Source: an uncultured Gammaproteobacteria bacterium
Lineage (GTDB): Bacteria; Pseudomonadota; Gammaproteobacteria; Arenicellales; JAANXG01
NCBI GenBank assembly: GCA_945787105.1
Contig: CALZGZ010000351.1
Span: 1-36,592, forward strand
Length of the DNA stretch: 36,592 nucleotides
Direction of reading: 5' to 3'
Shown: one piece after another, positions 1 to 36,592 of the stretch
Layout: the number at the start of each line of letters is the position of its first letter
Position numbering within the stretch: position 1 is the stretch's first letter
Position numbers and translations under genes: made by a program
The notes under the pieces: generated by a model
The model's database searches: none
The model's input: only the letters and a program-made list of their open reading frames with translations
Told to the model about the DNA's origin: nothing

Positions 1-426
1 ATACGCAAGGACCGTCTTGATATGGCCTTGCAAAAAGCCAGACGATTGACTCTCAAACAACTCAAGCAGGTGACGCAGGCGCAAGAAGAGCCGCAAGTAC
101 GTACTCACATCAGCGTTCATATGCGTGGCCAGATAACCCTGATACCGATTCAGGATATCGTTTACTTCATGGCTGACAACAAGTACGTCACCGTGCGCAC
201 CGGGGCTGAGCAACATCTAATTGAAGACTCGCTAGTCAGTCTGGAGGAAGAGTTCAAAGATCGATTTCTTCGCATCCACAGAAATGCCCTGGTAGCGGTA
301 GATTACATCCGCGGTATCGAAAAACAGCCGAGTGGCCGTTGGCGGGTGCTGCTGAGGGACGTGGACGATAAACTCGACGTCAGCCGGCGACATACACCGG
401 CGGTGCGCCGGTGGACACGCCGCTAA
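1..426 (+). CDS. algR: LytTR-family response regulator, C-terminal part (AlgR-like), 5' truncated by window edge
   Basis: The reading frame is open from base 1, so the ORF-track methionine at 22 is internal and the receiver domain lies off the window. What remains is a linker followed by a LytTR DNA-binding domain, recognisable from 'DIVYFMADNKYVTVRT' and the 'FLRIHRNALV' segment. In this family LytTR binds promoter DNA as the output domain of a CheY-like response regulator. Placement immediately before hemC-hemD matches the algZ-algR-hemCD order of pseudomonads and many other gammaproteobacteria, which supports AlgR over other LytTR regulators. Its TAA stop overlaps the convergent thioredoxin gene by 4 bases. 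Family assignment is firm; the specific name rests on context. Confidence 0.85.
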   Translation: MRKDRLDMALQKARRLTLKQLKQVTQAQEEPQVRTHISVHMRGQITLIPIQDIVYFMADNKYVTVRTGAEQHLIEDSLVSLEEEFKDRFLRIHRNALVAVDYIRGIEKQPSGRWRVLLRDVDDKLDVSRRHTPAVRRWTRR

Positions 427-908
427 TGGCGGGACATCGTTGCTTGTCCAAGTTTCCTGGCGGCTTGCTTAATTGCGCCTTCGAGATAGTCGAGATAAAA
501 GTCCGGCAGCATAGCCCCTACCAAATCGGGGGCAAGTCGCTCGCCGTTGACCCCGTAGAAGCGCACCGTCGGAACCAAAGCTACCCCCTGATCACGTGCG
601 AAGTGGGTGTGCGTGGTTTCGACTCCGTTAAAGTCCGTTAGCGTAAAATCACTATCTGTGGTCACAATCCGAACCATCACCCGCCGCCCAAATCGGGGAT
701 GATCTGGCAACGGGTCGATATAGTCCCGCCTGACCTGCTCACAGTAAGGGCAGTGATCGGCGCTGAACATGACGACGATGGGAGTCTTCGATTCCGCGGC
801 TTGGCGGCCATCAGCCGCCAGGTCATGGGCATCGGACACCCCGTAAGCCAGTGTGGAACGGCACCATAGTAAAGCCAGGAGCAGTAAGTAATATATGGCC
901 CTAGACAT
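423..908 (-). CDS. Secreted thioredoxin-fold protein with CPYC motif
   Basis: A 161-residue protein if started at the ATG giving 'MSRAIYYLLLLALLW', which begins a clean signal peptide; the longer ORF-track start adds 13 polar residues that would spoil it. After cleavage there is a thioredoxin fold with 'FSADHCPYCEQVRRDY', a CxxC pair typical of periplasmic thiol-disulfide proteins of the SoxW/DsbE-like thioredoxin group, and a cis-proline-type 'VALVPTVRFYG'. It probably reduces or oxidises periplasmic disulfides; the partner is unknown. It sits in reverse orientation between algR and hemC, overlapping algR by 4 bases at the 3' ends, and would share a divergent promoter region with hemC. Confidence 0.8.
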   Translation of the reverse strand: MSRAIYYLLLLALLWCRSTLAYGVSDAHDLAADGRQAAESKTPIVVMFSADHCPYCEQVRRDYIDPLPDHPRFGRRVMVRIVTTDSDFTLTDFNGVETTHTHFARDQGVALVPTVRFYGVNGERLAPDLVGAMLPDFYLDYLEGAIKQAARKLGQATMSRH

Positions 909-1014
909 GATTGTCGGAGACGCTATCACAGCCGATGGGTTTGGCAAAGTCAGACGGAATCAATGGGGGTTTAGGAGACCGTGCGGATCCCAATAGATCG
1001 GGGTCATAAAGCTT

Positions 1015-1938
1015 ATGACCAACATACGCGTTGCCACCCGTAAAAGTCCTCTCGCCCTCTGGCAGGCACACTACGTTCGTGACCAGCTGCGCCGGCAACA
1101 TCGCGATGTTGCCGTTGAATTGATCGCGATGACTACCAAAGGCGATAGGGTCTTGGATGCCCCACTCGCGACCGCCGGCGGCAAGGGTCTGTTCCTCAAG
1201 GAACTAGAGGAAAGCTTGCTCGATGGGCGCGCCGATATCGCGGTACATTCAATGAAAGATGTTACCGTGATGTTACCCGACCAACTGCATATCCCTGTCA
1301 TCTGCGAACGGGCCGAGCCCCTTGACGCCTTTGTCTCGAATCGGTTTGAGTCTTTACAGTCACTGTCCGTCAATGCACGGGTGGGAACCTCTAGCCTAAG
1401 AAGGCAATGTCAATTGCGCCACGCCTTTCCCGGTCTCGACGTCGTCAATCTTCGCGGCAATGTCAATACCCGATTGGCCAAGCTCGACGCTGGCGAATTC
1501 GACGCCATACTCCTTGCTGCCGCTGGACTGCAGAGGCTGGGGATGGCAGATCGGATCACGGCGCTGATTGACGCCAACATATCATTACCAGCCGTAGGAC
1601 AGGGCGCGGTCGGCATCGAATGCCGCCGTGATGACGACCGTGTCAATGATTTGGTCTCCCCGCTCGATCACCATCCCACCCATACGCGCATTCGCGCCGA
1701 GCGCGCCCTCAACGCAGCCTTGGAGGGCGGTTGTCAGGTACCAATTGGCGGATACGCCGAATTACATGGCCAACAGCTGTGGCTACGGGGCCTGGTAGGT
1801 AAGGCCGATGGTTCCGTTGTGCTGCATGGCGACGCGGTGGGGCCGGCTGATGAGCCAGAAGCCCTAGGTCGAGCGGTGGCGAGCCAACTCATCGCTCAAG
1901 GAGCGGATGAGATTCTGCGTGAACTCTTACAACAGTGA
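1015..1938 (+). CDS. hemC: Hydroxymethylbilane synthase (porphobilinogen deaminase)
   Basis: 307 residues, normal for the family. HemC condenses four porphobilinogens into hydroxymethylbilane in the cytoplasm, a step shared by heme, siroheme and cobalamin synthesis. Seen directly: the N-terminal '[15 protein letters not shown]', the catalytic-aspartate segment 'VHSMKDV', '[11 protein letters not shown]', and '[14 protein letters not shown]', whose Cys240 is the expected attachment site of the dipyrromethane cofactor. The ATG at 1015 fits the conserved N-terminus. It is the first gene of a plus-strand hemC-hemD-hemX-hemY run and its 3' end overlaps hemD by about 32 bases. Confidence 0.97.
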
Positions 1939-2710
1939 TTTAAGCAATACCTGGGTGGTAGTCACGCGACCCGCCCATCAAGCGGATGGTATCAGCAGGC
2001 GGATCGAGCAGTCCGGCGGCCAGGTGATTCGGTTTCCGGTGATCGAAATAAAAGCAACTGTGAATATTGATCGGTTGCACGCGGTACTGCGCCGGTTAGC
2101 TGATTTTGACTGGTTGCTGTTTGTGAGCGCCAATGCCGTTCACATGGGACTCGAGGCGATCGCCAACGCTGGGGTTCTCCAGCCCCGCGCCAACGTTGCC
2201 GCGGTCGGTGTTCGCACCGCGCAAGCGCTACAGCAGAAAGGTTGGGACCTAGATGTGGTCGCCAAACCACCGTATAACAGCGAGGCGTTGCTGGCTGAAC
2301 CGGTTATGCAGCGAGTGAGAGGCCAGCATTTCTTGATCTTTCGCGGTGAAAGCGGTCGTGAATTGCTGCGCGAGACGCTGTTAACAAGAGGCGCCCATGT
2401 CAATTATGCGGAATGCTATCGGCGTGTCCCCGCGCGTAGCGATCCAGTGTTATTGGAGAAGGCGTGGTCGCAACAGCGGCTGGATGTAATCATGATTACC
2501 AGCGTAGCCGGCGTTGAAAATCTAATCAGCATATTGGGCCATCGCAACCGTAGCCGTTTGCTGCGGACTTCGCTGGTGGTCGCAGGCCGTAGGGTGGCGA
2601 AAGCGGCGCACGATCATGGTTGGCTGGCACCCGTGGTGGTGGCGGCCGATGCCACCGATGATGCGATGCTGGCGGCACTACATACGTGGGAAACAAGCGT
2701 TCGCCCATGA
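1907..2710 (+). CDS. hemD: Uroporphyrinogen-III synthase
   Basis: 267 residues with the HemD fold. It cyclises hydroxymethylbilane and inverts ring D to give uroporphyrinogen III. Sequence identity in this family is low, but '[17 protein letters not shown]' at the start, '[16 protein letters not shown]', '[17 protein letters not shown]' and '[13 protein letters not shown]' are characteristic, and the position directly after hemC decides the call. The start is uncertain: ATG 1907 has an AAGGAG only three bases upstream, while an in-frame GTG at 1919 would give a shorter N-terminus closer to the conserved strand. Either start overlaps hemC, consistent with translational coupling. Confidence 0.93.
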
Positions 2711-2817
2711 GACAGTAATTCTTTAAACAAAGGCAAAAACCAATAATCATAAGGCGCGCAAGGCTGCGGCCTATGGTAAAGTCGGGCGTTAAGGACTACT
2801 GACTGACGAGCATACGA

Positions 2818-4023
2818 ATGAGCAACGAAAAAGATACCCCTGCTGTCGACAATTCTTCCGCAGTGACGCCGCCAACCGACGACACCACCGCGGCGGAGCA
2901 TGCCGCGGCAACGCAAGACGATGAGCTAGTGGACCAGCTACAACCGCAGTCAGCTGAACCCGCCGCGACGACAGCGCAACGAGGTGGCCGAGTTCTAGGC
3001 GGACTGGCGCTGTTCTTATCGTTGGTTGCACTGGGGCTCGGCGCGTATCTGTGGTATCGCGTGGAGGTTCAGCAGAGGCTGGAACAGACGCAAAACGCGG
3101 CGGGCGTTGACACCAGCATCAAGGGGCTCACACAACAAGTCACCGGCCTCGAAAAGCAGCAGGACAAGCTCGATTCTCGACAAACCGAGGTGGACAAAAC
3201 GATCAAGCAGACGCTGCAGCAGACGATTGAGCCACTGAAGAAATCACAAACCGATCTATCCTCGTCGTTCCAAGATCTCACCAGTTCCGTGGAAAAGGTC
3301 TACGCCGATCTGGATCGGAGCCTCGATAGCTGGGCCCTGGAAGAGATCGAGCAGCTGCTGCGCATCGCCAATCATAGCGTGAGCTTATCCGCAGACGTCA
3401 ACACCGCGCGGGCGGGTTTGAAGTTGGCGGACCGGCGTTTGCAGGAACTCGGTAATCCCAAGTTCACTGAGGTCCGCCGGTTGATCGCCGATGAGATCAC
3501 GCAATTGCAGGGCGTGAAATCCCCCGACACCGCCGGGCTTGCTCTGCGTCTGAGCAGCATGTCGGCGGTGGTGGACAAGTTTGCATTGAAGGACCAGCCA
3601 CAACGGGCGATCGACGGCGGAACCGCCGGCGCGGGGGAGAAGAAATCGGAAAACGAATGGATCCAGGCGGGCCGCGAGATGTTGGCCGATTTACAGGGGC
3701 TGGTTCGCATCCAAAATGTTAGCGAACCGGCTAAACCGCTATTGAGCCCGGAAAAACGCTACTACTTGTTTGAGAATCTGCGCCTCGCGCTTTCCGGCGC
3801 CCAAATCGCACTGCTCAAAGCCGATACCCATACCTACCGCAGCAACCTGGAAAATGCCGCTAATTGGCTGGAAAACTACTTCGATGCCGAAGACAATCAG
3901 GTAACCCAAGCGATAAATAATCTGAAACAGATGCGCGAAATCGAACTAAAACCAGAACTTCCAGACATTAGCGCATCACTCAATGAGCTGCAGAAAATCA
4001 AACGGCGGGGCAATTCCGAATGA
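2818..4023 (+). CDS. hemX: HemX family membrane protein (uroporphyrinogen-III C-methyltransferase-like)
   Basis: 401 residues: an acidic, Ala/Thr-rich cytoplasmic N-terminus, one membrane span near residues 62-83 ('GLALFLSLVALGLGAYLW'), then a long coiled-coil rich in Gln, Lys and Asp, then a helical domain. This matches the PF04375 HemX family. Despite the historical name it has no recognisable SAM-binding methyltransferase motif; its biochemical role is unsettled. The 107-base gap after hemD is longer than other junctions in the run, so an internal promoter is possible but none is clear. It overlaps hemY by the ATGA at 4020. Confidence 0.9.
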   Translation: MSNEKDTPAVDNSSAVTPPTDDTTAAEHAAATQDDELVDQLQPQSAEPAATTAQRGGRVLGGLALFLSLVALGLGAYLWYRVEVQQRLEQTQNAAGVDTSIKGLTQQVTGLEKQQDKLDSRQTEVDKTIKQTLQQTIEPLKKSQTDLSSSFQDLTSSVEKVYADLDRSLDSWALEEIEQLLRIANHSVSLSADVNTARAGLKLADRRLQELGNPKFTEVRRLIADEITQLQGVKSPDTAGLALRLSSMSAVVDKFALKDQPQRAIDGGTAGAGEKKSENEWIQAGREMLADLQGLVRIQNVSEPAKPLLSPEKRYYLFENLRLALSGAQIALLKADTHTYRSNLENAANWLENYFDAEDNQVTQAINNLKQMREIELKPELPDISASLNELQKIKRRGNSE

Positions 4024-5297
4024 AGCTGCTAATCGTCATATTGTTAGCGCTAGCGGCATCACTTGCGATCGCGTACGTGGCCGTCGATGACCCCGGCTAT
4101 GTGTTGATCACCTTAACACCGTGGAGCATCGAACTTTCATTTTCATTGTTTATCGTCTTGCTGGTGGCATTGTTCATCGCCACCTATTTGGTGGTTCGGC
4201 TTCTGGTGCGCATTTGGCGAACACCTAAAGACATCAGTATGTGGCGCGGGCGACGCCTGACGGGTAAGGCGCAGCGCTCTCAAACCCAGGGAATGATGGG
4301 GCTGATTGAAGGCGACTGGCCAAAGGCGGAAAAACAGCTGCTCAGCTATCTGAGCCATACGGATACCCCGGTGTTGAATTATCTCGGCGCCGCACATGCC
4401 GCCCAAGCCCAGGGCGACCTCGAAAGACGGGATAAGTATTTAGCTCAAGCCCATGACAGTGATCCTCGACAGACGATCGCCGTGGGACTTACCAAGGCCA
4501 AGTTGCAATATCAGACCGGCCAGCTGGAACAGGCGCTCGCCACGCTCAATAACCTGCGAACTCATGCGCCCAAAAACAAGAAGATACTAGGGCTGAAAAT
4601 GCAGATTTATCAGGACCTACAGAATTGGAAGGCGTTATCGGAGTTGGTGCCTGCGGCACGCAAGTACCGGGTGTTACCGGAGGACAAACTAGAACAGTTG
4701 CAACAACTTACAGCACAGCGACTATTGACCCATTCCGATAGCGGTAATGGTGGACACTTGCAGGATATCTGGAAAACGCTGTCCCGCGATCAGAAACGGG
4801 ATCCAGAGATGATTGCCACCTACGTCGACCAAATCATTGAAGGCGGTGACAACGAACAGGCTGAAACCCTGTTGCGCAAAGCCATTAAACAACAATGGGA
4901 GCCCAAGCTGGTGTTGCTTTATGGCCGAGTTCATTCGTCGGATCTCGCCAAACAGTTAAAGACGGCAGAAAAGTGGGCGACCACCCATCAGGAGAACCCG
5001 GAGTTGTTGCTGACTCTGGCGCGTCTATGCATGGCTAACGAACTGTGGGGGAAGGCGCGCTCTTATTTGGAGACTTGCATCGCCAATGATGGCCCGGCAG
5101 AGGCCTATCAAGAACTGGGCAAACTGTTGGAACAACTCGAGGAACCGGAGAATGCGCTCACTTATTACCGGCAAGGCCTGGAGCGCGTTTCGACTTCCGC
5201 CGGACAGGGTCAGCCGGTGGCACCTAAAGCGACGGCGGACACCGCAGCCTTAACCGCACCCGCTACGCCGGATTCTCCGCTTGAGTCGGATCGTTAG
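4020..5297 (+). CDS. hemY: HemY family TPR membrane protein
   Basis: 425 residues. Two N-terminal membrane spans ('KLLIVILLALAASLAIAYVAV' shortened; then 'SLFIVLLVALFIATYLVVRL') are followed by a basic stretch and tetratricopeptide-like helices in the HemY_N/TPR arrangement. This is the proteobacterial HemY of the hemCDXY operon, which is unrelated to the Bacillus protoporphyrinogen oxidase of the same name. It is thought to have a scaffold or late heme-pathway role at the inner membrane. It is coupled to hemX by a 4-base overlap. The 3' end overlaps the convergent flavoreductase by 35 bases. The C-terminus is low-complexity (Ala/Thr/Pro rich). Confidence 0.9.
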   Translation: MKLLIVILLALAASLAIAYVAVDDPGYVLITLTPWSIELSFSLFIVLLVALFIATYLVVRLLVRIWRTPKDISMWRGRRLTGKAQRSQTQGMMGLIEGDWPKAEKQLLSYLSHTDTPVLNYLGAAHAAQAQGDLERRDKYLAQAHDSDPRQTIAVGLTKAKLQYQTGQLEQALATLNNLRTHAPKNKKILGLKMQIYQDLQNWKALSELVPAARKYRVLPEDKLEQLQQLTAQRLLTHSDSGNGGHLQDIWKTLSRDQKRDPEMIATYVDQIIEGGDNEQAETLLRKAIKQQWEPKLVLLYGRVHSSDLAKQLKTAEKWATTHQENPELLLTLARLCMANELWGKARSYLETCIANDGPAEAYQELGKLLEQLEEPENALTYYRQGLERVSTSAGQGQPVAPKATADTAALTAPATPDSPLESDR

Positions 5298-6306
5298 CAA
5301 ATTCGAACGAGTCAAAGTAAAAACGATCCGGCGATAACCCACAAGGGGGGAATGCGGCCTTACCAGCCTCTATCATTGGTGGTGGGCCCGATGCATAGAC
5401 TTCAAATTCGCGCAAATCCGGGTAGGCGTCGATCACCGCTGCATGCACCCACCCAGTCTTCCCCTGCCACTGTTCCTGCGCCAGGGGTTCCGACAATACC
5501 GGCGTGAACTGGAATTGATCGCGGGCCAGCACCCAAGCTTCGGCGCGTTCGCGCATATATAGATCACGGGATGTCCGCACCCCCCAAAACAGATGCATGG
5601 GTCTGGATATGTTGGCGGCCAGCGCATGTTCGATGATCGCATTTATCGGCGCAAAACCGGTTCCACCAGCCATGAATATGATCGGCGCCGTTGAATCCTG
5701 GCGCAGAAAAAACGTGCCAAACGGCCCTTGAAACCGGAGTAAGTCCCGCTCTTTGAGTTCAGTAAATACATGATTGGTAAACTCGCCCCCGGGAACGCGC
5801 CGGATGTGCAGATTAATGACGGACCCTTGGCCAGCCACATTGGCTATTGAAAAACTGCGGCGCCGACTGCCGCGAAGCAATATATCGATATATTGGCCTG
5901 GTAGGTAATTAAAGCTTTGATTCTTCGGCAGCGTCAACTGAACGCCCATCACATCGGGTGATAGCAAATCCATTTTTGCAACCCGACATGGCAGGATCTT
6001 GATATCAATCCCCTCCGCGGCAACCACCTCCCGCGCTTGCACCACGAGATCGGACCGTGGTTTTGCCTGACACAATAACGCGTAGCCCTGAGCGCGCTCC
6101 ACATCGCTAAGGGCTTGTTGCTGATACACTCCATAATCGACCCTACCTGATGCCACAAACGCTTTACACGTGCCACACGAACCGGTGCGACAACTATAGG
6201 GCAGCACGAAACCGGCACGCAGTGCGGCCTCGAGTACCGTTTCATCGATATTGGCCTCGAACTGTTTCTCACTGCTGCGCAGCGTGACGATGTGAGTGGA
6301 TGTCAT
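5263..6306 (-). CDS. 2Fe-2S ferredoxin-fused FAD/NAD(P)H reductase (CDP-6-deoxy-delta-3,4-glucoseen reductase-like)
   Basis: 347 residues with three modules. Residues 1-90 are a plant-type ferredoxin domain with cluster ligands Cys39, Cys44, Cys47 and Cys79. Residues about 100-200 are an FAD-binding barrel with 'RRSFSIAN'. The C-terminal third is a nucleotide-binding domain with 'IFMAGGTGFAPINAI'. This is the architecture of CDP-6-deoxyglucoseen reductase and of aromatic-oxygenase reductases. In gammaproteobacteria such stand-alone genes are often annotated AscD-like, but no sugar-pathway or oxygenase genes lie nearby, so the electron acceptor is unknown. It is divergent from mutM and convergent with hemY, overlapping it by 35 bases. 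Confidence 0.88.
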   Translation of the reverse strand: MTSTHIVTLRSSEKQFEANIDETVLEAALRAGFVLPYSCRTGSCGTCKAFVASGRVDYGVYQQQALSDVERAQGYALLCQAKPRSDLVVQAREVVAAEGIDIKILPCRVAKMDLLSPDVMGVQLTLPKNQSFNYLPGQYIDILLRGSRRRSFSIANVAGQGSVINLHIRRVPGGEFTNHVFTELKERDLLRFQGPFGTFFLRQDSTAPIIFMAGGTGFAPINAIIEHALAANISRPMHLFWGVRTSRDLYMRERAEAWVLARDQFQFTPVLSEPLAQEQWQGKTGWVHAAVIDAYPDLREFEVYASGPPPMIEAGKAAFPPCGLSPDRFYFDSFEFANDPTQAENPA

Positions 6307-6366
6307 AATTGGTCTCGTGTTGTCGCAATTCTTACCATCGCTGATATTAGCAATTGGCTAAAGTGA

Positions 6367-7182
6367 ATGCCGGAGCTACCTGAGGTTGAAACTACTTGCC
6401 GTGGGCTCAGACCCCATGTGGTGAATCGCCTGATTGCCGCGGTCCGGATCCGCGCGCCGCGTCTACGCTGGCCAGTGCCTGTCCAACTAGGACGCATGAT
6501 ACGCGGGAAGCGCATCCGCACCATTAACAGGCGCGCGAAGTATCTCTTACTTGGGACCGATGTGGGAACCCTCATTTTACACCTCGGTATGTCCGGCAGC
6601 CTACGTGTCGTTGCCGCGGATAATCCGGCGGGCAAATACGATCACTTTGAGATCGTTTTCACCGATGGAAACTGCTTGCGTCTACGTGACCCGCGCCGGT
6701 TCGGTTGTGTACTGTGGACCACGAAGGACCCTGCTTGCCATCCGTTACTCAGCGCGCTAGGGCCGGAACCGCTTTCCGTCGCCTTGTCCGGCGCGTATCT
6801 GTACGCACGCTCGCGGGGCAGACGGATAAGTGTGAAATCATTTATCATGAATTCCGACATCGTCGCTGGGATAGGCAACATCTACGCCAACGAGACACTG
6901 TTTGCCGCTGGTATTCACCCGCAGCGCCGCGCGGGCCGGATTTCACTGCCACGCTATACGCGCCTTGCCGACAGCATCAAGGCCACCCTAAAACATGCCA
7001 TCCAGGCCGGCGGCACCACCCTGCGCGACTTTAGCCGCGAGGACGGCAATCCAGGGTATTTTCAGCAGCAGCTTCGGGTCTACGGTCGTGAAGGGGCCTT
7101 ATGTCCACGCTGCCAAGCGCCGATCCGGCGCCGTATGGTTGCCCAGCGATCCAGCTATTTCTGCCCTCAATGCCAACGGTAA
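6367..7182 (+). CDS. mutM: Formamidopyrimidine-DNA glycosylase
   Basis: 271 residues, typical length. MutM removes 8-oxoguanine and formamidopyrimidines from DNA and cleaves the abasic site. The N-terminal 'MPELPEVETTCRGL' supplies the catalytic proline and glutamate after methionine removal. 'LILHLGMSGSLR' and 'GIGNIYANETLF' are family motifs. The C-terminal zinc finger is intact ('CPRCQAPI' and 'YFCPQCQ'), and the basic residue in 'NRRAKYLLL' matches the active-site lysine. The start is fixed because Pro2 must follow Met1. The gene is monocistronic by layout: divergent from the flavoreductase with a 60-base gap, and followed by an AT-rich intergenic region. Confidence 0.97.
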   Translation: MPELPEVETTCRGLRPHVVNRLIAAVRIRAPRLRWPVPVQLGRMIRGKRIRTINRRAKYLLLGTDVGTLILHLGMSGSLRVVAADNPAGKYDHFEIVFTDGNCLRLRDPRRFGCVLWTTKDPACHPLLSALGPEPLSVALSGAYLYARSRGRRISVKSFIMNSDIVAGIGNIYANETLFAAGIHPQRRAGRISLPRYTRLADSIKATLKHAIQAGGTTLRDFSREDGNPGYFQQQLRVYGREGALCPRCQAPIRRRMVAQRSSYFCPQCQR

Positions 7183-7199
7183 TCGCAATTAGTTAAAGT

Positions 7200-7349
7200 C
7201 AGTTCTGGATTTGCACGTAAAATTATTTGAAAAACTTGGATTTTCCGTGAATTTTGCTTAAATATATATAAGGGGAGTTCCCCTCAGTGGGGTATTCTTG
7301 ATCGAGAACGCAACGATATCGAGAACACAACAATCAGACGGCTCGAATC
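7200..7349 (+). promoter_or_regulatory. AT-rich leader of the dynamin-like gene, with competing hairpins and a 17-bp tandem repeat
   Basis: This is the most AT-rich stretch near here. A possible sigma-70 promoter is TTGGAT, a 17-base spacer, then TAAATA, running into 'TATATATAAGG'. Downstream, AGGGGA (7271-7276) can pair with TCCCCT (7279-7284), or CCCC (7280-7283) can pair with GGGG (7289-7292); the two pairings are mutually exclusive. Bases 7301-7317 and 7318-7334 are adjacent 17-base direct repeats, 15 of 17 identical (ATCGAGAACgCAACgAT and ATCGAGAACaCAACaAT), ending 15 bases before the ATG. The repeat and pairing are seen; promoter placement and any regulatory meaning are inference. Confidence 0.4.
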
Positions 7350-9323
7350 ATGATCGATAAATTCATCGAGAAAGGCTTTGACGAGTACAGTGAGTGGCGT
7401 AAACGCCTGCAATCATCCATCACCGATTACGGCACTTGGCTGACAGAGCAGAAATTTAACGACATCCACCTAGATCAACGCATCGAAGCGATAATCACCA
7501 CGCTCAGCGACGACAAGCTGTATGTCGCCTTTGTTGCGGAATTCTCGCGGGGTAAATCGGAGCTTATCAACGCCTTGTTCTTCGGCGACATGGGCCAAAG
7601 AATGGTCCCATCCAGCGCCGGCCGCACCACCATGTGTCCTACTGAGCTCTACTACGATCCAGATCGTGAGCCGTCTATTCAGCTATTGCCAATCGAAACC
7701 CGGATGCAGAGCACCACCATAGCCGAATACAAGGAAAATCTGGAAGAGTGGGAGACGATTTACCTGCAACCCGACGATCCGGATCAGATCCAAGCATCGT
7801 TGCAGCAACTGACCAAAGTTAAACTGGTGAGCCGGGAAATGGTGGAAAAGCTTGCGCTGCATGTCTCCGACGATCAGGCCCATGAGGACGGCATGCAAAT
7901 ACGTGGGGATGGCAGTGTGGAAATCCCCCGTTGGCGACATGCGCTGGTGAACTATCCCCATCCGATGCTCGCACAAGGTCTAGTCATACTTGATACACCA
8001 GGGTTAAACGCACTGGGTTCAGAACCGGAACTTACCCTCAACATGTTGTCCAGCGCCCACGCGGTATTGTTTATCCTGGCCGCCGACGCCGGCGTGACCA
8101 AGTCCGATTTAATACTGTGGCGCGATCACATTAACGGCGGCCAAACCCCCTCGAATACAGGCCGATTTGTAGTACTCAACAAAGTGGACGTGCTATGGGA
8201 CGAGTTGAAAGATCCACGTCAGGTGGAACGGGAGATTCAACGCCAGATTCGGGGTACTTCTGAAACTTTATCTATACCGGAAAACCAGATATTTCCTCTC
8301 TCCGCACAGAAAGGGCTGCTGGGAAAAATTAAAGACAACTCCCAATTGCTAGAAAGCAGCGGCGTAATCAAGCTTGAAAACGCGATTGCCAATCTACTTA
8401 TCCCGGCGAAGCGTGAGATCGTTAGCGCTAATGTAGGTGGAGAATTGACGGATATAGTTGAAATGACCCGCGCCATGAACGATCAGCGTATCCAAGATGT
8501 TCACGAACATATTTCAGAACTGCAGAAACTAAATGGAAAGAATATCGATGTCATTGAAGACATGATGCAGAAAGTACGCGCCGACAAAGAGCACTTGGAG
8601 AAGAATCTGCAGCGTTTTCAAGCCACCCGCTCCATATTCTCTCAGCAAACCAATAAGCTATACGGTTACTTGAGAATGAAGACCTTAGACCGACTAATCG
8701 CGGAGACTAAGAAAGATATGGCGATTAGCCTAACCACCGGCGGCCTGCGTAATACGATGATGAAGTTCTTTAAGGAAATTACAGAAACAATGGATAGCGC
8801 ATCCAAGCAGACCGTGGAAATTCAAGAACTGATGGAAGGCGTGTACAAGAAGTTTCAGGAGGAACATGGTTTGGCGAATATCAAACCGAGGCGGTTTTCG
8901 ATCAACAAGTATCAGCGTGAAATCAAGCGTCTAATCGAACGTCATGAGCACTTTATTCGCGGTTTGTCTATGGTAATGACGGAACAGATGGTTTTGGGGC
9001 GCCGTTTTTACGATTCCGCAGTGTCCAGCGTCCGCCGTGTATTTCAGCGTGCCAATCGTGACACTGACGATTGGCTGAAAACCATAATGTCACCTATGGA
9101 GTCTCAAGTTCGGGAACATCAAGTGCAGCTGCGCCGGCGATTGGAAAGTATCAAGCGTATTCACAAAGCGAGTGACACTCTCGAGGATCGCCTGGCTGAA
9201 CTTGAACATGTCGAAGACGGTATCAAACAACAACGTGCCCATATGGACGAGTTGGTCAAGCAGGTTGAAGCGGTGCTCAACGAAAACAATCAGTCCGGCG
9301 AGATTACCGAACTGAGCGCCTGA
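7350..9323 (+). CDS. Dynamin-like large GTPase
   Basis: 657 residues. A GTPase domain in the N-terminal half has G1 'AEFSRGKSELINAL' (GKS at 68-70), a G2 threonine in 'GRTTMCPTEL', G3 DTPG at 215-218 and G4 NKVD at 277-280. The C-terminal half is long helical and coiled-coil sequence, charged and Lys/Glu/Gln rich, as in the stalk of bacterial dynamin-like proteins. No clear transmembrane span is visible, so any membrane contact would be peripheral. Bacterial dynamins remodel or protect membranes; the role of this subfamily is not established. It stands alone between mutM and convergent ggt, with stop codons directly abutting. Its leader is unusual (see the separate entry). Confidence 0.88.
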   Translation: MIDKFIEKGFDEYSEWRKRLQSSITDYGTWLTEQKFNDIHLDQRIEAIITTLSDDKLYVAFVAEFSRGKSELINALFFGDMGQRMVPSSAGRTTMCPTELYYDPDREPSIQLLPIETRMQSTTIAEYKENLEEWETIYLQPDDPDQIQASLQQLTKVKLVSREMVEKLALHVSDDQAHEDGMQIRGDGSVEIPRWRHALVNYPHPMLAQGLVILDTPGLNALGSEPELTLNMLSSAHAVLFILAADAGVTKSDLILWRDHINGGQTPSNTGRFVVLNKVDVLWDELKDPRQVEREIQRQIRGTSETLSIPENQIFPLSAQKGLLGKIKDNSQLLESSGVIKLENAIANLLIPAKREIVSANVGGELTDIVEMTRAMNDQRIQDVHEHISELQKLNGKNIDVIEDMMQKVRADKEHLEKNLQRFQATRSIFSQQTNKLYGYLRMKTLDRLIAETKKDMAISLTTGGLRNTMMKFFKEITETMDSASKQTVEIQELMEGVYKKFQEEHGLANIKPRRFSINKYQREIKRLIERHEHFIRGLSMVMTEQMVLGRRFYDSAVSSVRRVFQRANRDTDDWLKTIMSPMESQVREHQVQLRRRLESIKRIHKASDTLEDRLAELEHVEDGIKQQRAHMDELVKQVEAVLNENNQSGEITELSA

Positions 9324-11009
9324 TCAGGGAGGTCTGTTCAACAACACTGCCCCCCATCCTTCTCCTCTTGGATCACTCGCCGCCTGCAACTGCCCTTCGT
9401 TTTTGAGCCATATTACTGCCTGCATGTTTCCGTAGGACGATTCGCGCGGCTTGAGTTGATGTCCCTTGAGTTTGAGGCCAACCAGCGCCGTCTGCTCAAT
9501 TGCGTCAGGCTCAAAAACGATCTGATCAGGGATGTACTGATGGTGAAATCGAGGTAGATTCACCAACTTCTCTGCTTCGAGAGATCCTTCCGCGAAAGCC
9601 AAACCTGCCAATAACACCATCGATATGATACGGCTGCCGCCCGGGGTTCCCAACACCGCTAGCGCATCATCGGTTTCAAGGAATGTCGGTGACATACTTG
9701 ATAGTGGACGCTTGCCGGGGGCGATGGCATTCGCTTCTCCGCCGATCAGGCCATACACATTGGCAACCCCAGGCTTGGCCACAAAATCATCCATTTCGTT
9801 GTTTAACAATACGCCGGTAGCCGCGACCATGAAGCCGGAGCCAAAGGCATAGTTGATGCTTAAGGTGGCCGCGACACGGTTTCCCTCGTTATCCAAGATC
9901 GAAAAGTGTGTGGTATCCCGCCCCTCGCCGCGGTCTACTCCCAAGGCTTGGCTCGGCGTGGCATACGCATTGATGTCACCGATGAGCTTGTTGGCGTAGT
10001 CTTTTGAGGTCAACCTGCTGGTTTCGATAGAAACGAAATCCGGATCGCCGAGATATACCGCGCGGTCGCGATAGGCACGGCGCATGCTTTCGACAATTCG
10101 ATGAATGCGTTCAACCTGGGTAAGGTGACCCAGATCCCACCTCTCCAGCATGTTGAGCATCGCAACCAGCACAATACCACCCGCTGAAGGCGGCGCGGCC
10201 GACGTTATCTCAACGTCTTGATAAGTACCCCGAATTGGTTCACGCGCCACCACCGCATAGCTGGATAGATCTGCTGCCACCCATATGCCACCTTGCGTCG
10301 AGACGTTGTCGACCAGATGCTTGGCAACTTGTCCGGCATAAAAACCGGCATGACCCTGCTGAGCCATGAGCGTCAAAGTCGACGCCAAGTCCGGCTGTTT
10401 GATGAGGTCGCCGATACGTGGCACTTCGCCGTTGACCAAGAACACCTGCTTAGCGACCCGGTTGAACACCGACATCCGCAGTTTGACGAGGCGTTGGTAA
10501 CGGCTAGTGACGGGAAAACCATCGCGTGCAAAACGAATTGCGGGTGCCAAAGTGCGCGACAACGGCAGGCGACCGTAGCGCTCCGCGATATGCACGATCG
10601 CCGCCGGCTCCCCCGGAATCGCCGCCGCTAGCGGTCCGTCCAAGGACGCCCGCGGGCGGACATGTCCCTCAGCATCCAAGTACATGTCACGATGGGCACG
10701 CTGCGGGGCGCGCTCGCGGCCGTCTACCATGACTTGGCGCCCGTCGTCGGCGTGGTGCAACAACCAGAATCCGCCCCCACCGAGCCCGGAACCCATGGGT
10801 TCGACAACCGCTAACGCCGCTGACACCGCCACCGCGGCATCAAACGCATTGCCCCCGGCGCGCGCGATCTCCGCACCAGCATCGGTGGCGAGAGGGTGGG
10901 CGGAGGCGATCGCCCAGCCGGGAGGCTTGAGATGCTGCTCCGTCGCCGCTGCCTGGCCAACGACTAGAAGCAGAACCACAAACACAACACTAACGAAGCG
11001 CGGTCTCAT
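9324..11009 (-). CDS. ggt: Gamma-glutamyltransferase (periplasmic, autoprocessing)
   Basis: About 561 residues. From ATG 11009 the protein opens with a signal peptide ('FVSVVFVVLLLVVGQAAA'); the ORF-track start at 11027 is a GTG adding six residues. GGT hydrolyses or transfers the gamma-glutamyl group of glutathione in the periplasm. The proenzyme is cut before the nucleophilic threonine, seen here in 'GRDTTHFSILDNEGN' (around residue 375). Other family signatures are 'GGNAFDAAVAVSAAL', 'MGSGLGGGGFWLL' and the glycine-rich 'LGTPGGSRI'. It lies 25 bases after the ferredoxin stop on the same strand and could be the last gene of that transcript. Its stop abuts the stop of the convergent dynamin-like gene. 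Confidence 0.94.
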   Translation of the reverse strand: MRPRFVSVVFVVLLLVVGQAAATEQHLKPPGWAIASAHPLATDAGAEIARAGGNAFDAAVAVSAALAVVEPMGSGLGGGGFWLLHHADDGRQVMVDGRERAPQRAHRDMYLDAEGHVRPRASLDGPLAAAIPGEPAAIVHIAERYGRLPLSRTLAPAIRFARDGFPVTSRYQRLVKLRMSVFNRVAKQVFLVNGEVPRIGDLIKQPDLASTLTLMAQQGHAGFYAGQVAKHLVDNVSTQGGIWVAADLSSYAVVAREPIRGTYQDVEITSAAPPSAGGIVLVAMLNMLERWDLGHLTQVERIHRIVESMRRAYRDRAVYLGDPDFVSIETSRLTSKDYANKLIGDINAYATPSQALGVDRGEGRDTTHFSILDNEGNRVAATLSINYAFGSGFMVAATGVLLNNEMDDFVAKPGVANVYGLIGGEANAIAPGKRPLSSMSPTFLETDDALAVLGTPGGSRIISMVLLAGLAFAEGSLEAEKLVNLPRFHHQYIPDQIVFEPDAIEQTALVGLKLKGHQLKPRESSYGNMQAVIWLKNEGQLQAASDPRGEGWGAVLLNRPP

Positions 11010-11034
11010 GTCACGGAGCGCTAGCACCCATTAC

Positions 11035-11836
<802 letters not shown>

Positions 11837-11876
11837 CTACTTGTTGCACCGAAGCGCCGTCAACGTTGGTCGTGAC

Positions 11877-12452
11877 TCATGGCCTCCGGTAGAGGCGGTA
11901 ATCCACCTGCCCCGCCCGTTTGGAGCGGAGACGCTGCCAGTGTCCGGGCGCCATCACCGAGGGATCTTTGACGCACCGTTCGGTGTAGATCAATGCTTGG
12001 GAAACTAACCATGCCCGTTCATCGAGTATTTGGCACACTCGTCCGAGTAGCTGCGAACCGTAGGGAGGGTCGATAAACGCGATATCTATGGGTGTTAGTC
12101 GCGAGTGTGTCAGAAATTCGATCGCATCGGCATGTACGATCTCGAGGCTCCCGGCACCGAGGACCGCCGCGTTGTGTCGAATTGCAGCGACCGCGGACTT
12201 ATCGTGCTCGACACATATGACCGACTTTGCACCGCGAGATAGCGCCTCGAAGCCCAAAATACCGGTACCGGCGAACAAGTCGAGACAAAGCGAACCGGCG
12301 ATCTCGGCCTGCAACCAGTTGAACACGGTTTCTCGCACGCGATCAGGGGTAGGTCGAACAGCCACTAGCTCAGGAAAATGAATTCGTCGCCCGCGCCAAC
12401 AGCCGGCGATGATGCGCACCCGATTGGGCAATGCGTTAACCGCTCTTACCAC
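11877..12452 (-). CDS. rsmD: 16S rRNA (guanine966-N2)-methyltransferase
   Basis: 191 residues if started at GTG 12452, close to the E. coli 198. The ORF track starts earlier at 12584, but those 44 residues lie entirely over the M16 peptidase and do not resemble RsmD; the conserved protein begins 'VRIIAGCWRGRRIHFP'. SAM-binding motif 'CLDLFAGTGILGFEALSRGA' (about 20 residues) and the catalytic 'FIDPPYG' (D/N-PPY) are clear. RsmD methylates G966 of 16S rRNA during 30S assembly. With the GTG start it overlaps the upstream M16 gene by 17 bases, suggesting coupling. No strong Shine-Dalgarno is visible, so the exact start is provisional. Confidence 0.92.
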   Translation of the reverse strand: MVRAVNALPNRVRIIAGCWRGRRIHFPELVAVRPTPDRVRETVFNWLQAEIAGSLCLDLFAGTGILGFEALSRGAKSVICVEHDKSAVAAIRHNAAVLGAGSLEIVHADAIEFLTHSRLTPIDIAFIDPPYGSQLLGRVCQILDERAWLVSQALIYTERCVKDPSVMAPGHWQRLRSKRAGQVDYRLYRRP

Positions 12453-13743
12453 CCACGATGACACGGACGAGTCGCGCCGGGTCGACTCGACGGCGAAATG
12501 CGTTCGCGACATCATCGCTGTGCACGGCCTGGATCTTCGCTGCATACTCCTGCAGATAATTGAGAGGCAAGTTGTAGAAACCAATTTGCATCAGATTATT
12601 CGCAATCTTCTTGTTGCTATCGAGACGCAAGGGAAAGCCGCCGGTAATATTTCTCTTCGCGGCCTCGAGCTCTTCTTCAGTCGGTCCTTGTTCGACAAAA
12701 CGAGTTAAAGTCTCCTTGGCTATCTTTACCGCTATCTGACGCTGATCGTTTCGCGTCTGTAAGCCGATAGCAAACGGACCGCGGTCGCGCATTGGGAGAA
12801 AGTAACTGTATGCGCTGTAGGCGAGTCCACGCTTTTCACGTATCTCTACTGCGAGCCGCGAGATCAGACCGCTGCCACCAAGAATGTGATTACCGATATA
12901 GAGCGGAAAGTAGTCTGAGTCCCCTTGCGAAATACCCGGTTGTCCCATAAGCAGGTGACTTTGCTGCGAGGGAAAATCGATCACCATTTCGCGAGCATCA
13001 GTAAGCTCGGGGACACTGGATATCCGCAGCGCGGCCCGACCTCGTGGTAAGAGATCAACCAGTTGTTGCGAAATGTGCTCTGCTTGTTGACGACTCAGGT
13101 CACCGACCATCGCCACGACACTATTGGTGCCAACAAAATATTCCTGGTGAAAATCGATTAGGTCTTGCCGACCAATAGCCCTGATTCCATCTTCTTCACC
13201 AATTGGTGGTTTGGAGTACGGATGGCCAGCGAACAAATTCTTGTAGAAAGCGCGTTTGACCAACGCGCGAGGTGATTGCTTTTCGCGTTCCAGGTCCACC
13301 AACAATCTTTCGCGCTCGCGATCCAACGCAGCGCTGGGAAACTGCGGGCGCGCAAGCACATCGGCAAGAATACCAACCGCAGTGGCGAGAACATTCGGTT
13401 CGGTAAGCGTGCGCAACTCAAACACCGACATGTCACGGCCATTCCTGCTTTGAAACTGGGCACCAATGGATTCCATACCTTCGGATACTTGCTCTCCAGA
13501 CCGCTCCCCCGCTCCTTCTTCCATCATAATATTGGTTAGATGGGCCAATCCCAATTTACCGTCGGGGTCCCGAGCACTGCCGGCATCAAATGATAAAGAT
13601 ATCGACACCATCGGTAATTCATGGGTCCCAACAAAATAGACGCGGGCGCCATTTTTGGTGAGCCAGTGTTGGATCTCCGGCACCGCTAAGGAACCGGTAC
13701 TGAAGCATAGGCCGAACAACAGCAAGCTAAGCCTGGATAACAC
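12436..13743 (-). CDS. M16 peptidase-like protein, catalytic motif degenerate, secreted
   Basis: 435 residues with an N-terminal signal peptide ('LSLLLFGLCFSTGSLAVP'). The fold is M16/pitrilysin by length and by 'LMGQPGISQGDSDYFPLYI' and 'EIREKRGLAYSAYSYF'. Where active members carry HxxEH, this protein has 'LAHLTNIMMEEGAGE', so the zinc ligands and catalytic glutamate are missing. Such proteins usually pair with an active M16 subunit, as in mitochondrial processing peptidase. The active partner is the adjacent upstream gene, only 3 bases away. Together they probably form a periplasmic or envelope-associated heterodimer; the substrate is unknown. Confidence 0.9.
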   Translation of the reverse strand: MLSRLSLLLFGLCFSTGSLAVPEIQHWLTKNGARVYFVGTHELPMVSISLSFDAGSARDPDGKLGLAHLTNIMMEEGAGERSGEQVSEGMESIGAQFQSRNGRDMSVFELRTLTEPNVLATAVGILADVLARPQFPSAALDRERERLLVDLEREKQSPRALVKRAFYKNLFAGHPYSKPPIGEEDGIRAIGRQDLIDFHQEYFVGTNSVVAMVGDLSRQQAEHISQQLVDLLPRGRAALRISSVPELTDAREMVIDFPSQQSHLLMGQPGISQGDSDYFPLYIGNHILGGSGLISRLAVEIREKRGLAYSAYSYFLPMRDRGPFAIGLQTRNDQRQIAVKIAKETLTRFVEQGPTEEELEAAKRNITGGFPLRLDSNKKIANNLMQIGFYNLPLNYLQEYAAKIQAVHSDDVANAFRRRVDPARLVRVIVGGKSG

Positions 13744-13746
13744 GTG

Positions 13747-15117
13747 TCAACCGCCCTGGTTGTCGAGCGGTTGTGGCGCGAGCACTGCAACCGTCATGTT
13801 GGTGGGTTTGAGATACTTGCGGGCCACCGTCCGCACTTGCTCCGCGGTGACTGCGCGCAGCCGATCCACCACCTGTGACTCCAACCGCCAATTCAGACCG
13901 ACGGTTTCAAGCTCCCCGAGTTTCATTGCCTGGTAAAACGCCGAGTCCCGCCCAAAAATGTTGCTGGCGACGATTTGCGCCTTGACCTTGTTCAACTCCT
14001 GTTGCGATACGAGCTCCGATTTCAGGCGCTCGATTTCGGCCTGTAACGCGGTCTCGAGTTCTTCAGTGGTCTTGCCATTGGCGGGGTTGCCATCGATCAC
14101 GAACAGCGTGGGCAATCGGGACACCGAATCGTAGCCCACACCCACGGAAGACGCGATGCGTTGCTCCCGCACCAAACGTGTTGGAAGTCGTGCGCTCTTG
14201 CCACCGTCCAGGATGTACGCCAGGATCTCCAACGCGTAAGGCTCCCAATCATCGGGTTTTTTGGCACTCATGGACGGCACATGAAAGCCGATCAGCAAAT
14301 AAGGCACCTTAGCGGGTAGTTTAACTTGGATTCTGCGCGGCTCATCTTGCGGTGGCTCCGGGATCTCGGCATTCGGCTCGAGGTCGCGTCGCGGCACGTT
14401 ACCGAAATACTTTTCCGCTAACCCAAAGACCGCATCAGGCTCCACATCACCTGCCACCACCACGGTTGCGTTATTGGGGGCATAAAATCGCCGATACCAG
14501 TGCTCTAGATCCGCTAACCGCATACTCTCCAGGTCCTGTGGCAACCCAATGATCGGATTGCGGTAATTGCTGACACGGAACGCCGTGGCCATGAATTTTT
14601 CGTAGACGAGAGCCTCGGGACGATCATCGGTCCGCAATCGACGTTCTTCTTTCACCACCTCGACTTCTTTCTTAAACTCGTCGACGTCTAATTTGAGATT
14701 CTGCATACGATCGGACTCGAGCTCAAAACTGATTGGCAGGCGAGATTTTTCAAGTCTTTGGAAATAAGCGGTATAGTCTCGGCCGGTAAATGCGTTTTCT
14801 CGTCCACCGTTAGCGGCGATTACTCGGGAGAATTCGTTAGGCCCCAGCTGGTCGGTTCCCTTAAACATCATATGTTCTAACACGTGAGAGACCCCGGTAA
14901 GTCCAAGTGGTTCGTAACTACCGCCCACTTTGTACCAGACCTGCGAAACTACAATTGGCGCTCTTTGATCCACCTTGACGATAACCTTGATCCCGTTTTC
15001 AAGAATTGTTTCATGGACTTGCTCTGAATCGCGGGGTTGCTTGGGCATTAATCCACAACCACCGACAATCGTAGCGGTCAAGACCAGTGTTACCAGCCGA
15101 GAAAGGGCAATGTGCAT
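13747..15117 (-). CDS. M16 zinc metallopeptidase, lipoprotein
   Basis: 456 residues. The signal sequence ends in 'ATIVGGCG', a lipobox placing the acylated cysteine at residue 21, so the protein is likely anchored to an envelope membrane. The catalytic HxxEH is intact (HVLEH at 78-82), with the second conserved glutamate region 'EVEVVKEERRLR' about 75 residues later, as the family requires. It is probably the active subunit of a heterodimer with the degenerate M16 protein encoded 3 bases downstream. It heads a minus-strand run (M16-M16-rsmD-coaD-ferredoxin) and is divergent from ftsY, a common gammaproteobacterial arrangement. Confidence 0.93.
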   Translation of the reverse strand: MHIALSRLVTLVLTATIVGGCGLMPKQPRDSEQVHETILENGIKVIVKVDQRAPIVVSQVWYKVGGSYEPLGLTGVSHVLEHMMFKGTDQLGPNEFSRVIAANGGRENAFTGRDYTAYFQRLEKSRLPISFELESDRMQNLKLDVDEFKKEVEVVKEERRLRTDDRPEALVYEKFMATAFRVSNYRNPIIGLPQDLESMRLADLEHWYRRFYAPNNATVVVAGDVEPDAVFGLAEKYFGNVPRRDLEPNAEIPEPPQDEPRRIQVKLPAKVPYLLIGFHVPSMSAKKPDDWEPYALEILAYILDGGKSARLPTRLVREQRIASSVGVGYDSVSRLPTLFVIDGNPANGKTTEELETALQAEIERLKSELVSQQELNKVKAQIVASNIFGRDSAFYQAMKLGELETVGLNWRLESQVVDRLRAVTAEQVRTVARKYLKPTNMTVAVLAPQPLDNQGG

Positions 15118-15262
15118 ACGTATTCAATCTCCAAAATCTTTACGGTGTGCGGGTTGAGTCCGAGTTACTGTTAACAGAGGGTAACGAAACCTCATACGCT
15201 CCCGTATTTCCACGGGCATGATACGATATGATGGTGTTGAAGTTTGCAAGTATCAACCTTAC

Positions 15263-16252
15263 ATGCCATCGCTATTCCGTAACATCAAGAAGACCGGGAA
15301 TAAACCAAAGAGTTCCAGCTCTGGGTCAAATAACCTACGCGACCGTTTATCGAAGACGCGCAACGCCCTGGCTCGCGGATTATCAGGACTGTTTCGAAGT
15401 TCAGTAAATCTAGATTCGAGCTTGCTCGAAGATCTGGAAGACCTATTAATCAGCGCGGACCTCGGCGCAGGTCCCAGCGCAAAGATCATTGACCATGTGC
15501 GCGATGTCGCCGAGCGACGTAATCTGAACAGCCCAAGCGACCTGGTATCCGCCATCCGCGATGAGATGGAGGTAATCCTGGAACCTTGCAGCAAGTCGCC
15601 GTCCATCGATGCGCGCCCATATGTAATGTTAGTCGTAGGCGTGAATGGGGTTGGTAAGACCACCACTATCGCCAAGATCACCAACTGGTTATTGAAGCAA
15701 GATCTATCGGTAATGTTAGCCGCTGCTGACACCTATCGAGCTGCTGCAGTGGAACAGCTCACCCGCTGGGGAGAGCGATTGCATGTTCCGGTGATATCTC
15801 AGGGCCAAGGCGCAGACGCCGCGGCGGTGGCTCATGACGCCCTGGTCTCTGCCCAGGCCAGATCGATAGAGGTGTTGATTATCGACACCGCCGGAAGACA
15901 GCATACCCAGAGCGATTTGATGAATCAGTTAATAAAGATAAAGCGAGTATTGAACAAACTTGACTCCAGCGCACCGCACGAGGTTGTACAAATTCTGGAT
16001 GCCGGCACCGGGCAAAACGCGTTGTCTCAACTTCAACATTTCAATCAAGCAGTGCATGTGAATAGCCTTTGTCTTACCAAGCTGGATGGAACCGCCAAGG
16101 GGGGTATACTGTTGGCGATTGCTGATAAGTTTGCACTCCCGGTGCGATTTATTGGTGTAGGCGAGGGATCGGATGATCTGCGGCCATTTAACGTGGCCCA
16201 GTTCATCGATGCCCTGTTGCCGGACCCGGAATCGCTTGACCGACCCAATTAG
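15263..16252 (+). CDS. ftsY: Signal recognition particle receptor FtsY
   Basis: 329 residues from ATG 15263 ('MPSLFRNIKK'); the track start at 15218 adds 15 non-conserved residues and I consider it less likely. FtsY docks SRP-ribosome complexes to the Sec translocon. The N and G domains are complete: 'LEDLLISADLG', P-loop 'GVNGVGKTTTIAKI', 'AADTYRAAAVEQL', 'IDTAGRQHTQSDLMNQL', 'LTKLDGTAKGG' and 'GVGEGSDDLRPF'. The acidic A domain of E. coli FtsY (497 residues) is essentially absent; a short basic, Ser-rich N-terminus replaces it. It is followed directly by ftsE and ftsX. Confidence 0.96.
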   Translation: MPSLFRNIKKTGNKPKSSSSGSNNLRDRLSKTRNALARGLSGLFRSSVNLDSSLLEDLEDLLISADLGAGPSAKIIDHVRDVAERRNLNSPSDLVSAIRDEMEVILEPCSKSPSIDARPYVMLVVGVNGVGKTTTIAKITNWLLKQDLSVMLAAADTYRAAAVEQLTRWGERLHVPVISQGQGADAAAVAHDALVSAQARSIEVLIIDTAGRQHTQSDLMNQLIKIKRVLNKLDSSAPHEVVQILDAGTGQNALSQLQHFNQAVHVNSLCLTKLDGTAKGGILLAIADKFALPVRFIGVGEGSDDLRPFNVAQFIDALLPDPESLDRPN

Positions 16253-16278
16253 CCCGTATATTGCACCAAGGCAGCGAG

Positions 16279-16950
16279 ATGATTCGCTTCAGCCAAGTCT
16301 CCAAACGCTACCCCAACGGATATGAAGCGTTGAAGCGAATCAGCTTCACGCTCGAAAGGGAAAAGATGGCGTTTCTGGTGGGGCATTCTGGTGCCGGGAA
16401 AAGCACCCTGCTAAAACTCATAACCCTGGTGGAACGCAGCACCCACGGACAGATCGTGGTCAACAGTAAAAACCTGGTTAAATTGCCGCGCCGACAGATT
16501 CCTTATTTCCGCCGTGAGGTCGGTGTTATCTTTCAAGATCACAAGTTGCTGCATGACCGCACCATATTTGACAATGTCGCGTTACCGCTGGTGGTGTCGG
16601 GCGTCGGTCATCGAGAAACAGGCCGACGAGTGCGCGCGGCGCTGGACAAAGTCGGCCTTTTGGGCAAGGAACGGCTGTTTCCCGTCACCTTGTCAGGCGG
16701 CGAGCAACAACGGGTGGGCATCGCCCGGGCGGTGGTGAATCGCCCGCCGCTATTACTTGCGGACGAGCCGACGGGAAATCTGGATGCACAGCTTTCCGAT
16801 GAGATCATGGATTTGTTCTATCAGTTCAATCAGTACGGCGTTACCGTAATCATCGCCACTCACGAACGCCGTCATATCCAAAGGTTGAACAAGCCGGTGC
16901 TGGAGTTAAAAGATGGTCGACTGGTTAGCGATGGAGCACCCCACGGATGA
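16279..16950 (+). CDS. ftsE: Cell division ABC ATP-binding protein FtsE
   Basis: 223 residues from ATG 16279, matching the usual 222; the track's TTG at 16261 adds six residues. Walker A '[14 protein letters not shown]', signature '[14 protein letters not shown]' and Walker B '[12 protein letters not shown]' are all intact. FtsEX couples ATP hydrolysis at the division site to activation of periplasmic septal cell-wall hydrolases through EnvC-type proteins. It follows ftsY after 26 bases and overlaps ftsX by ATGA, the standard ftsYEX order. Confidence 0.96.
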
Positions 16951-17861
16951 GGGCGTACTTACTCAGGCATGTCCAGGTGCTGTTAGCGAGCCTGGGGCAA
17001 TTGGCCCGAATGCCTGGCTCCACACTGATGTCAGTGGGTGTGATCGGAATCACACTTGCATTACCAGGGCTGCTGTACCTGCTGGTGGCCAATGCGGAAA
17101 GAGTAAGCAGTGAGTGGCACGGTGGAACCCAGGTTTCGCTGTTTCTTCGTGGCACTGTCGATAGCGGCCAAGCACAAACGCTGGCAGCGCAACTCGCGAA
17201 GCGAGCGGACGTCGATCGAGTACGGGTCGTCAGCTCGGAACAGGCGCTATCGGAATTCAAGGAATTGTCCGGATTTGGAGAAGCGCTGGATGCGCTACCG
17301 GCAAACCCGCTTCCAAGCCTGTTGGTGGTCATACCTGAACCCCAGTATGAGCAACCTGAAACGCTTCAAAGAATGGTCTTAGAGCTGCAGTCTCTGCCAG
17401 CCGTGGAGTTGGCGCAACTGGATATGGAGTGGGTACAGCGTTTGCATGTCATTTTGAAACTCACGCGTCGGGCGCTAATCGTGCTGTCGGTGCTGCTGGC
17501 ATTGGCGGTGCTACTGATCGTGTCCAACACCATCCGCCTGGCGATCGTCAATCGCCGGGCGGAAATCGAGATCATTCAGCTGATTGGCGGTACCGACCAG
17601 TTCATTCGCCGCCCGTTCCTGTATAGCGGCATGCTGCAAGGATTTCTTGGCGCCGGTGTGGCGATTATGCTGATTGCGTTGTGCCTGCATCTATTACGTC
17701 CCCCGATACAGGTGTTGGCAAATTTGTACGGCAGCGGGTTCCGCGTGGCCGGGCTCAGTGCGTTGGAATCATTGACCGTACTGGCCATTGGCATGGGCTT
17801 GGGGTGGCTGGCGTCACGCTGGTCGGCAGACCGCCATCTACGCCGCATGCAGCCCTCCTAG
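16947..17861 (+). CDS. ftsX: Cell division membrane protein FtsX
   Basis: 304 residues. Topology fits FtsX: a cytoplasmic start, a first span ('GVIGITLALPGLLYLLV'), a periplasmic domain of about 120 residues with 'GGTQVSLFLRG' and the 'ALPANPLPSLLVV' stretch, then three more spans beginning 'RRALIVLSVLLALAVLLIV' with 'RRAEIEIIQLIGGTDQFIRRPFL' (split) between spans two and three. It is the membrane partner of FtsE and is translationally coupled to it by a 4-base overlap. It is followed by 98 bases containing a CIRCE operator, then rpoH, so the heat-shock sigma gene can be expressed separately. Confidence 0.95.
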   Translation: MRAYLLRHVQVLLASLGQLARMPGSTLMSVGVIGITLALPGLLYLLVANAERVSSEWHGGTQVSLFLRGTVDSGQAQTLAAQLAKRADVDRVRVVSSEQALSEFKELSGFGEALDALPANPLPSLLVVIPEPQYEQPETLQRMVLELQSLPAVELAQLDMEWVQRLHVILKLTRRALIVLSVLLALAVLLIVSNTIRLAIVNRRAEIEIIQLIGGTDQFIRRPFLYSGMLQGFLGAGVAIMLIALCLHLLRPPIQVLANLYGSGFRVAGLSALESLTVLAIGMGLGWLASRWSADRHLRRMQPS

Positions 17862-17901
17862 CAGCCCGAAAACCTATTAGATTCAGGAACTTTTAGCGCG
17901 A

Positions 17902-17928
17902 TTAGCACTCCAATTACCTGAGTGCTAA
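17902..17928 (+). promoter_or_regulatory. CIRCE operator (HrcA-binding site) upstream of rpoH
   Basis: The sequence reads TTAGCACTC, a nine-base spacer, GAGTGCTAA: a perfect 9-9-9 match to the CIRCE consensus, with both arms fully complementary. CIRCE is the operator for the heat-shock repressor HrcA, usually found before groESL or hrcA-grpE-dnaK. Here it lies 31 bases before the rpoH ATG. The site and its identity are seen directly; binding by HrcA is inferred from established knowledge, and hrcA itself is not in the window. Confidence 0.93.
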
Positions 17929-17931
17929 AAT
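17902..17931 (+). promoter_or_regulatory. Putative sigma-70 promoter of rpoH overlapping CIRCE
   Basis: TTAGCA (17902-17907) as a -35 and TAAAAT (17926-17931) as a -10 are 18 bases apart, with 4/6 and 5/6 matches to consensus. Both boxes are built from or abut the CIRCE arms, so a bound repressor would block RNA polymerase. This is inference from spacing alone; no start site is known. Confidence 0.4.
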
Positions 17932-17959
17932 CTATGTCAATGACAAAGCGGAGACCCGT

Positions 17960-18811
17960 ATGAGCCAAACCCTACCAATCCCGTTGGATATTACCAATCA
18001 AGGCCTAGCAAGTTATGTTCAGGCTGTGAACGCGGTACCCATGCTCAGTGATGAACGCGAGCACGAGTTGGCGGTGAGGTTTCGTACGCATGGCGACTTG
18101 GATGCGGCGCGGGAGCTCGTGATGTCACATCTGCGCTATGTAGTGCGCGTAGCACGGGGTTTTTCCGGGTATGGACTGCCTCTGGCGGACCTCGTCCAAG
18201 AGGGCAACATCGGCTTGATGAAGGCGGTCAAGAACTTTGACCCGGCGCGCAGGGTGCGCCTGGTATCTTTTGCGGTGCATTGGATACGCGCCGAAATCTA
18301 TGATTTTGTTCTGCGCAACTGGCGTATTGTGAAGGTCGCTACCACCAAGGCGCAACGAAAACTATTTTTTAATCTGCGTAAATCGAAGAATCACTTGGGG
18401 TGGTTGAAGCAGGATGAGGTAGAGGCACTCGCCGATCAATTGGACGTTCCGACGGACACCGTACAAGAGATGGAGTCACGAATGAGCAGTTCCGATGTAT
18501 CCTTCGATGGCTTTGACGCTGGTGACGAGGACGGCGCGATGATATCGCCGGCAGGGTATATACCGGATATGCGCTACAACCCTGAACGTCTGGCAAGCGC
18601 CGCCGATAGTGAGGCAGAGCGCCAGGAACAGCTCGATTCGTCACTAGACAAGCTGGATGAGCGCAGCCGCGTTATAATCCGGCGTCGCTGGCTGGAAGAT
18701 CCAAAATCGACACTCCATGAGCTCGCGGAGGAGTATGGCGTATCCGCGGAACGCATTCGACAGATCGAAAAACGCGCGCTGAATACAATGAAGGACCAGC
18801 TAACCGCATGA
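17960..18811 (+). CDS. rpoH: RNA polymerase heat-shock sigma factor RpoH (sigma-32)
   Basis: 283 residues, as in E. coli (284). Region 2 is clear: 'LVQEGNIGLMKAVKNFDP' and 'VRLVSFAVHWIRAEIYDFVL'. The RpoH box 'QRKLFFNLRK' follows, distinguishing it from RpoD and RpoS. Region 4 ends with 'LAEEYGVSAERIRQIEKRAL'. It directs transcription of chaperone and protease genes. The ATG at 17960 is preceded by GGAG at 17950-17953. It follows ftsX but has its own upstream region with a CIRCE element, so it is probably controlled both by HrcA at transcription and by the usual RpoH stability mechanisms. Confidence 0.97.
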   Translation: MSQTLPIPLDITNQGLASYVQAVNAVPMLSDEREHELAVRFRTHGDLDAARELVMSHLRYVVRVARGFSGYGLPLADLVQEGNIGLMKAVKNFDPARRVRLVSFAVHWIRAEIYDFVLRNWRIVKVATTKAQRKLFFNLRKSKNHLGWLKQDEVEALADQLDVPTDTVQEMESRMSSSDVSFDGFDAGDEDGAMISPAGYIPDMRYNPERLASAADSEAERQEQLDSSLDKLDERSRVIIRRRWLEDPKSTLHELAEEYGVSAERIRQIEKRALNTMKDQLTA

Positions 18812-18875
18812 GACGCGGTTAAACCCTGTATTTCGCCAAGGCCGCGAAAACAAGAACTAGCTTTTTTGGCATGAT

Positions 18876-18904
18876 GCGTCAGCCGGTGCTTGGGGTGACG
18901 CTTT
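18876..18904 (+). terminator. Weak terminator-like hairpin after rpoH
   Basis: GCGTCA (18876-18881) pairs with TGACGC (18896-18901) around a 14-base loop and is followed by only three T residues. A second inverted repeat, TAACCGC and GCGGTTA (18801-18807 and 18815-18821), spans the rpoH stop codon. Either could end or protect the rpoH transcript. Neither is a strong intrinsic terminator. Confidence 0.3.
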
Positions 18905-19023
18905 GAGCGCGTGTACGCGCCTATCCCGGTGCGATATACGGTTCGACTCGGTGACCAGAATTATTGCCAGGGCCCTACCCAGGGCAGGCCGCGACACGGT
19001 CACAAAGCCGTGACGTCAGTCAT

Positions 19024-19473
19024 TCAGCTGGCGCGTAGCGACTCCTGATCCGTGATTCCTTGCTTGGATTGCGCCGGACGTGGTAGATCGGTGCGCGAGG
19101 TTTCACCGCGGGGGGCATCTCGCTGAATGGATCCATACTCCTCGGGCGTTACCACCAATTTAGCCATTGTCTCGCCTCGCGTCAGCGCCACGACGGTTTC
19201 GTAACCCTGACGGATCCGCGGCGAAAATGTTTCGTCGGTCGCCGATATGCTGTCAATTCTATCGAGTTGAAACGGTCGCCAGAACGTGCCGCGCCGAGCA
19301 CTCGACTGGTAACCCCGTACCTGATACGCCACCAGAGCGAGGATTCCGTCCGGTGTGCGGTACAACAAATGGGGTTCGATGACACGCGCATGTACCTGTC
19401 CGTTGTAGCGAATAAACAGACGATGGCGATTGTGTATAGACGAGGCTATGGTCCGTCGAATATCGGATAACAA
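19024..19473 (-). CDS. Small stand-alone WYL-domain protein
   Basis: 149 residues consisting of little more than a WYL domain: 'IRRTIASSIHNRHRLFIRYN', then 'HARVIEPHLLYRTPDGILALVAYQVRG' (split) and 'TFWRPFQLDRIDSI'. WYL domains bind nucleic-acid or nucleotide-type ligands and usually sit behind an HTH domain in regulators; here the HTH is absent and the last 40 residues look disordered. The start is TTG: no ATG precedes it before an in-frame stop, and AGGGGA (plus-strand 19481-19486 as TCCCCT) lies seven bases upstream, an excellent Shine-Dalgarno. Neighbours give no functional clue. Confidence 0.75.
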   Translation of the reverse strand: MLSDIRRTIASSIHNRHRLFIRYNGQVHARVIEPHLLYRTPDGILALVAYQVRGYQSSARRGTFWRPFQLDRIDSISATDETFSPRIRQGYETVVALTRGETMAKLVVTPEEYGSIQRDAPRGETSRTDLPRPAQSKQGITDQESLRAS

Positions 19474-19613
19474 TGGAACATCCCCTGGGAAGCGTTAAAT
19501 ATCGTATTAAGAATATAGCGGCCCGACCTAGCGGTTGCGGCCTGTCCCGACAAACGGCGTCGCATACGGTGCCAACGGTCCGCTCGCCCACTCGCCTGTA
19601 TAGTGCATCAAGG

Positions 19614-19918
19614 ATCGCGGATGACAACCAAGGGACTTGTCTTGCGCGTAGTTCCCCTGCTGTGCGGGGACAAGGCGGGGACAAGCGCAGGGTCGGACGA
19701 CCGCGTGCCGCGCTGGAGCGAAACCGTTAGTTAGCTATGGGTAGAGTGAAGCGCAAGTCCAGGGTTCGAGACCGAGCCAGCGCCGGGAGAGTGCCGCCCC
19801 TATGCATGGTATGCAGCAGAGAGGCCCGTAGTGTCTCCTCCATGAGGTGGCGACATTTGCGTCTTCAGATGACTTGGCAAGAATTAGGGGCGGCGCGCCG
19901 TGGTGCAATATGCGGGCT
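19614..19918 (+). repeat. MITE-like interspersed repeat, copy A (interrupted)
   Basis: Shares long blocks with copy B at 24669-24868: 'GTTCCCCTGCTGTGCGGGGA', 'GCCGCGCTGGA', 'GAGTGAAGCGCAAGTCCAGG', 'AGCCAGCGCCGGGA' and 'TGGTGCAATATGCGGG', in the same order and orientation. The left end is more decayed than in copy B. Compared with B, it has about 25 extra bases after the GC-rich hairpin and an insertion of about 100 bases near the right end. The hairpin CCCCTGCTGTGCGGGG is part of the repeat. No coding capacity is evident. It begins next to the TPR gene's 3' end. Confidence 0.75.
19793..19894. repeat. Nested 102-bp inverted-repeat element inside copy A
   Basis: GCCGCCCCTA at 19793-19802 and its exact complement TAGGGGCGGC at 19885-19894 bound a segment missing from copy B. 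The interior has no ORF and no match to copy B. Inverted termini plus absence from the sister copy suggest a small non-autonomous insertion, but a plain large stem-loop or a deletion in copy B would look the same. Confidence 0.5.
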
Positions 19919-19935
19919 ACGCAAACCGCGCACCG

Positions 19936-20607
19936 CTACCGCAGCATACCGGTATTTTGAATCGTCAGCACCTGATTGGGGTCGTGTCTGTTGCGCAGCA
20001 CCAATACATAGCCGGCGCCGGTGCCGTGGTAGTGCCCGACCAGAAAGTACTGCAGAGGCGGTCGGTTCGGCGGCAAGGTAGCATTGAGTTCGCGATAACC
20101 GGTAGGGTAGCGGCCGCGCGCCCGGCGGTAGTCCTCGAGAATACGGCGTACTTGTTGCACCACAGCATTATGATCAATCGATAACGACCGACCCGGCCCG
20201 GCGCTTCGCATCACCTTCAGGTTCTGCAGCATGGTGTTGAGTTCCGTGAGTCGGGCCGGTGTGGATTGATTGATCACCAATAAATCATTGAGAAGCTGTT
20301 CCGCTCTAGCTAAGTCTCCGGCATTGACCCGGTATTGGATTTCCTTGAGCGGCAGATCATAGTTGAGTTCTTGTTCCGCCTGTTGTCTGTAGGGACTGCC
20401 CTCCGGCGCAATCTGGCGCGCAATTTCGAATTGCTCCCAGGCCTGTTTGAATTGTCCGCGCTGTTTGAACATACGACCGCGCTCTAAGGCCTTCATCGCG
20501 ACCCCGGTTTTGCCTGACGCCTCCTGGTCGGCGGATAACCCATCCATCGCCACACTGCTGACGGTAATTACGATACACAGCGTGGCGAGGGCAAAACTAC
20601 TACGCAT
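19936..20607 (-). CDS. Secreted TPR protein with pseudopilin-like C-terminus
   Basis: 223 residues from ATG 20607; the long ORF-track N-terminus is antisense-like, Arg/Trp-rich and overlaps the ABC gene. From this start there is a signal or anchor sequence ('SSFALATLCIVITVSSVAM'), a TPR-like unit ('RGRMFKQRGQFKQAWEQFEI'), a helical middle, then 'VQQVRRILEDYRRARGRYPT' and a strand-rich end resembling the globular domain of GspG-type pseudopilins. The function is unknown. The start overlaps the ABC ATPase stop by 8 bases, so the two are probably co-translated. The stop lies 18 bases from repeat copy A. Confidence 0.75.
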   Translation of the reverse strand: MRSSFALATLCIVITVSSVAMDGLSADQEASGKTGVAMKALERGRMFKQRGQFKQAWEQFEIARQIAPEGSPYRQQAEQELNYDLPLKEIQYRVNAGDLARAEQLLNDLLVINQSTPARLTELNTMLQNLKVMRSAGPGRSLSIDHNAVVQQVRRILEDYRRARGRYPTGYRELNATLPPNRPPLQYFLVGHYHGTGAGYVLVLRNRHDPNQVLTIQNTGMLR

Positions 20608-21655
20608 CGTGCGGGAACACCACCAGGTGATCTGCTTGCAGCCGAATGCCCACTGTTTCACCGACGTCGTGATTGGCATGGCTGGGAAACAACGATAGCA
20701 CCTCAGTGCCACTATCCAGGCGCAGCGTATAAAGGATCTCCGCACCCTTGAACGCCTTGCGTACCACTTGCGCCACCAGCGCACCGTTACAATCCGGAAT
20801 AATGTCATCAGGCCGAATCAACACATCAAGCACTGTACCGGGATCCCAATGATAGTTCGCCCGGCCTTGCACCGCACCGAGTTCGATCTCTACAGTCGCT
20901 TTGTCAAGCAGTCTCCCGGGTAAAAATACGCCTTCGCCGATAAAGTCGGCGACGAAACGATTGCTGGGCTCATGATAAAGATTGTAGGGCGTGCCCCATT
21001 GCTCGATACGGCCCTCATACATCACCCCCACCTTGTCGCTCAGCGCAAACGCATCTTGTTGATCGTGGGTCACCAGCACGCTTGTAATACCTTGGTCCTT
21101 CAGGATTTCACGCACTTCATAGCCGAGCCGTTCGCGAAGCTCCACATCCAGGTTCGAAAACGGTTCATCCATGAGCAATAAGTCCGGTTTGGGCGCCAGG
21201 GCACGCGCCAAGGCGACCCTTTGCTGCTGTCCTCCGGACAGTTCATGGGGATACCGGTCACTCATCGTTGATAAACCTACTCGCTCCAAAAGCTCATCCA
21301 CGAATATTCGGTCAGTCGCCGCATGACGCTTGCGCAAACCAAATGCGACGTTGTCGTTGACCTTGAGGTGGGGAAACAGCGCATGATCCTGAAACACCAT
21401 TCCCACCCGCCGCTGTTCCGGCGCCAGCGTGTGTCCTGGTTCCGACACCACGCGGCCACCGAGCTTGATGTTACCGTGATCCAGCGGATGAAACCCGGCA
21501 ATTGCGCGCAATACGGTGGTCTTACCGCAGCCGCTGGGTCCCAATAAACACACCAGCGAGCGCTCCAGAACTGAGAACGACAATCCGCCAATCACCGGGC
21601 GGTCCCCGTGCGAGCACACAATGTCACGCACTTCCAAAACGTAATTGGCGCGCAT
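20600..21655 (-). CDS. ABC transporter ATP-binding protein, FbpC/PotA type
   Basis: 351 residues from ATG 21655; the track start at 21691 is a TTG adding 12 residues. The ATPase domain has Walker A 'LLGPSGCGKTTVLRAI', Q-loop 'GMVFQDHALFPHL', signature 'LSGGQQQRVALARAL' and Walker B 'LLLMDEPFSNLD'. A C-terminal TOBE-type regulatory domain follows ('VLIRPDDIIPD', 'GVFLPGRLLD'). This is the CUT1/ferric-iron/polyamine subclass. No permease or binding-protein gene is nearby, so the substrate is unknown; iron(III) is the best family guess. It sits just after argF on the same strand and overlaps the TPR gene by 8 bases. Confidence 0.9.
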   Translation of the reverse strand: MRANYVLEVRDIVCSHGDRPVIGGLSFSVLERSLVCLLGPSGCGKTTVLRAIAGFHPLDHGNIKLGGRVVSEPGHTLAPEQRRVGMVFQDHALFPHLKVNDNVAFGLRKRHAATDRIFVDELLERVGLSTMSDRYPHELSGGQQQRVALARALAPKPDLLLMDEPFSNLDVELRERLGYEVREILKDQGITSVLVTHDQQDAFALSDKVGVMYEGRIEQWGTPYNLYHEPSNRFVADFIGEGVFLPGRLLDKATVEIELGAVQGRANYHWDPGTVLDVLIRPDDIIPDCNGALVAQVVRKAFKGAEILYTLRLDSGTEVLSLFPSHANHDVGETVGIRLQADHLVVFPHDA

Positions 21656-21694
21656 AACCGTCACGTTAACGACTGTTGACTCAAGCGGCAACTT

Positions 21695-22606
21695 TCACTT
21701 TTGGGGAAGCAGTAGAAATTCGAGCAATGCCTTTTGCGCATGCAGTCGATTCTCTGCTTGAGCCCATACAACACTTTGTGGTCCATCGATCACCTCGGCG
21801 GTCACTTCATGATCACGATAGGCGGGCAGGCAATGCATGAATAAGGCATCGGGCTTCGCCTGCTGCATTAACCGCTGGTTGACACGGAAAGGCCTAAAAG
21901 CCGCCGATCGCCGCTCTTTTTCACTTTCCTGACCCATACTGGCCCACGTATCCGTGACCACGATATCGGCATCACGCACCGCCGCCTCGGGATCGTCATG
22001 CAAGGTGACCACATCCCCGGCCATGTCCATGAGTGTTGTGTCCGGCCGATACTGATGCGGGGTAGCGATAGAAAGCTCAAATTGGAACTGACGGGCCGCA
22101 TTGATCCACGAATGACACATATTATTACCATCCCCCACCCAGGCGACCCGGCGGCCATCAATGTTGCCGCGCAGCTCAACGTAGGTTTGAACGTCGGCCA
22201 GCAATTGGCAGGGATGAAAACGATCCGTCAGCCCGTTGATTACCGGAATCTCAGAATGGGCCGCAAAGGTCTCGACCATGGAATGGCTGGATGTTCGAAT
22301 CACGACTGCATCAACCATACGCGACATCACACGTGCCGTGTCCTCAACTGGCTCACCGCGGCCAAGCTGGGTGCTGCCCGGCGATAGAAATATGGCGTTG
22401 CCGCCAAATTGAGTCATCGCCACCTCGAACGATATGCGCGTACGTGTGGATGACTTGTCGAAGATCATCGCCAGGGTCCGGCTGCGCAGTGGTTGATAGA
22501 CTTTTCCCGCCTGCATCGCCTGTTTGATCTCTATGCCGCGATAAATTAAGGCGCGTAATTCATCACGGCCAAGATCCATCAGCGTCAGAAAATGCCGCAC
22601 CGTCAC
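21695..22606 (-). CDS. argF: Ornithine carbamoyltransferase
   Basis: 303 residues. It makes citrulline from ornithine and carbamoyl phosphate in arginine synthesis. Carbamoyl-phosphate-binding 'SSTRTRISFE', 'VEDTARVMSRMVDAVVIRT' and ornithine-binding 'HCLPAYRDHE' are all present, as is 'DTWASMGQE'. The start overlaps the end of argD by 4 bases, so the pair is probably translated together. The argD-argF order is common in gammaproteobacteria. Confidence 0.96.
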   Translation of the reverse strand: MTVRHFLTLMDLGRDELRALIYRGIEIKQAMQAGKVYQPLRSRTLAMIFDKSSTRTRISFEVAMTQFGGNAIFLSPGSTQLGRGEPVEDTARVMSRMVDAVVIRTSSHSMVETFAAHSEIPVINGLTDRFHPCQLLADVQTYVELRGNIDGRRVAWVGDGNNMCHSWINAARQFQFELSIATPHQYRPDTTLMDMAGDVVTLHDDPEAAVRDADIVVTDTWASMGQESEKERRSAAFRPFRVNQRLMQQAKPDALFMHCLPAYRDHEVTAEVIDGPQSVVWAQAENRLHAQKALLEFLLLPQK

Positions 22607-23796
22607 TGGATCCGATCCTTTTCAAATCGCTCGATCGCCGCCGCCACTCCATCTACTAACATCTCGGCCTCCTCGTCGGTGAAGATGAGAGGTGGTAACA
22701 ACCTTAATACTTTACCTGCTGTGACATTAACCAATATGCGCTCGTTGAGAGCAATCGATACCAGTTCCGTACAGGGACGATTAAACTCCACCCCTATCAT
22801 CAATCCTCGCCCGCGGATGGCGCGCACTGAGTTGAACCCAGCTAGACGTTGCTGCAACGCGTCCAGTATCCGAGTACCTAACGCCGCCGCCCGTTCTGCC
22901 AGCCGGTCCTGCTCCAAGACATCGACCACGGTCAGGCCGACACGACATGCAAATGGATTCCCCCCGAATGTTGATCCGTGCGAACCGGGCACTAATACCT
23001 CTGCCGCTCGACCACGAGCCAGGCATGCCCCAATCGGGACCCCGTTACCAAGCGCTTTTGCCACCGTGGCAACATCGGGGCCTATACCCTCATGCTGGTA
23101 AGCAAACCATTGTCCGGTACGACACATGCCGGTTTGGATCTCGTCCACCATCAGCAACCAGTCGTTCGCGTCGCACACTTCCCTGAGCCCGCGCAAGTAT
23201 CCCGTATCGGGAATATTGACGCCGCCTTCGCCCTGGATCGGCTCCACAAATATACCCACCACATCTTGAGCTCCGTGGCCGAGTTGTCGAACCGACTCTA
23301 GGTCGTTGAACGGTACCCGTTTGAAACCGGTGACCAACGGCTCAAAACCGGCCTGAACCTTGCGGTTGCCCGTCGCGGACAAAGTCGCCAAGGTACGGCC
23401 GTGAAATGCGCCATCGGCTACAAGAATAGCCGGCTTGTCGATCCCTTTTTGATGCCCAAAACGGCGCGCGATTTTGATCGCGGCTTCGTTGGCCTCGGCA
23501 CCGGAATTACAAAAGAATGCCCGATCCATGCCTGACAGGCGGCATAGACGCTCCCCCAGTCGTCGTTGCAAAGGAATGTCATACAGATTGGATGTGTGTA
23601 ACAACGTGCGTGCCTGGTCTGCGATGGCCGCGGCAACCTTGGGGTGAGCGTGGCCGAGGATTGCGACCGCGATCCCCCCAAGCGCATCCAGGTAACGATT
23701 TCCCTCGGTGTCCCATAGCCACGACCCGCGACCACGCTCGAAGCTCACGGGTGACCGGACATAGGTCTGCATGAGGTAATGATTGCTGGATTCCAT
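22603..23796 (-). CDS. argD: Acetylornithine aminotransferase
   Basis: 397 residues, PLP fold type I. It converts N-acetylglutamate semialdehyde to N-acetylornithine and often also acts in lysine synthesis. Seen: 'LDALGGIAVAILGHAHP', 'FFCNSGAEANEAAIKIAR', 'DEIQTGMCRTGQWFA' and the PLP-lysine segment 'VATVAKALGNGVPIGA'. ATG 23796 gives the normal N-terminus ('MESSNHYLMQTYVRSPVSF'). A GC-rich hairpin ends nine bases before the ATG on the coding strand and would cover any ribosome site; see the leader entries. Coupled to argF by 4 bases. Confidence 0.95.
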   Translation of the reverse strand: MESSNHYLMQTYVRSPVSFERGRGSWLWDTEGNRYLDALGGIAVAILGHAHPKVAAAIADQARTLLHTSNLYDIPLQRRLGERLCRLSGMDRAFFCNSGAEANEAAIKIARRFGHQKGIDKPAILVADGAFHGRTLATLSATGNRKVQAGFEPLVTGFKRVPFNDLESVRQLGHGAQDVVGIFVEPIQGEGGVNIPDTGYLRGLREVCDANDWLLMVDEIQTGMCRTGQWFAYQHEGIGPDVATVAKALGNGVPIGACLARGRAAEVLVPGSHGSTFGGNPFACRVGLTVVDVLEQDRLAERAAALGTRILDALQQRLAGFNSVRAIRGRGLMIGVEFNRPCTELVSIALNERILVNVTAGKVLRLLPPLIFTDEEAEMLVDGVAAAIERFEKDRIQ

Positions 23797-23805
23797 AAAT
23801 GCAAA

Positions 23806-23826
23806 GGCGCCCTGAGTTGGGGCGCC
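23806..23826 (-). terminator. Terminator-like hairpin directly before argD
   Basis: On the minus strand GGCGCCC, a 7-base loop and GGGCGCC form a 7-bp all-GC stem followed by TTTGCATTT and the argD ATG. It could end the upstream PuuD-like transcript, act as an attenuator in the argDF leader, or mask the argD ribosome site. The stem is seen; the short T-run makes its strength uncertain. Confidence 0.5.
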
Positions 23827-23846
23827 AGTGAGATAAAGCAGTAAGT

Positions 23847-23876
23847 CTAAACTCTTCTACTAATACTGCCAAGCAT
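23847..23876 (-). CDS. Possible 9-residue arginine leader peptide before argD
   Basis: The minus strand reads ATG CTT GGC AGT ATT AGT AGA AGA GTT TAG, encoding MLGSISRRV with two adjacent AGA arginine codons, 20 bases before the GC-rich hairpin that precedes argD. GCAGTA at the Gly-Ser codons can pair with TACTGC just past the stop, placing the Arg codons in the loop. The layout resembles a leader-peptide attenuator. Against it: no strong Shine-Dalgarno, very short ORF, and arginine genes in related bacteria are usually ArgR-controlled. Inference only. Confidence 0.3.
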   Translation of the reverse strand: MLGSISRRV

Positions 23877-23936
23877 CGAACTTTGCAATGCTGGATGTTT
23901 CCTCACGGAATTGACATGTCGTTGCCGAAGTGTCGG

Positions 23937-24446
23937 TCAGCCGAAAATACCCATTTGATGGGCCGGTGCACCGGCAATCATGAAAAACAACATCGGGATG
24001 GACAACATGGTATTGGTTCGCGATGCCAACAATGCAACGCGAGCGCCCTTGGCTTTGGCTTCGTCACTGGCCTCGACCATACCGAGTACCTTTTTTTGAT
24101 TGGGCCATATCAGCACCCAGACGTTAAACAGCATGATCGTACCTAACCACGCACCTATCCCGATATAGGCAGCTGAGCCTTGCAACAAGAACGCCCGAGC
24201 TAAACCGTTCATCTCCGGCGTACTGTGGCCAAGGATGAGGTAAATGGCACCGGTTACCCATGTCGCCACCGCTGCCCAACGAAACCATATCAGCGCACGG
24301 GGCGCGATATGCTTGGTGATACCGGCGGCCGTGCCATCTGCTTTGGCTTGGCCAAGACCAGGGACTTGCACGAAGTTAAAGTAGTACAAAAGACCAATCC
24401 AGGTGATGCCAGCAAGAATGTGGAACCAACGGTCAATGATTTCCAT
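23937..24446 (-). CDS. Urate-oxidase N-terminal domain membrane protein (PuuD-like, without cytochrome domain)
   Basis: 169 residues with four likely spans and conserved histidines and aromatic residues: 'WFHILAGITWIGLLYYFNFV', 'RWAAVATWVTGAIYLI', 'AAYIGIGAWLGTIMLFNVWV' and a last span near 'TMLSIPMLFFMIAGA'. This matches the membrane domain (Urate_ox_N) of PuuD. PuuD proper carries a C-terminal cytochrome c domain for urate oxidation; that domain is absent here, and no purine genes are present, so a urate role should not be assumed. Heme binding is plausible. It lies 24 bases after the 31-residue peptide gene on the same strand. Confidence 0.8.
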   Translation of the reverse strand: MEIIDRWFHILAGITWIGLLYYFNFVQVPGLGQAKADGTAAGITKHIAPRALIWFRWAAVATWVTGAIYLILGHSTPEMNGLARAFLLQGSAAYIGIGAWLGTIMLFNVWVLIWPNQKKVLGMVEASDEAKAKGARVALLASRTNTMLSIPMLFFMIAGAPAHQMGIFG

Positions 24447-24470
24447 GGTAAAACTGCCTCTCGCGAGTTG

Positions 24471-24566
24471 TTAACCTAAGAACGCTCGTGCGAACAGATA
24501 AAGAATGAGCGTCACAACGAAACCAGAAATGATCGTTCCAGAGATGGAATCCAATGGATTCTTCAT
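24471..24566 (-). CDS. 31-residue single-span membrane peptide
   Basis: Too short for the ORF track. ATG 24566 is preceded on the coding strand by AGGAG with seven intervening bases. The product starts 'MKNPLDSISGTIIS' and continues into one hydrophobic span ('GFVVTLILYLFARAFLG') to the stop. The combination of strong ribosome site, clean membrane helix, and position 24 bases ahead of the PuuD-like gene on the same strand argues it is real. Small single-span peptides often act as subunits of membrane oxidoreductases (CydX, CcoQ types), which is the inferred role here. Confidence 0.7.
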   Translation of the reverse strand: MKNPLDSISGTIISGFVVTLILYLFARAFLG

Positions 24567-25074
24567 TTCGATGCTCCTAGTGCAATATGATGATGATGTG
24601 CGCGTTTTAACTGGGCCCTAGACTATGACAGTGATAACTTTAATTCAAGACGTACTGCCCTGGGCACCTAATGCCGCGGCTTGCACCAAGGATACCGGAT
24701 GATGGCGAAGGGACCGGGCGGTTGATTCCCTGCTGTTCCCCTGCTGTGCGGGGACGAGCGCCGCGCTGGAACGAAATGCATAGCCGTAGCGATGGGTTGA
24801 GTGAAGCGCAAGTCCAGGCATTCGCGACCCAGCCAGCGCCGGGATGCCTTGGTGCAATATGCGGGTTAACATAACCATAGTTTATCAATGGATAGCACCC
24901 GAGATGGGGCGTATTTGACCGACGCCGCGCGCCCTTCAGCGGTTAATCATCCGCCGCTAACAAAAATATCGTCGGTCGAGAACGAGCATAGCGGCCCTTG
25001 ATTTTCTTGACCTAACGACTTGTTACAAAGATGATACACGGCTCGCTTTCCATACGTATAGAACTGGCAATCTT
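24567..25074. other. 508-base gap before argG, half repeat-derived
   Basis: Divergent upstream region between the 31-residue peptide gene and argG. Bases 24669-24868 are repeat copy B. The remaining 200 bases before argG contain 'TTGATTTTCTTGACC' as possible -35 material but no -10 I would defend, and no clear ArgR box. ORFs listed here (24640-24888 and 24671-24874) are readings of the repeat. Confidence 0.55.
24669..24868 (+). repeat. MITE-like interspersed repeat, copy B (200 bp with imperfect terminal inverted repeats)
   Basis: The left end TAATGCCGCGGCTTGCACCAAGG and the complement of the right end (TAACCCGCATATTGCACCAAGG) align over about 22 bases with one gap and a few mismatches; the inner 11 bases TTGCACCAAGG are identical. 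The element is exactly 200 bases between these ends and contains the CCCCTGCTGTGCGGGG hairpin and the 'GAGTGAAGCGCAAGTCCAGG' block shared with copy A. It has no ORF of substance. A clear target duplication is not visible. Confidence 0.7.
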
Positions 25075-26286
<1,212 letters not shown>

Positions 26287-26457
26287 ATGCATTGCCTTGA
26301 GCAGCCGGAGATCGCATCTCTGGAATTGGATCGGCTGATCAAACTAACGACATGCTGTCACACCTTGGGACGATTAATGTTTTTATTCAGTGCAACGGTA
26401 GCAGACCGTCTATATTTTCAGTGCCCAGTCATCTGGTTACAGCGATAGGGGCGTGTT

Positions 26458-26697
26458 GTGAAGTGGCTTGATGCATTTCCCTGGAGCGTGGTGATCATCG
26501 CGGGTTTGGCGCTGGCACTTGCCCCATTTTCTCCCGAACCGCATCTGTGGGAGAAGCTAAAGATGTGGCAGGCCGGTGAGTTGAGTCGTCCGATTGATAT
26601 ATTTGATCTCGCCATGCATGCGGCGGGGCCGGTGCTAATTGTGCTCAAGGCAATGCGGAAGGTTTCGCCCACGAGTCGTCATTCTGTCGATGAATGA
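26458..26697 (+). CDS. Small conserved membrane protein (often misannotated 'RND transporter')
   Basis: 79 residues, starting at a GTG preceded by AGGGG six bases upstream. One strong span 'WSVVIIAGLALALAPFSPEP', then 'HLWEKLKMWQAGELSRPIDI' and a second hydrophobic stretch 'DLAMHAAGPVLIVLKAM'. I recognise this as a small family seen in many proteobacteria and sometimes labelled RND transporter; it is far too short to be one. The function is unknown. Its 3' end overlaps the start of the glycosyltransferase by 8 bases, so it belongs to the same transcript. Confidence 0.75.
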   Translation: MKWLDAFPWSVVIIAGLALALAPFSPEPHLWEKLKMWQAGELSRPIDIFDLAMHAAGPVLIVLKAMRKVSPTSRHSVDE

Positions 26698-27412
26698 TTC
26701 ACCTTCTTGCTCGGTCATCATTCCGATTCTAAACGAGGCTACGTTGATCCGTCCGCTGGTGGACCAACTGGTCACGGTCCGGGGGATTACCGAGATCATC
26801 GTTGTTGACGGCGGTAGCAGCGATGCGACCCTCGAGATCCTCGAGAAGATCACCGCAAGCGCCGAACATTCGCCCGCCCCTGTTATCGTGCGCGTCACGG
26901 CCAGCGAGCCTGGCCGTGCTCAGCAAATGAACCGGGGCGCGGCGCTCTCAACCGCCGACATACTTGTGTTTTTACACGCCGATACCCGGTTGCCTGCGGA
27001 TGCGCTCGACGGGCTGACCGCTGCCCACCATAGCGGCCGGGTTTGGGGACGTTTTGACGTAGATTTCGATAGCCAAAATTGGGCCATGCGGGTGATCGCC
27101 TGGTTCATGAATCACCGATCTGCCCTAACCGGTATCGCCACCGGCGACCAGGCGATATTTGTACGGCGGCATATATTCGAACAGATCGGTGGATTTCCGC
27201 AGATCCCGCTGATGGAAGACATCGCCCTGTCGAAGCAGTTGAAGCGGGCTACAAAACCCTACCGCATCCGTACCCCGGTGATTACCGCCGCGCGGCGCTG
27301 GCAGGCGCATGGCGTGCTCGCTACGATTGGGTGCATGTGGGGCAACAGACTATTGTATCGGATGGGCGTATCACCCAGTCGGCTGGCGGCTCGTTATCGC
27401 CATGTTCGATAA
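26690..27412 (+). CDS. Family 2 glycosyltransferase (TIGR04283-like)
   Basis: 240 residues from ATG 26690 ('MNDSPSCSVIIPILNEA'); the longer track start runs back into the upstream gene. GT-A fold motifs: 'VIIPILNEATLIRPL', 'EIIVVDGGSSDATLEIL', 'GRAQQMNRGAAL', the DxD-like 'VFLHADTRLP', and 'GDQAIFVRRHIFEQIGGFP' for the acceptor region. TIGR04283 proteins commonly neighbour TIGR04282 proteins, as here, where the gap is 3-6 bases. The pair has been labelled arsenosugar-related in databases, but no arsenic genes are present, so the sugar product is unknown. Confidence 0.88.
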   Translation: MNDSPSCSVIIPILNEATLIRPLVDQLVTVRGITEIIVVDGGSSDATLEILEKITASAEHSPAPVIVRVTASEPGRAQQMNRGAALSTADILVFLHADTRLPADALDGLTAAHHSGRVWGRFDVDFDSQNWAMRVIAWFMNHRSALTGIATGDQAIFVRRHIFEQIGGFPQIPLMEDIALSKQLKRATKPYRIRTPVITAARRWQAHGVLATIGCMWGNRLLYRMGVSPSRLAARYRHVR

Positions 27413-27418
27413 CCAGTG

Positions 27419-28060
27419 ATGGCGGAGGCTCCCGCTCTGCATTTGCTTGCCAAGACTCCGGTGCCGGGGCAGGTGAAGACACGGTTGCAACCACAATGCT
27501 CGGCGGAGCAGGCGGCACGCATTGCCGCTTGGTGTATTGAGCGCACCGTACACCTCGCATCAACTGCCTGGAGTGGGCCTGTCTACCTGCATGTATGGCC
27601 CACTAAACAACATCGTTTGTTTCATGATCTAGGCCAGCACTCACATATACCGGTCAAACGCCAGGTCGACGGCAACTTGGGCGCTAAGATGTATGCGGCA
27701 TTAGAGCTTGCATATCCAGGAGCGGTGATGGGCTGTGACGTCCCTCATTGTCCACCAGCAACTTTAGCGTACGCCAATCAGGCATTGCGCAAGGGCGCAG
27801 ACGTTATCGGGGCGAGCCGCGACGGCGGTTATTACTTTATCGGTTTGACACATCCCCAACGGCCGTTGTTCGAGAACTTGGATTGGGGCGACGACAAAGT
27901 TTTTCGGCGCACTTTGTCGTTAGCTGAGGAACTCGGAATCAGATTTCAGCAACTTCCGGTGTTGATCGATATTGACACCTGGGACGACATCGAACAGGTG
28001 AGTTCTTTATTCCAACCACTGCATCAACTGTTGGCGGAAGACGAATGCGGTCAGTGGTAA
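27419..28060 (+). CDS. TIGR04282/DUF2064 family nucleotidyl/glycosyltransferase
   Basis: 213 residues. GT-A nucleotidyltransferase-like fold: 'LLAKTPVPGQVKTRLQP' resembles the sugar-nucleotide-binding start of CofC/MobA-like enzymes, 'VMGCDVPHCPP' is the metal-binding D region, and 'GASRDGGYYFIGL' and 'VLIDIDTWDDIEQ' are the family signatures. A GTG three bases earlier (27416) is an alternative start. It follows the TIGR04283-like gene almost immediately and probably acts in the same pathway. It is convergent with the aldolase downstream. Confidence 0.85.
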   Translation: MAEAPALHLLAKTPVPGQVKTRLQPQCSAEQAARIAAWCIERTVHLASTAWSGPVYLHVWPTKQHRLFHDLGQHSHIPVKRQVDGNLGAKMYAALELAYPGAVMGCDVPHCPPATLAYANQALRKGADVIGASRDGGYYFIGLTHPQRPLFENLDWGDDKVFRRTLSLAEELGIRFQQLPVLIDIDTWDDIEQVSSLFQPLHQLLAEDECGQW

Positions 28061-28103
28061 CTGAGCATGATTATCACAAACGGAAATGGGGTGCGAATTG
28101 AAT

Positions 28104-28685
28104 TCAGACCTCATTTTCTCTAGCGGGAAGCGTCCCGGCTCGTAACGCTTGGTAACGCACGGTAGCAGAGAGTTCCAGCGAACATATCCATTTGTATGCC
28201 TGGTCCAAGTCATCACCTCGAGCATACATGCCATGTCCGCGGACGATCACGATAGGATATTCCCGCAGTGTCTCGCCGACCCGTTGCGGGGATTGCTCGA
28301 AGTATTCATCGTATGGCAAGTCGATCACCGGCACATGGGGGAAGTAAAGTCCGCCCTCCAAATCCGCGGGCACATAATCCCGTCCGTTCAGTGTCAATGC
28401 CACCGCATAGCTGCCGTGCGCGTGCAGGACCGCGCGCGCCTTGGGATTGTGTTGATACACCGCGCGATGCAGGGCGAGATCCGCCGACGCCCGGGGACAC
28501 GCACCTCCGGCCAGGGGACAGCGGACCAACTGCCAGCTCTGCAAGTCGTCGGCGCACGCCCCGGTGGGGGTAATCCACAGGTGTTGTGCATCACGCGCGG
28601 ACGCGTTGCCGCTATGGGAATCGTTGATTCCATGCTGACGAAGCAGGCGGTAATACCGGGTCAATTCCCGCGGTAGCGTGTTCAT
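28104..28685 (-). CDS. Class II aldolase/adducin family protein
   Basis: 193 residues. Class II aldolase signatures: 'NASARDAQHLWITPTGA' (phosphate-binding region), 'SADLALHRAVYQHNPKARAV', the zinc-binding pair 'LHAHGSYAVAL', and 'VIVRGHGMYARGDDLDQAY' with the third histidine. The family includes fuculose-phosphate aldolase, ribulose-phosphate epimerase and methylthioribulose-phosphate dehydratase (MtnB). The position of the usual catalytic Glu holds Asp ('SADLALH'), so the reaction cannot be fixed. MtnB is possible, but no other methionine-salvage gene is here. Confidence 0.85.
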   Translation of the reverse strand: MNTLPRELTRYYRLLRQHGINDSHSGNASARDAQHLWITPTGACADDLQSWQLVRCPLAGGACPRASADLALHRAVYQHNPKARAVLHAHGSYAVALTLNGRDYVPADLEGGLYFPHVPVIDLPYDEYFEQSPQRVGETLREYPIVIVRGHGMYARGDDLDQAYKWICSLELSATVRYQALRAGTLPARENEV

Positions 28686-28822
28686 ATTCCCACTAAATGC
28701 CTATATATTCGTGTTAATAAGACCTTAATCTCCACTTTATATAATCATGCCCCTTATTGTTTATAGATCGCTGATATTTAACTCTCTAATCGATTAAGTG
28801 GGATCTAATAACCGTAAATAGT

Positions 28823-31150
28823 CTAATTTAGACGTGCTGGTGCAACAGTTAATGGCTTCTCGGCCGCCTTCGCATCGAGAATCATTAACAATGGCGGCAG
28901 AAATAGGAAGTCCGCAATCAACGCGAAGGCAATGGTTATCGCGGTCAACAGGCCCATCCCGGAGTTCACCTGAAACGCCGACTGTGATAGCACCAAGAAG
29001 CCCGCCACTAAAACCACCGAGGTCACCCACAGTGCCGTGCCCACGGTCGAAAACGCATAGCGCACCGCGTCCGGGGCGGTCATATTCTCCTCGCGGCTGG
29101 CGCGCATGTACTTACTCAGAAAGTGGACCGTGTCATCGACCACAATCCCCAAGGTCATCGCGGTCACAATAGAGATCGACAACCCCACCTGACCCACGAT
29201 GATGCCCCACAAACCGAATGCCAGCGCTGCCGGCACCAGGTTCGGGATCATGCTGATCAAACCGATCTTCACCGAACGTAACACCAACACCAGAATCAAC
29301 GAGATCGCGATCAGCGCAAACGTCGTGCCCACCAGCATGCTGCGGATATTCCGTTCCGTGATGTGCGCAAACATGATATTGGGGCTGGATCCCTGGGCGC
29401 CATGCATAGAGATCGGTGCATTCTCTGTTAGCCAGTCTCGCGCGCGGCGTTCGAGGTCGAGCGTGGCCTTGGTGGACAGGCTCTCCGTGGTCACGACCAT
29501 ACGAGTAGATGATTTGTCCACATTGACCTGGTCATTGAGATCCAAACCATAGGGTAATGACATCTCGTACAGCAACAAGTACTGCGCCGCGAGCTCACGT
29601 TGCTGTGGCAAGCGATACCAAGACCCATCATCACCGTGTAGGTTCTTATTCAATCGTTTAAGCGTATCAGTCAAAGTATTGACATGGATTACTTCTGGCT
29701 GCTCGCCAAACCATTGAGCAAATTCTTCCACCGCCGAGAGAAAGTCCGGTCGCGCTACGCCACCGGACTCACCGGACTCCAGTGAAAATTGAATTGTGTA
29801 GATTCCGGTAAGGTTATCGGTAGTAAAATCCGTTGCGCGTCGGATCTCCATGGTTTCGTCGAAATATTTCACGAATTCATCATTGAATTCGTTCTTCGGA
29901 ATACATGCGAATAACAGCAGCATCAACGAACCAAAGCTCCATAAAAGCATCGTACGTCGCGCCACAACAAACTCTGCAAATCGTTCCATCGAGCGATGTC
30001 CGTGAGTTTTTTGTGGTCGCACATGGACCGGAACCACGTTCATAAATGCGGGCAAGAAAGTTACCGAAAACACGAACGCCAACGCGACGCCCATGGCCAC
30101 GATATTCCCGAGATCACGGAACGGTGGCACGTCGCTGAAATTCATACTCAAAAAACCGATGGCGGTAGTCAGCGAGGTAATGAAGATGGGTTGCAGGTTG
30201 ATACGCAAACTTTCCAAGATCGCCTCGCGCCGGCCGGAACCTTGACGCATCGCATGCACGAAATTGGTCAACACATGAACGCAGTCAGCCACCGCAAGCG
30301 TGAGAATAATCGTCGGTGATATCGCGGATGGACCGGTGAGCTTGATTCCCATCCATCCTGCCAGTCCCATTGCACTGACGATCGAAAATGCGATCACCAA
30401 CACCGTTGCTAAAGTACCGGAAATCGAACGAATTAAAGCCCAAAGCATAATGATCACGATCACGAACATGAATGGAACGAGCGTCCTTAGATCATGTTGC
30501 GCCGCCTCTGGAAACGACACGTTCATCATCACCATCCCGGTAAGGTGCACGTGGATGTCGGGAAATTGTTTGCGAAATTCGTCTGCTAATTGGCGGCCAT
30601 GACCCGCAGTCTCGGGCACTTCCAGGTCGAGCCGCTCGCCCGGTAGCTGCACCGTCACATTGATCCCGGTCACATGCCCGCGATCCGGTACCACCCGATT
30701 ACGCAGCAAAGGTTCCGCGAGCGCGATATCCCGTATGCGCCGGATGTCAGCGTCACTCAAATTCAATGCATCTGCATACAGGTCTGCAACGATTAACTCG
30801 TCACCATCCGCGTGGGTGTATTGGAAATTTGATAACGAGTCTACGCGCGAGGAGTAAGGTATCTTCCATGCCTGCTCTGTTAACCATTCGATGGCGGACA
30901 AGGTTTGACGAGAAAATACCTGCCCATCCTTCGGCGCCAGGACAAACAATACATTGTCGTACTTGGCGTAGGTATTTTGAATTGCCTCAAAGGCGTCGAG
31001 CTGCGGGTTGGTTGCGCTGAAAAAAGCGCGGTAATCCGTCGTAAACGTGAGAAAGCGCATTCCGCTCGCGGTGACTACGACGAATACCAGCGTCGCTATG
31101 ATCACCATAGATCGGTAACGAATTACCCAGCTTGCTAAGCTTGCTCCCAT
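28823..31150 (-). CDS. RND superfamily / MMPL-type exporter
   Basis: 775 residues with the duplicated RND layout: an N-terminal span ('SMVIIATLVFVVVTASG'), a periplasmic loop of about 190 residues, five spans including 'VFSVTFLPAFMNVVPV' and the sterol-sensing-like block 'ILTLAVADCVHVLTNFVHAM', then the same order again ('IVTAMTLGIVVDDTVHFLSK'). The paired D in 'VADCVHVL' and 'VVDDTVHFL' are typical proton-relay residues. Members export lipids or hydrophobic compounds. There is no membrane-fusion partner nearby, consistent with MMPL/HpnN-type pumps. The substrate is unknown. An inverted repeat GTCTAA-T-TTAGAC spans the stop. Confidence 0.9.
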   Translation of the reverse strand: MGASLASWVIRYRSMVIIATLVFVVVTASGMRFLTFTTDYRAFFSATNPQLDAFEAIQNTYAKYDNVLFVLAPKDGQVFSRQTLSAIEWLTEQAWKIPYSSRVDSLSNFQYTHADGDELIVADLYADALNLSDADIRRIRDIALAEPLLRNRVVPDRGHVTGINVTVQLPGERLDLEVPETAGHGRQLADEFRKQFPDIHVHLTGMVMMNVSFPEAAQHDLRTLVPFMFVIVIIMLWALIRSISGTLATVLVIAFSIVSAMGLAGWMGIKLTGPSAISPTIILTLAVADCVHVLTNFVHAMRQGSGRREAILESLRINLQPIFITSLTTAIGFLSMNFSDVPPFRDLGNIVAMGVALAFVFSVTFLPAFMNVVPVHVRPQKTHGHRSMERFAEFVVARRTMLLWSFGSLMLLLFACIPKNEFNDEFVKYFDETMEIRRATDFTTDNLTGIYTIQFSLESGESGGVARPDFLSAVEEFAQWFGEQPEVIHVNTLTDTLKRLNKNLHGDDGSWYRLPQQRELAAQYLLLYEMSLPYGLDLNDQVNVDKSSTRMVVTTESLSTKATLDLERRARDWLTENAPISMHGAQGSSPNIMFAHITERNIRSMLVGTTFALIAISLILVLVLRSVKIGLISMIPNLVPAALAFGLWGIIVGQVGLSISIVTAMTLGIVVDDTVHFLSKYMRASREENMTAPDAVRYAFSTVGTALWVTSVVLVAGFLVLSQSAFQVNSGMGLLTAITIAFALIADFLFLPPLLMILDAKAAEKPLTVAPARLN

Positions 31151-31612
31151 GTCAACCGCTTTGTTGTCTTGCTTTTGTTCTCACGCCCTAGAGATACCGC
31201 TTACACGCTCACTGTACAAATACACAATATCCACCACGCCATGCGCTGGTGTCTGGTGATTACGGGATCGTGGCACAGCGCGCCCGCAGTCGTGTCAATA
31301 ACGGCCAAGATACCGTTGAGTCCAGCCATGTGCCCCAGAATCCTTTGCGCCAAATCTGGCGATATGCGGGTTAGATATGGGATATTGCTTACATCAAAAT
31401 GGCGCACACTGAGGGCGTGCGCCGGCCAGTATGTTGGCTAAACGCGGCGGGTGTCAAACGGAACAGTCACAGGGTGGCAGATAGCGGATCGATGGTAACC
31501 CCCGCCGACTTGGAGGCAGGAACGGCGGTCTTGCTGTGCATGCCTTGAGACCAGATTATCTCGCTGGCCAAGCAATGGCACGCCGGCCTGGCGCATCGAT
31601 GCACCATGCAGA
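31151..31612. other. 462-base gap with a decayed repeat fragment
   Basis: It lies between the RND gene start and the trkH stop, both minus-strand. No ORF is convincing; the 68-, 75- and 90-residue entries lack family features and ribosome sites. ATATGCGGGTTA at 31362-31373, with 'AGTCCAG' about 55 bases before it, resembles the right end of repeat copies A and B. The remainder shows nothing I can name; it must carry the RND promoter. Confidence 0.5.
31318..31375 (+). repeat. Possible decayed third copy (right end) of the MITE-like repeat
   Basis: Shares AGTCCAG, CCCAG and the terminal ATATGCGGGTTA in order and orientation with copies A and B, but with many gaps. The 12-base terminal match to copy B is exact. 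Without an alignment score I hold this loosely. Confidence 0.35.
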
Positions 31613-33064
31613 CTAGCTTCGCCAAAACGTCGCGGTGAACAGCACGAGTAGTGTGAACAATTCAAGGCGTCCCAATAGCATCGCGATACTCAATATCCAT
31701 TTACCCATCATGCCAACGTTCGCATAGTTCACAGCCACCTCACCCAGCCCTGGGCCGAGGTTGTTCATACACGCGGCTACCGCGGAAAATGTAGTGATCC
31801 AATCCAAACCGGTAGCAGACACGGCCAATCCAAGCACGGTAAAGCAAAGGACATACAGTGAGAAAAACGCCCATACCGCGTGAATGACCGAATCGGGAAC
31901 CGGCTTACCGCCGACCTTAATCGCTAACAGCGCACTGGGATGAATCAATCGAACGATTTCCCGCCGAGCTTGTTTGTACAAAAGTATCGCCCGGATCACC
32001 TTAACGCCTCCTGCGGTGGATCCAGCGCACCCCCCCACAAAACTCAAGATCAATAAGAGCAACGGCAAGAAAGACGGCCACCAATCGTAACCGCCGGTGG
32101 TGAAACCAGTTGTCGTGGCGATGGAGACCACCTGAAACAAACCTTGGCGCAAGGTCTCCTCAGGAGTATCAAAGGTAGCCGCGGCGCTAAGTATTGTTAT
32201 CACCAACACGCTCGCCGCGAACAGAATTCCAACAAACACCATCGCCTCGGGATCGCTGAGATAAGCCGCTATACTGCGGGAACGCCAGCTTACAAAGTGC
32301 AACGCAAAATTGACACCGGCGATGACCATAAAGACTATCGCCACGGTGTCTATCGCGGCATTATCAAAAAACCCCAGACTGTCGTCGTGAGTGGAAAAAC
32401 CGCCAATGGCGACGGTAGAAAAGCTATGACCCACCGCGTCAAATACGTTCATCCCCGCGAGCCAGTAACTTAGAGCACAGATTACCGTGAGTCCTAAGTA
32501 GATATACCAAAGGGCTTTGGCGGTCTCCGTAATCCGCGGAGTTAACTTGGTATCCTTCATCGGCCCTGGGGTTTCGGCACGGTATAGCTGCATGCCACCG
32601 ACTCCCAACATCGGCATTATCGCCACCGCCAACACGATGATCCCCATCCCACCGAGCCACTGCAGCTGTTGACGGTAATAGAGAATGGATTTCGGCAGTT
32701 CATCAATATTGGTCAGTATTGTGGCGCCGGTTGTGGTTAGCCCGGACATCGACTCAAAAAATGCATCGGTTAGCGATAGCGCCGGCGTACTCACCAAGAA
32801 AAACGGAATTGAGCCGAAGGACGCGAGCACGGTCCAGAATAATACGACCACCATGAATCCTTCGCGAAAACGCAAGTCCCGGCTTTCACGTTTGGTGATC
32901 AACCACAAAATAAGACCCGTGACGAAGGTGGTAACAAATGCAGCGAGAAATGCTTGCGCCGCGCCATCGTTGTAGATCCAGGAAATTAAGATGGGCGGCA
33001 GAAGCGTGCTACTAAATAGCACCAGTAATACCCCCAGAACCTTAAGGACAACCTTGTACTGCAT
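31613..33064 (-). CDS. trkH: Trk potassium uptake channel subunit TrkH
   Basis: 483 residues, the same length as E. coli TrkH. It is the membrane pore of the Trk K+ system. Selectivity-filter-like loops are visible: 'ESMSGLTTTGATIL', 'HSFSTVAIGGFSTHD', 'SIATTTGFTTGGYD' and 'AVAACMNNLGPGLGEV', four repeats as expected for this MPM-type channel. 'SFVGGCAGSTAGGVKVIR' is the gating-loop region. It follows trkA by 20 bases on the same strand, forming a trkA-trkH pair, which is not the E. coli arrangement but is common in other gammaproteobacteria. Confidence 0.96.
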   Translation of the reverse strand: MQYKVVLKVLGVLLVLFSSTLLPPILISWIYNDGAAQAFLAAFVTTFVTGLILWLITKRESRDLRFREGFMVVVLFWTVLASFGSIPFFLVSTPALSLTDAFFESMSGLTTTGATILTNIDELPKSILYYRQQLQWLGGMGIIVLAVAIMPMLGVGGMQLYRAETPGPMKDTKLTPRITETAKALWYIYLGLTVICALSYWLAGMNVFDAVGHSFSTVAIGGFSTHDDSLGFFDNAAIDTVAIVFMVIAGVNFALHFVSWRSRSIAAYLSDPEAMVFVGILFAASVLVITILSAAATFDTPEETLRQGLFQVVSIATTTGFTTGGYDWWPSFLPLLLLILSFVGGCAGSTAGGVKVIRAILLYKQARREIVRLIHPSALLAIKVGGKPVPDSVIHAVWAFFSLYVLCFTVLGLAVSATGLDWITTFSAVAACMNNLGPGLGEVAVNYANVGMMGKWILSIAMLLGRLELFTLLVLFTATFWRS

Positions 33065-33084
33065 TATTATGGGTTAGGTATGCG

Positions 33085-34461
33085 TCAGATGTAGGTCACA
33101 TCAACCTGGAACAACTTTTCCACATCTTGAATATGACGTTTATCCACCATGAATAGAATCACATGATCCTCAGATTGGATCACCGTATCCTTATGCGCGA
33201 TTAACACCTCGCCATCGCGCAAAATCGCACCAATCCCGGTTCCTGGAGGTAGTGGTAAGTGGCGCACGCCCCGCCCCACCACGCGGGACGTATTCTTGTC
33301 GCCGTGGGCGACCGCCTCGATAGCCTCGGCGGCGCCGCGTCGAATCGAATGGACAGCGACAACGTCACCACGGCGAATATGCGCCAGAATACTACCTACC
33401 GTGGCGGTACGCGGCGAGATGACAATATCAATCTCTCCGTGTTCGAGCAGGTCGACATAAACGGATCGATTGATCAGCGCCATGACTCTTCTGGCCCCGA
33501 GTTTCTTGGCCAACATTGCCGACAATATATTGGCCTCATCGTTATTGGTCACAGCGCAAAACACGTCCATATTTTCGATATTCTCCTGATGCAATAATTC
33601 CTCATCTGCAGCATCACCATGCAGAATCACTGTATTGTCGAGGCCGTCCGCGATCTGCTCGGCACGCCTCAAATCTCTTTCAATCACCTTAACGTTATAG
33701 TTCTGTCCTTCGAGCTCGCGACACAGGCGAAACCCGATATTACCGCCGCCGGCTAACATAACCCGAGTGACGCTTTCATCCATCCGCCTCATTTCACTCA
33801 TGACATTGCGGATGTGTTGCTTAGCGGCGACGAAAAATACTTCATCCCCGGGTTCGATGACGGTGTCAGCCTTCGGCGTCAACACACTTTGTTTACGAAA
33901 AATCGCGGCAACACGAGCATCGATCTTGGGCATGTGTTGCCGAAGTTCGGCCAGTGGATGGCCGACCAATGGGCCACCATGATAAGCATGCACACCCACG
34001 AGTTGAATTCTCCCGTTCGCAAAATCCAGCACTTGTAGGGCACCCGGATACTCGATCAAACGCAGAATATGCTCGGTGACTACCTCCTCCGGACTGATGA
34101 TGACATCGATGGACAAACCGTCGGGACCGAAAAGCTCCTCGCAGCGGAGATAATCATTGGCGCGAATTCGTGCAATCTTTGTAGGTGTGGCGAACTTACA
34201 GGCAGCGACTTGGCACGCCACCATGTTGGTCTCATCACTATTGGTAACCGCCAACAACAGGTCGGCATCCTCGGCGCCGGCTTCCGCAAGCACCGTGGGA
34301 GATGCCGCATTTCCGACGACGGTACGTATATCGAAACGATCCTGCAATTTCCGCAGGTAACGATCATCGAGATCAACAAGAGTAATATCATTGGCTTCGC
34401 CGGCCAGGATCTCGGCACTGGACGCGCCCACCTGGCCAGCTCCAAGTATAATGATCTTCAT
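33085..34461 (-). CDS. trkA: Trk potassium uptake regulator TrkA
   Basis: 458 residues, matching E. coli TrkA. Two tandem RCK units: the first begins 'MKIIILGAGQVGASSAEIL' (GxGxxG NAD-binding) and the second 'TRVMLAGGGNIGFRLCREL', each followed by a TrkA_C domain ('VEVIIS'-type region and 'IGAILRDGEVLIAHKDTVI'). It forms a cytoplasmic gating ring on TrkH and responds to nucleotides. It sits between ntrX and trkH, all on the minus strand. Confidence 0.96.
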   Translation of the reverse strand: MKIIILGAGQVGASSAEILAGEANDITLVDLDDRYLRKLQDRFDIRTVVGNAASPTVLAEAGAEDADLLLAVTNSDETNMVACQVAACKFATPTKIARIRANDYLRCEELFGPDGLSIDVIISPEEVVTEHILRLIEYPGALQVLDFANGRIQLVGVHAYHGGPLVGHPLAELRQHMPKIDARVAAIFRKQSVLTPKADTVIEPGDEVFFVAAKQHIRNVMSEMRRMDESVTRVMLAGGGNIGFRLCRELEGQNYNVKVIERDLRRAEQIADGLDNTVILHGDAADEELLHQENIENMDVFCAVTNNDEANILSAMLAKKLGARRVMALINRSVYVDLLEHGEIDIVISPRTATVGSILAHIRRGDVVAVHSIRRGAAEAIEAVAHGDKNTSRVVGRGVRHLPLPPGTGIGAILRDGEVLIAHKDTVIQSEDHVILFMVDKRHIQDVEKLFQVDVTYI

Positions 34462-34509
34462 TGCATTACCTGAGCAAACGGGTTGTTGTTGTCGCTTTCG
34501 TTTTCGCCG

Positions 34510-35880
34510 TCAGGCACCCTTCAAGGCCTTGGGATCGATGCCAAACGTCTTCAGCTTTCGGTATAGGTGAGTACGTTCCATGCCAGCGAATTGCGCCAAC
34601 TCGCTTACATTACCACCGACACGTTGCAGGTGATATTCTAAATAGGACTTTTCAAACCGCTCTCTCGCTTCACGCAGATTCATATCAAACACCGATGCGG
34701 TAAACTGCCTTACGGTACCAGTCGCAGCATCGCTCAATGCAGCCTCTACTTCATTCGCATCCACTTCCTCACCACGGTTCAGAATCAATACTCTTTGAAT
34801 GAGGTTCTTCAGCTCACGGACATTACCCGGCCAATGGTAGTTACGCAGAACATTCAATGCGGCAATCGAGAAGCGACGATATGGAAGCTGCTCCTTTTCT
34901 ACCATCCACCCGAGATAGAAATCGACCAGTTGCGGAACATCTTCCACATGGTCGCGTAACGGCGGAACATGTATCGGTACCACATTGAGACGGTAGTACA
35001 GATCTTCCCGGAAGCGGCCTTCGGACACCGCCTTTTCCAAATCCTGATTGGTCGCGGCAATGATACGGACATCGACATCAACGTACTGCTGTCCTCCGAC
35101 CCTCAAGAACCGACTTTCCTCCAAGGCGTTCAGTAACTTGGCTTGAGTGTCCAAGTCCAGGTCCCCAACTTCGTCCAAAAACAATGTGCCGCCCTTGGCC
35201 TGCTCGAACCGCCCCGGCGAGGCGATTCCATCCTCTTCGGTGCCAAACAACTGAACCAGGATGCTTTGGGTCGGAATCGCAGCCAGACTGACATGGACGA
35301 ATTCCGCCTCATGTCGAGGACTTTGATTGTGCAGGCTCCTGGCCACTACTTCCTTGCCGCTGCCGGCTTCACCGGTGATCAACACCCAGCTGTCGGTGCT
35401 CGCCACCCTCGCCATCTGTTGGCGCAGAGCTTGCAACACCTCGCTGTCGCCGACCAGGGTTGCAGCCGGCTCCAATTGGCCGCGCAATCGCAAATTTTCC
35501 TTGCGCAGACGGTCACTCTGCAGGGCCCGTTCGACGGTGACCAGCAGCTTGGCCGTGGAGAGCGGTTTCTCAAGAAAATCATATGCCCCATAGCGGATCG
35601 CCTCAACCGCGGTTTCCACATTACCGTGCCCCGAAATCATGATCACGGGGACATCCATATCGTTGACACTCGACCACTCCTTCAACAACGAAATGCCGTC
35701 GGTGCCAGGCATCCAGATGTCCAACAACACCAAGTCGGGATGGCGTTTTTGGTGCAACTGGCGTGCATCTTCGGCGCTGTCCGCGGTCAGTACCGCATAT
35801 TCTTCGTCCTCGAGTATGTCGCGAACTATCTCGCGAATATCAGGCTCATCATCAACAACTAAAATTGTTTGACCCGTCAC
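34510..35880 (-). CDS. ntrX: NtrX-type response regulator lacking the GAFTGA loop
   Basis: 456 residues starting at GTG 35880, overlapping ntrY by GTGA. The receiver domain has Asp54 in '[10 protein letters not shown]', Ser83 and Lys105. The AAA+ domain has Walker A 'GEAGSGKE' (170-177) and Walker B '[11 protein letters not shown]' (231-241). A Fis-type helix-turn-helix ends the protein ('[20 protein letters not shown]'). The segment that should hold GAFTGA reads '[18 protein letters not shown]' (211-228), so sigma-54 contact is not expected. In NtrX-type proteins this suggests activation or repression of sigma-70 promoters instead. The 48-base gap to trkA supports one transcript. Confidence 0.93.
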
Positions 35881-36592
35881 GCTATTTTCTCTTCAGCCCT
35901 GGCCCCGCGGTTGACCCTAAGATTGGGATCGGTGACATTATCGCGTCGCATTACTTGCGGTAGTTGTATAGTAACGCATGCGCCGCCATCCCCCCGATTC
36001 TCCACCCACAACGCCCCACCGTGCTCCTCCACGATACGCTTTACAATCGCCAGACCTAAACCGGTTCCCTTGTCTTTGGTGCTGACATAGGGTTCAAATA
36101 ATCGCTCCATGATGTCCTTGGGGACACCGGGTCCATTGTCTGCGATGGTGAGCCGAATATGAGTCCCATCTCTCTCGCGAACACTCAGGGTCGATATGCG
36201 AATTTCCGGACGTAATGTTTGGACGAGCGCATCTTTGGCGTTGATTAGAAGATTGTTCAGCACCTGCCGAAGCCGATCGCTGTCCGCCATTAATTCCGGA
36301 AGATCTTCGTCCAAATCGAATATCAACTTTATCGGACTGTTCGCACGCCGATGCAGCTCAGCTACATCCTGGACGAGCCGGTTCAAGCGAACCGGCTTCA
36401 GCTTCATCTGCACAGGCTGCGCATAGTTCGAGAAAGCGTTGACCATATTCTTCATGGATTCGACTTGTTGAGCGATGGTGCGCGTCGCTCGATCCAAGGT
36501 CTCATAATCTTCAGCTGACAACTTTTTTGAGTACTTTTGTCTTATGCGTTCCACCGACAACTGAATCGGCGTGAGTGGATTCTTGATCTCAT
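35877..36592 (-). CDS. ntrY: NtrY-type sensor histidine kinase, C-terminal part, truncated by window edge
   Basis: The frame stays open to the window end; the track's 36560 start is a TTG inside the protein. Beyond it the minus strand reads '[17 protein letters not shown]', the H-box, with the phospho-acceptor histidine codon (xAT) cut by the edge. The kinase core is complete: N box '[11 protein letters not shown]', G1 'DNGPGVP' and G2 '[18 protein letters not shown]'. The sensor, membrane and PAS/HAMP parts lie outside. It phosphorylates the NtrX encoded next, with which it overlaps by 4 bases. Confidence 0.93.

Follow-up and report, generated by a model that had tools for sequence, protein, structure and literature searches.

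A CIRCE operator interleaved with a predicted sigma-E-type promoter upstream of rpoH in Gammaproteobacteria

INTRODUCTION

HrcA-type negative control and sigma-32-type positive control of the heat shock response are kept apart in the textbooks. Heat inactivation of HrcA, via intrinsic thermosensing or via GroEL, is established in other bacteria, and control of rpoH by sigma-E is classical. In Escherichia coli, RpoE transcribes rpoH from promoter P3, and GGAACTT is the -35 element of RpoE (PMC8103513). A CIRCE at -51 of rpoH has been predicted in Geobacter sulfurreducens, according to Rodionov et al. (2004, PMC545781), which also cites a study by Permina and Gelfand (2003) on the heat shock regulons of beta-, gamma-, and epsilonproteobacteria; gammaproteobacterial cases of a CIRCE in front of rpoH may already be contained in that study. 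Here, we describe an rpoH locus from an uncultured gammaproteobacterium in which a CIRCE and a predicted sigma-E-type promoter share bases.

RESULTS

The rpoH locus

The window, i.e., the whole stretch of DNA that was analyzed (36,592 nucleotides), belongs to an unfinished assembly of 4.8 Mb in 388 contigs that is 97% complete. The gene order is ftsY, ftsE, ftsX, and then rpoH, and a CIRCE is located within the 98-base gap between ftsX and rpoH. The following features were assigned:

15218-16252, ftsY, upstream of ftsX
16261-16950, ftsE, upstream of ftsX
16947-17861, plus strand, ftsX, neighbor upstream of rpoH
17886-17892, plus strand, predicted sigma-E-type -35 element, GGAACTT
17902-17928, plus strand, CIRCE operator (predicted HrcA site), arms TTAGCACTC and GAGTGCTAA, both perfect, spacer of 9 bases
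17902-17907, plus strand, candidate sigma-70-like -35 element, TTAGCA, within the left CIRCE arm
17909-17913, plus strand, predicted sigma-E-type -10 element, TCCAA, 16 bp from its -35 element
17923-17931, plus strand, candidate extended -10 element, TGCTAAAAT, right CIRCE arm plus three further bases
17950-17953, plus strand, ribosome-binding site GGAG, read directly from the sequence
17960-18811, plus strand, rpoH, heat shock sigma factor sigma-32 (283 amino acids), above the cut-off of TIGR02392

The gene product was identified as RpoH with 380 bits against a TIGR02392 cut-off of 323. The operator reads TTAGCACTCCAATTACCTGAGTGCTAA and has no mismatch to TTAGCACTC-N9-GAGTGCTAA; it is the single match in the window at up to 3 mismatches, with an expectation of 0 in shuffled sequences. 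A perfect CIRCE on the plus strand, ending 31 bases ahead of the rpoH ATG (17960), had been reported in a preliminary description, and both statements were confirmed. The extent given there, 17902 to 17931, needs correction in that the operator ends at 17928 and the last three bases belong to the complete TAAAAT hexamer. Separate control of ftsYEX and rpoH, as proposed in the same description, found no firm support: a terminator-like site was sought in the ftsX-rpoH interval and none was found, so read-through from ftsX could be a source of basal rpoH expression. The 5' mRNA (17919 to 18180) folded with no extra stability over shuffled sequences (z = 0.30), a measure of overall stability rather than of a specific thermosensor pairing such as that of the E. 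coli type, and an Rfam search of the rpoH 5' region yielded no family above its threshold. Matches to human lncRNA in that region were below threshold and were taken as noise.

The HrcA/CIRCE regulon

A search of the genome for hrcA and other CIRCE sites, which had been suggested earlier, excludes the first of the refuting conditions named in the preliminary description, a lack of hrcA. One full-length HrcA is encoded (PF01628, 220 bits, plus the HrcA DNA-binding domain PF03444), and exactly three perfect CIRCE sites are present genome-wide: upstream of hrcA (contig C186), of groES (contig C323; Cpn10), and of rpoH. A CIRCE-like site with 3 mismatches on contig C301 adjoins no recognizable heat shock gene and was regarded as a chance match. 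The genome also encodes RpoE (TIGR02939, 320 bits; cut-off, 236), and an RseA-like open reading frame comes after rpoE. Upstream of rpoE, about 100 bases before position 1501 of locus L286, we found AGAACTT-N16-TCTCT, which is possibly a site of sigma-E autoregulation, with which its sequence is compatible.

Predicted promoter elements threaded through the operator

The CIRCE had been described as overlapping the best -35/-10 pair. The overlap is real: TTAGCA-18-TAAAAT, with a TG ahead of the second hexamer, lies across the operator. GGAACTT-N16-TCCAA, however, had been missed. In the TCCAA of this predicted sigma-E-type promoter, the TC comes from the end of the left CIRCE arm and the CAA from the beginning of the spacer. 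The strict consensus GGAACTT-N15-17-TCYAA had a single match in the 4.8-Mb genome (17886 to 17913), compared with 3 matches for the reversed control pattern; the consensus being no commoner genome-wide than its control, it is conservation and register on which the call of a promoter is based.

A sigma-E -10 element shared with the spacer predicts a -35 element at a fixed register and an A at spacer base 3, and both predictions hold. A -35 element (at least 6 of 7 positions of GGAACTT) was found 15 to 17 bp from the TC of the left arm in 59 of 104 rpoH CIRCEs, as opposed to 0 of 84 orientations of CIRCEs located at other sites, which served as controls (p = 2e-20); at the other spacings from 8 to 25, the 104 rpoH CIRCEs had no such match. 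The same register was occupied in 44 of 66 sampled genomes (controls, 0/84) and, when one genome per family was counted, in 30 of 66 (controls, 0/80). Spacer base 3 is an A in 80 of the 104 rpoH CIRCEs but in only 13 of the 84 controls, and in 55 of the 59 that have the -35 element. When the composite sigma-E/CIRCE pattern was searched for across the class with up to 2 mismatches, 96 sites were obtained, 92 of which immediately precede rpoH in the same orientation, whereas its reversed control gave 0 sites. A phylum-wide sample contained no convincing composite outside the Gammaproteobacteria; the matches there all had 3 mismatches, nearly all of them in the -35 element, and are effectively bare CIRCEs. 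In one genome of the class (G102), whose rpoH is not preceded by a CIRCE, a composite with 1 mismatch (L304, C8:47853-47895) precedes an open reading frame that reads as clpB.

A rival account of the locus is simple HrcA control as in the preliminary description, with a single sigma-70 promoter overlapped by the CIRCE; the upstream GGAACTT would then be chance or a relic. The extended TG of the overlapping hexamer pair fits this explanation, as does the conservation around it: the T at position +3 past the operator is kept in 94 of 104 rpoH sites, and in the class sample, arms had drifted to TTGGCA in 36 cases on the left versus 2 on the right (p = 5e-9), a bias that would be seen if the left arm also served as a -35 element. 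Moreover, roughly one-third to one-half of the CIRCE-bearing rpoH loci in the class have no clear GGAACTT at the register, and the sigma-E layer at rpoH CIRCEs is not universal in the class. However, GGAACTT recurs at 15 to 17 bp in 59 of 104 rpoH CIRCEs and in none of the 84 controls, it covaries with the A at spacer base 3, and several rpoH genes that have no CIRCE retain the sigma-E promoter. We consider this explanation improbable. In the preferred reading, in which the operator is interleaved with a sigma-E-type promoter, a sigma-70-like layer may be present as well, but it is the least certain of the layers.

Conservation of the operator and its link to hrcA

RpoH was located in 41 genomes, our own and 40 relatives, and a CIRCE with 0 to 2 mismatches was present upstream of rpoH in all 30 loci that were read, which range from genus to order and include our own. 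The comparison with relatives proposed in the preliminary description was thereby borne out at the level of the order, and across the class the motif follows hrcA; a motif not conserved in relatives, the second refuting condition, is excluded as well. The RpoH of one order member shares 86.5% identity with a named Arenicella record, and our organism is therefore probably a member of the order of Arenicella. Among 276 genomes of the class, a CIRCE (up to 2 mismatches) was found in 208 and hrcA in 205. The regions upstream of rpoH were then taken from 130 class genomes, with CIRCEs counted at up to 3 mismatches, and the operator was present at rpoH in 100 of 112 genomes with hrcA versus 4 of 18 genomes without it. 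This set is enriched in part for composite-positive genomes, and the main figures are therefore those of a subset of 80 genomes picked down the list of RpoH similarity, which is ordered by similarity rather than random: 65 of 70 hrcA-positive versus 1 of 10 hrcA-negative genomes (p = 8e-8). A set of named genomes gave 19 of 22 versus 2 of 28 (p = 9e-9).

The association has exceptions in both directions. Three Chromatiaceae (L067, L088, and L105) have hrcA and a clear sigma-E promoter at rpoH but no CIRCE there, an operator absence that is lineage specific. Conversely, the composite is intact or nearly so upstream of rpoH in G121 (C127:842-884) and in L073, where hrcA was not found; either gaps in the assemblies or a recent loss of the gene may account for these two cases. 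Xanthomonadaceae-like genomes (L074, G281 at C35:39296-39338, G186, and L111) have the variant arms TTAGCAGTC and GACTGCTAA at rpoH, and in two of them, G186 and the Stenotrophomonas L111, hrcA was not detected and the operator arms are degraded.

In G107 and G309, two genomes of a single genus that lack hrcA, the sigma-E elements and the left arm are kept, and small deletions disrupt the spacing of the operator. In E. coli, in which no hrcA was detected (this genome served as a control for the hrcA search), the ftsX-rpoH interval contains TGAACTT-N16-TCTGA, which we take to be P3, and no CIRCE. In these upstream regions, then, the sigma-E promoter has been retained in spite of the missing operator. 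The regions also bear on the view that the palindrome is maintained mainly as promoter sequence, for the sigma-E -10 element and the sigma-70 hexamers, with HrcA having a small effect at rpoH. The right arm and the bases next to it indeed make a good extended -10 element, and the site does occur in the 4 of 18 sampled genomes without detected hrcA; but the intact palindrome follows hrcA in the 80-genome subset, and in G107 and G309 its spacing is broken while the promoter elements and the left arm stay. We consider this view very improbable. Finally, the idea that the palindrome is a chance match or an annotation artefact is refuted by the shuffle expectation of 0 and by its conservation across order and class, and it can be set aside.

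DISCUSSION

The sequences establish the presence of the operator, of hrcA, and of the gene for sigma-E, as well as the exact way in which operator and promoter elements overlie each other and the conservation of this arrangement. We consider it highly probable that the CIRCE functions as an operator for HrcA and is interwoven with the promoter region of rpoH, with HrcA repressing starts from sigma-E and possibly from sigma-70. HrcA control of rpoH as such is very likely, given the perfect CIRCE, the presence of hrcA, the conservation in the order, and the class-wide association with hrcA. The preliminary description had placed rpoH under HrcA in a cascade; as judged by sequence, HrcA control is well supported, but it is not the whole picture: the operator shares bases with a predicted sigma-E-type promoter, and the likely logic is activation by sigma-E (plus sigma-70) combined with repression by HrcA.

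From the arrangement of the elements, we infer HrcA binding, the start sites, repression, and a feedback step as follows. Sigma-E RNA polymerase would initiate from GGAACTT-N16-TCCAA, with a start at about 17919 to 17921, inside the operator, and a second start of the sigma-70 type may arise from TTAGCA-N18-TGCTAAAAT. HrcA bound to the CIRCE would mask the sigma-E -10 element, the sigma-E start, and both sigma-70-like hexamers and so keep rpoH low. Upon heating, HrcA activity would be lost and rpoH, groESL, and the hrcA operon would be released together, while envelope stress would add sigma-E-driven initiation at rpoH. RpoH would then drive the remaining heat shock regulon, and recovery of the chaperonin would allow HrcA to shut the rpoH promoter again. 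The effect of HrcA on rpoH could be weak beside translational or stability control of RpoH.

HrcA-type and sigma-32-type control appear stacked at this locus, and sigma-E envelope stress appears to enter via the same bases; two alarm systems probably converge on a single stretch of 45 bases before rpoH. If this is true, a single promoter would integrate cytoplasmic and envelope stress in much of a major bacterial class. The lineages without hrcA also form a natural series of operator decay with the inner promoter retained. A CIRCE before rpoH had already been predicted in Geobacter, and sigma-E control of rpoH was known from E. coli; what is new is the conserved composite element. In the literature covered, which was incomplete and did not include the gammaproteobacterial survey of 2003, no account was found of an interleaving of HrcA operator and sigma-E promoter conserved across Gammaproteobacteria. 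Likewise, a search for CIRCE together with "upstream of rpoH" gave no match within the same incomplete coverage, and a 2016 paper on regulons in Proteobacteria does not mention HrcA.

One of the closest counterparts is G. sulfurreducens, which shares with our genome a perfect TTAGCACTC-N9-GAGTGCTAA at rpoH and has further sites before hrcA-grpE-dnaKJ and groESL. It belongs to another class of Proteobacteria, however, and the accessible text of PMC545781 describes no sigma-E promoter woven into the site. In Bacillus subtilis and many other bacteria, the HrcA/CIRCE regulon involves the same repressor family and the same operator and includes groE and the hrcA operon, but here the gene of the heat shock sigma factor is itself a member, which links the regulons of the repressor and of sigma-32 in a cascade. 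E. coli shares with our genome a sigma-E promoter between ftsX and rpoH, taken to be P3, but has no CIRCE at the rpoH promoter. The contrast with E. coli drawn in the preliminary description is less sharp than stated, since a matching sigma-E promoter is retained in E. coli rpoH and the operator alone is missing. Whether the composite of about 45 bp, in which the bases of a sigma-E promoter are shared with an HrcA operator and often a sigma-70 promoter is included as well, is an old and widespread input to rpoH in Gammaproteobacteria is, in our judgment, evenly balanced; if it is, the state of E. coli, with a sigma-E promoter alone and mainly posttranscriptional control of RpoH, would be derived and would have arisen after the loss of HrcA.
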